From the NCBI RefSeq assembly GCF_034377285.1, contig NZ_CP139715.1:4200001-4264000 (forward strand): 64,000 nt of DNA, given 5' to 3'. Below the pieces are notes generated by a model. That model saw only the letters and a list, made by a program, of their open reading frames with translations. It was not told where the DNA came from and did no database searches. Source of the stretch: Thalassobaculum sp. OXR-137. Its GTDB lineage: Bacteria; Pseudomonadota; Alphaproteobacteria; Thalassobaculales; Thalassobaculaceae. A program made the position numbers and the translations under genes. Below are positions 1-64,000 of this stretch, piece after piece (the stretch's first letter is position 1; every line of letters starts with the position of its first letter).

Positions 1-1
1 C

Positions 2-325
2 GCGCTGACCGTGACGCCGGAAGCGGACACCTTCCGCTCCGACTTCCTGTTCCTGCTGTTCTTCGCCACCCGCCTGCCCGAAGCCCGCGTGATCGAGCTG
101 ATCGACCAGCGTGTCGACATGTACCGGGCCAAGCAGAACCACATCGCCGAGCAGATGGCCGCGCGGGAACAGAACGACTGCACCGGCGATCCCGGCCGCG
201 AGACCGTGGCCGGTTTCGGCATCTCCCTGTATCGGGCCGCCGCCGACTATCTGGAAAGCCAGAAAGGCCCCTTGATCGCGGAACTGCGCGCCTATCGCGC
301 GCGGCGCCCTGAAGCCGCAGAATAG
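2..325 (+). CDS. PadR-type transcriptional regulator, C-terminal part (5' end outside window)
   Basis: The frame is open from the first complete codon, so the gene starts to the left of the window. The visible 107 residues are all alpha-helical in character and resemble the C-terminal dimerisation domain of PadR regulators: an FLFLLFFATRLPEARV stretch, a helix with RVDMYRAKQNHIAEQM, and a last helix with SLYRAAADYLE. The DNA-binding winged helix is not in view. It ends 9 bases before the RND adaptor gene, so it is probably the local repressor of that efflux operon (inference from position). A TetR C-terminus is the main alternative. Confidence 0.65.
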   Translation, partial: ALTVTPEADTFRSDFLFLLFFATRLPEARVIELIDQRVDMYRAKQNHIAEQMAAREQNDCTGDPGRETVAGFGISLYRAAADYLESQKGPLIAELRAYRARRPEAAE

Positions 326-334
326 GAATCCGGC

Positions 335-1435
335 ATGCGCATCAAAGGATCCGTCGTTCTCGCCTGTCTCCTGGCGATCGGGGCCGTGGCCTGGATCGCC
401 TCGGGACAGATGGGCGAAAAGCCGGCCACCGCCTCCCAGCCGCCGCCGAAGATCACCGCGCCGCCGGCCGATGCCATCACCCGCGTCCGGGTGAAGGAGA
501 CGTCCGCCTCGCCCTTCGTGGCCTCCCTGGTGAGCTCGGGCCATACCGAGGCGGTGCGCATCGTCACCCTGAAGGCGGAAACCGCCGGACGGATCGTCGC
601 CACGCCGGCGATCAAGGGCACCGTCGTCGAGAAAGGTGCCGAGATCGTCCGGATCGACGAGGCGGACCGTGCCGCCCGGCTGGAGGAGACGAAGGCGCGG
701 ATCGCCCAGCGTCAGCTGGAATACACCGCCGCCTCCAAGCTCGCCGCCAAGGGGTTCCAGGCGGAAACCACCCGTGCCGGCGCCAAGGCCGAACTCGAGG
801 CCGCCAAGTCGGAACGCCGGACCATCGAAGTCGATCTGGCGCGCACCCGCATCGAAGCCCCGGTCCGCGGCGTCCTGGACGACCGAATGGTCGAAATCGG
901 CGACTACGTCGCGGTCGGTGACGAGGTGGCGCAGGTGGTCGAACTGAACCCCCTTCTGATCACCGCCCAGGTGGCCGAGCGGCAGGCGCCGCAGATCGAA
1001 GTCGGGATGCCGGCCCATGCCCGGCTGTCGACCGGCGACGAAATGATGGGCGTGGTGAGCTATGTCTCGTCGGTGGCCGACAACGAGACCCGCACGTTCC
1101 GCATCGAGATCGAGTTCGACAACCCGAACAACCGCTTCGGCCAGGGGCTCTCGGCCGAGATCACGATCGCCCTGCCCGCCGTCGAGGCCCACCGGGTCAC
1201 CCCGTCGATCTTCCGGCTCGACGAGCTGGGCCGGGTCGGCGTGATGACCGTGGACGCCGAGAACACCGCCCATTTCACGCCGGTCACCATCATCGGGATC
1301 GATGACGGCGGGACCTGGGTCGGCGGCCTGCCGGACAACACGAAGGTGATCGTGGTCGGCCAGGACCTGGTGGCCGACGGAGAGACCGTCGAGCCCGTCA
1401 TGGTCGGCGGAGCGGCCGGAGCCGCCGGCTCATGA
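335..1435 (+). CDS. RND efflux periplasmic adaptor (HlyD/MFP family)
   Basis: 366-residue membrane-fusion protein linking an inner-membrane RND pump to an outer-membrane channel. A short cytoplasmic start and one membrane segment (about residues 5-23) are followed by a Pro/Ala-rich linker. Then come the barrel-sandwich half with VTLKAETAGRIV, a helical hairpin rich in Lys/Glu/Ala (about 105-170), the returning lipoyl half with IEAPVRGVLDDRMVEIGDYV, and a beta-barrel/MP-proximal domain. Its TGA overlaps the ATG of the pump gene (ATGA), so the two are translationally coupled. No outer-membrane TolC-type gene is present here. The substrate cannot be deduced. Confidence 0.9.
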   Translation: MRIKGSVVLACLLAIGAVAWIASGQMGEKPATASQPPPKITAPPADAITRVRVKETSASPFVASLVSSGHTEAVRIVTLKAETAGRIVATPAIKGTVVEKGAEIVRIDEADRAARLEETKARIAQRQLEYTAASKLAAKGFQAETTRAGAKAELEAAKSERRTIEVDLARTRIEAPVRGVLDDRMVEIGDYVAVGDEVAQVVELNPLLITAQVAERQAPQIEVGMPAHARLSTGDEMMGVVSYVSSVADNETRTFRIEIEFDNPNNRFGQGLSAEITIALPAVEAHRVTPSIFRLDELGRVGVMTVDAENTAHFTPVTIIGIDDGGTWVGGLPDNTKVIVVGQDLVADGETVEPVMVGGAAGAAGS

Positions 1436-4400
1436 ACGCGCTGATCTCCGCGGCGCTGTCCCACAGCCGCACCACCCTGTCGGCCCTGCTGCTCATCCTG
1501 ATCGCCGGGACGGTGTCCTATATCGAGATCCCCAAGGAAGCGGATCCGGACATCAACATCCCGATCATCTACGTCTCGATGACCTACGAGGGCATCTCGC
1601 CCGAGGATGCCGAACGTCTGCTCCTGCGTCCGATGGAGCAGGAGCTGCGCGCAATCGAGGGCGTCAAGGAGATGCGCTCGACCGCCTTTGAGGGCGGCGC
1701 GAACGTCACGCTGGAATTCGACGCCGGGTTCGACGCCGACCAGGCGCTGGACGACGTCCGCGCGAAGGTCGACATCGCCAAGCCGGAGCTGCCGGAGGAT
1801 GTCGACGAACCGACGGTGAACGAGGTCAATTTCTCGCTCTTCCCCGTGCTTGTGGTCACCCTGTCCGGCAATGTCGAGGAGCAGGTCCTCCTGCGGACCG
1901 CGCAGCAACTGCGCGACGCGGTGGAAGGCATCCCCTCGGTGCTGGAGGCGAAGCTCACCGGCCAGCGCGAGGAGCTGGTCGAGGTGGTGATCGACCCGGT
2001 GCGTCTGGAGACCTACGGCCTGAAGGCGGGCGACGTTCTGGACCTGGTCCAGCGCTCCAACAACCTGATCGCCGCCGGCGCTCTGGATACCGGCACCGGC
2101 CGCTTCCCGATCAAGGTCCCCGGCCTCTACGAGAGCGTCCTCGATATCCTGGACCAGCCGCTGAAGACGAATGGCGACGCCATCGTGCGGATCCGCGACA
2201 TCGGCACCGTGCAGCGCAGCTTCAAGGACCGCGAGACCTACGCCCGCCTGAACGGCCAGCCGGCCATCGCGCTGGAGGTCTCCAAACGCTCCGGCGAGAA
2301 CGTGATCGAGACCATCGAGTACGTGCGGGCGGTGGTCAACGGGGCCAAGCCGCTCATGCCCGACGGCATCACGGTGACCTTCAGCCAGGACAAGTCCGAC
2401 AACATCCGCCTGATGCTGAGCGACCTGCAGAACAACGTCATGAGCGCCATTCTGCTGGTGATGATCGTGATCGTGGGCGCCATGGGCATCCGCACCGCCG
2501 GCCTGGTCGGCATGGCGATCCCCGGCTCGTTCCTGCTGGGTATCCTGGTGCTGTCGTCGCTCGGCCTGACGATCAACATCGTCGTGCTGTTCAGCCTGAT
2601 CCTGGCGGTCGGCATGATGGTCGACGGCGCGATCGTGGTCACCGAATTCGCCGATCGGAAGATGGCCGAAGGGTTGAGCAAGCTGGAGGCGTACCGGCTG
2701 GCAGGGCAACGCATGGCCTGGCCGATCATCGCTTCGACCGCGACCACCCTCGCCGCCTTTTTCCCGCTGCTGTTCTGGCCGGGCGTGGTCGGCGAGTTCA
2801 TGAAGTTCCTGCCGATCACCCTGCTGGCGACCCTGTCGGCCTCGCTGCTGATGGCGCTGATCTTCGTGCCGGCCCTGGGTGCGCAGATCGGCAAGGCGAG
2901 TGCCGCCAACGAATCCGACCGCCGGCAGCTCGCCGCCGCGGAGACCGGCGACCTGCGCGAGATCAGCGGCTTCACCGGCCTGTACCTGCGGGTCCTGAAC
3001 GGGGCCCTGCGGATGCCCGGCATCGTCCTGCTGCTGTCGATCGCCACGCTGGTCGGGGTTCAGTACTACTACGCCACCCACGGCAACGGCATCGAGTTCT
3101 TCCCGGACGTCGAGCCGGACATCGCCCAGGTCTACGTCCACGCCCGCGGCAACCTCTCGGTGGAGGAGAAGCTCGACCTGGTGCTCCCGGTGGAGGCCGT
3201 GGTGATGGATGTGGGCGGTTTCAAATCGCTCTACACCTATGTCGGCCCCACCAAGCAGGGCGGCGGCGACGACGTGGCGGACGACGTGATCGGCAGCATC
3301 CAGATGGAGTTCGCCGACTGGCAGCATCGCCCGCCCGCCGGTCAGATCCTGGAGGAGATCGCCGAGCGGACCCGCGGCATGGCCGGCATCTCCGTCGAGC
3401 CGCGCGAGGAGGAGAGCGGCCCGCCGACCGGCAAGCCGGTGCAGATCGAGCTCCGCTCCCGCGACCGCGAGGCGCTGAACGAAGCCGCCGACATCACCAT
3501 GGCCAAGTTCCACAGCATGGACGGGCTGAAGGACATCGACGATACGCGCGACGTCCCCGGTATCGAGTGGGAGATCACGGTCGACCGGGGCAAGGCCGCC
3601 CGCTACGGCGCCGACGTCTCCCTGGCCGGGCAGTACGTCCAGCTCGTCACCAGGGGCCTGAAGATCAGCGACTACCGTCCGGACGACAGCGACGAGGAGA
3701 TCGACATCGTCGTGCGCTATCCGGAGGCGTACCGCACCCTGCAGCAGATCGACCGGATCCGCATCGAGACGTCGAAGGGGCTGATTCCGATCACCAACTT
3801 CGTGGAGCGCAGCGCGGAGCCCAAGACCGGCAAGATCCGGCGCGTCGACACCCGTCAGGCGATCACGGTGAAGTCCGACGTGCGCGACGGCATCCTGCCG
3901 AACGACAAGGTGATGGAGCTGCGCGCCTGGCTCGACAGCAACCCGCTTCCCGCCAACGTGGACGCCACCTTCAAGGGCGAGGACGAGGAGCAGCAGCAGG
4001 CCCAGGCGTTCCTGGTCAAGGCGTTCGGCATCGCCCTGTTCATCATGGCGATCATCCTGGTCACGCAGTTCAACAGCTTCTATTCCGCCTTTCTGATCCT
4101 CTCGGCGGTGATCATGTCGACCATCGGCGTGATCATCGGGCTGATGATCACGGGCTCGCCCTTCGGCATCGTCATGACCGGCATTGGCGTCATCGCGCTG
4201 GCCGGCATCGTGGTGAACAACAACATCGTTCTTATCGACACCTTCGACACCATCCGGCCGCAGTGCGTCGATACCCGCGATGCGATCCTGCGGACCGGCG
4301 CACAGCGTCTGCGGCCGGTGATGCTCACGACGGTCACCACGATCCTCGGTCTGATCCCGATGGTCATGCAGGTGAACATCGACTTCGTGAGCCGCGACGT

Positions 4401-4638
4401 GAGCGTGGGCGCGCCGTCCACCCAGTGGTGGGTGGCCCTGGCCACGGCCATCGTCTACGGCCTCGCCTTCGCCACCGTGCTGACCCTGGTCGTGACGCCC
4501 TGCGCGCTGATGTTCCGCGACAAGGCGGCCGCCGGCTGGAGCGGCTTCAAGGGTCGGGTCGGCGGGATGTTCCGGCGCGGTCGCGGCGGCAAATCGGAAG
4601 GGGCCGGACCTGGGCCGGAGCCGCAGGCGGCGGAGTAG
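1432..4638 (+). CDS. RND-family efflux transporter permease (AcrB/CzcA-like superfamily)
   Basis: 1068 residues, the usual length for a proton-driven RND pump. It shows the classical plan: TM1 near residues 10-30, a large periplasmic porter domain, a TM2-TM6 block around 340-480, a second porter loop, and TM8-TM12 at the end. The TM4 segment carries GMMVDGAIVVTEFAD, whose acidic residue fits the proton-relay position, and the later TM segment carries GIVVNNNIVLIDTFD. The C-terminal tail is basic and glycine-rich. It overlaps the adaptor by four bases and ends 12 bases from the convergent phospholipid operon. The family branch (drug versus metal versus other) is not resolved. Confidence 0.92.
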   Translation: MNALISAALSHSRTTLSALLLILIAGTVSYIEIPKEADPDINIPIIYVSMTYEGISPEDAERLLLRPMEQELRAIEGVKEMRSTAFEGGANVTLEFDAGFDADQALDDVRAKVDIAKPELPEDVDEPTVNEVNFSLFPVLVVTLSGNVEEQVLLRTAQQLRDAVEGIPSVLEAKLTGQREELVEVVIDPVRLETYGLKAGDVLDLVQRSNNLIAAGALDTGTGRFPIKVPGLYESVLDILDQPLKTNGDAIVRIRDIGTVQRSFKDRETYARLNGQPAIALEVSKRSGENVIETIEYVRAVVNGAKPLMPDGITVTFSQDKSDNIRLMLSDLQNNVMSAILLVMIVIVGAMGIRTAGLVGMAIPGSFLLGILVLSSLGLTINIVVLFSLILAVGMMVDGAIVVTEFADRKMAEGLSKLEAYRLAGQRMAWPIIASTATTLAAFFPLLFWPGVVGEFMKFLPITLLATLSASLLMALIFVPALGAQIGKASAANESDRRQLAAAETGDLREISGFTGLYLRVLNGALRMPGIVLLLSIATLVGVQYYYATHGNGIEFFPDVEPDIAQVYVHARGNLSVEEKLDLVLPVEAVVMDVGGFKSLYTYVGPTKQGGGDDVADDVIGSIQMEFADWQHRPPAGQILEEIAERTRGMAGISVEPREEESGPPTGKPVQIELRSRDREALNEAADITMAKFHSMDGLKDIDDTRDVPGIEWEITVDRGKAARYGADVSLAGQYVQLVTRGLKISDYRPDDSDEEIDIVVRYPEAYRTLQQIDRIRIETSKGLIPITNFVERSAEPKTGKIRRVDTRQAITVKSDVRDGILPNDKVMELRAWLDSNPLPANVDATFKGEDEEQQQAQAFLVKAFGIALFIMAIILVTQFNSFYSAFLILSAVIMSTIGVIIGLMITGSPFGIVMTGIGVIALAGIVVNNNIVLIDTFDTIRPQCVDTRDAILRTGAQRLRPVMLTTVTTILGLIPMVMQVNIDFVSRDVSVGAPSTQWWVALATAIVYGLAFATVLTLVVTPCALMFRDKAAAGWSGFKGRVGGMFRRGRGGKSEGAGPGPEPQAAE

Positions 4639-4650
4639 TCCCCGTCGGCG

Positions 4651-5256
4651 TCAGTCCCGAAAAGATACCACCGCCTGCCCGATCCGGCTAGCGGTGGTGA
4701 GCCAGCACATCGCGCCGAACACGCCCGCGATCCAGGGGAACCAGCCAGGAAACAGGCAGATCGCCACGAAGCAGGCGATCGTCTCCGCCCCCTCGGTCAG
4801 GCCGCCGAGATAGAAGATCGACTTGCGCCCCCGCGCCTCCGTCGACTGGCCGCGCTTCGCGGCGATGATCGCATAGGCGAGGAACGAGGCGCCGGTGCCG
4901 ATGAAGCTGAAGATCAGGAAGGCGGCCAGGACGGCCTCCTCGGGCCGGCCGAGGGCCACGCCGAAGACCACCGCGCTGTAGAAGATGAAGTCCAGGACGA
5001 TGTCGAGATAGCCGCCCAGGTCGCTCGGCCCGGTCGTCCGGGCCACGGCGCCGTCCAGGCCGTCGGCGAGCCGGTTGGCCACGATCAGGGCCAGCGCGAG
5101 ATCGTAACGCTGGACCGCAAGCGCCGGAACGGCGCCCAGGCCGACGACGAAGCCGGCGACGGTGACCGCGTTGGCGGAGATGCCGGCTCCGGCGAGCCGT
5201 CGGCCGACCGCGTCGAGCGGCGGATCGATGACCCGGCGGAGTGCGGCGTCGAACAC
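4651..5256 (-). CDS. CDP-alcohol phosphatidyltransferase family protein
   Basis: 201-residue integral membrane enzyme of the family that moves a phosphatidyl group from CDP-diacylglycerol to an alcohol. The family signature is visible as DGLDGAVAR followed by GGYLDIVLD, supplying the metal- and CDP-binding aspartates. Several hydrophobic segments surround it. It is the third CDP-lipid gene of the minus-strand unit: its ATG is 2 bases after the pssA stop, so it is co-translated with the PE pathway. The acceptor alcohol is not evident. It is shorter than PssA and not a duplicate of it. Phosphatidylglycerophosphate or phosphatidylinositol-type chemistry are both possible. Confidence 0.85.
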   Translation of the reverse strand: MFDAALRRVIDPPLDAVGRRLAGAGISANAVTVAGFVVGLGAVPALAVQRYDLALALIVANRLADGLDGAVARTTGPSDLGGYLDIVLDFIFYSAVVFGVALGRPEEAVLAAFLIFSFIGTGASFLAYAIIAAKRGQSTEARGRKSIFYLGGLTEGAETIACFVAICLFPGWFPWIAGVFGAMCWLTTASRIGQAVVSFRD

Positions 5257-5258
5257 CG

Positions 5259-6095
5259 CTAGCCGGCCGTCTCTGTCCGCTCCGGCTCGGTGCCCGGAGC
5301 CTCGGTTCCGGCGGCCGGCGTTGCATCGGCCATCTCGTCCGCCGCCTTCAGCAGCCGCCGATAGGTCCGCACGGCGAGCGGAATGGTCGCCAAATACACG
5401 ATCAGGACGATGCCCAGCGAGAACCAGGGCGCGCTGATCACCGCGGCGATCACCAGCCCGGCGCCGATCAGCGTCGGCAGCACCCAGCGCTGCGGCACCT
5501 TCATCTGCTTGAAGGAATAGGTCGGGATCTGGCTCACCATCAGCAGCCCGACGCCCGTCAGCCAGATCGCCACGAACACCGGCGCATCCTGGAGGCCGAA
5601 CTCGAACTGGAAGTCGAGGATCATCGGCAGCAGGGCCAGACCGGCACCGGCCGGCGCCGGCACGCCGGTGAAATAGTTATAGGCGAAGGCCGGCTTGTCG
5701 TCGTCCAGGCGCACGTTGAACCGCGCCAGCCGCAGCACGCAGCAGGTGGCGAAGAACAGCACCGCCATCCAGCCGAAATTCTGCAGCCCAACCATCGACC
5801 ACAGGAACACCACGACCCCCGGCACCACGCCGAAGCATACGAAGTCCGACAGGGAGTCGAGCTCGGCGCCGAATTTCGACTGGGCGCGGAGCAGACGGGC
5901 CATGCGGCCGTCCAGGGCGTCGAACACCGCCGCCAGGAGGATCATCGAGACCGCGAACTCCCACCGCTCGGCAAGCGCGAAGCGCAGGCCCGACAGGCCG
6001 AAGCACAGCGCCATCACGGTGATGATGTTCGGCAGCAGCTTGTTGAAGGACAGGCCGCTGAAACGTTGACCTCTGCGCCGGCGCAGACGGCTCAT
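5259..6095 (-). CDS. pssA: CDP-diacylglycerol-serine O-phosphatidyltransferase
   Basis: 278-residue multi-pass membrane protein making phosphatidylserine from CDP-diacylglycerol and serine. The CDP-alcohol phosphotransferase motif is intact (DALDGRMAR, then [10 protein letters not shown]), with the spacing DGxxAR-x8-GxxxDxxxD. The basic N-terminus and about eight hydrophobic segments match the membrane-type (Bacillus-like, type II) PssA rather than the soluble E. coli type. The ATG overlaps the psd stop (ATGA on the minus strand), so product and decarboxylase are made together. Confidence 0.93.
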
Positions 6096-6778
6096 CGAAC
6101 CGCCCCTTCCCGCGCCTTCTCACCGCTGTCCAGGTCGGCGATCACGGTCTCGCCGGCGACGCAGCGCTGGCCGAGCGCCACCAGCGGCGCCACGTCCGGC
6201 GGCAGGTACACGTCGACCCGGCTGCCGAAACGGATCATGCCCATGCGCTCGCCGGCCAGCAGGGTCTGGCCCTCGCTGATCTTGCAGACGATGCGGCGGG
6301 CGACCAGGCCGGCGATCTGGACGAAGGCCGTGGGACGGCCGTCGCGGGTCTCCATCGCCACGAGCTGCCGCTCGTTCTGCTCGCTCGCCTTGTCCAGCGA
6401 GGCGTTGACGAAGGCGCCGGGGACATACGCAAGCTTGGTGATGCGGCCGTCGACCGGGATCCGGTTCACGTGGACGTCGAAGACGTTCATGAAGATGCAG
6501 ACGCGCTGCACCTCGCCCTCGCCCATGGCCAGTTCCTTGGGCCAGGGAGCGGGGCCGACCGAGACAACCACGCCGTCGGCCGGGCTGATCACCAGCCCGT
6601 TGCGCACCGGCGTCACCCGGTTGGGGTCGCGGAAGAAATAGACGCACCACGCCGTCAGGATCATCCCCGGAACGAGGAGCCAGTCGGCGATCATGGCCAG
6701 GACGATCGTCGCTACGGCGAAGATCGCGATGAACGGTCGCCCTTCCCGGGCGATCGGCACGAGGATTGAGTTCAGCAC
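6092..6778 (-). CDS. psd: Phosphatidylserine decarboxylase (short, PSD-A type)
   Basis: 228 residues. It converts phosphatidylserine to phosphatidylethanolamine. A hydrophobic N-terminal hairpin (about residues 18-48, with a FFRDP turn after it) anchors the enzyme. The C-terminal part holds [13 protein letters not shown], in which the Gly-Ser bond is the expected self-cleavage site that produces the pyruvoyl group. [12 protein letters not shown] is the conserved His-containing motif. The length matches the short alphaproteobacterial/archaeal type. It lies 16 bases downstream of the LysM gene and overlaps pssA. Confidence 0.95.
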
Positions 6779-6794
6779 GGCAGGTTTCCGTCGA

Positions 6795-8231
6795 TCAGTT
6801 CACCGTCGGCAGGCCGAAGACCTGCCCGGGATAGATCAGATCCGGATTCTGGATCTGATCGCGATTGGCGTCATGGATCTGCACGTAGCGCAGACCTTCG
6901 CCGTACACCCGGGTCGCAATGACCCAGAGATTGTTACCCGGTTGGATAACCACAAGCCTGTCGTTCGGCAAACCTTTAAGCGGTGCCGCCCGAACGAAGG
7001 GGAAAGCGACCCGCGCGGCGACCTTCCCGCCGGAGTCCACCTTGTCGACTCGCAGATTGTAATTGCCCGGCGCGACCGGCTCCTTAGGCGTGAGCTGCCA
7101 GCGGCCTTCGGCGTCGGCGGTGGCATTGCCGGCGGGTTTGTTGTCGATATAGACCTCGACATCGGCGTTCGGCTCGGTCCGGCCGCCGAAGACCACCTCG
7201 CCCTTGTCGTCATATTCGATCACGTCGACCGACACGTCGCCCGCCTGAGCAACATCGGCGGCGGCCGGCTGATCGGCAGAAGACGGCGCCTTAGCCGGTT
7301 CGGGGAAGGCCTTGACCGCGACCGAAGACGGCGCGCTCTGCGCATCCGACGCCGGCTGATCCGAACCCGTGGTCGCGGACGGAACGCTCTGGACCGGAGC
7401 ATTCTCTGCCGTGGCACTCTGAGCCGGCTTGGCCTGGGACGCCGCGGTCTCGGCGGGCGGGGCGGCCGCCGACTGAGCCGGCGGGATCTCTGCGGCCGGC
7501 GTCGCGCTTGCCGGTGACTGGGCGTCCGCCGTCACCGTCTTCGTCTCGGACGGCGCCGCATCCGCGGTGGCCGGGCCGGCGGTCGGGGCCTGGAGCACAC
7601 GGGTGGCCCCGCCCTTGGCCTCGTCGCGCGGCATCACCATCGCCAAGGGCTGGCTCGGCTCGCTGGTCGGACGGCCGGCGATATCCTTGCCACTCTCCGG
7701 AACCACCAGCACGACGGCCTCTTCGGACTCGGCAGTCTCGCTTTCGCCCGTCTGCCTCAGAGTGAGGGAGAACTGGCCCGGACCAAGCTGATGGTCGGGC
7801 AGGAACACCCACTCCCCGCGCTCATCGCTGGTGACCTTGCCGATCTCCCGGTCGCCGTCGAGGATCGTGACCTCGGCGTTCGGCTTCGCGCGCCCGGCGA
7901 TGACGGTGTTTCCATCGGGATCGACCCGCACGATATCGAAGCTCGGTCTGCGCTTCGCCATCACGGCCGGCGGTTCCTTGGCCGGATCGGTCGGCGAGGC
8001 GGCCGGTTTCTTCGACGGCTCGCGCTTCGGCAGGACCGAGCCGTAATTCGCTGTGCCGGTGGAGGGAACGTTCACGCCGCCCTGCTGAGTGCCCGTGGAC
8101 GACCCGGCCGGCGCGCTGACCGTCGTCTTGGGCTCCTCCTCGTCGCCGGGGACCAGCCAAAAGTTCAGGCCCAGCGCTGCCAGGATCGCAACACCGCCCA
8201 TCACGCCCACGAGTGCCGGCTTAGAAACCAT
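6795..8231 (-). CDS. LysM domain protein with two Ig-like repeats, membrane anchored
   Basis: 478 residues. One membrane segment near the N-terminus (about residues 7-27) is followed by a Ser/Pro/Lys linker. A first Ig-like module (about 95-180, with [20 protein letters not shown]) comes next, then a long Ala/Pro/Gln-rich tether (about 190-320). A second Ig-like module follows (about 325-405, with [16 protein letters not shown]), and the protein ends in a LysM domain (about 425-476, with [18 protein letters not shown] and [13 protein letters not shown]). The layout suggests an inner-membrane protein reaching through the periplasm to peptidoglycan. It is the first gene of the minus-strand unit with psd, pssA and the CDP-alcohol transferase, which ties it to envelope synthesis. 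No enzymatic domain is visible. Confidence 0.85.
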
Positions 8232-8338
8232 TAGGCTGCAGCCCTTTTCGTTTCACTCACATTAAACCCACAACACGCGTCGTACAATCGCGGCGCGGGA
8301 GATTGACCTGACACGCCGGCAGTGCGAAAGACGGCGCC
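8232..8338. promoter_or_regulatory. Divergent promoter region, LysM operon / LOG gene
   Basis: The 107 bases between two divergent start codons must hold both promoters. They are visibly less GC-rich near 8255-8300 (CACATTAAACCC, CGTACAATCG). I could not fix -35/-10 boxes with confidence. Confidence 0.4.
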
Positions 8339-8929
8339 ATGAGCAAGTCACACTCCCAGTCTATTTGCGTCTTCTGCGGATCTTCTTCCAGGGTTGACGC
8401 CGTGTATAAGACCGCCGCCACCGAAATGGGCCGTCTGATCGGTGCCCAGGGCGGCACGCTGATCTACGGCGGCGGCCGCGTCGGCCTGATGGGCCTGACC
8501 GCAGACGCCACCCTGGAAGCCGGCGGAAAGGTCGTCGGGGTGATCCCGAGCTTTCTGCAGCATCTGGAAGTCGGCCATGCCGGCCTCGACGAGCTGATCG
8601 TCACCGACAGCATGCACGAGCGTAAGCGCATCATGTACGAGCGCGCCGACGCCTTCGTCATCCTGCCCGGCGGTCTCGGCACCCTCGACGAGACCATGGA
8701 GGTCCTGACCTGGTCCCAGCTCAAGCTGTCGGACCGGCCGGTGGTCATCGTCGACGTGAACGGTTTCTGGCAGCCGCTGCTCGCCCTGATCGAGCATACG
8801 ATCGGCGCCGGCTTCACCCGCGAGGAAAACCGCGGGCTCTATAAAGTCGTCGACAGCCCGTCCGAGGTCTACGACGTCATCGGCAACTGGCACGCACCGG
8901 AAGGCGACCTGAAGGCCAAGTGGCTCTAA
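8339..8929 (+). CDS. LOG family protein (nucleoside 5'-monophosphate phosphoribohydrolase)
   Basis: 196-residue Rossmann-fold protein of the LOG/lysine-decarboxylase-like family, which releases the base from adenosine or cytokinin-riboside 5'-monophosphates. The nucleotide-binding N-terminus ([13 protein letters not shown]), the GGGRVGLMG loop, and the diagnostic PGGLGTLDE (PGGxGTxxE) motif are all present. RKR and TWSQL motifs around the active site are also seen. The length is typical. It is often mislabelled as lysine decarboxylase. It stands alone, with icd 88 bases downstream. Confidence 0.92.
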
Positions 8930-9017
8930 AGGTGGCCTTGAACCGCGGCAGGCCGGTGATATTGTGCCGCCGACCTCACCGAAGTCCCGACCCGTCAAAC
9001 ATGTGCAGGAGCGCCCA

Positions 9018-10229
9018 ATGGCGAAGATCAAAGTAGCCAAGCCGATCGTCGAACTCGACGGCGATGAGATGACCCGGATCATCTGGCAGATGATCAAGGA
9101 CAAGCTGATCTTCCCCTATCTCGACATCGACCTGAAGTACTACGACCTCGGCGTCGAGGCCCGTGACAAGACCGACGACCAGATCACCATCGACTCCGCC
9201 AACGCCATCAAGGAATACGGCGTGGGCGTGAAGTGCGCGACCATCACCCCCGATGAGGCGCGCGTCGAGGAGTTCGGCCTGAAGAAGATGTGGCGGTCGC
9301 CGAACGGCACGATCCGCAACATCCTCGGCGGCACCGTGTTCCGTCAGCCGATCATCTGCAAGAACGTCCCGCGCCTGGTGCCGAACTGGACCCAGCCGAT
9401 CGTCATCGGCCGTCACGCCTTCGGCGACCAGTACCGCGCCACCGACTTCCTGGTCGACGGTCCGGGCAAGCTGACCATCACCTTCCAGCCCGAGAACGGC
9501 GAGGCAATCACCCGCGAGGTCTACGACTTCCCGAGCAGCGGCGTGGCCATGGCCATGTACAACCTGGACGACTCGATCCGCGGCTTCGCCCGGGCCTGCT
9601 TCAACTATGGCCTCGACCTCGGCTGGCCGGTGTACCTGTCGACCAAGAACACGATCCTCAAGGCCTATGACGGCCGCTTCAAGGACCTGTTCGAAGAGGT
9701 CTTCAACGCCGAGTTCAAGTCCAAGTTCGATGCCAAGGGCATCGTCTACGAGCACCGTCTGATCGACGACATGGTCGCCTCGGCGCTGAAGTGGTCCGGC
9801 AACTTCGTGTGGGCCTGCAAGAACTACGACGGCGACGTGCAGTCCGACACCGTGGCCCAGGGCTTCGGTTCGCTCGGCCTGATGACCTCGGTGCTGATGA
9901 CGCCGGACGGCAAGACCGTCGAGGCCGAGGCCGCCCACGGCACGGTGACCCGTCACTTCCGCCAGCACCAGCAGGGCAAGGAGACCTCGACCAACCCGAT
10001 CGCGTCGATCTTCGCCTGGACCCGTGGCCTGTCCTTCCGCGCCAAGTTCGACGACACGCCGGAAGTGGCGGCGTTCGCCGAGAAGCTGGAGAAGGTCTGC
10101 ATCGACACCGTCGAGAGCGGCGCGATGACCAAGGACTTGGCCCTGCTGATCAGCCCTGATCAGCCGTGGTTGACCACGCAGCAATTCCTCGCCAAGCTCG
10201 ACGAGAATTTGCAGAAGGCCATGAGCTGA
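9018..10229 (+). CDS. icd: Isocitrate dehydrogenase, NADP-dependent (eukaryotic-like dimeric type)
   Basis: 403 residues. It oxidises isocitrate to 2-oxoglutarate in the TCA cycle. The start [20 protein letters not shown] is preceded by AGGAG at 9007-9011; the open frame continues 18 codons upstream but without that support. The substrate-binding segment [18 protein letters not shown], the Lys/Tyr region [10 protein letters not shown], and the metal site around NYDGDVQSD are present. [10 protein letters not shown] is the NADP-side motif. The family usually has FREP at the segment written FRQP here. Length and motifs fit the approximately 404-residue alphaproteobacterial enzyme rather than the E. 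coli type. Confidence 0.96.
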
Positions 10230-10237
10230 GGACGTAC

Positions 10238-10720
10238 ATGTCGCCACGTTCACTGGTTACTGCCGCCGCGATGATCGCGGCGGCATTGGTTTCCCTGAGC
10301 GCGGCGGCTTCCGCAGAGTGTATTCCCGGCGAATTCAAGGACGGGTGGCTCCTCGAGCAGGAGCTCAAGGGGGGCCACACCGTCGATCGCCACGTCGCCA
10401 AGAGCGACGCCTGGCTGATTGACCGGCTCAAACGCGAGCCGAAGATCTCTGCCGCCAGTTCCTTTCCCGACCGCGTCACGGCCCGGCAGGTCATCGGCCT
10501 CGCCTTGACGCCGGACAAGACGGATTTGGACGACTGGGCGACCAAGGCCAACGGCGGCGACGTCGCGGAGATCCGCATGGCCTTCGAACAGCCGATTGGC
10601 CGCCTCGTCCAGCGCGGAACGGCGGCCGCCATCCCCGCCCACGGCCTGCGGCTTTTCGTGATGGCCGACGGTAAGGGCGCCTGCCATCTCCTGACCGCCT
10701 ACCCCACCACCCACCAGTGA
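10238..10720 (+). CDS. Exported protein with bacterial RNase A-like (CdiA-CT type) domain
   Basis: 160 residues: a Sec signal peptide (about 1-26, ending SAAASA), then one small domain. The start is supported by GAGGA at 10227-10231; the open frame runs upstream inside icd without such support. The mature domain matches what I know of the bacterial RNase A-like family: GGHTVDRHV (His47, His52), Arg63 eleven residues after His52, ISAASSFPDRVTA, GRLVQRG, and the end LLTAYP (Thr153, Tyr155). Cys28 and Cys149 could form a disulfide in the periplasm. Family members are usually C-terminal tips of contact-dependent toxins, whereas this one is free-standing with no delivery domain or obvious immunity gene. 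It sits 8 bases after icd. It could act as a secreted or periplasmic nuclease. The family call is from memory of the motif, not from a search. Confidence 0.65.
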   Translation: MSPRSLVTAAAMIAAALVSLSAAASAECIPGEFKDGWLLEQELKGGHTVDRHVAKSDAWLIDRLKREPKISAASSFPDRVTARQVIGLALTPDKTDLDDWATKANGGDVAEIRMAFEQPIGRLVQRGTAAAIPAHGLRLFVMADGKGACHLLTAYPTTHQ

Positions 10721-10723
10721 TAC

Positions 10724-10740
10724 CCGGCGGCTTCCGCCGG
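10724..10740 (+). promoter_or_regulatory. Hairpin overlapping the TauE/SafE start codon
   Basis: CCGGCGG-CTT-CCGCCGG forms a perfect 7-bp stem. Its last base is the G of the GTG start of the next gene. It could terminate transcription from icd or hide the start codon in mRNA; no T-tract follows, so termination is uncertain. Confidence 0.35.
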
Positions 10741-11489
10741 TGACCGAGCTTACGCCGCTGCTGATCGCCGCCGTCGCGGGCGGCGCCCTGATGGGCGGTC
10801 TCGCCAGCGGGCTCGCCGGCTTCGCCTTCGCGGCGACCACGCTGGGCATCTACAGCCACATGCTGCCCGCCGCGCTGATCTCCCCCCTGATCGTCGGCTG
10901 CTCCCTCGCCGTGCAGCTCCAGATCATGCCGATGATGTGGCGCCGCCTCGACTGGCGCACGTCGATACCCTTCGTTCTCGGCGGGATCGTCGGCGTCCCG
11001 GTCGGTGTTTGGCTGCTCAGCCAGATGTCGCCGGATACCTTCCGGCTGTTCGCCGGCGTGGTGCTGATCGTCTACGCCACCTCCGCGCTGATCAGCCGGC
11101 GCATGCCCTCGGTCGCGGTCGAGAATCGGACGGTGGACGGGGCCATCGGCTGGGCCGGCGGCGTCCTCGGCGGTTTCGCGGGACTGTCCGGCGTGGTGCC
11201 GACGATCTGGTGCTCCCTGCGGCGCTGGCCGAAAGACCGGCAGCGCAGCGTGTTTCAGCTGTTCAACACCGCCATGCACATCGCCACCCTGACCGGCTAC
11301 GCCGTCGCCGGACGGCTGACCGCCGATGTCGGACAGCTTATCCTGGTGGCGCTGCCCGCCGCATGGCTCGGCGGCTGGCTCGGTTTTCGCGTCTACCGAC
11401 GGATCGACGACCAGGTATTCGCCCGTGTCCTGTTGATTCTTCTGGGGTTTTCGGGTGCGACCATGGTCGCGCCCCATCTTCTCGGTTAA
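10740..11489 (+). CDS. Sulfite exporter TauE/SafE family permease
   Basis: 249-residue inner-membrane protein with about eight hydrophobic segments. The two-fold repeat of the TauE/SafE family is visible: GGALMGGLASGLAGFAFA in the first half and GAIGWAGGVLGGFAGLSGVV in the second. The family moves sulfonates, sulfite or other organic anions out of the cell; the substrate here is unknown. The start is GTG, 19 bases after the RNase A-like gene, with a hairpin just upstream. Membership in an operon with icd is possible but the hairpin argues against simple read-through. Confidence 0.85.
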   Translation: MTELTPLLIAAVAGGALMGGLASGLAGFAFAATTLGIYSHMLPAALISPLIVGCSLAVQLQIMPMMWRRLDWRTSIPFVLGGIVGVPVGVWLLSQMSPDTFRLFAGVVLIVYATSALISRRMPSVAVENRTVDGAIGWAGGVLGGFAGLSGVVPTIWCSLRRWPKDRQRSVFQLFNTAMHIATLTGYAVAGRLTADVGQLILVALPAAWLGGWLGFRVYRRIDDQVFARVLLILLGFSGATMVAPHLLG

Positions 11490-11596
11490 GCGGGACAACC
11501 GGGTCGAGATATGGTAATTGCTGCAGCGCAATATTAGGAAAGAACGCCGCATCATTGAGCGGCATCAGCGTTTATTCATCCAACCGGATTACCTCA

Positions 11597-12181
11597 GTGC
11601 AGCTCCCCAATTCGTCGAGCGATCGGATCGGACGCCTGTTCAGTTATTGGACGGACCTGCGGGACGGCGGATCCGTACCGACCCTCACCGACTTCGACCC
11701 CCTGCATCTCCCCGACCTTTTGCCGAACCTCTGGATGGCAGGCTGGCAGCAGGACGCGAAAGACTTTGTGTATCGGGTGGCCGGCGACGCCATCCTGAAC
11801 ACCCACGCGCGCCCCATGCACCGGCGCAGCCTGCAGGAAATCTATCCGGGCCGCCTCGGCGACCACCTGCGCGACCGGTTCACCCGCCTGTGTGCGGAAC
11901 CCTGCCTGTTTCACTCGGTGGGCACCGTCTACATCCTCATCAGCCGCTACGGCGTCGGCGAGCGGCTGATCCTGCCACTACGGGATCGCGACGGCGTGAC
12001 GCCAGTGGTGCTGGGATGCACCGATTACCATGTGGTCGCCAGTGCCGGTGCGCGCGCGGCGGAGTACCCGCATGGGGACACCGAAATCCGGCGGTTTCTC
12101 ACCTTGGACGGGGACGTGATCGCCACGGACACGCGCGTGGTCGAACCCGTCTCACGGGACGAGAAGATGCCCTTTCTCTGA
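11597..12181 (+). CDS. PAS_5 family PAS-domain protein (start uncertain)
   Basis: About 194 residues from GTG at 11597, a start chosen because the homologous region begins soon after (SDRIGRLFSYWTDLRDG). The frame is open upstream to inside the TauE gene. The core is a single PAS-like domain of the alphaproteobacterial PAS_5 (DUF1488-era) type: LPDLLPNLWMAGW, FVYRVAGDAILNTHARPMHRRSLQEIYPG, YGVGERLILPLRDRDG. No output domain is attached. Such proteins are common as solo sensors in Rhodospirillales; the ligand and partner are unknown. No strong Shine-Dalgarno is visible at either candidate start (TTG 11555, GTG 11597). Confidence 0.7.
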   Translation: MQLPNSSSDRIGRLFSYWTDLRDGGSVPTLTDFDPLHLPDLLPNLWMAGWQQDAKDFVYRVAGDAILNTHARPMHRRSLQEIYPGRLGDHLRDRFTRLCAEPCLFHSVGTVYILISRYGVGERLILPLRDRDGVTPVVLGCTDYHVVASAGARAAEYPHGDTEIRRFLTLDGDVIATDTRVVEPVSRDEKMPFL

Positions 12182-12207
12182 CCGGCGGCGAGAACGGCAG
12201 GACGGGA

Positions 12208-12468
12208 TCAGATCAGCAGATTGAGATAGCTGCCCGGCGGCGCATCGGGATCGATGTTGTCGTTGGCGATCAGCACCATGAGCCGCTGGATCTGTCGCTC
12301 GATCTCGGCATCGGTGGTCGCCGTCTTCAGGCGGTAGCCGCGCTCCGGAGCGGCGCGGGCGGCCGGGGACGGGGCGACAGGCGCATCGACCCGCGACGGA
12401 ACGACGGCCCTGCCCTCCCTGCGGGCGGGAATGCGGGAATCGCCGGGGCCGGTCGGACGCAGCGCCAT
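12208..12468 (-). CDS. Small hypothetical protein
   Basis: 86 residues. The N-terminal half is Arg/Pro/Ala-rich and probably disordered; the C-terminal half (RLKTATTDAEIERQIQRLMV, then IANDNIDPDAPPGSYLNLLI) looks folded and conserved-like. It lies 54 bases downstream of the aminotransferase on the same strand and is convergent with the PAS gene. No family was recognised. It is kept as a gene because the C-terminus is not the composition expected from a shadow frame. Confidence 0.5.
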   Translation of the reverse strand: MALRPTGPGDSRIPARREGRAVVPSRVDAPVAPSPAARAAPERGYRLKTATTDAEIERQIQRLMVLIANDNIDPDAPPGSYLNLLI

Positions 12469-12522
12469 GGTTCTGCCTCTGGTTCAGTCTGCCGCTGAGG
12501 ATACCTGAGATTTGTCCGTCCG

Positions 12523-13731
12523 TCAGGCCCCGCGCGCCTGATCGGCGCCCTTGCCGAGGATCGGCTCCAAGCGGTCCAGCCCCTTTCTCAGGGTCTCCGG
12601 GCCGGCGGCGAAGCACAGCCGCAGATAGCCCTCGCCCGACGGCCCGAAGGCGCTGCCCGGCGCCAGGCCCACATTCGCCTCGTCGATGATCCGCTTGGCC
12701 ATGGCCAGGCTGTCGGTCATGCCGTCGACCGCGAAGAAGGCGTAGAACGCCGCCTTCGGCCGGGCGGCGCGGACCATCGGCCAGGAGTCCAGCCGGTCGA
12801 ACACGATGTCGCGGCCGGTCTGGCACTGGACCCGCAGGTCGCGGATGACCTGGTCGCCCTCGCGCAGGGCGGTGATGGCGCCGCGCTGGAGGAACTGGGG
12901 CACGCCCGAGGTGGTGATCTGCACCAGCTTGGCGATCACCGGCGCCAGCGCCGCCGGATGGGTCAGCCAGCCGAGCCGCCAGCCGGTCATCATCCAGGAC
13001 TTGGAGAACGAGTTCACCACGATCAGCCGGTCGTCCGGCTCCGCCACCTGCAGGAAGGACGGGGCGACGTCGCGGTCGAAGACGAGCTGGTGATAGACCT
13101 CGTCGGCCACCACCCAGATGCCCTTCTCGCGGGCGAAGTCCATCACGGCCTTCTGCTGGTCGCTCTCCATCAGCCAGCCGGTCGGATTGCCCGGGGAGTT
13201 GATGAAGATCGCCTTGGTCTTTTCGGTGACGGCGGCGAACAGGGCGTCGAGATCGAGCTTCCAGCCGTCCGCTTCCAGGCTGATCGACACGTCGCGCACG
13301 GTGCCGCCATGGACGGTCACGGTGGAGTAGATGTTCGGCCAGACCGGGCCGACGACCACCACCTCGTCGCCGCGCTCGATCAGCATGTCCATGACCAGGT
13401 AGAGGCCGGACATGCCGGCGGTCACCAGGCTGACCTGCTCGTCGCCGACCTCCACCCCGAAGGTGCGCCGCGTGTAGTCGACCAGTTCGGAGCGCAGCTC
13501 CTTGATGCCGCGCTGGTCGGTGTAGAATGTCTCGCCGCGCAGCAGCGCGTCCGAGGCCGCCTTGGCGATGAAGTCCGGAGTCGACTGGTCGCCCTCGCCG
13601 AACCAGAACGGCACCAGATCCTTCTTGCCCCAGCCGTGAACGGAAACCCGGACGATGTCGGTCTCGGCGAGCTCGGCGACATCATGGCGCAGGTCGGCCA
13701 GAAGCGGGCTGGGCGTCGTGTCGGCGGTCAT
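12523..13731 (-). CDS. Pyridoxal phosphate-dependent aminotransferase, class I/II
   Basis: 402-residue fold-type I aminotransferase. The PLP lysine is Lys244 in NSFSKSWMMTGWRLGW. NSPGNPTGWL is the conserved Asn/Pro loop, VADEVYHQLVF contains the Asp that pairs with the PLP nitrogen, and the late arginine site is in GEGYLRLCFA. The opening WFGEGDQSTPDFI is typical of aspartate/aromatic-type aminotransferases. The amino donor and acceptor cannot be told. It is transcribed divergently from the histidine phosphatase. Confidence 0.92.
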   Translation of the reverse strand: MTADTTPSPLLADLRHDVAELAETDIVRVSVHGWGKKDLVPFWFGEGDQSTPDFIAKAASDALLRGETFYTDQRGIKELRSELVDYTRRTFGVEVGDEQVSLVTAGMSGLYLVMDMLIERGDEVVVVGPVWPNIYSTVTVHGGTVRDVSISLEADGWKLDLDALFAAVTEKTKAIFINSPGNPTGWLMESDQQKAVMDFAREKGIWVVADEVYHQLVFDRDVAPSFLQVAEPDDRLIVVNSFSKSWMMTGWRLGWLTHPAALAPVIAKLVQITTSGVPQFLQRGAITALREGDQVIRDLRVQCQTGRDIVFDRLDSWPMVRAARPKAAFYAFFAVDGMTDSLAMAKRIIDEANVGLAPGSAFGPSGEGYLRLCFAAGPETLRKGLDRLEPILGKGADQARGA

Positions 13732-13825
13732 CGTCGGCTCCTTCGTTGGTCGCGCCCCGGATACCCTATGGGGTCGGCAGGCGATAGGGCTTTTTCCGGC
13801 GCGCGGGTTGGGCTAATCGAAGCCC

Positions 13826-14452
13826 ATGGACAGCACGATCTATCTCATCCGGCACGGCGAGACCGTGTGGAACCGCACCGGCCGCCTCCAGGGGCATCTG
13901 GACGCGCCCCTGACCCATGCGGGCCTGGCCCAGGCCCATGCCATCGGCCGCGACCTCAGGCAGGTGCTGGGGGGCGCCGATCCGGCGATGACGGCCAGCC
14001 CGCTCGGCCGCACCCGACAGACCGCGGCGATCATCGCCGAGCATCTCGGGATCGATTTCGACGCGATCGTGCTGGACGACCGGCTGAAGGAGATCACGCT
14101 GGGCGACCACGACGGCTACGGCGGCTGGGACAAGATCGATCAGGATCACCCGGAACTGGCCGAGCTGCGCCGGCGCGACCCGTGGAACTTCCAGCATCCC
14201 AACGGCGAGTCGACCCAGATGGTGCAGGACCGCCTGCGCCCGGTGCTGGAGCACCTGAAGGCGACGCCGGGCATCCATGTGGTGGTCGCCCACGGGGTTG
14301 TGAACAAGGTGTTCCGCGGCCTGTATCTCGGCCTGACGAAGGAGGAGACCTTCGCCCTCGACCGCCCGCAGAACGCCTATTTCCGGCTCACCGGCGGGAC
14401 GGAGGCGCGCCTGGAGGTGGATGTGGACGCGACGGTTTCCACCGGGATCTGA
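13826..14452 (+). CDS. Histidine phosphatase family protein (phosphoglycerate mutase-like)
   Basis: 208 residues. YLIRHGETVWN carries the phosphorylated His of the RHG motif. SPLGRTRQTAAII gives the second Arg, LKEITLGDHDGYG the acidic residue, and VVVAHGVVNKVFRG the second catalytic His. The length and lack of insertions fit the cofactor-independent broad-specificity phosphatase (CobC/GpmB-like) group rather than a glycolytic mutase. It stands alone, followed by the palindrome cluster at 14472-14697. Confidence 0.9.
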   Translation: MDSTIYLIRHGETVWNRTGRLQGHLDAPLTHAGLAQAHAIGRDLRQVLGGADPAMTASPLGRTRQTAAIIAEHLGIDFDAIVLDDRLKEITLGDHDGYGGWDKIDQDHPELAELRRRDPWNFQHPNGESTQMVQDRLRPVLEHLKATPGIHVVVAHGVVNKVFRGLYLGLTKEETFALDRPQNAYFRLTGGTEARLEVDVDATVSTGI

Positions 14453-14471
14453 ATTACCCCAAACGAACAAT

Positions 14472-14562
14472 CCCCGGATTTATTCCGGGGTAGCGGTAGA
14501 GGCATGTCTGAACCGTGCAAGGTTACGCATTTGACCGGCCTCGCCCCGGAATAAATCCGGGG
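14472..14562. repeat. Paired REP-like palindromes (inverted pair)
   Basis: CCCCGGATTTATTCCGGGG at 14472-14490 and its exact reverse complement CCCCGGAATAAATCCGGGG at 14544-14562. Each is a 7-bp stem with a 5-base loop. The second copy is flanked by CTCG upstream and AGT downstream. A related pair lies at 28727-28819 with the same spacing and flanks, so this is a dispersed intergenic element, REP/BIME-like. It may also stop transcription between the phosphatase and pepA, which converge here. Confidence 0.75.
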
Positions 14563-14596
14563 AGTGTATGAGCTTAAAGGGAAAAGATTTTCGTCT

Positions 14597-14617
14597 CCCC
14601 GGCCCCGAGCCGGGGCC
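14597..14617. repeat. GC-rich palindrome of the same cluster
   Basis: CCCCGGC-CCCGA-GCCGGGG, a 7-bp stem with a 5-base loop, preceded by GTCT. It has the same stem-loop geometry as the two upstream palindromes but a different loop. Confidence 0.55.
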
Positions 14618-14632
14618 AGGATAGGGGCCGTT

Positions 14633-14697
14633 GGAGCGCCTGAGGAAGATCCCCGGCGCTCCGACTGCAGGTGCTCTAGGTCCCGGCCCAGGGCCGG
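14633..14697. repeat. Two further hairpins before pepA
   Basis: GGAGCGCC (14633-14640) pairs with GGCGCTCC (14655-14662) over a 14-base loop. CCGGCCC-A-GGGCCGG lies at 14683-14697. With the upstream palindromes this makes at least five stems in about 230 bases. Confidence 0.5.
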
Positions 14698-14720
14698 AAA
14701 AGGGGTGGGCGAGCCCCCCC

Positions 14721-16190
14721 CTACTTCTCGCAGTGATCCCGAACCAGACGGTCCAGTGCCCGCACGCCGAAGCCGGTCGCCCCCTTCGGGCAGGTCGGGC
14801 GGTCCTTGCGGGACCAGGTGACGCCGGCGATGTCCATGTGGATCCACGGCACCTTGTTCACAAAACGCTCCAGGAAGCAGGCCGCCGTGATCGCCCCGCC
14901 CCAGCGGGCGCCGGCGTTCTTCATGTCGGCGACGTCGCTGTCCATCATCTTGTTGTAGGCGTCGCCCAGGGGCATCCGCCACACCGCCTCGCCGACCGCG
15001 TCGGCGGCGGCCTGAAGCTCGCCCGCCAGCGTGTCGTCGTTGGAGAAGTAGCCGCAGGTCTCCTCGCCGAGCGCCACCATCATGGCGCCGGTCAGGGTGG
15101 CGAGGTCGATCATGAATTCCGGCTTGTACTTGTCCTGGGTGTACCAGAGCGCGTCGGCGAGAACGAGCCGACCCTCGGCGTCGGTGTTGATGATCTCGAT
15201 GGTCTGGCCGGACATGGACTTGACGATGTCGCCCGGACGCTGGGCGTTGCCGTCGGGCATGTTCTCCACCAGGCCGATGACGCCGATGACGTTGGCCTTG
15301 GCCTTGCGCTTGGCGAGGCCGCACATCAGCCCGGACACCACGCCGGCGCCGCCCATGTCGAACTTCATGTCCTCCATGCCGCCGGCCGGCTTCAACGAAA
15401 TGCCGCCGGTGTCGAAGCACACGCCCTTGCCGATGAAGGCCACCGGCTTCTGATCCTTGGATCCGCCTTCCCAGCGCATCACGACCATCCGCGATTCGCG
15501 CTCGCTGCCCTGGCCGACGCCAAGCAGGGCGCCCATGCCGAGCTTGGCCATCTGCTTCTCGTCCAGGATGTCGATTTTCAGCCCGAGATCCTTCATCGCC
15601 GCGACGCGATCGGCGAATTCGACCGGGAACAGGACATTCGGCGGCTCAGACACAAGGTCGCGGGTGAAGGCCACGCCCTCGGCCACGGCGGCCTCGACGT
15701 CGTAGATCTTCTTCGCCTCGGCATGGCCGTCGACGGCCACGGTCAGCTTGGTCAGGGTCGGCTTGTCGTCCTTGGTCTGCTTGGTCTTGTAGATGTCGAA
15801 GCTGTAGGACCGCAGCGCGACGCCGAGGGCCATGTGGGCGGCGACTTCGGCGCGCTTGTTCTCCGAGGCCTCGATCATCACCGTGGCTTCCTTCTCGCCG
15901 CTATTGGCGAGGGCGGCGTAGACGGTGCCGCCGGCGGTTTCCGCGAACGTCGCATCGATCTTCGCCGGATCGCCGACGCCGAGCAGCAGCACCCGTCCGG
16001 ACGGCGTGAACACGGTCAGCGTCTGGTTCGCCTTGCCGGAGAACCGGGAGCCGGCGATCGCGGTTCCGATCAGCCCGTTGGTCTCGCGGTCGATCTCTCG
16101 GGCGGTCGGCGACAGCTTGCCGCCCTCCATGACGGCGCAGACCACCGCACCCTTTTTCGGGCGGCCGGGTTTGGTGAAGGCGATCTTCAT
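14721..16190 (-). CDS. pepA: Leucyl aminopeptidase, M17 family
   Basis: 489-residue cytosolic hexameric aminopeptidase. The M17 signature NTDAEGRLVLADAL is present. Metal and catalytic ligands are carried in the FIGKGVCFDTGG and KFDMGGAGVV segments. The N-terminal macro-like domain spans about residues 1-160. The length is standard. It is transcribed divergently from lptF; the E. coli homologue has the same neighbour arrangement beside lptF-lptG. Confidence 0.95.
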   Translation of the reverse strand: MKIAFTKPGRPKKGAVVCAVMEGGKLSPTAREIDRETNGLIGTAIAGSRFSGKANQTLTVFTPSGRVLLLGVGDPAKIDATFAETAGGTVYAALANSGEKEATVMIEASENKRAEVAAHMALGVALRSYSFDIYKTKQTKDDKPTLTKLTVAVDGHAEAKKIYDVEAAVAEGVAFTRDLVSEPPNVLFPVEFADRVAAMKDLGLKIDILDEKQMAKLGMGALLGVGQGSERESRMVVMRWEGGSKDQKPVAFIGKGVCFDTGGISLKPAGGMEDMKFDMGGAGVVSGLMCGLAKRKAKANVIGVIGLVENMPDGNAQRPGDIVKSMSGQTIEIINTDAEGRLVLADALWYTQDKYKPEFMIDLATLTGAMMVALGEETCGYFSNDDTLAGELQAAADAVGEAVWRMPLGDAYNKMMDSDVADMKNAGARWGGAITAACFLERFVNKVPWIHMDIAGVTWSRKDRPTCPKGATGFGVRALDRLVRDHCEK

Positions 16191-16330
16191 CGAATGCTCC
16201 CATGGTTGCGGGCAGGCTGACTTTGGGGTAGCCGTCTGGCTTGTGCGGTGTCAACGCCGCTCCTTATGGCTATCATGCGCCGCCACAACGAATTTGGCGA
16301 TACAGGCGAGACTGGCGATCCGGCACGCGA
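16191..16330. promoter_or_regulatory. Divergent promoter region pepA / lptF
   Basis: 140 bases separate the two start codons and must serve both genes. The lptF side contains a lower-GC stretch around 16255-16300. No box assignment is offered. Confidence 0.4.
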
Positions 16331-17446
16331 ATGCGGTTGAACCTCTACTTGGTACGACAAATCGTTACCGCGATGATGTTCATCGTAGTGTCGCTGACCT
16401 GTGTGATCTGGCTGTCCCAGTCGCTGCGGTTCGTCGACCTGATCGTCAACCGCGGCCTGCCGATCCACACCTTCGTCTATCTGACGGTCATGCTGATGCC
16501 GACCTGGTTGTCGATCGTCCTGCCGATCGCCAGCTTCGCCAGCGTGCTGTTCGTCTACAACAAGCTGACCGCCGACCGGGAGATGGTGGTGATGGCGGCG
16601 GCCGGGCTCAGCCCGCTGCGGCTGGCCCAGCCGGCGCTGATCGTCGCGGTCGGCACCACCGCGCTCTGCTTCCTGATGACCGCTTATCTGATGCCGATGA
16701 GCTACCGCGGCTTCAAGGAGCTGCAGTGGCAGATCCGGCATAACTTCGAGAACCTGATCCTGCGCGAGGGCGAGTTCCGCACCCTGGGCGACGACCTGAC
16801 GGTCTATGTCCGCACCCGCGAGGACGAAGGCACGCTGCTCGGCATCGTCGTCCACGACCAGCGCAACAAAGCGAAGCCGGTCACCCTGGTGGCCGAGCGC
16901 GGCGCCCTGGTGAGCACCCCCACGGGCCCCCGCGTGGTCATGGCGAACGGCAGCCGGCAGGAGCGCGACGTCGAGACGGGGCGGGTGAACATCCTGTATT
17001 TCGACCGCTACACCATCGACCTCGGCGGCGGCGACGAGCAGGAACAGCGGAACTTCCGCGACGCCAACGAGCTGTTCATCCACCAGCTCCTCAACCCGGC
17101 GGAACACGCGCCGGCCGGCAGCAACGCCAACGAACTGATCGCCGAGGGACACCAGCGGCTCACCACCCCTCTCCTCGCGCTGACCCTGACCGCCATCGGA
17201 CTCGCGGTCCTGCTCTCGGGTGAATTTTCACGGCGCGGCCAGGCCATGCGGATCATCGTCGCGGTCCTGCTCGCCGGCGTGGCGGAGGCGGCGGGGCTCG
17301 GAACCAAGTATCTGGCGGCGAAATCGCCCCCGATGATCGGCCTCATGTGGCTGGCTGTCCTGATTCCGTTCCTGCTGTCGCTCGTCGCCCTCTCCCGGAA
17401 CCGGCTGCGCACCCGCGCCGCCGCCTCCCCAGCCGCGACCGGCTGA
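16331..17446 (+). CDS. lptF: LPS export ABC transporter permease LptF
   Basis: 371-residue YjgP/YjgQ-family membrane protein, one of the two permease halves of the LptB2FG transporter that pulls LPS from the inner membrane. The start MRLNLYLVRQIVTAMMF was chosen because the frame upstream is unrelated. Three N-terminal membrane segments (about 12-120), a periplasmic beta-jellyroll (about 125-265) and three C-terminal segments (about 270-355) give the family plan. It is 4 bases before lptG. Confidence 0.94.
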   Translation: MRLNLYLVRQIVTAMMFIVVSLTCVIWLSQSLRFVDLIVNRGLPIHTFVYLTVMLMPTWLSIVLPIASFASVLFVYNKLTADREMVVMAAAGLSPLRLAQPALIVAVGTTALCFLMTAYLMPMSYRGFKELQWQIRHNFENLILREGEFRTLGDDLTVYVRTREDEGTLLGIVVHDQRNKAKPVTLVAERGALVSTPTGPRVVMANGSRQERDVETGRVNILYFDRYTIDLGGGDEQEQRNFRDANELFIHQLLNPAEHAPAGSNANELIAEGHQRLTTPLLALTLTAIGLAVLLSGEFSRRGQAMRIIVAVLLAGVAEAAGLGTKYLAAKSPPMIGLMWLAVLIPFLLSLVALSRNRLRTRAAASPAATG

Positions 17447-17450
17447 CGCC

Positions 17451-18548
17451 ATGCGGTTCTCCTGGACCCTGTCGGGCTATATCGGTCGCCAGTTCGCCGT
17501 CTGGGTCCTGGGCTCTTTCGCGGCGATCATCGCCATCGTGTTCCTGCTCGACTTCATCGAGCTGCTGCGCCGCGGCGCCGGCAAGGACAACGCGTATTTC
17601 ATCGTGCTGCTGCAGATGGCGCTGCTGAAGCTGCCGAACATGGCGCGCCAGATCATGCCCTTCGCCGTGCTGTTCGGCTCGATGCTGGCCTTCTCCCGGC
17701 TGACCAGAACCAACGAACTCGTCGTGGCCCGCGCCGCGGGCGTGTCTGTCTGGCAGTTCATGATGCCCGCGATCATGGTCGCCCTCACCCTCGGGATCAT
17801 CAAGGTGGCCGTCCTCAACCCGATCTCCTCGGTGATGATCGAGCGGTTCCATGCGCTGGAGGACTCCGTCCTGCGCAACCGGGCCGACAGCTTCCTGTCC
17901 GTCGGTGCCGGCGGCCTGTGGCTGCGCGAGCGAAGTGACGACCGCCAGGTCGTGCTCAACGCCCGCAGCGCTCACGAGAAGGAAGCGCGGCTCGGCGACG
18001 TCATGGTGCTGATCTTCGACGGCGAGGACCGGTTCCAGCGCCGCATCGACGCCCGCGAAGCACTCCTGGCCAACGGCAAGTGGACCCTGCACGACGTCGT
18101 CGTCACCACCGCCCAGAACCGGCCAGAACGGCTCGACGAGGTCTCCCTGCCGACCAACCTGACCGTGGACAACATCCAGGACAGCTTCGCGTCGCCCGAC
18201 ACCATGTCCTTCTGGGAACTGCCGGGCTTCATCCGGGTGCTGGAGAATGCCGGCTTCTCGGCGATCAAGCACCGGCTCTATTGGCACGCGGAGCTGGCCT
18301 CGCCGCTGCTGATGACGGCGATGGTGCTGATCGCGGCGACCTTCTCGCTCCGGCTGACCCGGCGGGGCAACGCCCTGTCCTGGGCATCTACCGGCTTGTT
18401 CTTCGGATTCCTTCTGTATTTCCTGTCCGACATCGTCTTCGCGCTTGGCCTGTCCGCGCGGATTCCGGAAGTTCTGGCGGCGTGGACACCGGCAGCCGTT
18501 ACAATGCTGCTCGGCATGACCAGCCTTTTGCACCTCGAGGACGGATGA
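17451..18548 (+). CDS. lptG: LPS export ABC transporter permease LptG
   Basis: 365 residues with the same 3-TM, jellyroll, 3-TM plan as LptF. The N-terminus LSGYIGRQFAVWVLGSF is characteristic. It pairs with LptF over the LptB ATPase, which is encoded elsewhere. The first gene of a tight run: its stop overlaps the lptD start (ATGA). Confidence 0.94.
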   Translation: MRFSWTLSGYIGRQFAVWVLGSFAAIIAIVFLLDFIELLRRGAGKDNAYFIVLLQMALLKLPNMARQIMPFAVLFGSMLAFSRLTRTNELVVARAAGVSVWQFMMPAIMVALTLGIIKVAVLNPISSVMIERFHALEDSVLRNRADSFLSVGAGGLWLRERSDDRQVVLNARSAHEKEARLGDVMVLIFDGEDRFQRRIDAREALLANGKWTLHDVVVTTAQNRPERLDEVSLPTNLTVDNIQDSFASPDTMSFWELPGFIRVLENAGFSAIKHRLYWHAELASPLLMTAMVLIAATFSLRLTRRGNALSWASTGLFFGFLLYFLSDIVFALGLSARIPEVLAAWTPAAVTMLLGMTSLLHLEDG

Positions 18549-20704
18549 CCCGAACACAGCTCCTTGCCGCCCTCCTGCTTCTCGTGTCGGTCGTGTCCGC
18601 GGCCGGCCGGGCCGTCGCCCAGGACGTGAACGTGGAAGAGACGCCGGTCCTGCTGGTGGCCGACGAAGTGGTCTACGACGAATCCCTCGGCATCGTGACC
18701 GCCCGCGGCAATGTGGAGCTCAGTCAGGGACCGCGCGTCCTGCTCGCCGACACGGTCAGCTACAACCGCAGGGCCGATACCGTCATCGCGTCCGGCAACG
18801 TCTCGCTGATGGAGCCCTCGGGCGAAGTGCTGTTCAGCGACTATGTCGAGCTGAACGACAAGCTGAAGACCGGAACGATCAACAACTTCCGCGGTCTGCT
18901 GGTCGACGGCTCGCGCCTCGCCGCGGTCCAGGGGCGCCGCACCGGCGGCGAGCGCAAGGAGCTGGACAAGGCGGTCTTCTCGCCCTGCGACCTCTGCAAG
19001 GAGGATCCGACCAAGGCGCCGCTGTGGCAGATCAAGGCGGTCAAGGTCATCCACGACGAGGTCGCCAAGGACATCATCTACGAGGACGCCACCCTGGAGT
19101 TCTACGGCGTCCCGGTCGCCTACACGCCGTTTCTGCGCCACCCGGATCCGACCGTGGACCGCCGCTCCGGCCTGCTGGCGCCGACCATGGGGATCTCCGA
19201 GGAACTCGGCGTGATCTACGGCCAGCCCTATTACTACGTCATCGACGAGACCAGCGACCTGCTGCTGGAGCCGCGGATGCATTCCTCGGCCGGCGGCATT
19301 CTGCTGGGCGAATACCGCCAGCGCTTCTCCCGGGGTGAAATCAACCTGCGGAACTCCGTGGCCTATGTGGAGCAGAGCACCGACGACCGGTCGTCCGACG
19401 ACTACGATTTCGAAGGGCACGCGGACTGGGAGGGCAAGTTCAGCCTGAACCGGACCTGGCGCGGCGGCTTCGATTTCGAACAGGCGAGCCAGCGGACCTA
19501 TCTGCGGCGCTACAACATCGGCGGCCCAGACGTCCTTACCAGCCGGCTCTATGCCGAGGGCTTCCGCGGCCGGAACTACACCTCGCTGGCGGCCTATAAG
19601 TTCCAGGACCTGCGCGCCAGCAGCGACCCGGACGACACGCCGATCGTGCTGCCGCTGGCGGAATACAATCACGTCGGACAGCCCGGCCGTTTCGGCGGGC
19701 GCACCAGCCTGGACGCCAGCCTGCTGGCGCTGACCCGTGACACCGGCGGCGACACCCGCCGGGCCTCGGCCGTGACCGGGTGGGAACTGCCCTACACGTC
19801 GGACGCCGGCGAGATCTACACCCTGAACGCCCGGCTGCAGACCGACGCCTACTACGCCACGGACGCCACCGCCCTGGAGAGCGGCAATACCGAGACGAAC
19901 GGCCGCGTGTTCCCGCAGCTTGGCCTGAAATGGCAGTATCCGCTGGCCCGACGCAGCGAGACGACGACCCAGGTCATCGAGCCCATTGCCGGTGTGGTCC
20001 TGGGCCCGCGCGGCGGCAATCCGGACGAGATCCCGAACGAGGACAGCCGCTCCTTCGAATTCGACGAGACCAACCTGTTCCGCCTGAACCGCTACGAAGG
20101 CGTCGACCGAGTGACCAGCGGCAGCCACGTCAACTACGGCCTGCGGGCCGGCGTCTACGGCGACGGCGGCGGGTCGACGGAGGTCCTGATCGGCCAGAGC
20201 TACCGCTTCTACGGCGACGGAGCGTTCGAAGAAGGCTCGGGCCTGGAAGAGGACCTGTCCGACGTGGTCGGCGCCCTGTCGGTGCGCCCCAGCGGACCGC
20301 TGACCTTCACCTACCGCTTCCGGGTAGACCCGGAGGACGCCACGGTGAACCGCAACGAGCTCGGTTTCACCTATGCCGTTCCGCAGTTCTATTTCGGCGG
20401 CAATTACGTGACCCTCGACGAGAACGCGAGCAGTGACCTCACCGGCGACCGGGAACAGCTCGACATGTATGGCGGGATCCGGCTGACGGACCACTGGAGC
20501 GTGGCAGGCAACCTGACCCAGGACCTCTCCGACGACCGCAGCCGGTTGCTGCGCGGCCGCTTCGGCTTCACCTACAGCGACGAGTGCCTCCTGTTCGGGA
20601 TCGACTTCGAACGGTCGAACATCAGCGACGAGGATATCGAGCCTGACGATCGGGTCATGTTCCGACTGATTCTGACCCACCTGGGTGGTGTGGAGAGCAA
20701 ATAA
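18545..20704 (+). CDS. lptD: LPS-assembly outer-membrane protein LptD
   Basis: 719 residues. The ATG at 18545 overlaps lptG by four bases and opens a signal peptide ending GRAVAQ; the frame upstream is not coding. The N-terminal OstA/LptA-like domain (about 30-200, with LVADEVVYDESLGIVTARGN) is followed by a large barrel (about 210-719). Cysteines occur in FSPCDLCKE and near the end in YSDECLLFG, compatible with the disulfide link needed for LptD maturation. LptE is not in the window. Adjacent surA encodes a chaperone known to help LptD fold. Confidence 0.95.
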   Translation: MTRTQLLAALLLLVSVVSAAGRAVAQDVNVEETPVLLVADEVVYDESLGIVTARGNVELSQGPRVLLADTVSYNRRADTVIASGNVSLMEPSGEVLFSDYVELNDKLKTGTINNFRGLLVDGSRLAAVQGRRTGGERKELDKAVFSPCDLCKEDPTKAPLWQIKAVKVIHDEVAKDIIYEDATLEFYGVPVAYTPFLRHPDPTVDRRSGLLAPTMGISEELGVIYGQPYYYVIDETSDLLLEPRMHSSAGGILLGEYRQRFSRGEINLRNSVAYVEQSTDDRSSDDYDFEGHADWEGKFSLNRTWRGGFDFEQASQRTYLRRYNIGGPDVLTSRLYAEGFRGRNYTSLAAYKFQDLRASSDPDDTPIVLPLAEYNHVGQPGRFGGRTSLDASLLALTRDTGGDTRRASAVTGWELPYTSDAGEIYTLNARLQTDAYYATDATALESGNTETNGRVFPQLGLKWQYPLARRSETTTQVIEPIAGVVLGPRGGNPDEIPNEDSRSFEFDETNLFRLNRYEGVDRVTSGSHVNYGLRAGVYGDGGGSTEVLIGQSYRFYGDGAFEEGSGLEEDLSDVVGALSVRPSGPLTFTYRFRVDPEDATVNRNELGFTYAVPQFYFGGNYVTLDENASSDLTGDREQLDMYGGIRLTDHWSVAGNLTQDLSDDRSRLLRGRFGFTYSDECLLFGIDFERSNISDEDIEPDDRVMFRLILTHLGGVESK

Positions 20705-20792
20705 CTCGACAAATCTCCGCAACGCGTTGGTGGACCTCCGACAAGACTGATATTGTTCGGCGCCGTTCCGCACGCACGAGAATGCTGATCCA

Positions 20793-22079
20793 ATGCCCCG
20801 ACGTCTTGCACCGCTGTTCCTTGCCGCCCTGGTCTCCGTAAGCGCCGGCGCCCTGACCATGGCCGCGCCACCGGTCGCCCACGCCCAGCAGATCCAGCGG
20901 ATCGCCGCGGTGGTGAACGACGAGATCATCTCCGTGCGCGACCTGCGCGATCGGATCGAGATGGTCATCGTCACCTCCCAGCTTCCCCGCAGCTCGGAGA
21001 CGGCCCAGCGTCTGGCGCCCCAGGTCCTGCGCGGACTGATCGACGAGCAGCTGCAGATGCAGGAGGCCGCCCGCCTGTCCGTCAGCATCAGCGATGCCGA
21101 GATGGACCGGGCCCGCAGCGATCTGGAAGCCCGCAACGGCCTGCGCCCCGGACAGTTCCGCGACTTCGTCACCCAGATCGGCATCGATCCGACCACGGTC
21201 GAGCGTCAGCTTCGCGCCAACCTGTTGTGGTCCAAGCTCGTGCAGCGCCGGTTCGCCAGCCAGATCGAGATCAGCGCCGAGGAGGTCGAGGAGACCCGGG
21301 CACGGCTCGCCGAAGACGTGGGCAAGGAGCAGAAGCGGGTATCGGAGATCCTGCTCACCATCGAGGATCCGACCAAAGAGAACGAGGTCGTCCAGCTCGC
21401 GAACCGGCTGGTGGAGCAGGTGCGCGCCGGCGCGTCCTTCCCCTCGGTCGCGCGCCAGTTCTCCCAGGCCGCCAACGCCAATGTGGGCGGGGATGTCGGC
21501 TGGGTTCTCTCCGACCAGCTTTCACCCGAACTCGCCGACGCGGTCGCGACCCTGTCGAAGGGCGAGGTCTCCGATCCGATCCGCACCATCGTCGGCTACC
21601 ACATCCTTCAGGTCTCCGACACGCGGGTGCTGGCCCAGGGGGACCCGGCCCAGGCCGAGGTGCAGTTGAGCCAGATCTTCCTGCCGGTCCGTCCAAGCGA
21701 CGACGCCGATCAGCGCCGCACCCAGACGGAGGCCGTCCGCACGGCCATCGCACGCGCGACGAGCTGCGAACAGCTGGCGAGCCTGGCGAAGGAGGCCGGC
21801 TCCCCGGTGGCGGCGGATCTGGGCAAGTCCCGCATCGCCGAGCTGCCGGATGCGCTGCGCGCCCAGGTCGCCGACCTTCAGGCCGGTCAGAAGACCGCCC
21901 CGATCGACCTGCCGAACGGCGTGATGGCCGTCATGGTCTGCGAGCGCACCGAGCCTGCCACCAACCTGCCCCCCCCTGAGCAGATCCGCCGGCAACTCGA
22001 GAACCAGCGCCTGGAAGTGCTTGCCCAGCGCTATCTGCGGGACCTGCGCCAGGCTGCGTTCATCGAAACCCGTGTCTGA
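20793..22079 (+). CDS. surA: Periplasmic peptidyl-prolyl isomerase / chaperone SurA
   Basis: 428 residues. A signal peptide (about 1-30, ending PVAHAQ) is followed by the SurA N-terminal helical domain starting RIAAVVNDEIISVRDL. A first parvulin domain is centred on residues 170-270 (VSEILLTIEDPT to GYHILQV), and there is a second, more divergent parvulin-like segment at about 285-385. It delivers outer-membrane proteins, including LptD, to the Bam complex. It lies 88 bases after lptD and overlaps pdxA by 8 bases. Confidence 0.94.
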   Translation: MPRRLAPLFLAALVSVSAGALTMAAPPVAHAQQIQRIAAVVNDEIISVRDLRDRIEMVIVTSQLPRSSETAQRLAPQVLRGLIDEQLQMQEAARLSVSISDAEMDRARSDLEARNGLRPGQFRDFVTQIGIDPTTVERQLRANLLWSKLVQRRFASQIEISAEEVEETRARLAEDVGKEQKRVSEILLTIEDPTKENEVVQLANRLVEQVRAGASFPSVARQFSQAANANVGGDVGWVLSDQLSPELADAVATLSKGEVSDPIRTIVGYHILQVSDTRVLAQGDPAQAEVQLSQIFLPVRPSDDADQRRTQTEAVRTAIARATSCEQLASLAKEAGSPVAADLGKSRIAELPDALRAQVADLQAGQKTAPIDLPNGVMAVMVCERTEPATNLPPPEQIRRQLENQRLEVLAQRYLRDLRQAAFIETRV

Positions 22080-23076
22080 CGCCCCGCTTGCGGTCACGCC
22101 GGGAGAGCCCGCCGGCGTCGGCGTCGATCTGGCTCTCGGACTGTGGGCGGCCCGTGACCAGGCCACGCCGCCCTTCTTCCTGATCGACGATCCGGACCGG
22201 GTCTCGGTGCGGGCGCGGCGGATCGGCCTTTCGGTCGATCTGGCGCCCATCGACGCGCCCGAGCAGGCGACCGGCGTCTTCGGCTCGGCCCTGCCGGTCC
22301 TGCGACACGGCTTTCCCGCCGACAGCATCCCCGGCCGCCCCGATCCGGCCAACGGCCCGGCGACGGTGGACGCCATTACCCGCGCGGTGGCGCTGGTGCG
22401 CACCGGCCAGGCGGCCGCCGTAATCACCAATCCGATCCAGAAAGAAACGCTCTACCAGGCCGGCTTCACCCATCCCGGCCATACGGAGTATCTGGCGGCC
22501 CTGTCCGGCCCCGACGTGGTGCCGGTCATGCTGCTGGCCTCGCCGGAGCTGAAGGTCGTGCCGGTGACCATCCACATACCGCTGGCCGACGTGCCGCGGC
22601 AGCTCACCACCGACAAGATCGTGACCACGGCCCGGATCACCGCGGCCGCGATGCGCCGGGATTTCGGAATCGACGCGCCGCGTCTGGCGCTTGCCGGGCT
22701 GAACCCCCATGCCGGCGAGGGCGGGGCCCTCGGCCGCGAGGACGGCGACGTGATCGCCCCGGCGGTGGCCATCCTGCGGGCCGAGGGGATCGACGCGCGC
22801 GGCCCCCTGCCCGCCGACACCCTGTTCCATGAGGAGGCCCGCACGACTTACGACGTGGTGCTGGGCATGTACCACGATCAGGTCCTGGTCCCGATCAAGA
22901 CCCTCGATTTCTGGGGCGGCGTCAACGTCACCCTCGGCCTGCCCTTCGTACGCACCTCGCCCGACCACGGTACAGCCCTGTCCCTGGCGGGAACCGGACA
23001 GGCACGCATCGACAGCCTGAAGGCCGCGGTCGACATGGCCCGCTCGATGGCCCGCCGCCGCGCCGCCGCCCCATGA
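22072..23076 (+). CDS. pdxA: 4-hydroxythreonine-4-phosphate dehydrogenase
   Basis: 334 residues from GTG at 22072, which overlaps the surA stop. This start gives [21 protein letters not shown], the family N-terminus, while the longer frame adds only surA shadow. It oxidises 4-phosphohydroxythreonine in pyridoxal phosphate synthesis. Metal-binding histidines are expected in [18 protein letters not shown] and MYHDQVLVP, and all are present. It is coupled to rsmA by ATGA. This surA-pdxA-rsmA order is widespread in proteobacteria. Confidence 0.95.
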
Positions 23077-23954
23077 CCCAGCCCCCGGCCGAGAAGACCG
23101 TCGCCGCCCGGGTGGCCGCGTTGCCGCCTCTGCGCGAAGCGATCGCCGCGGCCGGCATGTCGGCGCGCAAGTCGCTGGGACAGAACTTCCTTCTCGACCT
23201 GAACCTGACCCGCCGGATCGCCCGGTCCGCCGGGGATCTCACCGCCGGCACGACGATCGAGGTCGGCCCGGGCCCCGGCGGCCTGACCCGCGGCCTGCTT
23301 CTGGAGGGCGCCACCCATGTGGTGGCGATCGAGCGCGACGCCCGCGCCGCCGAGGTCCTTGGCCCGCTGATCGAAGCGTCGGACGGGGCCCTGACCCTGA
23401 TCGAGGACGACGCGCTGAAAGTCGATCTCGCCGCTCTCGGCCCCGAGCCGAGGCGCATCGTGGCCAACCTCCCCTACAATGTCGGCACCCGCCTGCTGCT
23501 GATCTGGCTGCGCACGCCGCAGGCCTTCGAGTCCCTTACCCTGATGTTCCAGCGCGAGGTCGCCGACCGGCTGACCGCCGCCCCGGGCAGCGAGGCCTAC
23601 GGCCGGCTTACGGTGCTGGTCACCTGGCTGTGCGAAGCCCGCAAGGTGATGGACGTGCCGCCCACCGCCTTCACGCCAGCGCCGAAGATCTGGTCGAGCG
23701 TGGTCCGCCTGGTGCCGCGCACCGAGCCGCTGGCCCCGGCCGACCGGACCGCGCTGGAGACGATCACCGAGGCGGCCTTCTCCCAGCGCCGCAAGATGCT
23801 GCGCCAGAGCCTGAAGCGGCTGGGCGGCGATGCGCTGATCAAGGCCGCCGACCTCGACCCGACCCTGCGGCCGGAGCGGCTGACGGTTCCGGAATTCTGC
23901 CGACTGGCCAATGCCTATTCCGCTCTCAACGCCACAGACGGGCCGATCCCATGA
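23073..23954 (+). CDS. rsmA: 16S rRNA (adenine1518-N6/adenine1519-N6)-dimethyltransferase
   Basis: 293 residues. It dimethylates two adjacent adenines in the 3'-terminal hairpin of 16S rRNA. Motifs in order: [10 protein letters not shown] at about 32-41, the SAM site [17 protein letters not shown] for the ribose, and the catalytic [13 protein letters not shown]-terminal helical domain has [16 protein letters not shown]. It overlaps pdxA upstream and the acetyltransferase downstream, both by ATGA. Confidence 0.96.
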
Positions 23955-24451
23955 GCGCCGACGCGATCCTCAACGAAACCCGGCACTACGAGAACGGCAT
24001 CGCCATCCGGCCCGCCGCCGAAGCCGACCTGCCGGCCATCATCGCCCTGCTGGTCGACGATCCGCTGGGCAAGACGCGCGAGCGTCTGGAGGATCCCGTC
24101 CCCCGCAGCTACCTGGCCGCCTTCGAGGCGATGACGGCGCAGGCCGGCAACGTCTATCTGGTCGCCGAACGCGCCGGCACGGTGATCGGCTGCGTCCAGG
24201 TAACCTTCATCCCCGGGATCAGCCGGGAAGGCATGACCCGGGCCAATATGGAGGGGGTGCGCATCGCCTCTTCCGTGCGGGGTATCGGCCTCGGCAAGAC
24301 CATGATGCGTGACGCCATCGACCGCTCGCGCGAGGCCGGCTGCGGCCTGGTCCAGCTCACCACCGACGCCCGACGCGAGGACGCGCAGCAGTTCTATGCC
24401 GCGCTCGGGTTTAAGCCGTCCCATATCGGGATGAAGCTGGATCTCCCCTGA
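23951..24451 (+). CDS. GNAT family N-acetyltransferase
   Basis: 166 residues. The ATG at 23951 overlaps the rsmA stop. GNAT features are [20 protein letters not shown] at the start and [19 protein letters not shown] in the central strands. The acetyl-CoA loop is [17 protein letters not shown] (R/QxxGxG/A as RGIGLG), and the C-terminal motif is [18 protein letters not shown]. The substrate is unknown. Coupling to rsmA could mean a ribosome- or PLP-related role, but that is only positional. Confidence 0.9.
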
Positions 24452-24688
24452 TCGTCGGACGGCGATAAACACTTACTTAATCATATAAGCGTCTATTAAC
24501 GCATGTCTTTGAATATCTGTTTATCCCTATATCCATATTAAAAATAATGATTAATTCACTCGCTGTGCCGAAATAATCCGCCTCGCGGATAATAAAAAAT
24601 TAAGATCTGAATACTTAATCTTCCACTCCTTCCGCTTCGGCTTCTCCAGCTCGAACAGACCGGCTCTCGGTAAACAGGAGTATTTCCC
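24452..24688 (+). promoter_or_regulatory. AT-rich promoter region of the chemoreceptor gene
   Basis: The most AT-rich stretch in this part of the window: 24465-24620 is dominated by TATAAG, TATTAAAAATAATGATTAA and AATAAAAAATTAAG blocks, in contrast to the GC-rich coding DNA. It should hold the promoter and probably regulator sites. AGGAG at 24676-24680 stands 8 bases before the GTG start. Confidence 0.55.
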
Positions 24689-26782
24689 GTGAATTTATTT
24701 AAAAACGCGCGCATCTCGACAGTGCTGATGTGTCTGTACGGCGCGCTGCTGCTCATCGTCGCCGGCTTCGGACTGCGCACCATGACGGTGGCGGTGCTCG
24801 AAGCCGACCAGTCGGGCGAGGTGGTGCAGTCTGCTGAAGCGTTGAAGGAGACCTTCGTCGCGCTGCAGAACACCCGGCGCGAACGCGGCCCGGTGGTCAA
24901 CATGCTGAAGGCCGGCGATCCCGCGAGCGCTTCGTTCATCGCGTCCGTCCAGGAGGTCCGCAGCGCGTCGCTGCCGTCGACCCAGCGGCTGGTGGACCTG
25001 TGCGCCGAGATCACCTGCGCCCAGTCGGTGACGGGCGCCACGATCGCCAGCGATCTGGAGAAGATCGAAACCCTGCGCAAGAAGGTCGACGCCGCGCTCA
25101 AGCAGCCGCTGGCGGATCGTCCGGCGGGTCTGGCCGACGACTGGAAGAAGGCCGCGACCAGCATCATCAATCAGTTCGAGACGATCTCCAGCGAGCTCGG
25201 CGCCCAGATGCGGATGGTCGATCCGGTCATCGCCGAGCTGGTGTCGATCAAGGACGCCGCCTATCTGACGCGCGATGCCGTCGGCCTCGAGGCGACCGCG
25301 ATTCAGGCCGCCATCGGCGAGGGCAAATTCACCGACGCCTCGCGGGCCAAGATCAACCAGCTCCGCGGCAAGGGCCAGGCCGGCTGGCAGCAGCTCACCG
25401 AGCTGATGGCGCGCCCCGGCATCGCGCCGGCGCTGATGACCGACCTGGCCAAGGCGACCCAGAGCGTCACCAAGGAATACCCGCAGAAGCGTGAGGCCAT
25501 CGAGACCGCCGTCAATGAGGGCAAGGCCGACACGGTCGACCGCGACGCGTGGGAGGCCCTGAACGGCCGCGTGCTCGACAGTCTGGTGGCGATCTGCATG
25601 ACCGCGCTGGATCAGACCATCGGCTATGCCGGCGACGAGGCCGCCGCGAGCTGGATGGTGGTGTATCTGGTCGGCGCCCTCCTGGTCGGCTTGGTGATCC
25701 TCGGCATCGTCAGCCTGCAGGTGATCCGCCGCCGCGTTACCGGCCCGATCCAGCACATCACGCAGACCATGCGCGACGTGTCGGGTGGCGACCTGGCTGC
25801 GGACGTCCCCTATCTCGACCGCAAGGACGAGATCGGCGGCATGGCCGCCACCCTGGAGACCTTCAAGCAGGCGCTGATCCGCCAGCGCGAAAGCGACGAG
25901 GCGGCGAAGACGGAAGCCGAGGCCAAGCTGAAGCGGGCCCAGGCCATGCAGGAGATCATCGCCGGTTTCCAGAAGGTGGTCGCCGACCTGATCCAGCGCC
26001 TGGCCTCCTCGGCCACCGAGATGCAGGCGTCGGCCCAGTCGATGACCGAGACCGCCGACCGCACCGAGTCCCAGTCCGCCACCGTGGAGCGGGCCTCGTC
26101 CATGGCCTCCAGCAACGTGGAAAGCGCCGCGGCCGCCGCCGAGGAGCTCACCAGCTCGATCGCCGAGATCGGCCGCGAACTCGAGCAGGCGACCCAGATC
26201 GCCGGCCGGGCCGTGGAGGCCGCCTCGAAGACCAACCAGACGGTCCAGGGCCTGGAAGTTTCCAGCCAGGCGATCGGCGACGTCGTCCGCCTGATCCAGG
26301 ACATCGCCGAACAGACCAACCTGCTGGCCCTGAACGCGACGATCGAGGCCGCCCGCGCCGGCGACGCCGGCAAGGGCTTTGCGGTCGTGGCGTCGGAGGT
26401 GAAGGCCCTGGCGACCCAGACCGCCAGCGCCACCCAGGAGATCAGCGGCCGCATCGAGGAGATGCAGACCGCGACCCAGAGCTCCGTCACCTCGATCCAG
26501 GAGATCGTGAAGGTCATCGGCGAGATCAACCAGATCGCCACCGTGATCGCCGCGGCCGTGGAAGAGCAGACGGCCGCGACCCAGGAGATCGCCCGCAACG
26601 TCACCGAGGCGTCCCGCGGGACGACCGAAGTGTCGAGCAACATCTCCGGCGTGTCGGACGCGGCCCGTCAGACCGGCACCGCCGCGTCCCAGGTGCTGTC
26701 GGCGGCCGACGACCTGAACCGGCAGTCGTCGACCCTGGAGACCGAGGTCGGGCAGTTCATCCGCTCGGTGCAGGCGCTCTAA
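24689..26782 (+). CDS. Methyl-accepting chemotaxis protein
   Basis: 697 residues from GTG with AGGAG 8 bases upstream. TM1 is at about 12-33, a long helical periplasmic sensor at about 34-320, and TM2 at about 322-348. A HAMP domain follows at about 350-400 ([20 protein letters not shown]), then the cytoplasmic signalling domain with the hairpin tip [20 protein letters not shown] near residue 545. No CheR/CheB-tethering pentapeptide is seen at the C-terminus (ends RSVQAL). The ligand is unknown. A strong terminator follows at 26810. Confidence 0.94.
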
Positions 26783-26809
26783 CCGGGCGACGGCATCCCC
26801 CGACACGAA

Positions 26810-26846
26810 AACAGCCCCGGACCGCAATCCGGGGCTGTTTGCTTTT
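26810..26846. terminator. Rho-independent terminator, probably bidirectional
   Basis: AACAGCCCCGGA-CCGCAA-TCCGGGGCTGTT is a perfect 12-bp stem. On the plus strand it runs into TTTGCTTTT, and on the minus strand into TTTTCG. It lies between the chemoreceptor (+) and the ThDP enzyme (-), which converge, and can end both transcripts. Confidence 0.9.
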
Positions 26847-26868
26847 CAGGCGTCCGACGGGACTGGGA

Positions 26869-28569
26869 TCAGGCGATCCACTCCGACACCGGCGCCGCCG
26901 CCTCGTGCAGCGGCTGGGAGATGACGTCGACCAGGGTCGGGCCGTCATGCTCCAGGGCCTGCTTCATGACCGACTTGAACTCCGCCGGATCCTCGACGGT
27001 CCAGGACTTCACGCCAAAGGCGCTGGCGACCGCCGCGTGGTCGGTGCGATTGAAGTCGACGTTGTAGTACCGCTTGCCGAAGCCGGAATCCTGGCCGGCC
27101 TTGATCCAGCCGTAGACCGCATTGGAGAACACCACCGACTTGATCGGCAGCTTGTTGCGCACGATCGTCTCGTATTCGCCGCAGCAGAAGCCGAAGGACC
27201 CGTCTCCCATGACCGACAGGACCTGGGCGTTCGGCCGTCCGACCTGCGCGCCCATGGCGGCGGCCAGCGAGTAGCCGAGCGCCCCGTGGGCCCGGTTGGT
27301 GATGAAGTGCCGGCCCGGAATGCGCCAGCGGTAATGGGCCGAGAAATACGGACACGGCGTGCCCGGATCGGCGACGATCACCGCGTCGTCGTCCAGGATG
27401 TCCATCAGGCCCTGGATCACCACTTCCGGCTTGATCGGCCGCTCCTGGCTCGCCGCCAGCGGGCCATAGGCGTCCAGCTTGCCCTTCCAGGCGGCGGCGG
27501 CGCGCTCGACGCCGTTCTGCTGGGCGAGACCCGACATCCCCTCCAGCTCGGCCTCCAAGGCGTCCAGCGCCAGACGGGCATCGGCACAGATCGCCACGGC
27601 GGTGGAGTAGTTGGCGCCGATCACCATCGGGTCGCTGTCGATATGGATGATGCTCTTGTCGGTCGACGGCCAGCGCCACCGCTCGGTCGTCACCGAGCCG
27701 GCCCGGCAGCCGATGAACAGCACCACGTCGGCCGCCTCCACCACGTCGCGGGTCGACTGCACGCCGCCATTGGTGCCGACGACGCCGACGGCGCGGGGGT
27801 CGGTCTCGGCGATGGCGCCCTGCCCCGACACGGTGGTGGCGATCGGCAGATCCAGGAGTGCGGCCAGACGCGCCAGCGGCGCCTCGGCCCCGGCGATGAC
27901 CGGGCCGCCGCCGCAGATCGCGACCGCCGACTTGGCCTTGCCGAGGATCTTCGCAGCCTCGCGGATCGCGTCCGGATCGGCGCCGGCGCGCTCGGCCGGG
28001 TAGGTCTGGTGGCGCGGATCGGCCCAGAGCTCGCCCGCGTCCACGTAGCCTTTCTGGGTGTCGAACGGCAGCGCCAGGTGGACCGCCCCGGGCCGGCCGG
28101 TGGTCATCGCCCGGAAGGCGGTGCGCATCATCGCCGGCAGGCGGCTGGCATCGTCCAGGCTGGTGTTCCACTTGGTCAGCGGCCGCATCATCGACACCTG
28201 GTCGAGTTCCGTCAGAGGATAGCGGCCGCGCGCCGTGGTCGACACGTCGGTGGTGATGGCCAGGATCGGCACGGAGCTCTCGTTGGCCTCCACCAGCCCC
28301 GGCAGGATGTAGGTCGCCCCGCCGCCGGAGGGACCCTCGCAGACCCCGGGCTTGCCGGTGACGCGGGCATAGCCGTCGGCCATGTACGCGGCGTGGCGTT
28401 CGTCGCGGGTCAGGATGTGGTGGATGTTGTGGTCGAGCCGCGCGAGCGCGTCATAGAACGGCAGCGTCGTGTCGCCGCACAGCCCGAACATATGAGTTAC
28501 GCCATGGGCCTCCAGCATGCGCACCATGGCTTCCGCCCCTGTCGGCCGATTGTCGCCGTCACTCGCCAT
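26869..28569 (-). CDS. Thiamine diphosphate-dependent enzyme (acetolactate synthase-like)
   Basis: 566 residues from ATG 28569, which has a GGAAGGAT site upstream; an in-frame ATG 33 bases earlier lacks one. There are three domains: N-terminal PYR (about 10-175, with the catalytic-type Glu in RDERHAAYMADGYARVTG), the middle nucleotide-fold domain, and C-terminal PP (about 370-545). The PP domain has GDGSFGF followed 20-odd residues later by the NAVYGW segment, i.e. the GDG-N ThDP/Mg site. The opening FGLCGDTTLPFYDAL differs from true IlvB, and no IlvN-type small subunit is adjacent. The reaction is therefore unassigned: 2-keto-acid ligation or decarboxylation. Confidence 0.88.
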   Translation of the reverse strand: MASDGDNRPTGAEAMVRMLEAHGVTHMFGLCGDTTLPFYDALARLDHNIHHILTRDERHAAYMADGYARVTGKPGVCEGPSGGGATYILPGLVEANESSVPILAITTDVSTTARGRYPLTELDQVSMMRPLTKWNTSLDDASRLPAMMRTAFRAMTTGRPGAVHLALPFDTQKGYVDAGELWADPRHQTYPAERAGADPDAIREAAKILGKAKSAVAICGGGPVIAGAEAPLARLAALLDLPIATTVSGQGAIAETDPRAVGVVGTNGGVQSTRDVVEAADVVLFIGCRAGSVTTERWRWPSTDKSIIHIDSDPMVIGANYSTAVAICADARLALDALEAELEGMSGLAQQNGVERAAAAWKGKLDAYGPLAASQERPIKPEVVIQGLMDILDDDAVIVADPGTPCPYFSAHYRWRIPGRHFITNRAHGALGYSLAAAMGAQVGRPNAQVLSVMGDGSFGFCCGEYETIVRNKLPIKSVVFSNAVYGWIKAGQDSGFGKRYYNVDFNRTDHAAVASAFGVKSWTVEDPAEFKSVMKQALEHDGPTLVDVISQPLHEAAAPVSEWIA

Positions 28570-28726
28570 TCTCGGATCCTTCCATTGATGAAGGCGCGAC
28601 AATAGCCGAGGCCGCGGCGGCTGGGCCAGACATGCATGACCCGGAGCGCCCCTGTCTGTGGAACGGCTGCGGTTCCGGAGCGGGGAGACTGAGGAACTGT
28701 TAATCCCTCTCCAACCCTCCCGCTCT

Positions 28727-28819
28727 CCCCGGATTTATTCCAGGGCAACCGGTTGGGCCTGAACCGACTCTCACCCGCTTCGCGTCAACGGATGGGCTCG
28801 CCCCGGCACAAGGCCGGGG
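28727..28819. repeat. Second copy of the paired REP-like palindromes
   Basis: CCCCGGATTTATTCCAGGG (28727-28745, one stem mismatch) and CCCCGGC-ACAAG-GCCGGGG (28801-28819). It shares with the 14472-14562 element the first-arm sequence, about 75-base arm spacing, CTCG before and GAGTG after the second arm, and a downstream AAAAGATTTT/AATCTTTT-type stretch. The remaining 28570-28865 intergenic sequence shows nothing else recognisable. Confidence 0.7.
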
Positions 28820-28865
28820 AGTGGGAGAATCTTTTGGGTTTGAAAGAAGCGCCGAACTGGGCCGC

Positions 28866-29234
28866 TCAGGTTTCGGCGTCCGGGTGCTTCACGCCCAGCG
28901 CCCAGGCGAAACCGACGACCATGCCCTTCATGTAGGGCAGCGAGATCATGCAGCAGGCCAATGTCAGCGGCAGCCAGATCGACGCCATCACCCAGATCGG
29001 CGGATCCATGTCCCGCGACATCATCACGATGAACGGCATCAGCAAGTGGCCGACCAGGAACAGCGACAGATACGGCGGCGCATCATCGCTCGGATAGACG
29101 GTGTTGTCCGCCCCGCAGCACTCGCAGTGGTCAGAGACCTTCAAATACTTGCGGAAGAGGCGCCCTTCGCCGCATTGCGGGCATTTCAGGCGCAGGCCCC
29201 TGCGCACACCAAGTCCGATCGGCCGTTCACTCAT
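28866..29234 (-). CDS. DUF983 family protein
   Basis: 122 residues. A zinc-ribbon-like N-terminus (LKCPQCGEGRLF, then HCECCGADNTVYPSDD) is followed by two membrane segments (about 57-77 and 82-105). This is the DUF983 plan seen throughout Alphaproteobacteria, often near cytochrome oxidase genes but not here. The ATG at 29234 was preferred to longer frames because the conserved CPQCGEG follows it directly. Molecular function is unknown. Confidence 0.88.
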   Translation of the reverse strand: MSERPIGLGVRRGLRLKCPQCGEGRLFRKYLKVSDHCECCGADNTVYPSDDAPPYLSLFLVGHLLMPFIVMMSRDMDPPIWVMASIWLPLTLACCMISLPYMKGMVVGFAWALGVKHPDAET

Positions 29235-29335
29235 CGCGTCCTCCGCATTCCGGATGCCCGCAAGGAACAGCAAAGCCCGGTGCTGCGCAATGCGTCCGAC
29301 TGACGCCGGGTCACGGGTCTCATACCGGCCAGATC

Positions 29336-29349
29336 GATAAAAATTTATC
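29336..29349. promoter_or_regulatory. AT-rich palindrome in divergent intergenic region
   Basis: GATAAA-AA-TTTATC, 6-bp arms with a 2-base centre, in the sequence upstream of the DUF983 gene. It is a candidate operator or part of a promoter. Confidence 0.3.
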
Positions 29350-29444
29350 AATGACCGCCGGAAATAGTCGGGGTTCGCGTTCAGTCTTCAAAGGGAGTCG
29401 AAATTTTCGAGCTCCACCGGGATCGATAGAGAGGATCGACCGTC

Positions 29445-29552
29445 ATGTCCGTCCCCACACGCCGCCGTTCGGAAGCTCTGCTGCCCGCAGCGCTCGGCCT
29501 GTCCGGGCTGGCGATGATGGCCGTCGCCCTGGTCGCCCTCTTCTTGTCCTGA
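29445..29552 (+). CDS. Putative 35-residue membrane peptide
   Basis: ATG at 29445 with GAGAGGA about 8 bases upstream. The peptide has a basic N-terminus (MSVPTRRRSEAL) and one hydrophobic helix (LGLSGLAMMAVALVALFLS) to the stop. That is the composition of a small single-span protein with positive-inside orientation. There is no homology support and it may be chance. Confidence 0.33.
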   Translation: MSVPTRRRSEALLPAALGLSGLAMMAVALVALFLS

Positions 29553-29691
29553 CCATCCCAATCGGTGCCGATGGCCCGTCAGCGGCGCTCCGACCACCTC
29601 CGGAGCCCCAAGGCCGCGGCACCCCACCAGCGGGGCTTGCTCGTTACAAGCCCTGTCGTCGGGACCCTCCCCCCTCAGTCCCGGCCGTTAG

Positions 29692-29733
29692 GCCCCGGAT
29701 CCGACCCCCCGTCGGGTCCGGGGTCACTTTTCG
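29692..29733. terminator. Probable terminator hairpin after the UxaA-type lyase
   Basis: CCCCGGATCCGAC (29693-29705) pairs with GTCGGGTCCGGGG (29711-29723) over CCCCC with one mismatch. On the plus strand it is followed by TCACTTTT. It lies just beyond the stop of the minus-strand lyase gene and may act from either side. Confidence 0.55.
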
Positions 29734-29736
29734 GCG

Positions 29737-30924
29737 TCAGGCGCTGCGGTAGAGCTTGGTCAGCACGAACTCCACATGGCCCAACGCCTCGGCCGCCGTA
29801 TGCCGGCCGTTGGCGGTGCGCACGATCATCTCGATCAGGCTGTCCCCCGCCTCGTCGATGGTCTGCGAGCCCTTCAGCACGCCGGAGACGTCCACGTCGA
29901 TATGCTCGCTCATGGTCCGCACCGTGCGCGGGTTGCCGGTGATCTTGATGACTGGGACGATCGGGTTGCCGATCACGTTGCCCTGGCCCGTCGGGAAGGT
30001 GTGGATCACATAGCCCGCCGCCGCCATCAGGGTCACGCATTCGGCCGCCGCCGAGGACGTGTCCATGAAGTACAGCCCGTTGCCCTTTGCCGGTGCTTCG
30101 GCGGGTTCCAGCACGTCGATGTATTTCGAGGTGCGGCCGATCTTCTCCAGGTTGCCGAGCGCCTTCTCCTCGATGGTCGTCAGCCCGCCCAGGATGTTGC
30201 CCTTGGTCGGCTGGCTGTCGGACAGGTCGGAGGTCTTGTGCGGCTCGATGACCTCGTCCTGATAGGCCTGGAAGGTGCGCAGGAACTTGTCGCGCGCCTC
30301 GTTATTGGCCGCCCGGTCGGCGCAGATATGCTCGCCGCCGGTGATCTCGGAAGTCTCGCCGAAGCAGCCGTACAGCCCGTGCGGCAGCAGCTTGTCGTAC
30401 ATGTTGCCGACGGTCGGGCAGCTCGACAGGCCGGTCGTCGTATCGCTCTCGCCGCATTTGGTGGAGACCCAGAGCTCGGTCAGCCCGCACTCCTCCTTCT
30501 GCTGCTCGGTCGCCCAGTGGACGAACTCCTTGGCCTTCCAGCTCGCCTGACGGATGGTCTCGAAATCGCCCTTCTGCTCGATGGAGAAGCCCTCCACGGG
30601 CTTGCCGGTCTTGGCGATGCCGTCGACGATCACCTTGGTCCATTCCGGCTCGATGCCGATCACCACCACGGCGGCCACGTTCGGATTGGCGCCGGTGCCG
30701 ATGATGGTGCGGAAATGCAGCTCCAGATCCTCGCCGAACTGCAGCCGGCCGTAGGAATGCGGGATCGCCATCGTCCCCTTCACGTTATTGGCGACGGCCT
30801 CGCAGGCGGCGTTGGAGATATCGTCCACCGGCAGGATGACGACGTGGTTGCGCACCGCTACCCGGCCGTTTTCCCGGCGCCAGGCGGTCACGCTCTGATT
30901 GGCATAGTCGATCGCATTCGCCAT
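29737..30924 (-). CDS. UxaA-family hydro-lyase, large subunit
   Basis: 395 residues from ATG 30924 with AGGAGG upstream (the open frame extends further without coding character). It belongs to the altronate/galactarate dehydratase and sulfolactate sulfo-lyase superfamily (UxaA C-terminal part). Visible features: [22 protein letters not shown] at the start, cysteines in [20 protein letters not shown] and [16 protein letters not shown], and [15 protein letters not shown] with [20 protein letters not shown] near the end. The SAF small subunit is a separate gene 11 bases upstream, as in two-subunit members such as SuyAB. The substrate (sugar acid or sulfonate) is not decided by the sequence. Confidence 0.85.
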
Positions 30925-30935
30925 GGTCGTTCCTC

Positions 30936-31226
30936 CTACCAGCGCTTGGTTTTCAGGTTGTGCACGTGAACGTGCCTGCCCTTGGCGGCGCTGCCGACCA
31001 TGCGGCCGATATCCTCGCCGTACTTGATCGCGGTATCGCCTTCGGAGAGGTCGACCAGGGCCACCTTGTGGCCGATCGGCACGTCGTCGAGCACCTTCAG
31101 GCGGAACGTGGAATTGTCTTCGGTAACGCGGCACAGCATGTCGGTGCCGGCCGCCAGGTTCTCCACCACGACCACGCCGACATTGTCCTTGCGGTCGTGA
31201 ACCAGGAGATGCGGTTCATTACTCAT
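30936..31226 (-). CDS. UxaA-family hydro-lyase, small (SAF domain) subunit
   Basis: 96 residues; GGGAGGA precedes the ATG. SAF-domain features: [40 protein letters not shown], and the end [12 protein letters not shown] with [12 protein letters not shown]. That closing motif is characteristic of the UxaA/SuyA small subunits and supplies the metal or substrate-binding residues. The first gene of the two-gene lyase unit; divergent from the TIM-barrel gene. Confidence 0.9.
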
Positions 31227-31471
31227 GCAGTCCTCCCTGTGAGCCTTCGTTGCGTTTGTCCCGCCATAGCGGACAGCAATCTTTCTTGGCGCGGCTCGCG
31301 CGTCGCTTTCGTTCCTGCACCCTAGCGTGACGGTTGTCCAGCCCGCGACTTGGCGCCCGCCGCCGCCAATCGGTCGCAAAACCGTCCCGCAGGCGTCACG
31401 CGACGGTGATGGCACCGCCATGATCGGCGGCGTAGCTTCGGGCTTCGCTTGCCACCAGACGAGAACCTCCG

Positions 31472-32302
31472 ATGACCGATACCGCCCCCCTGCCCCTGCT
31501 CGGCGCCGCCATGCCGGTCCGGGTCCTGCGCGAGATGCGCGACTGGATCTGCGACGATCACCGCGACCTAGAGCTCCAGGACTTCATCAAGGCGGACATC
31601 CTGAACAGCGGCGACTGGAAGCCGATCGCCGCCGAAGCGAAGGAGCTGCTCGCCGGCTACACGGGACGCCTGGGCATCCACGGCCCGTTCTGGGGCTTCA
31701 CCATCGCCTCGGAGGATCCGGACGTCCGGGAGGTGGTCCGCAAGCGCATGCAGCAGGGCCTCGACGTCTGCGAGGAGTTGGGTGCCACCCAGATGGTGGT
31801 GCACAGCCCGGTGACCACCTGGGGTCACAACAACATCGATTTCTATCCGACGGGCCGCGTGGACCTGCTCGGGCGGGTGCACGAGACCCTGGACGCCGCG
31901 GTCACCCGGGCGGAGAAGATCGGGGTCGAACTGGTGATCGAGAACATCGAGGACAAGGATCCCACCCACCGGGTCGATCTGGTGAAATCCTTCGACAGTC
32001 CCTCCGTCCGGGTCTCCATCGACACCGGCCATGCCCATTACGCCCATGGCTCGACGGGTGCGCCGCCGGTCGACCGCTACGTGACCGCCGCCGGCGACCT
32101 TCTGGCCCATATCCACCTGCAGGACGCCGACGGCTATGCCGACCGGCATTGGGCGCCGGGCGACGGAACTATCCGCTGGCCGTCGATCTTCAAGGCCGTG
32201 GCGGCGCTGAAGGCGCGTCCCCGGCTGATCCTGGAACTGCGCGACCATTCCGAGATCCTCAAGGGTGCCCAGCACCTGATCGATCTCGGCCTCGCGCAAT
32301 AA
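31472..32302 (+). CDS. Sugar phosphate isomerase/epimerase family protein (TIM barrel)
   Basis: 276-residue AP-endonuclease-2/xylose isomerase-like barrel. Metal ligands expected in this family are visible: the early LGIHGPFWGF, MVVHSPVTTWG, a Glu in LVIENIEDKDP, Asp/His in VSIDTGHAHYAHG, HIHLQDADG, and the final Glu in LILELRD. It probably isomerises a small sugar or sugar acid. It is divergent from the UxaA-type lyase, suggesting a shared catabolic pathway (inference). Confidence 0.87.
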   Translation: MTDTAPLPLLGAAMPVRVLREMRDWICDDHRDLELQDFIKADILNSGDWKPIAAEAKELLAGYTGRLGIHGPFWGFTIASEDPDVREVVRKRMQQGLDVCEELGATQMVVHSPVTTWGHNNIDFYPTGRVDLLGRVHETLDAAVTRAEKIGVELVIENIEDKDPTHRVDLVKSFDSPSVRVSIDTGHAHYAHGSTGAPPVDRYVTAAGDLLAHIHLQDADGYADRHWAPGDGTIRWPSIFKAVAALKARPRLILELRDHSEILKGAQHLIDLGLAQ

Positions 32303-32312
32303 TAGTGGGACG

Positions 32313-32346
32313 GGCCGCGTTCCGGCTGAGAGGCCGGGACGCGACC
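32313..32346. terminator. Hairpin between convergent genes
   Basis: GGCCGCGTTCCGGC and GCCGGGACGCGACC form a 14-bp stem with one mismatch and one G-T pair over TGAGAG. It lies between the TIM-barrel (+) and histidine kinase (-) stops. There is no T-run, so termination is likely but unproven. Confidence 0.45.
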
Positions 32347-32347
32347 G

Positions 32348-33601
32348 TCAGGCGTCGGGATGTAACGGGTGGACGCGCCACGCCGGGAAGACAGCCAGTG
32401 CCCGTGTCCCCTTTCCCAGCGTGCTCTCCAGGGTCAGCGTCCCGCCATGGAGCACCATCAGGCTGGTGCTCAGGGACAGGCCGAGGCCGGTGCCGTGCTT
32501 GGTGTGGTGCGGGTCGGAGGCGACCCGGCTGAACGGCTTCTGGACGCTCTGCATGTCGCGCTCCGACATGCCGATGCCGGTATCGACGACTTCGATCTCC
32601 ATCTGCCCGCCGTCACCGATCCGCGCGGAGACCGTGACGCTGCCCCCGCCGGTGGAGAACTTCACCGCGTTGGAGATGAGGTTCAGCAGGACCTGCATCG
32701 TCTTCATGCGGTCGGCGTTCAACCGCGGCAGATGGGGAGCGATGTCGATCCGGATGGACACGAGATCCCGTTCGGCCTCCGCCGACAGGATCGATACGGC
32801 CTCATGGATTGCCGCCTCCAATCCGAACTCGCCCTCCACCACCGTGTCCTTGCCGAGCTCGATCCGGGCATGGTCGAGAATGTGGCCGACCAACCGCACC
32901 AGATGCAGTCCAGAACGATGGATGTTCTCGGCGTATTCGACGTTCCGCCCGCTGCCCAGCGAACCGAAGGTCTCGCTGGCGAGGACCTGGGAGAAGCCGA
33001 TGATCGCGTTGAGCGGCGTGCGCAGTTCGTGGCTGAGATGGGCGAGGAAGGAATCCCGCAGACGGCGGTTCTCCGTCGCTTCGGCCAGCGACGCCTCGAG
33101 CGCGCTCTGCCGCTCGGCGGTGCGGATCAGCCGGGCCAGGTACAGCCCGGCCCAGACCGAAACCCAGACCACGATGACCGCCGCGATGCCCAGCGGCAGC
33201 ATCATGTGGCGCAGGAAGGGATCGCGGGAGCTGGGAGGGCTCTCGTAGACCAGGGCCGTCGCCGGCGCGCCATCGGCCGGGTCGAGCACCGTCCATACGA
33301 AGCGGCGCCCGTCGGCCTCGGCCCAGCGCTCCTCCTCCGGCAACGCCTCGGCGATACGGACGAGCACCGGCACCGGGACGGTGCCGCGCATGACCTGCGG
33401 CCCGCCCGGCTCGATCGCCACCGTGGCCAGCCGGTCTCCGGACGGCAGCGATCCGCCGTGGCTCAGCGCGGCCAGCATCTGTCCCTGGTCGATCGCCGAG
33501 ACCGACTGGGCCCCCTGATAGGAGATGAAAAACAGGAAACCGAGGCCGGCCAGGCCGATCGTACCGATCAGCGCGGCGAGGCGCGCGGCAAGCCCCTTCA
33601 C
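32348..33601 (-). CDS. Membrane sensor histidine kinase
   Basis: 417 residues from GTG 33601, which follows a GGAGGG stretch; a TTG start 48 bases earlier would overlap the DUF2892 gene. TM1 is at about 9-30, a short periplasmic sensor at about 31-140, and TM2 at about 143-166. Then come a coiled segment and HisKA with the phospho-acceptor in FLAHLSHELRTPLNAIIGFS, and HATPase boxes N (NLISNAVKFS), G1 (DTGIGM) and G2 (GTGLGLSLS). No receiver or response-regulator gene is adjacent, so it is an orphan. Confidence 0.9.
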   Translation of the reverse strand: MKGLAARLAALIGTIGLAGLGFLFFISYQGAQSVSAIDQGQMLAALSHGGSLPSGDRLATVAIEPGGPQVMRGTVPVPVLVRIAEALPEEERWAEADGRRFVWTVLDPADGAPATALVYESPPSSRDPFLRHMMLPLGIAAVIVVWVSVWAGLYLARLIRTAERQSALEASLAEATENRRLRDSFLAHLSHELRTPLNAIIGFSQVLASETFGSLGSGRNVEYAENIHRSGLHLVRLVGHILDHARIELGKDTVVEGEFGLEAAIHEAVSILSAEAERDLVSIRIDIAPHLPRLNADRMKTMQVLLNLISNAVKFSTGGGSVTVSARIGDGGQMEIEVVDTGIGMSERDMQSVQKPFSRVASDPHHTKHGTGLGLSLSTSLMVLHGGTLTLESTLGKGTRALAVFPAWRVHPLHPDA

Positions 33602-33614
33602 CCCTCCAGCCCCT

Positions 33615-33857
33615 TCACTCCGAGGCCCTGTTCGTCCTGATGCCGCCAAGCCGATAGACAGGGCAATATCCGAAAATCGCGGACCCGAGATTCACCACGC
33701 CGAACAGCCCCACCAGGACCGAGATCACCGCATTCGGGATCAGTCCCCAGTCGATGAAGCCGGCATAGAGGCAGCCCACACCCAGCACGAGCCGAACGAT
33801 GCGGTCGAGCGTGTGCATATTCGGCGCGAAGGGGCGGGACACGGACATGGAATTCAA
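33615..33857 (-). CDS. DUF2892 (YgaP-type) membrane protein
   Basis: 80 residues. PNMHTLDRIVRLVLGVGCLYAG starts the domain, followed by two membrane helices with a glycine-rich turn and the end GYCPVYRLGGIRT. DUF2892 is the two-helix membrane module found alone or fused to rhodanese in YgaP. It precedes the histidine kinase by 13 bases, so they may be co-transcribed. The start may instead be the ATG 9 bases downstream. Confidence 0.85.
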   Translation of the reverse strand: MNSMSVSRPFAPNMHTLDRIVRLVLGVGCLYAGFIDWGLIPNAVISVLVGLFGVVNLGSAIFGYCPVYRLGGIRTNRASE

Positions 33858-33986
33858 CGGTAATTCGACACAATTGAAATTACCTCAAAGTGTCTCAGAC
33901 CGGAAGCGATATGGAAGGCCGGATCGGTGCCGCGACTTACAGTACTTGGTCCTCCGGCGGTGCTGCCGGCGCCCGCTGGCGCCCGG

Positions 33987-34853
33987 TCAGCCCAGGACGC
34001 CGCTGAGGCGTTCGAGCTTGTCCGGATTGCGGATCACGTAAATCGCGGCGATGCGGCCCTCCACCACCTCCAGCACCATGGCCTGCAGGGTCCCACCGTT
34101 GCGCGAGACGATCGCCGGCAGGCCGTCCACCGTGACCAGCGCCTCCAAGCGGAGCCGGCCGGCATATTTCCGCGCCAGGCCGCAGAACAGCCGAACCGCC
34201 TTGTCCGCCCCCTGGATGACATTGGGAAAGGCGAGCACCTTGCCGCCGCCGTCCGCTCGCAGGGACACGTCCTCGGCCAGCAGCCCCTTCAGCGCAGCGG
34301 CATCGCCCAGCCGCGCGGCTTCGAAGAACGCCGCGGCCACCCGGCGGCCCTCTTCCGGCGCGACCGGGAACCGCGGCCGATCCGCCCGTACGTGGCGGCG
34401 GGCCCGCACGGCGAGCTGACGCACCGAGGCCGGTTCCCGGTCGAGGGTTTCCGCGACATCCGCCAGCGGCATCTCGAAGACGTCGTGCAGCAGAAACGCC
34501 GCGCGCTCCAGCGGCGACAGCCGCTCCAGGGCGAGCATCAGCGAATAGGTCAGGTTGTCGGCCAGCAACTCCGGATCCGGCGCGTCCACGACCGGTTCCG
34601 GCAGCCAGGTGCCGACATAGGTCTCGCGCCGCATCCGGGCCGATTTGAGCTGGTCCAGGCACAGCCGCGAGACCACCCGACGCAGCCAGCCGGGAGGATT
34701 GCCGATGGTCCCGCGGTCCGCCTGGCGCCAGCGCAGCCAGCTTTCCTGCACCACGTCCTCGGCTTCGGCCATGGATCCCAGCATGCGATAGGCGAGACGC
34801 AGCAGCGCGGGCCGCTGCGTCTCGAAATCAGCGATATCCGGCTCAGGCCGCAT
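33987..34853 (-). CDS. sigJ: RNA polymerase sigma factor SigJ (ECF41-like)
   Basis: 288 residues from ATG 34853, which overlaps the end of the AhpD-like gene by 11 bases. Sigma region 2 begins RPALLRLAYRMLGSMAEAED and continues VVQESWLRW. Region 4 has LSPLERAAFLLHDVFEMPLADVAETL. After them a SnoaL-like C-terminal domain (about 175-288, with VAAAFFEAARLGDAAALKGL) is characteristic of ECF41/SigJ factors, where it controls activity in place of an anti-sigma factor. Known ECF41 loci carry a carboxymuconolactone decarboxylase-type gene as the target and neighbour, as here. Confidence 0.93.
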   Translation of the reverse strand: MRPEPDIADFETQRPALLRLAYRMLGSMAEAEDVVQESWLRWRQADRGTIGNPPGWLRRVVSRLCLDQLKSARMRRETYVGTWLPEPVVDAPDPELLADNLTYSLMLALERLSPLERAAFLLHDVFEMPLADVAETLDREPASVRQLAVRARRHVRADRPRFPVAPEEGRRVAAAFFEAARLGDAAALKGLLAEDVSLRADGGGKVLAFPNVIQGADKAVRLFCGLARKYAGRLRLEALVTVDGLPAIVSRNGGTLQAMVLEVVEGRIAAIYVIRNPDKLERLSGVLG

Positions 34854-35328
34854 TCTCGTGTCCAGCGCCACTCTCGACCGGATGGTTATAGCGAAAACCG
34901 ACGGCCACCCGGTTCCAAACATTGATCGCCCCGATGGTCAGCGACAGCCAGGCGCGTTCGGCCTCCTCGAACTGATCGCGGACCAGCTCCCAGTCGGCAT
35001 CGGGCACGCCTGTCTCGGCGACCCGGGTCAGGGCCTCGGTCCAGGCCAGGGCCGCCCGCTCCCGGTCGGAATACAGCGAGGACTCGCGCCAGGCGCTGGT
35101 CATATAGAGCCGCATCTCGCTCTCGCCGTCGCGCCGGGCCTCGGTGGTGTGCATGTGGATGCAGTAGGCACAGCCGTTGATCTGTGAGGCGCGCAGCTTG
35201 ATCAGGTGAAGCAGCGACTTTTCGATCGGGCTGGCGGCGATCGCCTTCTCCAGGGCGACCATGGCGGCGAAGCCGTCCTTGGCGAGCGGATAGGGATTGG
35301 CAAGTCGGGGGGTCATGGGGATCTCCAT
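34843..35328 (-). CDS. Carboxymuconolactone decarboxylase / AhpD-like protein
   Basis: 161 residues. The redox-type active-site stretch is NGCAYCIHMHTTEAR (CxxC plus His), in the AhpD/CMD helical core IEKSLLHLIKLRASQI. It is the expected partner of the ECF41 sigma factor and is translated just ahead of it with an 11-base overlap. It probably acts in peroxide or quinone-related stress rather than in aromatic degradation. The start may be the ATG four codons downstream (MTPRLANPY). Confidence 0.9.
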   Translation of the reverse strand: MEIPMTPRLANPYPLAKDGFAAMVALEKAIAASPIEKSLLHLIKLRASQINGCAYCIHMHTTEARRDGESEMRLYMTSAWRESSLYSDRERAALAWTEALTRVAETGVPDADWELVRDQFEEAERAWLSLTIGAINVWNRVAVGFRYNHPVESGAGHENAA

Positions 35329-35425
35329 CGTGTCGGATCAACGCGTCGACGGGGTCGACACGGACATGACGACGGAGCGCTCCCCGGTGTGACATGGACC
35401 GGGAAGAAATTTCGCGACAGAGACG

Positions 35426-35460
35426 GCAAAGAGAAACGGGCGGCCCGTGCTGGACCGCCC
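35426..35460 (-). terminator. Rho-independent terminator of the chemoreceptor unit
   Basis: Read on the minus strand: GGGCGGTCC, loop AGCAC, GGGCCGCCC, then GTTTCTCTTT. This is a 9-bp stem with one G-T pair and a T-rich tail, located 25 bases after the chemoreceptor stop. Confidence 0.8.
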
Positions 35461-35484
35461 GCTGCTTCGCAGTTCTCTCCGGGA

Positions 35485-37167
35485 TCAGGCGGCGCGGACG
35501 TCCCGCAGGAACGCCTGGACCCGGTTCTTCAGTCCCTCGGCCTGCTCGGTCAGGCTTCGGGCGGTGGTGAGCACCCGGCCGGACGACTCACCGGTCTCGC
35601 TCGCCGCTTCCCGCACGCCCGAGATGTTGGTGTTCACCTCGTTGGCGGCGGTGGCGACTTCCTCGACATTCCGCGAGATTTCCTTGGTCGCGGAATCCTG
35701 CTCCTCGACCGCCGCCGCAACGGCCGCGGCCACTTCCTGCACCTCGTTCACCCGGGTGACGATCTTGGCGATCGAGTTGACCGCCGTCCTGGTGCGGTCC
35801 TGCACGGCCTGGATCTGCGACGCGATCTCCTCGGTGGCCTTGCCGGTCTGACCGGCCAGGTTCTTCACCTCCGAGGCGACCACCGCGAAGCCCTTGCCGG
35901 CATCGCCGGCACGGGCGGACTCGATCGTGGCGTTCAGGGCCAGCAGGTTGGTCTGCTCGGCGATCTCCTGGATCAGGGTGACAACCGTGCCGATCCGCTG
36001 CACCGCCTCGTCCAGCGCCCGCACCTCGGACTCGGTCGACTGAGCGTCGGTGCGTGCAGCGCTGGCCAGGTTGTTGGCGTTCGCCACCTGATGGGAGATC
36101 TCGCTGATCGACGCCGACAGCTCGGTGCTCGCCGTCGCGACGGTCTGCACGTTCATCGAGGTCTCTTCCGACGCCGTGGCGACGATGGTCGCCTGGTGCG
36201 TGGACTGATCGGCGATGGTGTTCAGCGCCTGGGCGGTGCCCTCCAGCTCGGTCGCCGCCGCGGCCACCGCCGCGGTCATCGACTGCGCCTCGGTCTCGAA
36301 CTGCTGGGTGATGTCGCGCAGGGCCTGCGCTCGGTCCAGCTCCGCCTTCTGCTTGGCGGCGGCCTCGGCCTGCAGGCGCTCGTTCTCCACCATATTGCGG
36401 CGGAACACTTCCACGGCTTCGGCCATCTGACCGACCTCGTCGCCGCGGCCCGCACCCGGGACGGTGACGTTGTGGTTGCCGGTCGCCATCTGCCCCATGA
36501 CCACGGACATGGCGCTGATCGGCAGCGAAATGCCTCGGTTGAGGACGAGATAGGCCAGTGCGGCGAAGATGACGCCCAGCAGGGCGGATCCGGCGGCGAA
36601 GACCTCGACGATGATGAAGATCTGGTCCTGCTTGGCGGTGGCATCGCTGACGATGTTGTTCCCGCGCTCTTTCAGGGTTTCGAACTTCTGGCTCAGGGCT
36701 GCGACATACTCGCGGCCGGCGCCGTTGCTTTCGATCTGGCGGGCCTCGTCGACCGTGAACGGCTGGCGCATCAGGGCGATCTGACGCTCGGCGGTCTCCC
36801 GCCACTGCCGGTTCACCGCGATGAACTCTTCGGTCAGCCGCTTGGTCTCGGGATCGTCGGCCAGCGCGTTCAGCATGGTCTGACTGGCGGCGTCGAAGGC
36901 TTCGCCCTGCTGCCGGTAGCGGTCGATCGACGTCCGGTCGCCGCTGATCAGGAGTTCCTTGATGCTGCCGGACTGGTCGATCGCATTGCCCTGCATGGCG
37001 GTCAGCGTGTCGAGCAGGGTGTTGACCCGGTCGACCTCTTTGGCCGCATCCGTTGCCCGGCTCAGCTGGTAGAACGTCAGCGCGCCGGAGACCAGCATGA
37101 TGGCGACCAGAATGCCGAACGCGCCGGCGAATTTCCGACCGATCGAGATGTTGTTCAAAGCAGACAT
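35485..37167 (-). CDS. Methyl-accepting chemotaxis protein
   Basis: 560 residues; GAGGAGGA precedes the ATG. TM1 is at about 10-33, a four-helix-bundle type periplasmic domain at about 34-175, TM2 at about 178-205, HAMP at about 206-260, and the signalling domain has the tip [20 protein letters not shown] near residue 410. No tethering pentapeptide is present at the C-terminus (ends LRDVRAA). It is co-transcribed with the Cache-like protein gene 10 bases upstream, which may present ligand to it. Confidence 0.94.
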
Positions 37168-37177
37168 GGTGTCCTCC

Positions 37178-37837
37178 TCAGGCCCCGAGACCGGCCAGCT
37201 TGCGCCGTTCCAGCTCCGTCAGATTGACTTCCACCGTGATGGCGCCGACCGGATTGCCGGAGTCGTCGTCGATCGTCAGGTTGATCTGGGCGCGCCAGGT
37301 CGCGGTCTCGTCGTTGAACTCGGGCTCATCGACGAACACGGTTCCCGGGCCGACATCGACCGTCTTCTGGAACTTGGCTTCGTCGCCCTGCCAGTAATCG
37401 GAGGTCACCGAGCTCTGGCCGACGTTCAGGCCGTTGCGATCCATGACGAAGACTTCCGTCAGGAGACCGACAGATCGGGCCTGGACCCGATAGAGGTAGG
37501 AGGACAGCGGGTTGGCCAGGACCGAGGTGATCAGCGGCTGATCCTCATTCTTGGTTTCCGCACGCCACTGCTTATCGAGCCGGTCGATCTCGCTCTGATT
37601 GAGCTGACCGGCTCCCTCGTTGCGGCTGCGCAGGGCTTCGAGGACGACCGGAACGTTCACCCACTCGCGGATGTCCGCGATGATCTCGTCGGTGACAAGC
37701 TCGTCCATCGTTAGGGTGAGCGCCTTGGGCTCGGCCTTGGCCGGGCCGGCAAGGCAGAACAGGGCAGAGACCAGGACAAGGACGGCCGAGGCGGCAGTCC
37801 GCATCTCCTTGTCTTTCTCTGCAAGCCACACTTTCAT
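37178..37837 (-). CDS. Periplasmic stand-alone Cache-like (PDC) sensor protein
   Basis: 219 residues; GGAGGGA lies 5 bases before the ATG. A signal peptide with a long charged n-region cleaves after about residue 35 (AGPAKA). The mature protein has no further membrane segment or output domain. The core resembles a Cache/PDC fold: a long helix with [56 protein letters not shown] and the strand [20 protein letters not shown]. Such domains normally sit between two membrane helices of a receptor. Here it is freed and encoded 10 bases ahead of a chemoreceptor. Confidence 0.75.
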
Positions 37838-38315
37838 CTTTCCCTCCAGATAGACCCATTGCGTTGGGCGCCATATGAGGGGAAAAGGTCTAAAGATTGG
37901 TTAAAAGACCGCTCTTCTTTTCGCTGAATTTCCACCAGTTTATAAATAATTAACGTGTTCCGGGAGAGCGTCCGGCGCAATCCATTGAGACTATTCTGTC
38001 GATACCGTTCTCGTCTTCGGAACGGCACCGGGCGACCCCCGGGCCCGGTCCGGTCGTTAACCCTCTGCGTCACTCCTGTCCGGCCGGCGCGGAAGCCGCT
38101 TTTCCGACGTGAGCGTGAGAATCAACACAGCAACACCGTGACGGCTGTGGTCGCATATCCGCTCCTGCTGGCGCAGGTTGATGTCACGGCGCTCGTCATC
38201 TTTGGGGGCAGACCAAGACCGACACAGAGCGCCAGCCGGGTCGCCGTCGCTTACTCCCGACGGCGGCGGCCCGGCACCCCGAGCTTGAACCACCGCGGAC
38301 CCGGCCTCTGACCAG
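37838..38315. other. 478-base intergenic region between divergent genes
   Basis: Nothing with coding character was found on either strand. The left part (37865-37965) is AT-rich (AAAGATTGGTTAAAAGACC, TTATAAATAATTAACG) and should contain the promoter of the Cache/chemoreceptor unit. The middle has a GC palindrome-like CCCCCGGGCCCGG stretch near 38036-38048. The right part presumably holds the promoter of the protease/hydrolase fusion. No individual boxes could be assigned. Confidence 0.5.
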
Positions 38316-39740
38316 ATGGATGACGCAGACCCAATCGCCGCCGCCTTCGAACGCCTGACATCGGGATCCGCTCCGCGCGCGGAGTGGGCGCGGGAGCAGA
38401 CTGTCCTGGGTTTTGGGATCGGATTGCGCCAAACGGCCGGCCGCCACGACGGCGCGCGGTGCCTGAAAGTTTTCGTCTCGCAGAAGCGTCCGTCGCGCGC
38501 TCTCGACGCCCCCGCGCCCGCCTTCCTGACGCTGCCGGCCTCGGATATCCGGATCCCCATCGACGTCGAAGCCCTCCCCCCGCTTCTTCCCCGTGGCGGA
38601 GTCCTGCCGTCCGGTGCGCCGGGTGCCGATCTGAACGCGGTGAAGGCCGACCGCCAGGGGGCGCCCTGGGGGTCGTACGGATATCTGATGCGCCATCGCT
38701 TCGACGGCCGGACCTATCTCGTGGGCTCCGGGCATGTGCTGGCCGGCGGACCGGAGCCGCAGGTCGGCGATCGCCTGATGATCTCAGACGGCACCGGCAA
38801 CGGCCGGCCCGCCGCCCGGCTGGTCGCCTGGACGACGCCGGTCCCCAGCGAGGCCGGGTACCCGAACACCGTGGATGCCGCCCTTGCGGAGATCGTTCGC
38901 CCGGAGGCCGCCGCCCGCCTGACCGGCAGGCTGCCCACCGGGGTCAGCGGGGACATCCGCTCGGGCATGCATCTGCACCTGACCGGTGCCGCAAGCGGGC
39001 GGCAGCGGACGATGGTGGTCTGCGAACGGGCCACCCTGGCCGTCGACGCCGACGTGCCGGGCCTCGGCCGCCGGCGTGTTGGCTTCCGCGATCAGGCGCT
39101 GTGCCGCGCCGTCACCCGCCCGGGCGACAGCGGCGGCAGCCTGCTCAACGATCGGGGCCGAGCAGTCGGCCTCCACGGCTGGGGCAATCGGGACGGCGCC
39201 GATGAGGGCCGCAGCGACATCAGTGTCTTCACGCCCATCGCCCCCGTGCTCGACACCTTCGCCAAGCACCATGACCTCGACCTGTTAACAGACATGGACG
39301 TCATCACGATGCCGCTGGACCGCCCACCCGTCGACGATCTCGACGACGCCATCGACCTCGTGGCCCGCACCCTCTACGGGGAAGCCCGCCGCGAACCGGC
39401 CGAAACCCGCTTCGCCATTGCCGAGGTGGTCTACAACCGGGCGATCAAGCGCTCGCCCCGGTTCGGGCTCAGCGTGGAGGCTGTCTGCCGCCAGCCGGAC
39501 CAGTTCAGCTGCTGGAACCCCGGCGATCCGAACCGCGGACGGACGCTGTCGATCTCCCTCAAAGATCCCGAGATCGCCGACTGCGTGACCATCGCCCGCG
39601 ATCTGGTGGCGGGCCGAGTCGGCGGGCTGACCCTGGGGGCCGATCACTTTCACCACCGGCGGGTCTCCCCCTACTACTCCCGGGAGCACGCCCCCTGCGC
39701 CCAGATCGGCAATTACGTCTTCTTCAACGACATCCCGTAG
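38316..39740 (+). CDS. Trypsin-like serine protease fused to a SleB-type cell-wall hydrolase
   Basis: 474 residues with two catalytic domains. The N-terminal part (about 95-325) is a chymotrypsin-fold protease: His140 in VGSGHVL, Asp187 in NTVDAAL, Ser272 in RPGDSGGSLL. The C-terminal part (about 345-474) is a Hydrolase_2/SleB domain: Glu356 in ARTLYGEARREP, then AEVVYNRAIKRSPRFG, FSCWN and the closing HAPCAQIGNYVFF. SleB-type domains cleave peptidoglycan glycan strands. No signal peptide or membrane segment is seen, so how the protein meets peptidoglycan is unclear. The downstream gene is 29 bases away and carries a peptidoglycan-binding domain. The pairing of these two activities in one chain is unusual to me. 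Confidence 0.82.
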   Translation: MDDADPIAAAFERLTSGSAPRAEWAREQTVLGFGIGLRQTAGRHDGARCLKVFVSQKRPSRALDAPAPAFLTLPASDIRIPIDVEALPPLLPRGGVLPSGAPGADLNAVKADRQGAPWGSYGYLMRHRFDGRTYLVGSGHVLAGGPEPQVGDRLMISDGTGNGRPAARLVAWTTPVPSEAGYPNTVDAALAEIVRPEAAARLTGRLPTGVSGDIRSGMHLHLTGAASGRQRTMVVCERATLAVDADVPGLGRRRVGFRDQALCRAVTRPGDSGGSLLNDRGRAVGLHGWGNRDGADEGRSDISVFTPIAPVLDTFAKHHDLDLLTDMDVITMPLDRPPVDDLDDAIDLVARTLYGEARREPAETRFAIAEVVYNRAIKRSPRFGLSVEAVCRQPDQFSCWNPGDPNRGRTLSISLKDPEIADCVTIARDLVAGRVGGLTLGADHFHHRRVSPYYSREHAPCAQIGNYVFFNDIP

Positions 39741-39769
39741 CTGCATACAGCTCCCGCCAGGAGACCGGC

Positions 39770-40861
39770 ATGCCCGTTTCCGGATCGCTGATCGACGTGA
39801 TTGTCAGCCTTGTCCTCCTCTACATCCTGACCGCACTCCTCTGTTCCGCCCTTCGGGAGATCTTCGCCTCCGCCCTTCGGCTCCGCCAGAAGGCCCTCGC
39901 CCGCACGATCCGCGACCTGTGCGGCGAGCATGACGACCCCTGCGTCACCAACAATCTGGCCGAACGGATCCTGGATCATCCGGCGGTCCGCAATCTGCGC
40001 ATGGCCGGCCGGTCCGCTCCGGCCTATCTGCCGTCGCGTCTGTTCGCCGGCGCCCTCCTCGACGAGTTGTCCACCCTCGCGCAGTCGGAAGACAGGCCGC
40101 GGCCGCGGGTCCCGGACCTGGTGGCCGCCGCCCCGAACGCCGATCTTCAGCGGACACTCGGTCTGTTCGCCGAGGAGACGGCGTTCGACCGGGTCGGGTT
40201 TCGGCTTCGGATCGAGGAGTGGTACGACGACGCCATGGACCGGGTGACCGGCTGGTACCGGCGCCGCAGTCAGGGCTGGATCCTCGCCGTGGCCGCGCTG
40301 GCGGCCGTCCTGTTCAATCTCGACACCCTGGAGATCGCCCGGGCGATCTGGGCCGGCGCGGCGTCGGTTGCCGAGGGATCGCCGGCCCTGCCCGTCGGCT
40401 GGCCCCTGTCCGCCGACGACAGCCCCCTGGCGGCCGGGTTGCAGGCCCTGTCCACCATCGCCGCGCACCCGTCCAAGCTGCTCGGCTTCGCGGTCACCGC
40501 CGTCGCCGTCTCCCTCGCAGCCGATCTCTGGTTCTCCCTGATGCGACGGCTGGTTCCCCCGCGGGTGGCCCGCGGCAGTATCGCCGGTCCCCGTGCCACC
40601 CTGCCCTCCGCCGGTGTCCTCGCCGACCACCCAGCGGCACCGGAGCGGGCCGAGAGCGCGCTGGAGGCCTCCGGCCTCACCCGCGACGACATCGAGGATA
40701 TCCAGCGCGCTCTCGGCATGACGGGACGCTTCCTGACCGGCCGGCTCGATGCGGCAACCCGGTCGATGATCGAGGAATATCAGCTCTCGGTGGGGCGCCG
40801 GCCCACCGGTATCCTCACGCCGTACCTGGTCGAGCGGCTGCTGGCGCCGATCGATAGGTAG
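39770..40861 (+). CDS. Membrane protein with C-terminal peptidoglycan-binding domain
   Basis: 363 residues. The N-terminal membrane segment (about 8-28, IDVIVSLVLLYILTALLCSA) is followed by a cytosol- or periplasm-facing charged region. Two further segments lie at about 167-190 and 240-262, and a PG_binding_1 domain at about 298-360 (LTRDDIEDIQRALGMTGRFL, then GRLDAATRSMIEEYQLSVGR). The middle region matches no family I know. It is in one unit with the protease/SleB fusion, consistent with anchoring or gating that enzyme at the wall. Confidence 0.78.
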   Translation: MPVSGSLIDVIVSLVLLYILTALLCSALREIFASALRLRQKALARTIRDLCGEHDDPCVTNNLAERILDHPAVRNLRMAGRSAPAYLPSRLFAGALLDELSTLAQSEDRPRPRVPDLVAAAPNADLQRTLGLFAEETAFDRVGFRLRIEEWYDDAMDRVTGWYRRRSQGWILAVAALAAVLFNLDTLEIARAIWAGAASVAEGSPALPVGWPLSADDSPLAAGLQALSTIAAHPSKLLGFAVTAVAVSLAADLWFSLMRRLVPPRVARGSIAGPRATLPSAGVLADHPAAPERAESALEASGLTRDDIEDIQRALGMTGRFLTGRLDAATRSMIEEYQLSVGRRPTGILTPYLVERLLAPIDR

Positions 40862-41043
40862 AAAATATTAACCATTCTTTCCATTCTGGATCGATTTTCA
40901 TAAACCCCTTCGCGATCTACATCTACTGCGCGCGGAGGATCGGGTCGGTCTATGCTGGTCGCTGGCATGCTGGCGTTCCCGGACATAAACTGATCGACTG
41001 AATATCTAGTGTTTAATACGCCTTACACTTGGGGGAAAAGGCG
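40862..41043 (+). promoter_or_regulatory. Promoter region of the cyclase-ATPase gene
   Basis: 182 bases, AT-rich at both ends (AAAATATTAACCATTC at 40862; TGAATATCTAGTGTTTAATACG near 41000). The second stretch is in the right place for a -10 region ahead of the TTG start. Confidence 0.4.
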
Positions 41044-44000
41044 TTGTCCGAGGAATCACGGCGTCCGGTCAAGGAACGACGCCATCTGACGGTCATGTTC
41101 GTCGATCTGGTGGGCTCCACCGGTCTGGTCGACGACCTCGATCCCGAGGATGCCCAGAACGTCTTCGACGCGTTCTCGGGGACGTGCGCCCGGTTGATCG
41201 GACAGTTCGGCGGCTATATCGCCCGGATCGAGGGCGACGGCGTGCTGGCCTATTTCGGCTTCCCCCTGGCCCGCGAGGATGCCAGCGAGCAGGCCGTGCG
41301 CGCCGGTCTCGCCGTCGCCGAGGCGGTCGCCAAGATCCGCACGCCGATGCGGACCACGCTGGCCTGCCGCACAGGCATCGCATCCGGTTCCGTGCTGGTC
41401 GGCGAGGCCCATACCAGCAGCGGGTCGGTCTTCTACGAGGTCATCGGGCGCGCGCCCCATGTGGCGCGGCGCCTCCAGGAACAGGTCGATCCCGGCGAGG
41501 TGGCGATCTCCGACGCGGTCTACCGCAAGGCCGGCGGCTTCTTCGTCTGCGCCCCGAACCCGCCGATCCGGCTCAAGGGGTTCCGCAATCCGGAAATGTT
41601 CTGGCGGGTGCGTGGCCATCGCGAGCTGCCCCTGCGCTTCCTCGCCCGCGACGCACTGCAGCGCTGCGCCTTCGTCGGCCGGACCGAGGAGCTGACGGTC
41701 CTGCACCGGCTGTGGGACGGGGCGCGGCTCGGCCAGGGGGCGGCCGTCGGCGTGGTCGGCCCGGCCGGCATCGGCAAGTCGCGGGTGATCTACGAGTTCG
41801 TCCATTCGGTGACCGAGGACCAGCCGCATCTGGTCCTGATGCAGGGCAACACACACCATCGCAACAGCCCGTGGCAGCCGCTGCGCGACGAGCTGATCCG
41901 GCATCTGGACGCCGCCACGCCGCCCGGCGGATCGCGGCTGGAGACGCTGACCCGCGAACTGGCCGCGTCCCCCGGCGAACAGGAAATCGAGAACGCCCAG
42001 GCGATCCTGCGCATCCTGGAGGACGGACAGTCCGGGGTCGCCATCTCGCGCCCCGGCGAGGAGCGCGCCCGCGTCGTCGCCGCCCTGGTGCGCCGTCTGG
42101 AGGCGCTCGCCGCCCGCACGCCGGTCATCGTGGTCATCGAGGACGTCCAGTGGCTCGACGACTCCTCCACCGAGTGGCTGGAGGTGCTGTGCCGGGGGGT
42201 GGAGCAACACCCGATCCAGGTCGTGCTGACCAGCCGGGAGACCCTGTCCGCCCGCCTGAAGCTCGACGTCACCGAACTGCAGCTGTCCGGCCTGACCCAG
42301 GAGGACGCCCGGGCGATGGTCGACCTGCTGATCTCGGAGAAGCCCTTCGCCCATCTCGACGCCCAGGCGGTGCTGGCCAAGGTCGGCGGCATTCCCCTGT
42401 TCATCGAGGAGTACGTCACCCACCAACTCGACCGGGTCGCCGCCCGCAAGGGCAACGGCGACGGCCGGGAGGTCGATCCGGAGGACGCGCCGGGCACGCT
42501 GATGGACCTGCTGAACGAGCGGATCGACGAGCTCGGCCCCGGCAAGGCCTTCATCCAGACCTGTGCGGTCTGCGGCGACGTGTTCGACCTGCGTCTGGTG
42601 GCGCGGACCGTCGGGGTCGATATCGACCAGGCCATCGCCGTGATCTCGGACCTGGAGTCGCGCGGCATCCTGACCGGCAGTGCCGCGGTCGGCGACGAGT
42701 TCCGGTTCCGCCACGCGCTGCTGCGCGACGCCGGATATTCCAGCCTGCTGAAAGCCGACAGGGCGGCCCTGCACGGCCGGATCGCCCAGGCGATGGAGAC
42801 CTACGCGGCGGAGGACGGCTTCGCCGCCCTGCCGGAGGTGCTGGCCTGGCACTTCTCCGAGGCGGACGAGGTGGAGAAATGCCTGAGCTACCGTCTGGTG
42901 GCGGCGGAGAAGTTCAAGGGCCAGTACGCCGCGACGGAATCGATCCACCAGCTCGAGCTCGCCGCGGCCGAAGCGGACGCCATGGAGGAAGGTGGCAGCC
43001 GCCGGGAATGGCTGGTGCGGATCTACAACCTCATCGGTGCCACCCGGAACATCTTCTACGGATGGGGCGATCAGGTCGGCCAGGAGATGTTCGAGAAGGC
43101 CCTGTCCCTCACGGTCTCCAGCGACGACGGCCGGTCGACCTTCGACGCGGTGCGCGGTCTCTGGAACGCCAACATGATCCAGGGCAACTATCCGCTCGTC
43201 GAAGTTCTCACCCGCCAGCTCAGCGCCATCGCCGCGCGCTCCAGAGATCCGCTGATGAGGGTCGATGCGGCGAACGCCAACGGCGCCTATCGGCTTTGGT
43301 CCGGCGGCTTCAAGGAAGCCCACGCGAGCTTTCAGGAAGCCCTGCGGCTCTACGGTTCTGCGGGCATCAATCGAGCGATCGGGGCGCAGGGCACAGACCC
43401 CGGTGTTGTCGCTCTTTGTCTCAGCGCCTGGAATTTCTGGTTCTTAGGAGATCGGGACGCCGCTTTCGAGACAATCAAGGCCGCCAAGCAGCGTTCTGAA
43501 AGGATGCAGCACGTCTTCGGCCTCGCGTACTCGCACAGTATCTGCGCGTCGATTTGGCAGTGCGAGAGAAACCCTGAACAGGCACTGGCCGAAGCGAACC
43601 AGTCAACACTTATCGCAAGCGAAAATAAGTCGGGTATGCGCTACTGGATCGACCGTGGCGGCATTCTCGCTGGTTGGGCAATTGCATTCTCTGGCGACAG
43701 GCAAGCCGGAATCTCCCGGATCCGCGAGTCGATCGGCTCCTATAAGAGCGGCGGCGGCGGACAGCTGCTGCCCTATGCCCGGACCTTGCTGGCGGAATGT
43801 CTGCTGGCTTCCGACCTTCTCGAGGAGGCCGAAGCCGAACTCACCCAGGCCGGCGCGGACCTTCCGTCAGAGCACCCCTATTATTATGATTCTGAACGCC
43901 TGCGTCTGCTCGGCGAGGTGCTGATCCGACGCGGCTACGAGACAGAGGGTGCCGAGGCCCTGGCCTCCGCCTTGTCGTCTGCCGAGGCCTTCGACTCTCC

Positions 44001-44052
44001 GCCGCTTCGCAAGGCGGTCCTCGAAACGCGGGCCCACCTGCAACGGCGCTGA
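41044..44052 (+). CDS. Class III nucleotide cyclase - AAA ATPase - TPR regulator
   Basis: About 1002 residues from TTG 41044 (a TTG 15 bases earlier is the alternative). The cyclase homology domain (about 10-185) has HLTVMFVDLVGSTG and EGDGVLAYFG, giving both metal aspartates. The transition-state Asn position reads GRAPHVARRLQ, with His139 where Asn is usual. An AAA_16/STAND-type ATPase follows: P-loop GPAGIGKS at about 239-246 and Walker B VIVVIEDVQWLDD near 361. The C-terminal half is TPR-like helices (AEALASALSSAEAF at the end). Proteins of this plan are large signal-integrating regulators. The 43381-43680 stretch is clearly lower in GC than the rest. It converges on the TfuA gene with a 6-base gap. 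Confidence 0.88.
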   Translation: MSEESRRPVKERRHLTVMFVDLVGSTGLVDDLDPEDAQNVFDAFSGTCARLIGQFGGYIARIEGDGVLAYFGFPLAREDASEQAVRAGLAVAEAVAKIRTPMRTTLACRTGIASGSVLVGEAHTSSGSVFYEVIGRAPHVARRLQEQVDPGEVAISDAVYRKAGGFFVCAPNPPIRLKGFRNPEMFWRVRGHRELPLRFLARDALQRCAFVGRTEELTVLHRLWDGARLGQGAAVGVVGPAGIGKSRVIYEFVHSVTEDQPHLVLMQGNTHHRNSPWQPLRDELIRHLDAATPPGGSRLETLTRELAASPGEQEIENAQAILRILEDGQSGVAISRPGEERARVVAALVRRLEALAARTPVIVVIEDVQWLDDSSTEWLEVLCRGVEQHPIQVVLTSRETLSARLKLDVTELQLSGLTQEDARAMVDLLISEKPFAHLDAQAVLAKVGGIPLFIEEYVTHQLDRVAARKGNGDGREVDPEDAPGTLMDLLNERIDELGPGKAFIQTCAVCGDVFDLRLVARTVGVDIDQAIAVISDLESRGILTGSAAVGDEFRFRHALLRDAGYSSLLKADRAALHGRIAQAMETYAAEDGFAALPEVLAWHFSEADEVEKCLSYRLVAAEKFKGQYAATESIHQLELAAAEADAMEEGGSRREWLVRIYNLIGATRNIFYGWGDQVGQEMFEKALSLTVSSDDGRSTFDAVRGLWNANMIQGNYPLVEVLTRQLSAIAARSRDPLMRVDAANANGAYRLWSGGFKEAHASFQEALRLYGSAGINRAIGAQGTDPGVVALCLSAWNFWFLGDRDAAFETIKAAKQRSERMQHVFGLAYSHSICASIWQCERNPEQALAEANQSTLIASENKSGMRYWIDRGGILAGWAIAFSGDRQAGISRIRESIGSYKSGGGGQLLPYARTLLAECLLASDLLEEAEAELTQAGADLPSEHPYYYDSERLRLLGEVLIRRGYETEGAEALASALSSAEAFDSPPLRKAVLETRAHLQRR

Positions 44053-44058
44053 CGGGTT

Positions 44059-44811
44059 TCAGGCGACACGCGGCCACGCCTGGCCCTCCGCCCAGGCAAC
44101 GAAGGCCCGCCAGGCCGAGGTGTCGTTGAAGGTGTAGCGCACGGTCTTCGGTTCCGAGAATTCGGCGGCCCGGTTCCGCATCATCGTCAGCAGGGTCTCC
44201 GCATCCTCCGCTTTGACGTCGACGAGCTTTTCGGAGATCTGTGCGGCCAGGGTATCGATATCCCCGCGATGCCCGCCCTGCTCCAAGGCCCGCGCCGATA
44301 TCCGGGGCACTGTCCGATCACGGTATCCCAGCGCTTTTGCCGCGTCCCGATACAGCGCCAGACTGCCAGGGTCCGACAGTTGATCCACGGGAAAGGCCGC
44401 AAGGGTCGCCCGGATGCTGACCATGGCCAGGGTCAGCGGACGATGGCCGAGTTCCAGCGGACCGTGGGTGACGGCCACCTCGTCGTCATCCTCCAGCATG
44501 CCGTCACGAAACGCCTCGTAGACGCTCCCGACTCCCACCACGCCGAAACTGTCGAGTTCGGCCGCGCGCAGGGCCCCGATGCTGGAGGCCCCGAGGATAT
44601 GGACACCCTGGGCCATGGCCCAGAGCACTTCCTTGTGCCAGACCGAGGGCACAGTATCGAAGAAGCCGTCGATAATGCCGATCGCCCTGGGCGACTCACG
44701 CAGAGCCAGATACACGTCGCCCTGACGGGCGGGACCGCGGAAGGACAGTTCCGGGAACCGCTCCCGAGCGCCGGGCGCCAACGACGGCCCGCCGAACACG
44801 ATCAGGGTCAT
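44059..44811 (-). CDS. TfuA-like protein (YcaO partner)
   Basis: 250 residues. The ATG at 44811 overlaps the YcaO stop (ATGA). TfuA hallmarks: IVFGGPSLAPGARERFPEL, PSVWHKEVLWAMAQGVHILG, ASSIGALRAAELDSFGVVGV, and GMLEDDDEVAVTHGP. In characterised systems TfuA acts with YcaO to install thioamides in a peptide or protein backbone. No other tailoring enzyme or transporter adjoins it here. The longer open frame upstream is YcaO shadow. Confidence 0.92.
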   Translation of the reverse strand: MTLIVFGGPSLAPGARERFPELSFRGPARQGDVYLALRESPRAIGIIDGFFDTVPSVWHKEVLWAMAQGVHILGASSIGALRAAELDSFGVVGVGSVYEAFRDGMLEDDDEVAVTHGPLELGHRPLTLAMVSIRATLAAFPVDQLSDPGSLALYRDAAKALGYRDRTVPRISARALEQGGHRGDIDTLAAQISEKLVDVKAEDAETLLTMMRNRAAEFSEPKTVRYTFNDTSAWRAFVAWAEGQAWPRVA

Positions 44812-46058
44812 GACGCTGCCCCCTGCTCCGGATCGATCCCGGCGGCGCGAAGCGCGCGGCGCCCCGGCCGATAGAGACGGGCATTCGGATTGCCCTCCAG
44901 ACCCGGGACGATGACCCGCGCCACCGGGATGTTGAACTCCGCACGGGTCAGGTCGACCACGATCACCTGCTCCAGCCCGATCGCCGACAGCCGCTCGACC
45001 ATCCGCTCGATCAGCGCCCGGGAACTGCGCCCCTGCAGGCTGGGCACATCGCCATAGGAAACCGGGGGCGGCGCGGAGCGTGTCTCGGCCACCGGCGGGA
45101 CGACCGGCGTTTCGTCCGGACGTTCGTCGTAATACGTCGGGTCGATATCGTCGCGCACGCCGGCAATCATGGTGAGCCTGCCCTGAGCCGCTTCCGACAG
45201 GGCGCGGGACAGGGCGATATGGGCGAAGGGGTGGCATCCGTGCCCGTCGAAGCCGCTGACGGAGATGGGCATTCCGGTGGGCGGCGTCGGGATCCAGACG
45301 TTGAACACCGGCACCCCGATCTCGGAGGTGAGGTTCCAGGCCCGCACCGGCACCCCGGCGGCGGCATACCGGTCGAGCAAGGCGCGGCAGTGGGGATCGG
45401 TCACCGTGGAGAGATCCAACTCGCACCGGTCGCGGTCTTCCCGGGATCTAAGCCGCCAGAGCGCCAGGCAGTCGCGCTCGATCACCTCGCTGAGGCCGTG
45501 GCAGATCGCCTCCTCGATCGTATTGCCGGAGGCGAGCCCGTTGGAGGTGCAGAGAAAATAGCCGCTGCCCTCGGGGAAGGGCGTGCGGAAATCCGTATGG
45601 ACCGCCTCATAAGGTACCCAGACCGGATCGCCGGTCACGAGCTCGTAGCCCTGGATCCACAGCAGCCGCGCCGTCGCCGTCAGATCCTTGCGGGTCGAAA
45701 GAGCCATGGAGGTGACGTCCACGACCGTCTCGCGGAACCGCAACTCGTTGTAGGAACCAAGCAGCAGCGGCGCCAGGATATGCTCGGCATGATGGATTTC
45801 GATCGCCTCCATCAGGCCGGAGGCCTTTGCCGCGTCCAGGGTCGCCCCCTTGCCCTGCGACACCGAGACGGAGCGGGCGTTCGGGCGGGTGACCATGACC
45901 ACCGGAATGCCGATGGTGTCGAGGCCGGTCACGTTGGCGACACGCGTGATGCCGAAGACAGGCAGCAACGGCATCACGCGCTCTATCGTTTCGCGCGGTG
46001 AACAGGCACGCGTGGTGCCCTCGATCTCCAGAAAGGTAACCGGCGCAGCGTCGTTCAC
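44808..46058 (-). CDS. YcaO-domain cyclodehydratase/thioamidation enzyme
   Basis: 416 residues from GTG 46058, the second of two tandem GTGs after GGAGG; a TTG at 46070 is in frame. YcaO ATP-site motifs are present: SVSQGKGATLDAAKASGLMEA with IEIHHAEH, then SNGLASGNTIEEAICHGLSE with VIERD. GHGCHPFAHIALSRALSEAAQ and the C-terminal NIPVARVIVPGLEG are also present. The enzyme family activates backbone amides with ATP. With TfuA next to it the likely product is a thioamide. The substrate candidate is the small gene 60 bases upstream. Confidence 0.93.
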   Translation of the reverse strand: MNDAAPVTFLEIEGTTRACSPRETIERVMPLLPVFGITRVANVTGLDTIGIPVVMVTRPNARSVSVSQGKGATLDAAKASGLMEAIEIHHAEHILAPLLLGSYNELRFRETVVDVTSMALSTRKDLTATARLLWIQGYELVTGDPVWVPYEAVHTDFRTPFPEGSGYFLCTSNGLASGNTIEEAICHGLSEVIERDCLALWRLRSREDRDRCELDLSTVTDPHCRALLDRYAAAGVPVRAWNLTSEIGVPVFNVWIPTPPTGMPISVSGFDGHGCHPFAHIALSRALSEAAQGRLTMIAGVRDDIDPTYYDERPDETPVVPPVAETRSAPPPVSYGDVPSLQGRSSRALIERMVERLSAIGLEQVIVVDLTRAEFNIPVARVIVPGLEGNPNARLYRPGRRALRAAGIDPEQGAAS

Positions 46059-46118
46059 CACTCCCTCCAATCGTCTGGGATCACAGGCGCGATTGTCGGG
46101 TATCGTGACCGCGTGCCG

Positions 46119-46349
46119 TCAGGCCCCGTCGATACCTTCCATGCAGTTGAAGCTGTCGCTGCGGTCGGCGGTGCCGTCGCTGCGCAGCACGAAGGCCTTA
46201 TTCGGGAACTGGGCGCCCGCCTTGTTCAGGACCTTCTCGAAATTCGGATTGTTGTCCAGCCGGTCGAGCAACCGGGTTTTCTTCACCTCGTACCAGTCGC
46301 CGTTGTCCGCCTGGTAGAAGATGCCAACATTCCACACATCATCGGCCAT
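46119..46349 (-). CDS. Small protein preceding YcaO-TfuA, candidate substrate
   Basis: 76 residues; AAGGAG lies 7 bases before ATG 46349, better than the longer frame. The sequence starts MADDVWNVGIFYQADNGDWY, has a charged middle (TRLLDRLDNNPNFEKVLNKA) and ends DRSDSFNCMEGIDGA with the only Cys near the C-terminus. The body looks like a small folded domain or leader and the tail like a short core. It is the first gene of the minus-strand YcaO-TfuA unit. No similarity to trifolitoxin or Nif11-type precursors is seen. Alternatives: a regulator or recognition protein rather than a precursor. Confidence 0.75.
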   Translation of the reverse strand: MADDVWNVGIFYQADNGDWYEVKKTRLLDRLDNNPNFEKVLNKAGAQFPNKAFVLRSDGTADRSDSFNCMEGIDGA

Positions 46350-46427
46350 CGCCCCACTCCTTGAAATTTGCGTAAATCGCGGGCCGCAGACTACCACCAT
46401 CCGGCCCATGGGCTTCACCCATTAGCT

Positions 46428-46443
46428 GTGTGAGAATTCACAC
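46428..46443. promoter_or_regulatory. Perfect palindrome between divergent units, candidate operator
   Basis: GTGTGA-GAAT-TCACAC lies 79 bases upstream of the small-protein start and just ahead of the protease gene. It is built of TGTGA/TCACA half-sites as in Crp-family operators, but with a 4-base instead of the canonical 6-base centre. It argues against the GTG at 46430 as the protease start. Confidence 0.5.
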
Positions 46444-46486
46444 TGACGGCAAGCGGTGCGCAAGAAAAAGCTGCACCGTTCACTTC

Positions 46487-48715
46487 ATGATTTGGCCGAG
46501 AACTGGTCGGGGGGCTGGGACCGTGGAAGTCACGTCGATTGTGGCGCCGAATGCCGAAGTCTTCGCCGGCGACGTCGCAAGTCCTCCGTCGGTCCCGTGC
46601 CCCTGGCCGCAAGCCGGCACCGCGCCGGAGCCTTTGCAGCTCTCGGCCCGGACGGCGGAGGGATCGTGGTACCTGCTGACGCTGGCCGAGGACGGATCGC
46701 CGGCCCATCAGGGGACGCTGCGGATCTCGCAGGAAGCGGGCGCGCTCTGCGTCTCCGGCGATCTCTACCGCGTGCCGCGGGGGTTGGCGGCCGGCGAGCT
46801 GCCTCACGGGAGCGAACGTCTGGCCGTCGGCGACGGCTGGTACTGCCAGCCGAACCGCAGCGACTACGCCTGCCATTTCCGGTCCATGGGCGGCCGCCTG
46901 GACGGCAACGCCCTCACCCTGCAAGCCCGGGTCTTCTCCTGGGTTCCGACCGTCGGCAGCACCGCCAGCAACCGGGTCGGCGATTTCGGGAGTTTCGCCG
47001 ATTGCGCGATGGCGCTGACCCTGCAGCCGACGCTGCACCGACCGCCGGCGGCACCCGCGACCCCTGCCCTCGCCCCCGCTCCGGCCGCCGCCCCCGTCCT
47101 GGCCGGCGCGATCCTGTGCGACGGCCGTCCGCACGCTCTGTGGGCGGTGAAAGCCGCGGAGTTCCCCCGGGGCCTGCGGCTCGTCGTGCACGAGATGGAG
47201 GGGCGTCCCTGGCCGGAGGACGAGACCTACAACGCCCGAACCCTGGTGGACATCTATCGTAAGGCCGGCATCGACTTCGAGGTCATCCGGCCGGCCGGGC
47301 GGATCCCCAACGACCCCAGCCTGACCCGCAGCGAGCTCGACGCCATGCTGGCCGAACAGGTGGCCCGCTACGATGCGGGACCGCTCTGGGTGCAGCACCT
47401 GTTCCTGGTTTCCTCGCTGAACTGGTCCGGGCTCGACGGCACCGGGCAGTTCGGCAACATCGCCGGTCTGATGTTCGACAACATCGACCGCCAGCGCCAG
47501 GGCGCCGCAGTCTTCCTCGACGCAGACCTGGCCAGTTCCGTCGCCGATCTCAACACCCGGATCGACCAGAGCATCCGCGGCCTGCCGATCGGCCGGTCGC
47601 CCCAGGTCGCCCTGCGCACCATGGCCCATGAGATGGGCCATACCCTGGGCCTGCGCCATTCGCCGGTGGAGCGGGCGCAGAATTGCGGGATCATGAACCA
47701 GATCCAGGAGCTGCTGCGGATCGTCGACCCGGCGACCGGCCCTCTGTTTCCGGCGATCTCCAAGCTCGAGTTCGACGCGGTCGACAGCCGCAACCTGAGC
47801 CACCGCCCGGACCCCGAGGTCTGTCCCGGCTGGGGCAACTGGAGCGTGCCGCCCAAGGGCATCGGGATCGGGCTGCAGCCGGACACCGGCCGGACGCCCG
47901 GCTTCAAGACCGACCCGGTGCTGGACATCCGGGTGTCGGTTCGGCCGGCCAACGAGCTGGCGGCCGAGGACGCGCCGGCGGTGATCAAGCGCAGCTTCGA
48001 CCTGGGCGAACCGGTGTTTCTGGACGTCACCTTGCGCAACCTCACCGACGCCTCGATCACCGTGCCGGCCTCGATCACCCTGACCGACGGACTGACGGAA
48101 GTGGCGGTGATGGATCCGGGCGCCGAGCGCCGCCGCCTGATCGGCGCCGCCCAGACCCTGTGCGAGGGAACCGGCGTGGCGAAACTGGCCCCCGGCTCGC
48201 GCCACCGGCACATCCTGCAACTGCACAGCAGCGGCGACGATCCGGTCTTCACCGGGACCGGCGACCATGTGATCGAGCTGGCGGTGCGCACCGGCGAGCG
48301 CGGCTGGATCGAGGGCCCGTCGGTCACTGTGACCGTGCGCGTCGACCCGCCGCGGTCGCGCAGCACCGCGCGCATCACCGGACGGCGCCCGTTCTGCGAG
48401 GCCATGGCCCTGGGATATCTGGCGACCTATCGCGGGATCGAGGATACCGACATCCTGCTGCGGCAGCCGGCCTATCCGCTGGGCGCGCGGCTGGCGGCCG
48501 GCGTTCTGCAGGTGGCGACCTTCGCGGAATCCCCGATCGACGGAAAAGCCCGGATGTCGCCGATGACGCCGAACGCCCGCCGGGTCCGGGCCGCGATCAC
48601 CGCGATGAAACAGTCGGGCGTGACCCGGGAGGCGGTCGTCGCCGTGGCCGAGGCGATCAATCCGCTAACCGAGAACCGCTCGGCGGTGGCGAGGGCCATC
48701 GAGGAGAACTGGTAG
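46487..48715 (+). CDS. Metzincin-type zinc metalloprotease (matrixin-like)
   Basis: About 742 residues from ATG 46487; GTG 46523 is equally possible and GTG 46430 falls in the palindrome. The zinc site is complete: His381-Glu382 in MAHEMGHTLGLRHSP (HExxHxxGxxH), followed by a Met-turn in NCGIMNQ. The N-terminal part (about 1-190) has a beta-rich lipocalin-like composition with an Ala/Pro linker. The C-terminal part (about 440-600) has Ig/beta-sandwich character (LGEPVFLDVTLRNLTDASIT). No clear signal peptide is seen with any start. It is divergent from the YcaO unit. Substrate and location are unknown. Confidence 0.82.
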   Translation: MIWPRTGRGAGTVEVTSIVAPNAEVFAGDVASPPSVPCPWPQAGTAPEPLQLSARTAEGSWYLLTLAEDGSPAHQGTLRISQEAGALCVSGDLYRVPRGLAAGELPHGSERLAVGDGWYCQPNRSDYACHFRSMGGRLDGNALTLQARVFSWVPTVGSTASNRVGDFGSFADCAMALTLQPTLHRPPAAPATPALAPAPAAAPVLAGAILCDGRPHALWAVKAAEFPRGLRLVVHEMEGRPWPEDETYNARTLVDIYRKAGIDFEVIRPAGRIPNDPSLTRSELDAMLAEQVARYDAGPLWVQHLFLVSSLNWSGLDGTGQFGNIAGLMFDNIDRQRQGAAVFLDADLASSVADLNTRIDQSIRGLPIGRSPQVALRTMAHEMGHTLGLRHSPVERAQNCGIMNQIQELLRIVDPATGPLFPAISKLEFDAVDSRNLSHRPDPEVCPGWGNWSVPPKGIGIGLQPDTGRTPGFKTDPVLDIRVSVRPANELAAEDAPAVIKRSFDLGEPVFLDVTLRNLTDASITVPASITLTDGLTEVAVMDPGAERRRLIGAAQTLCEGTGVAKLAPGSRHRHILQLHSSGDDPVFTGTGDHVIELAVRTGERGWIEGPSVTVTVRVDPPRSRSTARITGRRPFCEAMALGYLATYRGIEDTDILLRQPAYPLGARLAAGVLQVATFAESPIDGKARMSPMTPNARRVRAAITAMKQSGVTREAVVAVAEAINPLTENRSAVARAIEENW

Positions 48716-48722
48716 CGGCGCG

Positions 48723-49412
48723 TCAGAAGTTCGAGATCATCGACCGCAGGCGATCCAGGTCCAGGATCTCGAGCACCTGGCGCGACTTCCGGATGAGCCC
48801 CTCGCTCTCCAGATACGCCAGCTCCCGCGACACGGCCTCGCGGTGGGTGCTGATGCGGTTGGCGATCTCGAGATGGGTCGGCGGGCTCTTGATCAGCCGG
48901 ATGCCGCCCGCCTCTTCGGGAGCGTCGCTGGCCATCCGGACCAGTTCGGCATGGATGCGGTTGTTCACCGCCAGAGTGCTGAACTCGAAGACCCGATCGC
49001 TGAGGCTGCGGACCTGCTGCACCAGCTCCTTGATGAAGCGCATGGCGACGGCGGGGTGCTCCTGGATCAGCGTCTGGAATTCGACCTGACCGAGCACCGC
49101 CGTCTCGCAGTCGGTCAGGGCCACCACCGTGGCCGAGCGCGGCCGGGCGTCGATGGCCGAATACTCCCCGAACGTCGCGCCTTCATCCAGGTCGCGGTAG
49201 GAAACCTCCTTGCCGCTGGTGGAGAACCGTTTCGCGCGGACCCGGCCGCTGGCGAGGATGTAAACCACATTGGTCAGATCCTGCTCGCCGACGATCTGAC
49301 GCCCCTTCTGGTACCGGCGCCAGTCGCAGAGATCGCCGATGCGATCGAGCACCGCCTCGTCGAGATCGCTGAACAGATAGGCCTTCTTCAGCTTTGCGGC
49401 ACGCGTGTTCAT
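48723..49412 (-). CDS. Crp/Fnr family transcriptional regulator
   Basis: 229 residues. The N-terminal cyclic-nucleotide-binding fold contains FGEYSAIDARPRSATV, which keeps the Gly-Glu and Arg-Ser/Ala pattern of a phosphate-binding cassette. The long dimer helix follows, and the C-terminal winged helix has THLEIANRISTHREAVSREL. No Fnr-type N-terminal cysteine cluster is present. cAMP binding is therefore plausible, with the cyclase domain protein 5 kb away a possible source (inference). Convergent with the protease. Confidence 0.9.
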   Translation of the reverse strand: MNTRAAKLKKAYLFSDLDEAVLDRIGDLCDWRRYQKGRQIVGEQDLTNVVYILASGRVRAKRFSTSGKEVSYRDLDEGATFGEYSAIDARPRSATVVALTDCETAVLGQVEFQTLIQEHPAVAMRFIKELVQQVRSLSDRVFEFSTLAVNNRIHAELVRMASDAPEEAGGIRLIKSPPTHLEIANRISTHREAVSRELAYLESEGLIRKSRQVLEILDLDRLRSMISNF

Positions 49413-49680
49413 GATCCCGCCCGGCTCCCCCGATCCTGCCTGCGCAAAACGCCCGGCCGGATCGGGGAATCCCGGTCCGGCGTTCAGCTTAAAACGTTAA
49501 CGCATCCAGCCATATCGAAACACCGATTCAGTGAAACCGGCAATATCCTCCGTTTCGGAGCTTGGAGAAGACGTGTCGCGCCTCGGGAAAATAAAGGGAG
49601 CGTCGCGGGTCTCTCCCGATCGGAAGAAACGCATACCGGACGGCCCATTGCCCGTTGAACAAGCGCCGTCTTGCGGGACT
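49413..49680. other. 268-base intergenic region
   Basis: It lies between the start of the Crp-type gene (-) and the stop of the diguanylate cyclase gene (-). It has one lower-GC stretch (GCTTAAAACGTTAACGCATCC near 49487), the likely promoter of the Crp gene. No open frame of convincing character was seen. Confidence 0.45.
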
Positions 49681-51354
49681 CTATTCGGCGTCGGTGGTCC
49701 GGAGCTGGGCTCCGGCCCGGTGGGCGACCGGCATATGGTCGCCATGGATCCACACTTTGCCTTTTCCGCCGCGCTTTGCGGCATACAGGGCACTGTCGGC
49801 GCGCTTGATGACCTCGGAGAGATCCCGCCCGTCGCGCGGGTAGAAGGACACGCCGACGCTGGCGCCGATCCGGGCGGGGACCGGTCCGGAGGCGCCGGCG
49901 CCGGCAAGATCGAACGGCTCTGAGATCTGCTCCACGACCCGCAGGGCGATCCGGCGTGCCGGTCCGTCCCGGGAGGCATCGAGCATCCCGAGGAAGGCCA
50001 GGAATTCGTCACCGCCGAGCCGGACGAGCACGTCGCCCGAGCGCATGCAGCCGCGTAGCCGCTGGGCGACGCCGATCAGGACCTGATCTCCCGCTTCGTG
50101 TCCGTGACTGTCGTTGACCTGCTTGAACCCGTCGAGGTCGATGGCCAATACCGCGTAGGCGCCGTCGGCGTGATGCCGTGTGGCGAGGAAATTCTCCAGG
50201 AACGCACGGTTGCCGAGATTGGTCAGCGGATCGCTGAAAGCCCGATCGGTCACCGCGTCCAGATCCGTCTGCTTCGCGATCAGGGTCTCGATCAGGTCTT
50301 CGAAAGCCTCGGACAGGATTTCGATCTCGCGGGGACCCCGGATCTTCGGAAAGGTTGCGGTCTGGTCCAGCCGCAGGGCATTCGCGGCCTCTGAAAGCGC
50401 CCTGACCGGTTTGGCGATGCGGCTGGCGATCAACCAGCCCAGGCCGCCGGCGAGCGCGGCGAATATCGCCCCGATGATCGCGATCCGGATCGAGAGATCG
50501 CCGATCGGCTTGAAGGCGACGTCGACGGGCTTGCGGGACAGGACGACCCACCCGAACCCCTCGAAGGCTCCCTGCCCCCTCACCTGGGCGTAGCCGGTCA
50601 CATAGTCCTTCCCGTCGACCCAGGTCTTGATCGTCCAGTCCTTGCCGCCGCTCGCGGCCTCAGCCGGAACGTCGACTTTCTGGCCGAGCAGGGACGGGTC
50701 GCGGCCGAGCAGGACGGTTCCGTCCGCCGAAATCACGAACAGATCGACGTCATGGCGGGTGCCGCGCCCTTGCAGCAGCGCCAGTTCGACCGACTTCGCC
50801 CAGGTCCAGCTCAGATGGGCGGCGACGGCACCCACTTTCTTGCGCGAGGCGTCGAAGATCGGCATGGCGATATCGACGAACTTCATTGGTTCGCCCGTCG
50901 GGTTCTCGAGCAGCGACGCCAGCATGACGGCGTCGTGCACATCGCCTATGAACCGGTCCTTGATGCCTTCGATGAACACCGGCCGATGGCTGATATCCAC
51001 CCCTTCCAGGATCCGTCCCGTGCTGGCCTGAACCCGGCCCGTCTCGTCCAGGATGCCGACCCACGAGAACTCCGGGACCGCGCTCTGAAGATGGTCGATG
51101 ACCGGACGGGCGCGCTTCAGGTCGTCCATACCGCCGAGGGCCGGAAGGTTGGCGATGATCTCGACCTCCGCGATCCGGACGACCATCTCGCGGGTCAGCC
51201 GGTCCGCCATTTCCGTGGAGAGGTCGCTCAGACTGTCGCCGATACGATCGCGCACCTGCTCGCTGACGAGATCGGCAACCATCAGCGCGATAGCCGCCGC
51301 TACGGTGATGGCGAGCCCCAACGTGGCTCCAACGATCTGGCCTTTGAGAGTCAT
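49681..51354 (-). CDS. Diguanylate cyclase with dCache and HAMP domains
   Basis: 557 residues from ATG 51354 (TTG 51369 is the alternative). TM1 is at about 6-30, a periplasmic dCache-type sensor at about 35-275, TM2 at about 280-305, HAMP at about 306-360 and GGDEF at about 395-557. The active site LVRLGGDEFLAF is intact, and RSGD five residues upstream is a product-inhibition I-site. DPLTNLGNRAFLENFL opens the domain. The enzyme makes c-di-GMP from two GTP. It is divergent from the Pel operon, whose PelD needs c-di-GMP, so the pair is likely a local control unit. Confidence 0.94.
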   Translation of the reverse strand: MTLKGQIVGATLGLAITVAAAIALMVADLVSEQVRDRIGDSLSDLSTEMADRLTREMVVRIAEVEIIANLPALGGMDDLKRARPVIDHLQSAVPEFSWVGILDETGRVQASTGRILEGVDISHRPVFIEGIKDRFIGDVHDAVMLASLLENPTGEPMKFVDIAMPIFDASRKKVGAVAAHLSWTWAKSVELALLQGRGTRHDVDLFVISADGTVLLGRDPSLLGQKVDVPAEAASGGKDWTIKTWVDGKDYVTGYAQVRGQGAFEGFGWVVLSRKPVDVAFKPIGDLSIRIAIIGAIFAALAGGLGWLIASRIAKPVRALSEAANALRLDQTATFPKIRGPREIEILSEAFEDLIETLIAKQTDLDAVTDRAFSDPLTNLGNRAFLENFLATRHHADGAYAVLAIDLDGFKQVNDSHGHEAGDQVLIGVAQRLRGCMRSGDVLVRLGGDEFLAFLGMLDASRDGPARRIALRVVEQISEPFDLAGAGASGPVPARIGASVGVSFYPRDGRDLSEVIKRADSALYAAKRGGKGKVWIHGDHMPVAHRAGAQLRTTDAE

Positions 51355-51465
51355 CGGCGATCCAAACAATCTGATTGCCGAATTCTCTGGCAGGAGAGGT
51401 CCACAGATGAGAGGTGTCGGCGTTCGGATACTTTGGTATATTCCCTAAAATACCGTAAATTTCTC
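51355..51465. promoter_or_regulatory. Divergent promoter region, diguanylate cyclase / pel operon
   Basis: 111 bases. The pel-proximal end is AT-rich, with GGTAT at 51435-51439 and ATACC at 51450-51454 forming a 5-bp inverted repeat around ATTCCCTAAA. This is a candidate regulator site overlapping the promoter. Confidence 0.45.
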
Positions 51466-52335
51466 ATGCTTACTCGACGTCAGATCCTCGCCTCCCTTGC
51501 CTTCGCGTCCTTCTATGGACCGTCGAGACGCGCCGTCGCGCGCGCGTCGTCGGACCGGAATCCGTATCGCTGGACCGTATTCTATGCGGCAGAAGCGGCG
51601 TTCGAAACGCTGCTTCCTTTCGACCTCCTGATATTCGACCGGATGGCGCACCCGCCCATCGAACCGCTGACGGACGCCGGCAAGTCCGTTTTCGGGTATA
51701 TCAGTCTGGGGGAAATGAACCGGGAACGCGCGGAGTTCGCCCGGTTGCAGGACTGGGGAATCCTGGGCGAGGAGAACCCGAACTGGACAGGCAGCCACTT
51801 CATCGACGTGCGCGATACCCGCTGGGTGGCGATGGTCATCGAGGAGATGGTGCCGGCGATCCTGCAGCGCGGGTTTCAGGGGTTGTTCCTGGACACGCTG
51901 GACAATCCGGTGGAGTTGGAGCGACGCGATCCGGTGGCCAATGCCGGCATGACCCGGGCGGCGGCACGGCTGGTCAAGGCGTTGAAACTGCATTGGCCGG
52001 AGGTGCCGATCATCCTGAATCGGGGATACGGCCTGCTCGATCAGGTGGGGTCCGATATCGACCATGTCCTCGGCGAATCGGTCTATGCCGACTACGATTT
52101 TGCCTCGAAAACCTATCAGAAGGTGCCGGAACCGCTCTATCTGGAGCAGGTGGACATCCTGAAACGGGCGATGGCGAAGAACCCGGACCTGAGCGTCCTC
52201 ACCCTGGACTACTGGGATCCGGCCGACCGGGAGACCGTCGCGGAGATCTACCGGGTCCAGCGCGCGAACGGCTTCTCCCCCTACGTGGCGACCATCGAGC
52301 TCGACCGCATCGTTCCGGCTCCCCGCGACGAATGA
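51466..52335 (+). CDS. GH114-type endo-alpha-1,4-polygalactosaminidase (PelA hydrolase part)
   Basis: 289 residues. The N-terminus MLTRRQILASLAFASFYG has a twin arginine and hydrophobic stretch, so export by Tat or Sec is likely. The remainder is a TIM-barrel of the GH114/TM1410 type: FGYISLGEMNRERAEF, NWTGSHFIDVRDTRW, FQGLFLDTLDNPVELE with paired aspartates, ILNRGYGLL, and VLGESVYADYDF with Glu204 as the likely catalytic acid. In P. aeruginosa this domain is the N-terminal part of PelA and cuts the Pel polymer. Here it is a separate first gene of the operon, overlapping the deacetylase gene by four bases. Confidence 0.87.
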   Translation: MLTRRQILASLAFASFYGPSRRAVARASSDRNPYRWTVFYAAEAAFETLLPFDLLIFDRMAHPPIEPLTDAGKSVFGYISLGEMNRERAEFARLQDWGILGEENPNWTGSHFIDVRDTRWVAMVIEEMVPAILQRGFQGLFLDTLDNPVELERRDPVANAGMTRAAARLVKALKLHWPEVPIILNRGYGLLDQVGSDIDHVLGESVYADYDFASKTYQKVPEPLYLEQVDILKRAMAKNPDLSVLTLDYWDPADRETVAEIYRVQRANGFSPYVATIELDRIVPAPRDE

Positions 52336-54569
52336 TGCGCCGTCTCGGCATTCTTCTCTTCCTGGCGTGCGGAGTGTTTGCGGCAGCACCGGCCCATGCC
52401 CAGACGCCCATCCCCCGCACGGTCATCGCCCTCTGGGAGGGCGGCAAGGACAGCCGCCTGCGCGAAGCCCGCAGCCACCAGCTGGCCACCATGCCGCTGG
52501 AACAGCTCGGACTGGTCGTCGAGTATCACCGGGTCACCGATCCCCTGCCCGACCTGACCGAGCGACCGGATGTCAGGGGCGTCTTCGCCTGGCTGAACTC
52601 CCCCAGCCGCCCCGGTGCCGCGCGGCTTCTGGAGTGGTACGAGCGGGCCCTCGACCTCGGCAAGAAGCTGGTGATCTTCGGCGATCCCGGCATCTCCGCC
52701 GATCCCGAGACCGGCCCGTTGCCGCAGGACCGGATCAACCGTCTGCTGGAACGCCTGGGCGTGCGCTATGTCGGCACCTATGTGTCCTATACCGCCGGGG
52801 CGACCTACCCGGTCCGGAACCCGAAGATCTGGGGTTTCGAACACACGCCGCCCCTGCCGCCGGCCTTCACGGAGACCGTTCTGGCGGATCCGAGCGCGGT
52901 CTCGCATCTGAGCGTGGAGGTCCCCGGCCACCAGCCCGCGAGAGGGGATCTCGTCGTGACCGGCCCGAACGGCGGCCTGGTCGCCCCGTCCTATGCCGTC
53001 GAAGTCGATCCGCCCTCCAATATCCGACGCTGGCTGATCAACCCGTTCGAGTTCTTCCGCCTCGCCTTCGCCACCGACGACCTGCCGAAGCCGGACACCA
53101 CGACCCTCGTCGGGCGGCGGTTGTTCTACAGCCATGTGGACGGCGACGGCTGGCGCAGCATTTCCGAGGTGAAGATCGACGACGCACCGGCCAGTGCGGC
53201 CCGGGTTCTGCTGGAGCGGGTGATCAAGCGGTTCCCGGATCTGCCCGTCACCATCGCTCCGATCGCGGCCGAGCTCGACCCCGACTGGATCGACGATGCC
53301 GAGGCCAGGGACGTTGCCCGCGCCTTCTTCGAGCAGCCGCAGGTGGAAGCCGGCTCGCACACCTACAGCCACCCGTTCCGATGGTCCTTCTTCGCCGACT
53401 ACGATCCGGCGGTCGAGCAGGCGATCGTGCGCCGGGCGGACCCCAATCAGGACATCCACCAGGGCTATGCCGACATCGCCGAGGAAAAGGACAGCGACGG
53501 CACCGAGAAGACGGTGGATATCGGCCGCTACGCCCTGCCGCGGGCGTTCTTCACCAAACCCTTCGACCTCGAGCTGGAGATCGGCGGCTCGCTGAAGCGC
53601 ATCGCGGAGGTCGGCGGCAAGCCGGTCCGGGTAATCCAATGGTCGGGCGACACCTCGCCCTTCGAGGCCGCGCTGCGGGAAGCGCGCGAGGCCGGGATGC
53701 AGAACATCAACGGCGGCGACACCCGCTTCGACAGCGACTACCGCTCCTACGGCTTCGTTGCCCCCATCAGCGTGCCGGTCGGGGCCGAGCGTCAGATCTA
53801 TGCCTCGATGAGCAACGAGAACACCTATACCGACCTGTGGAGCGGCCGGTTCTTCGCCTATCGCCATGTCCTGCAGACGATCCGCAACACCGAGTTGCCA
53901 ATCCGGATCAAGCCGATCAACCTGTACTATCACAGCTACTCGGCGGAAAAGATCGCCTCCACCAACGCCCTGATCCAGGTCTACGGCGCGATGGAGGCAC
54001 GGGAGATCGCCCCGGTGACCGCCTCCCATTTCGCGCGGATCGCCGACGGTTTCTATGCGACGCGGCTGATCTCCCTGGGCGACCGTCGCTGGCGCGTCGA
54101 AGCACGCGGCGCGCTGGAGACCCTGCGGTTCGACCGCGCGAGCCGCACGGCCGTCGATTTCGCCCGATCCTCCGGCGTGCTCGGCGCCCGGCCCTCCCAT
54201 GGCAGCCTCTACGTCGCCCTCGACCCCGACGCCGCGGAGCCCGTCGTGGCCCTGACCGAGCGCGATCACCCGCTGGATCCCGATCCCGCGCCGCACCCCT
54301 ATCTGCTGCAAAGCCGATGGCCGGTCCGCGGGCTGGCACTCGAGGGGGATGACGGGCTGTCCGTCAGCGCCGAGGGCTTCGGTACCCTGTCGATGACCTG
54401 GATCGTGCCGACCGCCGGAGACTGGCGGGTTCGGATCGACCAGGACGGCGCGACCGCCTGGAGCGAGACCGTCAGGGTGGGAGATGACCGCCGGCTGCGG
54501 ATCGCCCCGGGCGCGGACGTCGAGGCCACGGTCGCCGCACGGATCCGGATCGAGCGGATCGGCGACTGA
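52332..54569 (+). CDS. pelA: Pel polysaccharide deacetylase (PelA without the hydrolase domain)
   Basis: 745 residues with its own signal peptide (about 1-24, ending APAHAQ); ATG 52332 overlaps the upstream stop. The first third (TVIALWEGGKDSRLREA to about 250) is a Rossmann-like region as in the centre of PelA. The deacetylase part has FYSHVDGDGW (Asp270, Asp272) and GSHTYSHPF (His343, His347), the CE4-type metal and base residues. A beta-rich C-terminal tail follows (about 610-745). It removes acetyl groups from GalNAc/GlcNAc-containing Pel in the periplasm. The TGA overlaps the next ATG by one base. Confidence 0.9.
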   Translation: MMRRLGILLFLACGVFAAAPAHAQTPIPRTVIALWEGGKDSRLREARSHQLATMPLEQLGLVVEYHRVTDPLPDLTERPDVRGVFAWLNSPSRPGAARLLEWYERALDLGKKLVIFGDPGISADPETGPLPQDRINRLLERLGVRYVGTYVSYTAGATYPVRNPKIWGFEHTPPLPPAFTETVLADPSAVSHLSVEVPGHQPARGDLVVTGPNGGLVAPSYAVEVDPPSNIRRWLINPFEFFRLAFATDDLPKPDTTTLVGRRLFYSHVDGDGWRSISEVKIDDAPASAARVLLERVIKRFPDLPVTIAPIAAELDPDWIDDAEARDVARAFFEQPQVEAGSHTYSHPFRWSFFADYDPAVEQAIVRRADPNQDIHQGYADIAEEKDSDGTEKTVDIGRYALPRAFFTKPFDLELEIGGSLKRIAEVGGKPVRVIQWSGDTSPFEAALREAREAGMQNINGGDTRFDSDYRSYGFVAPISVPVGAERQIYASMSNENTYTDLWSGRFFAYRHVLQTIRNTELPIRIKPINLYYHSYSAEKIASTNALIQVYGAMEAREIAPVTASHFARIADGFYATRLISLGDRRWRVEARGALETLRFDRASRTAVDFARSSGVLGARPSHGSLYVALDPDAAEPVVALTERDHPLDPDPAPHPYLLQSRWPVRGLALEGDDGLSVSAEGFGTLSMTWIVPTAGDWRVRIDQDGATAWSETVRVGDDRRLRIAPGADVEATVAARIRIERIGD

Positions 54570-57500
54570 TGCGCCAATTCGCGATCACCACCGTCTTCGT
54601 CGTCATTGTGGCGCTTGCCCTCAGCTTCCTGCTGCTGCCGAGCCAGAAGGAACTCGGCACCATGATGTTGCGCGACCGGGAGTACGAGGCATCGCGGGCG
54701 TATTTCGAGGAGCAGATCGCCACCGGTGACCGCTCTCCCCAGATCGTCTCTGGCCTGCTCGAAATCTACATCCGCAACGGCGACGTGGACCGCGCCATCG
54801 AGCTGGTCGACAGCTTCGAGGAGGCCATCGGCACCGGTCCCGACATCCTGCGCCGACTGGCCGATCTCTACCGGCAGGACCGCCGCTTCGGGCTGTACCT
54901 GCACACCCTGGAGCGCCTGACCGCCATCGCCCCGACCGCCGAGCGGATCGAGGAACTGGCCGAAGCCTATTACAAGGCCGGCATGACCGAGAAACAGGTC
55001 GCGGCCCTGGACTGGCTGCGCACCTACGATGCAGCCCCCGTCCCCCGCCAGCTGGAGCTCGCCGACCTGCAGACCGCCACCGGCGACTACGCGTCCGCCG
55101 TGGATACGCTGTCCGACATCCTCGATACCGCCCCCGAGGCGCTGGACCCGTCGTACCGCCACCAGCTCTTCGACATGACCCTCTTCCTGGACGAGCGCGA
55201 CCGGGCCAGGCAGATCGCCGATACGGTTCTGACCCCAGACGCTCCCCCCCAGCTCCTGATCGACTTCGCCGATGTGGCGCTGTTTCGCGAAGTGCCGGAC
55301 TTGGGTCTCGAGATCCTGGAACGCCGCCCGTCCCTGGAAACCAGTTCGGCCGACTGGCGCCAGCTGCACGCGGTCGCGCTGCGGGCCTTGGGACGCGACG
55401 ACGCGGCCCGGGAGGAGATGCTGCGCTGGTGGCGCGACGACGCCCTGCCCCCGGGCAGTGCCGCCAGCCTGATCGACCTGGCGCTGAAGCGGGCCGATCT
55501 CGACCTCGCCGTCGATGTCGTGTCCCGCTTCGGTCTGGAACGGATCGGCGTAGGACCGGCGCTGTCGCTGATCGGCGAACTGCATCGGGCGGGGCGGACC
55601 GACACCGTCGACCGCATGCTTGCCGACCTCGGCCCGGACGTTCTGGAGGAGGAACCGATCCTGGGAGCCGAGATCATGCTGGCCCGCGCCGACACGGCGG
55701 CGGCGACCCGGTATGCGGACATCGCACTGCGCCACGGCGTGGCGTCGATCGACGACCGTCTCGGCCTGGCGAACCTCCTGACCCGGCTGGACCGCGCGCA
55801 GGAGGCGTTCGACCTGCTGCATCCCTCCATCGACGATCCCTCCCTGCCGGTCGAGGGCGCGCTGCTGCTGGCCGAGCTGTACGTCAGACTGGACCGGGCG
55901 GAGGACGGATTCTGGGACGTGGCGGCGTTGCTGGCCCGGCGCAGCACACCGCGGCTCCGCGCGATCTGGGCGCAGCTCGCCCTGGCGACCGGACGCCCGA
56001 CGCTGGTGGCGGAATGGCTGGCCCGCGAGCCGGCCTTGGACACCGGCACCGCAACCGACCTATATTTCCTCGCCGAGCGCCAGGAGGACTGGGACGTGGC
56101 CGTCGCCGCCGCGCGCCGCCTCATCGATCTCGACAAGGGCGACGACACCGTCCGGCGCCTGGCCTATGCCCTGTTCCGGCGCGGCGAGGCCGAGGAGGCG
56201 CTGACGCTCATCCGCCCGCTGGTGCCGCAGACCCCGGAGGTGGAGCCGCTCTACGCCGATATTCTGGGTTCCCTCGGCCGCACCGACGAACTGGTGGCCC
56301 TGTGGACCCGGCAGATGGCGCGGCCCGAGTTGAGCGAGGAAACGCGCGAGACCCTGGTTTACAATCTGCTGCAGGCCGGCGCCGACGGTGCCGTCTGGGA
56401 TCAGGTCCTTGCCCTCGCGGAGAGCCGCGGCGGCGGATGGTGGTACACCGCCGCCAGCGCCGCCAAGCGTCTGGGCCGGGTCGACGATTTCGCCAGGCTG
56501 GCACAGTCCCGGATCGGGACCGTCGACCCGACCTCCGAGGAAGCCTCGACCATCGTCTACGCCCTGTCCGATGCCGATCGGGCGGCGGCGGTGCCGCTGT
56601 TCCGCACCCTGGCCGAAAGTGCGCCCGCCCAGTGGGACGCGGCCTATATCGCCGTGCTGAACGACCTCGGCCGGCGCCAGGAACTGGTCGAGTGGACCAC
56701 CGCCCGCCTGGCCGGATCGACGGAACCGAAGATCGCCCTGTCGCTGGCCTATGCCCTCGCCGATATCGACCCGGCCGCCGCCGCCGAAGCGGTGAAGCCC
56801 CGGGCGACGTCGAGCCGCGACTTCGCCGCCCTCTATGCCGAGCTCCTGCGCCGCGCCGGCCGGCGCGAGGCGGCCCTGGCCTTCGAGATCGACCTGGCCA
56901 AGAGCGGCCGGTTCGGCGAGGCCTACACCCGGGAGACGGCGTTCCGGGCGTTGGAAACCGGCGACCGGAGCACGGCGGAGACCCTGTTCCGCCAGGTCGC
57001 CACCGATGCCGGACCGGACAGCGAGAGCGTGCGCCAGCTCTTCTATCTCTGGGGACCGCGCCCCCGGCCGGATGCGCTGGACTGGATCGAGGCCAGGGCC
57101 CGCACGGCGAGCGGCAAGGAACGCGATGCCTGGCTCGACAAGCTGCTCGAGGTCCGGGCCGGCGGGCGGGTGGCCTCGCTGATCGGCGGGCCTGAGGGGG
57201 CGAAGACCGACCAGGACCTGCTCCATCTGGTCAGTGCTTATGCCCAGAGCGACGACCGCCGGTTGCTGCGCGAGGCGATGCTCAAGGCCCTCGCGCGGAT
57301 CGCCGATCCAGACCGTCTGCGCGCCCTCGCCCGGACCGCCGAGAATACCCGCGACCGCGGCCTGATCACCGCCGCCTGGCGGGCGGTCCTGAACGCCGCC
57401 CCTGCCGATACGGAGGCGCAGCGCACCCTGGGGCTGATTGCCTATGACGAAGGCCGGCTGATCGACGCCGAACGTCTGCTGGCCGCCTATCTGGCCAATG

Positions 57501-57811
57501 GCGAGGGGGACTACGAGGCCAATTACTACTATGCCGACACCCTGGCCCGCACCGACAGGAGCGCGCAGGCAATGCCGTTCTATCGCAAGGCCCACGCGCA
57601 GCTTATGAAGATCGAACCCCGCGATTTCACTCAGGAAGTCGCGCGGGCTAATCTGCTGCGTCGCCTCGGCCGTACCGAGGAAGCGGTGGCCTTGATGGAC
57701 AGATTGGTTCGAGAGCGGCCGGGAGACGAAGGATTGCGCGCGGATTTTGCCGATCTGCTGATCCAAACCGGTGATCTGCGGCGCGCCCGCTCGATCCTGA
57801 AACTGAAGTGA
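54569..57811 (+). CDS. pelB: PelB-like TPR scaffold protein (N-terminal PelB part)
   Basis: 1080 residues. One membrane helix (about 5-22) is followed by an almost continuous array of TPR-type helix pairs to the end (for example REYEASRAYFEEQIATGD, NGDVDRAIELVDSFEEA, DEGRLIDAERLLAAYLANGE). There are no beta-barrel strands; the chain stops after RRARSILKLK. In P. aeruginosa PelB one chain carries the same membrane helix, TPRs and outer-membrane barrel. Here the barrel is the next gene. The TPR part is expected to bind PelA and guide the polymer through the periplasm. Confidence 0.88.
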   Translation: MRQFAITTVFVVIVALALSFLLLPSQKELGTMMLRDREYEASRAYFEEQIATGDRSPQIVSGLLEIYIRNGDVDRAIELVDSFEEAIGTGPDILRRLADLYRQDRRFGLYLHTLERLTAIAPTAERIEELAEAYYKAGMTEKQVAALDWLRTYDAAPVPRQLELADLQTATGDYASAVDTLSDILDTAPEALDPSYRHQLFDMTLFLDERDRARQIADTVLTPDAPPQLLIDFADVALFREVPDLGLEILERRPSLETSSADWRQLHAVALRALGRDDAAREEMLRWWRDDALPPGSAASLIDLALKRADLDLAVDVVSRFGLERIGVGPALSLIGELHRAGRTDTVDRMLADLGPDVLEEEPILGAEIMLARADTAAATRYADIALRHGVASIDDRLGLANLLTRLDRAQEAFDLLHPSIDDPSLPVEGALLLAELYVRLDRAEDGFWDVAALLARRSTPRLRAIWAQLALATGRPTLVAEWLAREPALDTGTATDLYFLAERQEDWDVAVAAARRLIDLDKGDDTVRRLAYALFRRGEAEEALTLIRPLVPQTPEVEPLYADILGSLGRTDELVALWTRQMARPELSEETRETLVYNLLQAGADGAVWDQVLALAESRGGGWWYTAASAAKRLGRVDDFARLAQSRIGTVDPTSEEASTIVYALSDADRAAAVPLFRTLAESAPAQWDAAYIAVLNDLGRRQELVEWTTARLAGSTEPKIALSLAYALADIDPAAAAEAVKPRATSSRDFAALYAELLRRAGRREAALAFEIDLAKSGRFGEAYTRETAFRALETGDRSTAETLFRQVATDAGPDSESVRQLFYLWGPRPRPDALDWIEARARTASGKERDAWLDKLLEVRAGGRVASLIGGPEGAKTDQDLLHLVSAYAQSDDRRLLREAMLKALARIADPDRLRALARTAENTRDRGLITAAWRAVLNAAPADTEAQRTLGLIAYDEGRLIDAERLLAAYLANGEGDYEANYYYADTLARTDRSAQAMPFYRKAHAQLMKIEPRDFTQEVARANLLRRLGRTEEAVALMDRLVRERPGDEGLRADFADLLIQTGDLRRARSILKLK

Positions 57812-57819
57812 GCGGGTCG

Positions 57820-59355
57820 ATGCGCCTTCTTGTAGCCCTGACGATGCCGGTGCTGGCCTGGAGCCTGCTCCAGCCGTCCGCCGTCCGGGCACAGGTGCCG
57901 GTCTCGCTTGAGGCGCGGGCGGTCGGCGACACGACGCTCGACCTCGTCTTCGACGGCGCCACGCCGCAGGATACCGAGCAGAACGGCCAGGAGGTGGTGC
58001 TCCGCTTCCCCGGCGCCATCGAGCCGCGGAACGTCGAGACCGTCGCCCGGGACAACGCCGCCTGGATCGAGACGATCGAGTACGGCTACGATTCCCTGCT
58101 CGTCCGCTTCGCCGCCGGGGTCCAGACCCTGATCGAACCGGGTCCCTCGGGCGTCACCATCTTCGCCAACCGTCCGGCGGTGCAGGAGACCCCCGCGGCC
58201 CCCGCCGAGAGCGACCCCCAGCGGGGCCGGCTCGACTACTATCGCGCGCTGGCCCAGATCGAGTCCGGAGCCGTGACGGACGGGCGGGCAATCCTGGTGC
58301 GGCTGCTGCGCGACGACCCGCGCAACATCGAGGTCATGCTGCTGCTCGCGCGCGCCGAGGAGGAACTGGGGCGGCCACGCCGGGCGGTATCGCTCTACGA
58401 CGCCGCCCTGGCGCTCGACCCGAAGCTGCCCGGCGCGATCCGCGACCGTCAGCGGCTGGCCCGCGACCTTGCCGACACGGCGGCGCTGTCGACCCGCTAC
58501 CAGGACGTGGAGAACGGCGAGACGCAGATCATCACCGCCCTGGACGGCCGGGTCTCCAGCGCCGAGGGGCTGAGCCTCGCATACCGCCTGGAGAACCGGC
58601 ACATGGAGGCCGGCGCTGTGACCCGGCGGGACGGCCGGGTGGAGCGTTTCGAGGGCGACCGCCAGCGTGGCACCTTGACCCTCTCCCCGCCCCGCGACGG
58701 CGCCCTGCAGCTCGCCGGCAGCCTCTACGCCTCCACCTACGTCGCCGGCGCCGGCTTTGCGGTCGACCTGGACCGCGGCGCCGGCCGGATCGGGCTCGAC
58801 GCGCGCTGGTCGGAACCGGATTTTAACTTTGTCGAGGGTATCGTCTCCGGCGGCGCGCGGGACCGCGTCGGGGTGGACGGTCAATGGCAGGTCGGCGAGT
58901 CCTACGAGATCTCCGCGGGCAGCGCGCTGAACCGCTACAGCCTGGACGGCGACCATGCCGGCGCCGGTGCGGCGATCACGCTGGAAGCCCGGCGGCGCCT
59001 GCCGGAGGACTGGCCGCTGTCCACCGTCGGCTACCGCTTCGACGCCGAATACATCCTCAACGCCCAGGACAATCCGGCCACCGGCGCCGACCTCCTGCCG
59101 CTGAGTTCGCGCGAGGGCCATACCCTGGATGCGACGGCGGAACGGTCCTTCGGTCCGTATATCCGCGCCCAGGGCGTCGCCGGCTATACCTACGACCGCC
59201 TGAACGGCGGCGGACCGCTGGCCGAGGTCAACCTGATCTACGAACCGCTGGTCGACCTGGAGATCAGCACCACTCTCGGGACCAGCATCAACGAGTCCCG
59301 CGGCACCCAAAACCAGCTCTTCTATGGAGGGCTGTCCCTGAGAACCCGGTTCTGA
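57820..59355 (+). CDS. PelB-like outer-membrane beta-barrel export protein (C-terminal PelB part)
   Basis: 511 residues from ATG 57820; a GTG at 57808 overlapping the TPR stop is in frame. A signal peptide (about 1-25, ending AVRAQ) is followed by an AMIN-like beta domain (about 27-120, EVVLRFPGAIEPRNVETVAR). Next is one TPR-like segment (about 135-225), then alternating amphipathic strands to a terminal aromatic (GGLSLRTRF), typical of a Bam-inserted barrel. It should form the Pel secretion pore with PelC. The separate signal peptide shows it is a genuine independent protein, not a frameshifted pelB. Confidence 0.87.
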   Translation: MRLLVALTMPVLAWSLLQPSAVRAQVPVSLEARAVGDTTLDLVFDGATPQDTEQNGQEVVLRFPGAIEPRNVETVARDNAAWIETIEYGYDSLLVRFAAGVQTLIEPGPSGVTIFANRPAVQETPAAPAESDPQRGRLDYYRALAQIESGAVTDGRAILVRLLRDDPRNIEVMLLLARAEEELGRPRRAVSLYDAALALDPKLPGAIRDRQRLARDLADTAALSTRYQDVENGETQIITALDGRVSSAEGLSLAYRLENRHMEAGAVTRRDGRVERFEGDRQRGTLTLSPPRDGALQLAGSLYASTYVAGAGFAVDLDRGAGRIGLDARWSEPDFNFVEGIVSGGARDRVGVDGQWQVGESYEISAGSALNRYSLDGDHAGAGAAITLEARRRLPEDWPLSTVGYRFDAEYILNAQDNPATGADLLPLSSREGHTLDATAERSFGPYIRAQGVAGYTYDRLNGGGPLAEVNLIYEPLVDLEISTTLGTSINESRGTQNQLFYGGLSLRTRF

Positions 59356-59386
59356 CCGCGCCCGGCGCGGCGGAAAGGAGGACCCT

Positions 59387-59977
59387 ATGAACATGATCGC
59401 ACGTCCACTGGCGACAGCCGCCCGCAGCCTCGCGGTCCGGATCGGTGCCCTGGCGCTGACGCTGGCTCTGGCCGCCTGCGCTTCCAGCGACCGTCAGGCG
59501 CGCGACTATGTCGACCCGAACGCCGACTTCAAGACCATGAAGGTGGCGGTGCTGCCGTTCGAGAACCTGACCAACTACCCCAATGCCGGCCGCATCGTCG
59601 CCGAGCTGATGGCGACCGAACTCTACGATCGCGGCGTCTTCGAGCTGCAGGAAGATACCGAGACCCGCCGCGCCCTGGCGCAGCTCAAGATCGACCCGGA
59701 GAACCTCACCAGCGTCGCCGCCGCCCAGCAGGCGGCCGGTCTGCTGGAGGTGGATGCCATCGTCATCGGCAGCGTGTCGGAGTTCGGCTATCAGCAGGGT
59801 CTGCGCGAGGAGCCGGTCGTCGGCCTGAACGCCCGGCTGGTGCAGGCCGGCACCGGGACGGTGCTCTGGGCGTCGAGCCATTCGGTGATGGGCGGCGGCT
59901 ATCTGGAGCGCGGCTCGCTCAACGCCACGGCACAGCGGGTCGTCTCGTCCATGGTCGATCCCCTGACGGACCGCTGA
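59387..59977 (+). CDS. pelC: Outer-membrane lipoprotein PelC
   Basis: 196 residues with AAAGGAGG before the ATG. The lipobox LAAC places the acylated cysteine at residue 31. The mature part has KMKVAVLPFENLTNYPNAGR, an ABC-type (TolB-N-like) strand pattern, DAIVIGSVSEFGY and GTVLWASSHSV. PelC forms a ring under the PelB barrel that funnels the cationic polymer. It is the only pel gene here with a strong independent ribosome-binding site. Confidence 0.9.
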   Translation: MNMIARPLATAARSLAVRIGALALTLALAACASSDRQARDYVDPNADFKTMKVAVLPFENLTNYPNAGRIVAELMATELYDRGVFELQEDTETRRALAQLKIDPENLTSVAAAQQAAGLLEVDAIVIGSVSEFGYQQGLREEPVVGLNARLVQAGTGTVLWASSHSVMGGGYLERGSLNATAQRVVSSMVDPLTDR

Positions 59978-60047
59978 TCCGCGTTTCGTCTTCAGCCCTA
60001 CCGGGCCAACCGCACGCCCCGAACCACACGCCCATGATCGAGCGCCC

Positions 60048-61451
60048 ATGACCGACCGACCCGCCGCCGACGCGCCCGCCGCGCCCCCTGCCCCGCGCAG
60101 GCTCCTGGGCGTGCGCGTCGCCGCGTGGGTGGAGATCGCGCTGTTCTTCGTGGCGGTGCTGGCGATCGACGCCCTGCTGCTGGACGGCGACCGGTTCTGG
60201 GATGTCCGACCCCACCCGTTCTGGCTGATCGTCATCCTGGTCGCGGTGCAGTACGGCGCCAATGCGAGCCTGGTCGCCGCCCTGACTGCCAGCCTGGCAC
60301 TGACGGTGGGCAACCTGCCGGTGCCGGAACTCGGCGCCGACGTGTTCCAGTACTGGGCGGGGATCGGCCTGCGACCGGCCCTGTGGGTCGGCGTCGGCCA
60401 GATCCTCGGCCAGATGCGCGACCGCGAGCTGGCGGAGCGCACCCGTCTGCAGACGCGGCTCTCCCTGCTGGAACATCAGAACCAGCTCATCGCCAACGGG
60501 TTCGAGGAGCTGAAGCGCACCAAGTCGGCCCTGGAAGCGCGCATCGCCCGGCAGTTCCGAACGGTCATCACCACCTACCGCGCCGCCCAGTCGATGGACG
60601 TCACCGACGAGGCGCGCCTATCCCGGGGCCTGGATCAGCTCATCCAGTCGGTCCTGTCGCCGCAGAAATACTCCCTGTGGACACTGGCGCCGGACGGCTT
60701 CGTGCTGGAGCGGGCGGTCGGCTGGCAGGAGGACGACCACTTCGAGCGCCGCCTGGACCTCGGCCACCCGGTGGTCCGGCATCTGCTCGCCCGCGAGCCC
60801 GCCCTGTGTGCCGCCCGGCCGATGGACGAGCGCAAGCTCATGGGCCAGGGCCTGCTGGCCGGCGCGCTGACCGACCTGGACAGCGGCGAGATCGTCGGCA
60901 TGCTGAAGGTCGAGGAGACCGCCTTCCTCGACTTCAACCTCTACACGCTGGAGAACTTCAACGTCATCTGCTCCTGGATCGCGGCCGCGCGGATGCGCGC
61001 GCGCCGGTGGCAGCAGCTTCAGGCCGACCGGCTGACCGGCGCCAACGACCTGCTGATGACGGCCGAGGTGTCGGAGCGGATCTACGCGCTGCTGGTCCAG
61101 CTCGGCCGGCGCAAGGGCTTCTCCTCCAGCCAGCTCATCGTTCGGCCCGTCGATCCCGACGCGCTGGCGCCGGAGCAGCACTCGATCCTGGCGCTGGCGC
61201 TGGGCGAAGCGGCGCGCGCCACCTTCCGCTCCACCGATCTCGCCTTCGAGCGCGAGGCGGACGACGCCGAATACGCCATTCTGTTGCCGGGCACGCCGCT
61301 CGACGACGCCGAGCTGCTGGGCAGCAAGCTGCGCCAGGCGATGGCCGGCCACCTGCCGCCAAGCGTCCCCCTGGACCAGATCCTGATCGAGGCCCGGCCG
61401 ATCGAGGAGACCGCGCCCGCCCCCGCGCCGTCGGGAGGGGGATCGGCATGA
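60048..61451 (+). CDS. pelD: PelD, c-di-GMP receptor of the Pel synthase complex
   Basis: 467 residues. Four hydrophobic segments lie at about 23-125 (WVEIALFFVAVLAIDALLL, WLIVILVAVQYGANASLVAA, LRPALWVGVGQILG). A coiled segment follows, then a GAF domain (about 165-320) and a degenerate GGDEF domain (about 330-455). The catalytic motif reads EADDAEY instead of GGDEF, but Arg394-Ser-Thr-Asp397 keeps the RxxD site that binds c-di-GMP in PelD. It sits in the inner membrane and activates PelF when c-di-GMP is bound. It overlaps pelE by ATGA. Confidence 0.92.
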   Translation: MTDRPAADAPAAPPAPRRLLGVRVAAWVEIALFFVAVLAIDALLLDGDRFWDVRPHPFWLIVILVAVQYGANASLVAALTASLALTVGNLPVPELGADVFQYWAGIGLRPALWVGVGQILGQMRDRELAERTRLQTRLSLLEHQNQLIANGFEELKRTKSALEARIARQFRTVITTYRAAQSMDVTDEARLSRGLDQLIQSVLSPQKYSLWTLAPDGFVLERAVGWQEDDHFERRLDLGHPVVRHLLAREPALCAARPMDERKLMGQGLLAGALTDLDSGEIVGMLKVEETAFLDFNLYTLENFNVICSWIAAARMRARRWQQLQADRLTGANDLLMTAEVSERIYALLVQLGRRKGFSSSQLIVRPVDPDALAPEQHSILALALGEAARATFRSTDLAFEREADDAEYAILLPGTPLDDAELLGSKLRQAMAGHLPPSVPLDQILIEARPIEETAPAPAPSGGGSA

Positions 61452-62548
61452 GCGCCTCCACCCCACCGGAGCTGCCGACCGAGCGCCCGGTCCGGGTCGG
61501 CCGGACGGCCCTGGACATTGCGGTGGCCTTCGCCGTGGAGGCGTCGCTGCTCTGGGCGGTGACGGACGGCCGGATCGACTGGCCGACAGCACTGGCGGGA
61601 CATCTGGCGTTCAGCCTGATTCTCGTCCTGTTCGCGGTGTGGGAGACGCGGCGCGGGCGCGAGACGCGGCTGCTGAGCTGGCTCGCCTGGATGACCTTGA
61701 CCCTGGGGCCCGGCGGTCCGGTGGCGACCGCGCTGCTGGCGGCGATGACCCTGGTCTTCAGCCGCAGTGCGCGGCCGTTCGAGGAATGGTACGAGAGCCT
61801 GTTCCCCGACGATCATGAATCCCGCAGCGAACTGCTGTACCGCCGGCTTCTGGAAGGCCGCGAGGACGCGGTCGCCGAAGGCTCGGTCAACTCGCTCACC
61901 GACGTTCTGTTCACCGGCACCACTAGGGCGAAGCAGGCGGTGGTCGCCCTGCTGGCGCGCCGGTTCCGCAGCGAGTTCGCCCCCGCCCTGCAGATGGCGC
62001 TGGCCGATCCGGAGGCGTCCATCAGGGTACAGGCAGCGACGGCGGCCAGCACCATCGAGGAGCGCTATCACGCCACCCGCATCGAGCTGGAGGATGCCGT
62101 GCGCGCCGCGCCGCAGGATGCGGACGCCCTGCTGTCCCTCGCCCGGCATCTGGACGACTACGCCTATGCCGGCGTGCTGGACGACGACCGCCAGCGGTCG
62201 GTGATGGCCGATGCGCTCACCGCCTATCGCGGCGCCAACCGGCGGCTGGGCGCGCGCGAGGATATCGACCTGGCGATCGGCCGGCTCATGCTGCGCCTCG
62301 ACATGATCGACGAGGCGGAGATGCACCTATCCGGCCTGGCGATGCGCTGCGAGGACCCGCGGCCGACGCTCTGGCACGCGGAGTGCCTGTTCAGGCTGCG
62401 CCGGTTCGACGACCTGCGGCTCGTGCTCGACGACCCGAAGCTCGCCCAGCTCGGGCTCAGCGAGGAGTACACGGGCATCAATCCGGTGATCAATCTCTGG
62501 CAGATCTCGGCGCTCACGGCGTTCCAGCCGCTGGAGGCGGAACCGTGA
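61448..62548 (+). CDS. pelE: PelE, inner-membrane subunit of the Pel synthase complex
   Basis: 366 residues. Two or three N-terminal membrane segments (about 20-112: IAVAFAVEASLLWAV, LAFSLILVLFAVWETRRG, VATALLAAMTLVFS) precede a cytosolic helical repeat domain (about 130-366, TPR-like: ALQMALADPEASIRVQAATA, RHLDDYAYAGVLDDDR). This matches the PelE plan that links PelD to PelF/PelG. It is coupled on both sides by overlaps: ATGA with pelD and GTGA with pelF. Confidence 0.88.
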   Translation: MSASTPPELPTERPVRVGRTALDIAVAFAVEASLLWAVTDGRIDWPTALAGHLAFSLILVLFAVWETRRGRETRLLSWLAWMTLTLGPGGPVATALLAAMTLVFSRSARPFEEWYESLFPDDHESRSELLYRRLLEGREDAVAEGSVNSLTDVLFTGTTRAKQAVVALLARRFRSEFAPALQMALADPEASIRVQAATAASTIEERYHATRIELEDAVRAAPQDADALLSLARHLDDYAYAGVLDDDRQRSVMADALTAYRGANRRLGAREDIDLAIGRLMLRLDMIDEAEMHLSGLAMRCEDPRPTLWHAECLFRLRRFDDLRLVLDDPKLAQLGLSEEYTGINPVINLWQISALTAFQPLEAEP

Positions 62549-64000
62549 GCCGCGCCGCCCTGCCCGAAGCCGATGTGTGTCTGATCCTGGAAGGCTCCTA
62601 CCCCTATGTGGCGGGCGGGGTATCGACCTGGACCCACGACCTGATCAAAGCGCAGGCGCCGATGACCTTCTCCATCGTCGCCCTGACCTCCGACGACCAG
62701 GAACGGGAGATGCGCTACGAGCTGCCGGACAACGTGGTCGGGGTGGTCAACGTGCCGTTGCGGGCGCGGGCGGACGGGCCGTCGGGGACGCTCGGCGCGC
62801 CCCGCCTCATCCGGGAGCTGACCGACGCGCTGATCTCGATGCGCGACGATACCGCCCAGGCGGGCTTCCGGCGGGCGGTCTCGCTGATCGCGGATGCCCG
62901 GGGCCGGCTCGGCACGCGGCTGCTGATGAACTCGCCGGCGGCCTGGGAGATGATCACCGCCATGTACCGCGAGGACGCGCCCGAGAGCTCGTTCCTGGAG
63001 TATTTCTGGACCTGGCGGGCACTATTCGGCGGGCTGTTCGCGACCCTGCTCTGCGATCTGCCGCGGGCCCGCGTCTACCATACGATCTCAACCGGCTATG
63101 CCGGGCTGGTCGCCGCCCGGGCCGCCATGGAGACCGGACGGCCCGCGGTGCTGACCGAGCACGGCATCTACACCAACGAGCGCCGTATCGAGATCACCAT
63201 GGCCGAGTGGCTCTACGATGCAGCCGACAGCTGGTATCAGATCGAGACCCCGCGCTGGGACCTGCGCCAGCTCTGGATGGCGGCGTTCCAGGCCTATGCC
63301 CGGGTCTGCTACGAGAGCTGCACCGCGATCACCACGCTGTACGGCGGTAACCAGATCCTGCAGCGGGCGGACGGCGCGCCGCCGGAGCGGATGCGGATCA
63401 TTCCGAACGGCATCGACGTGGCGCATTACAGCGCCCTGGTCCGCGATAGCGCCCCGCGGCGGCCGACCGTCGCCCTGATCGGCCGGGTGGTGCCGATCAA
63501 GGACATCAAGACCTACATCCGCGCCGCCGACGTGCTGCGCAAGACCGTGCCCGACGTGCTGTGCTGGATCATGGGACCGGCGGACGAGGACAAGGAATAC
63601 GCCGAGGAGTGCTTCGAGCTGGTGCGCTATCTCGGACTGGAGGAGACCGTGGTCTTCCTCGGGCGGGTCAAGATCGCCGAGTATCTGGGCCGGGTCGACG
63701 TCCTGGCCCTGACCTCGATCTCAGAGGCGCAGCCGCTGGTGATCCTGGAAGCGGGCGCCGCCGGCGTGCCGACCGTGGCGACCGATGTGGGCGCCTGCCG
63801 CGAGATGATCGAGGGCCATCCTGACGAGGCCCCCGCCCTCGGGGCCGGGGGCGAGGTGGTGCCGCTGTCCTCGCCCAATGCCGCCGCGGCGGCCATGGGC
63901 CGGCTGCTGATCGATCCGGACTGGTGGCGCCAGTGCAGCGACGGGATCCGCCGCCGCACCGAGCGCTACTACAACAAGCGCGAGATCGACCGGATCTACG
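62545..64000 (+). CDS. pelF: PelF glycosyltransferase (3' end outside window)
   Basis: 485 residues are visible from GTG 62545, which overlaps the pelE stop; the family is about 500 residues, so only the last few are missing. GT4-family features: ILEGSYPYVAGGVSTWTHDL at the start, LTEHGIYTNERRIEI, NGIDVAHY, VALIGRVVPIKDIKTYI, and the donor-site SEAQPLVILEAGAAGVPTVA with Glu repeats (EAGAAGVP). It polymerises the Pel chain from UDP-sugars in the cytosol. pelG, the expected next gene, would lie beyond the window. Confidence 0.93.
   Translation, partial: MSRAALPEADVCLILEGSYPYVAGGVSTWTHDLIKAQAPMTFSIVALTSDDQEREMRYELPDNVVGVVNVPLRARADGPSGTLGAPRLIRELTDALISMRDDTAQAGFRRAVSLIADARGRLGTRLLMNSPAAWEMITAMYREDAPESSFLEYFWTWRALFGGLFATLLCDLPRARVYHTISTGYAGLVAARAAMETGRPAVLTEHGIYTNERRIEITMAEWLYDAADSWYQIETPRWDLRQLWMAAFQAYARVCYESCTAITTLYGGNQILQRADGAPPERMRIIPNGIDVAHYSALVRDSAPRRPTVALIGRVVPIKDIKTYIRAADVLRKTVPDVLCWIMGPADEDKEYAEECFELVRYLGLEETVVFLGRVKIAEYLGRVDVLALTSISEAQPLVILEAGAAGVPTVATDVGACREMIEGHPDEAPALGAGGEVVPLSSPNAAAAAMGRLLIDPDWWRQCSDGIRRRTERYYNKREIDRIY

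Follow-up and report, generated by a model that had tools for sequence, protein, structure and literature searches.

A YcaO-TfuA cassette with a likely small precursor in Thalassobaculum, and a possible cyclic-nucleotide/Crp circuit encoded at the same locus

The window analysed here, a stretch of 64,000 nucleotides from Thalassobaculum sp. OXR-137 (contig NZ_CP139715.1, positions 4,200,001 to 4,264,000), carries on its minus strand a compact cassette of three genes: a gene for a 76-residue protein that is likely to be a precursor (46119-46349, ATG at 46349), a ycaO gene with a GTG start (44808-46058) and a tfuA gene (44059-44811). An earlier, sequence-only reading had described exactly this arrangement, with a Shine-Dalgarno site before the small gene and a four-base overlap between the two larger ones, and its coordinates are confirmed: AAGGAG lies a few bases 5′ of the small gene's ATG, and the ATGA at 44808-44811 is both the YcaO stop and the TfuA start. 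Both enzymes score above the Pfam cut-offs (PF02624 at 3.6e-81 for YcaO, PF07812 at 3.8e-40 for TfuA), and the host genome holds one match to each. The nearest solved chain to YcaO is the MJ1094 YcaO (6pe3), and TfuA aligns with the solved TfuA 6xp8 at E 1.7e-28. For the small protein there is no match above cut-off in Pfam and none in NCBIfam; its best match among solved structures in the PDB (E 0.059) was taken as chance.

While the three genes stood, the locus had been drawn too narrowly, missing a cyclase, a Crp-family gene and a palindrome. On the plus strand, 41029-44052 encodes a protein of 1007 amino acids that combines a class III cyclase domain (PF00211, 1.3e-13), an AAA_16 domain (PF13191, 1.2e-22) and weak TPR matches; the gene is convergent with tfuA and ends six bases from it. 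On the other side, 2.4 kb upstream of the small gene, a Crp-family regulator is encoded on the minus strand at 48723-49412 (PF00027 at 9.2e-19 and PF13545 at 5.8e-14, that is, the cNMP-binding and HTH_Crp domains). The palindrome TGTGAATTCTCACA occupies 46429-46442, its 5′ end 93 nt before the small gene's ATG. Its region is shared by a divergent plus-strand gene for a HEXXH metalloprotease-like protein with sub-threshold Pfam metallopeptidase matches (46430-48715, with a likelier ATG at 46487), which is present in genomes G002 and G003 and absent from that place in G004; its membership of the module is uncertain, and it is possibly a leader protease.

The small gene was found in four of the six Thalassobaculum genomes searched, upstream of ycaO-tfuA in all four, and the other two (about 1.5 Mb each) lack it. 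A search of 61 genomes likewise located it in four, the host included, all of the same genus, and a public search reaching close relatives only matched T. litoreum DSM 18839 (95%) and a Thalassobaculaceae MAG (88%). The conservation beside YcaO-TfuA that the sequence-only reading proposed as its check thus holds inside the genus (four genomes) and not beyond it, where a profile search of 385 class genomes yielded weak matches only (best E 0.002). One such weak match, a 107-aa frame in G363 (L011), was discarded as not belonging to a YcaO locus, and a plasmid search with the window's protein gave no match. In three pairwise comparisons within the genus, dN was 0.025-0.076 and dS 0.23-0.54; with dN well under dS, the small gene is a real gene under purifying selection.

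The homologues differ in an uneven way. Across the four Thalassobaculum sequences the N-terminal part is constant and the C-terminal part variable, and the most distant homologue, that of G004, is alike over the first ~60 residues at 53% identity overall, its tail consisting of three GEGT[ED]G repeats in place of the window's SFNCMEGIDGA. Residues 1 to ~61 of the window protein are therefore leader-like and residues ~62-76, ending in SFNCMEGIDGA, core-like, as RiPP leaders and cores show just this combination of a conserved N-terminus and a changing, repeated tail. The weight formerly placed on the tail's single Cys has to be given up, because the G004 tail has no Cys, and this residue was rejected as the key position. 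An AlphaFold2 model based on three near-identical sequences is weak (pLDDT 57, pTM 0.37); it gives residues 6-47 a hairpin and a helix and is least confident in the tail. Gene order and the leader/core pattern support the earlier view of a YcaO-TfuA pair with the small protein as its likely substrate.

Many other YcaO-TfuA loci also have a small gene directly upstream of ycaO, some with repeated tails, and small genes unlike that of the window hold the same upstream place at other YcaO loci. For instance, the tail at L050 contains DDSQRHAANFIGT five times, the frame at the small-gene position of L051 (7100-8053) has twenty copies of AGRWA[VI][TS]P behind an RGPDGVLYEV leader, and GGKQRFA repeats occur in the small-gene tails of L063 and L065. 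A leader HMM built from seven small genes also finds L120 (2e-23), L097 (1e-11) and, weakly, L095 (0.02). The window's stretch QADNGDWYEV looks like these RGADGRLY leaders, but the similarity is not significant: the HMM did not find the window protein, hhalign gave a probability of 0.1, and shuffling of the leader motif gave p 0.08 for the window and 0.013 for G004. Membership of the window protein in the RGADGRLY family is therefore not claimed, and a single precursor superfamily sharing an RxxDGxLYxV leader is a lead only.

Several other features were seen at related loci. A 74-aa family lies upstream of ycaO at L052, L054 and L057, with ends of the form SQTGEGIGSACYLIDLSAI... and a GEG stretch like the G004 repeats. 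L070 has long Gly/Ala repeats upstream of ycaO and, downstream of tfuA on the operon strand (6658-6936), a 92-aa frame that by eye has the look of a ThiS/MoaD-type carrier. Right after tfuA, L049 (3687-5009), L067 (5748-7001) and L107 (7668-8888) encode HEXXH proteins of about 400-440 aa, for which Pfam at 0.001 gave no match.

The tails bear on a rival reading, which we consider rather unlikely, that the small protein is a recognition or delivery partner and that YcaO-TfuA modifies another protein, either the neighbouring cyclase or a housekeeping protein in the manner of McrA or uL16. Large proteins are indeed modified by YcaO-type enzymes, as described for McrA Gly465 and for uL16 in the accessible parts of PMC5589413 and PMC13063428, respectively. 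The McrA-glycine models are the best NCBIfam matches here, below cut-off, and at L066, L067, L071 and L107-L110 ycaO stands beside a cyclase with no small gene seen between the two. However, the G004 tail was changed and repeated while the rest of the protein was kept, which a pure recognition protein need not show, and the five- and twenty-fold repeats of L050 and L051 argue the same way.

In a YcaO tree of 50 rows (without L059, L060 and L065, because no YcaO frame was called there, and with L114 dropped as a duplicate of L049), the window falls in a 15-row clade with support 98/99. Both the cyclase-AAA protein and Crp accompany twelve rows of this clade, or 13 counting L051, where AAA and Crp are seen at the stretch edge; L097 has the cyclase-AAA gene, and L061 is without cyclase, Crp, precursor or box. 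The wider sample came from a TfuA search, which matched 21 of 385 class genomes (25 loci), and from a YcaO search of a phylum sample, which matched 14 of 398 genomes. Leaving the Thalassobaculum loci and plasmid records outside the comparison, 23 class loci outside the genus and 16 YcaO matches of the phylum sample made up 39 stretches from 30 genomes. A cyclase, AAA-TPR or BTAD-TPR neighbour was found in 27 of these 39 and in one of 40 controls (Fisher 9e-11), the controls having been placed by hand at round-number positions, not randomly, in 19 of the 30 test genomes and the host. Stretches and controls were searched with the same neighbour seeds, whose sources were the window and plasmid loci beside YcaO. 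A Crp neighbour was found in 7/39 against 1/40 (p 0.03), a modest enrichment when all YcaO-TfuA stretches are taken together. A rough but independent comparison for cyclases alone used 206 PF00211 matches, summed by hand across some 85 Mb (the 19 class genomes that are not of the genus), which predict 0.027 per 11 kb; 14 of the 39 stretches hold a cyclase. The twelve stretches without a sensor neighbour are L052, L058 (a 4.6-kb contig), L059, L060, L061, L063, L065, L070, L098, L104, L111 and L112, L052 being scored as a miss though blastp flagged its neighbour.

Plasmid records add further arrangements, with 252 matched and 18 read, 17 of the latter picked by rank and annotation. The annotation of Azospirillum plasmids runs cyclase or AAA ATPase, ribbon-helix-helix, 65-aa hypothetical, YcaO, TfuA, Crp/Fnr; in one record an IS5-family transposase gene follows the cyclase. 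In a Rhizobium record ycaO is preceded by a BTAD-TPR gene, and in an S. meliloti record, which shows no TfuA, by a TPR gene annotated as adenylate cyclase with no PF00211 match. In a Streptomyces record the seeds matched no cyclase, AAA-TPR or Crp gene, and in P. aminophilus ABC and efflux genes are found instead. BTAD-TPR or TPR genes stand beside ycaO in place of cyclase-AAA, mostly in rhizobial genomes, at L062, L064, L069, L099-L103, L105, L106, L113, L119 and L121.

The palindrome is the second element shared across the clade. TGTGAATTCTCACA is retained in T. litoreum, and the G003 copy has one spacer change; the window's box has a spacer of 4, not 6, and is overlapped by a one-mismatch N6 reading. 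A precursor could be assigned at 14 clade loci, and a TGTGA-N4/6-TCACA palindrome precedes it in every one; 12 of the palindromes are exact, and two (L072 and L093) have one mismatch. Their 5′ ends lie 75-124 nt before the start codon in the 13 clade loci having one. Precursor assignment here relied in part on visual reading, and the L095 precursor reached just E 0.021 with the leader HMM. The remaining locus is L097, an A. brasilense record in which the precursor frame (8572-8760) has no start codon, apparently through a frameshift, and is intact in sister records; its box precedes the leader, and its distance is counted to a leader residue because the start codon is absent. By comparison, 440 kb of control stretches contain no exact N4 site and one exact N6 site; sites with one mismatch number 2 at spacer 4, 2 at spacer 5 and 4 at spacer 6. 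Across the 5.65-Mb host genome there are five exact N4-6 sites, the window's box being the sole N4 one, and two matches to the reversed pattern; no second precursor was recognised when the four other boxes were read by eye. A simple scan found no sigma-70-like promoter. Each of seven further Azospirillum records has the cyclase, AAA and Crp matches and a leader-positive precursor, with a single exact box that precedes the first in-frame ATG by 80-99 nt. Coming from one genus, these records bear out the pattern but count for few independent events, and much of the box evidence comes from Azospirillum. Among the loci left out of the tree, a low-GC genome (L060, 2553-2568) has an exact TGTGA-N6-TCACA box with a Crp gene beside tfuA, and no precursor was recognised there.

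Since the box lies in a divergent intergenic region at these loci, it might serve the divergent gene (the metalloprotease here, the ribbon-helix-helix gene in Azospirillum) and not the small gene. This appears improbable: the divergent gene varies among lineages whereas the distance from box to precursor is kept, and in G004 (L072) it is crp that lies upstream, transcribed towards the small gene. The palindrome is more readily taken as a likely Crp-family operator for the small gene's operon. The solved chains nearest to the window's regulator include cAMP-binding regulators, and 15 of 15 Crp rows retain GE...R[ST] and RE in the helix, which, judging from E. coli CRP, we take to be the nucleotide pocket and the helix that reads TGTGA. 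The residue pattern is compatible with binding of both a cyclic nucleotide and the palindrome.

The catalytic domain of the neighbouring cyclase passes the PF00211 cut-off (51.4 against 21.9 bits), one of ten PF00211 matches in the host genome. Both Asp residues (in VDL and GDG) and the Arg are present, and the Asn position is a His; we assume the usual class III roles for these sites, namely the metal-binding Asp pair and the Asn/Arg of the active site. The His lies at about residues 138-152 (RAPHVARRL), and of the 13 clade cyclases that cover the position aligned to this Asn, 12 have His and one, L050, has Tyr. Cyclase activity or substrate is therefore uncertain: the domain may be inactive or may make a nucleotide other than ordinary cAMP. 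The last 548 residues (460-1007) are modelled as an all-helical, TPR-like superhelix (pLDDT 72, pTM 0.52); its Foldseek neighbours are TPR proteins with low TM-scores, several of them LGN or Pins with partner peptides bound.

Gene order, conservation, the two-part small protein, the shared palindrome and the co-occurrence of the parts can be read from the DNA itself. Taken together they suggest, with a probability that we put at about 0.6, that a cyclic-nucleotide/Crp circuit belonging to this locus controls a thioamide-RiPP operon, a scheme in which we infer the thioamide chemistry, the modified residue, the nucleotide, the direction of regulation and the target of the product. The cyclase-AAA-TPR protein would sense a ligand and make a cyclic nucleotide; the Crp-family protein would bind this nucleotide and then the palindrome before the small gene, whereupon the operon would be transcribed. 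YcaO and TfuA would swap a backbone oxygen for sulfur in the C-terminal core of the small protein, a glycine of the EG[IT]DG stretch being the likeliest site, with the N-terminal ~60 residues acting as leader; thioamidation of the core tail is proposed by analogy with that of McrA Gly465. A limit on this circuit is that the small-protein family is, as far as the searches go, known from one genus only.

It is also conceivable, if unlikely, that the product of the cassette is an antimicrobial or signal peptide destined for export, with cyclase and Crp as mere nutrient-type control. The known thioamide RiPPs are bioactive natural products in the sections available of Malit et al. 2021 (PMC8120280), and the divergent metalloprotease-like gene could free the core. 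Against export, no transporter was seen among the partly annotated open reading frames between the window's cyclase and crp genes, but this is a weak argument because published thioamide clusters, in the same sections (PMC8120280), also lack known transporters. As the sequence-only reading suggested, the product may stay inside the cell; no sign was seen of its other suggestion, modification of a host protein. If the locally controlled operon is extended to a closed loop within the cell, the thioamidated core would itself be the ligand of the cyclase's TPR superhelix, and this ribosomal peptide would thereby set how much cyclic nucleotide is made, which in turn would control synthesis of the peptide through the local Crp and box. 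This is a tentative proposal that we do not hold probable, and the TPR part of the neighbouring cyclase is the boldest candidate for the peptide's target. Were it true, YcaO-TfuA loci with BTAD-TPR or cyclase-TPR proteins would form one broad peptide-to-TPR signalling class in Alphaproteobacteria.

Thioamide RiPPs have been studied mostly as antibiotic or cytotoxic natural products, and no role was found assigned, in the literature searched, to the many proteobacterial YcaO-TfuA loci. That the locus brings a cyclase, a Crp-family protein and a likely operator of its own points to regulation or signalling and offers a hypothesis about the timing of peptide production. The chemistry is known, and the regulatory module was not found described in the open-licence PMC literature, where titles and abstracts gave no Crp-controlled or cyclase-linked YcaO-TfuA operon. 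Specifically, the parts covered of Malit et al. 2021 (PMC8120280), which describes 2,326 clusters, have no mention of a cyclase, of Crp (by term search) or of an operator, and the whole words cyclase, BTAD, SARP and TPR are absent from those of Santos-Aberturas et al. 2019 (PMC6511847).

Among known systems, the YcaO-TfuA thioamidated RiPPs (thioamitides and thiovarsolins, as far as covered in PMC8120280) are alike in their adjacent ycaO and tfuA, upstream small gene and leader/core organisation, and the window differs in having no other recognised modifying enzyme. In methanogens, thioamidation of McrA Gly465 adds 16 Da (from the portion seen of PMC5589413). TfuA with a thiocarboxylated ThiS-like carrier is described as the route of the sulfur (likewise from part of PMC13063428). 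The nearest prior mention of such a neighbourhood is that of the branch 6 graspetide ATP-grasp loci, which also hold YcaO, TfuA and adenylate cyclases, with no Crp regulator or box described in the passages available of PMC8939145; at the window's locus, for its part, no ATP-grasp gene was noted. The methanogen McrA-glycine models (TIGR03266 and NF033432) are matched by the window's YcaO and TfuA below both cut-offs (231.1 against 365 and 164.3 against 235.2 bits), and the likely substrate is a 76-aa protein, unlike McrA. The TOMM kinase/cyclase fusion model (TIGR03903) matches the window cyclase over model positions 283-1248 at 3.7e-97, below cut-off (326.5 against 705.75 bits), leaving unmatched the first 282 positions, which are presumably the kinase; this is the sole match in the host genome at E 1e-10, and 7 of 14 control genomes also have matches, none above cut-off. 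Finally, the locus resembles cAMP regulation of the E. coli CRP type in its Crp-family protein and its TGTGA/TCACA half sites, and differs from it in the box spacer of 4 bases and in a regulator that is encoded beside a RiPP operon and a cyclase.
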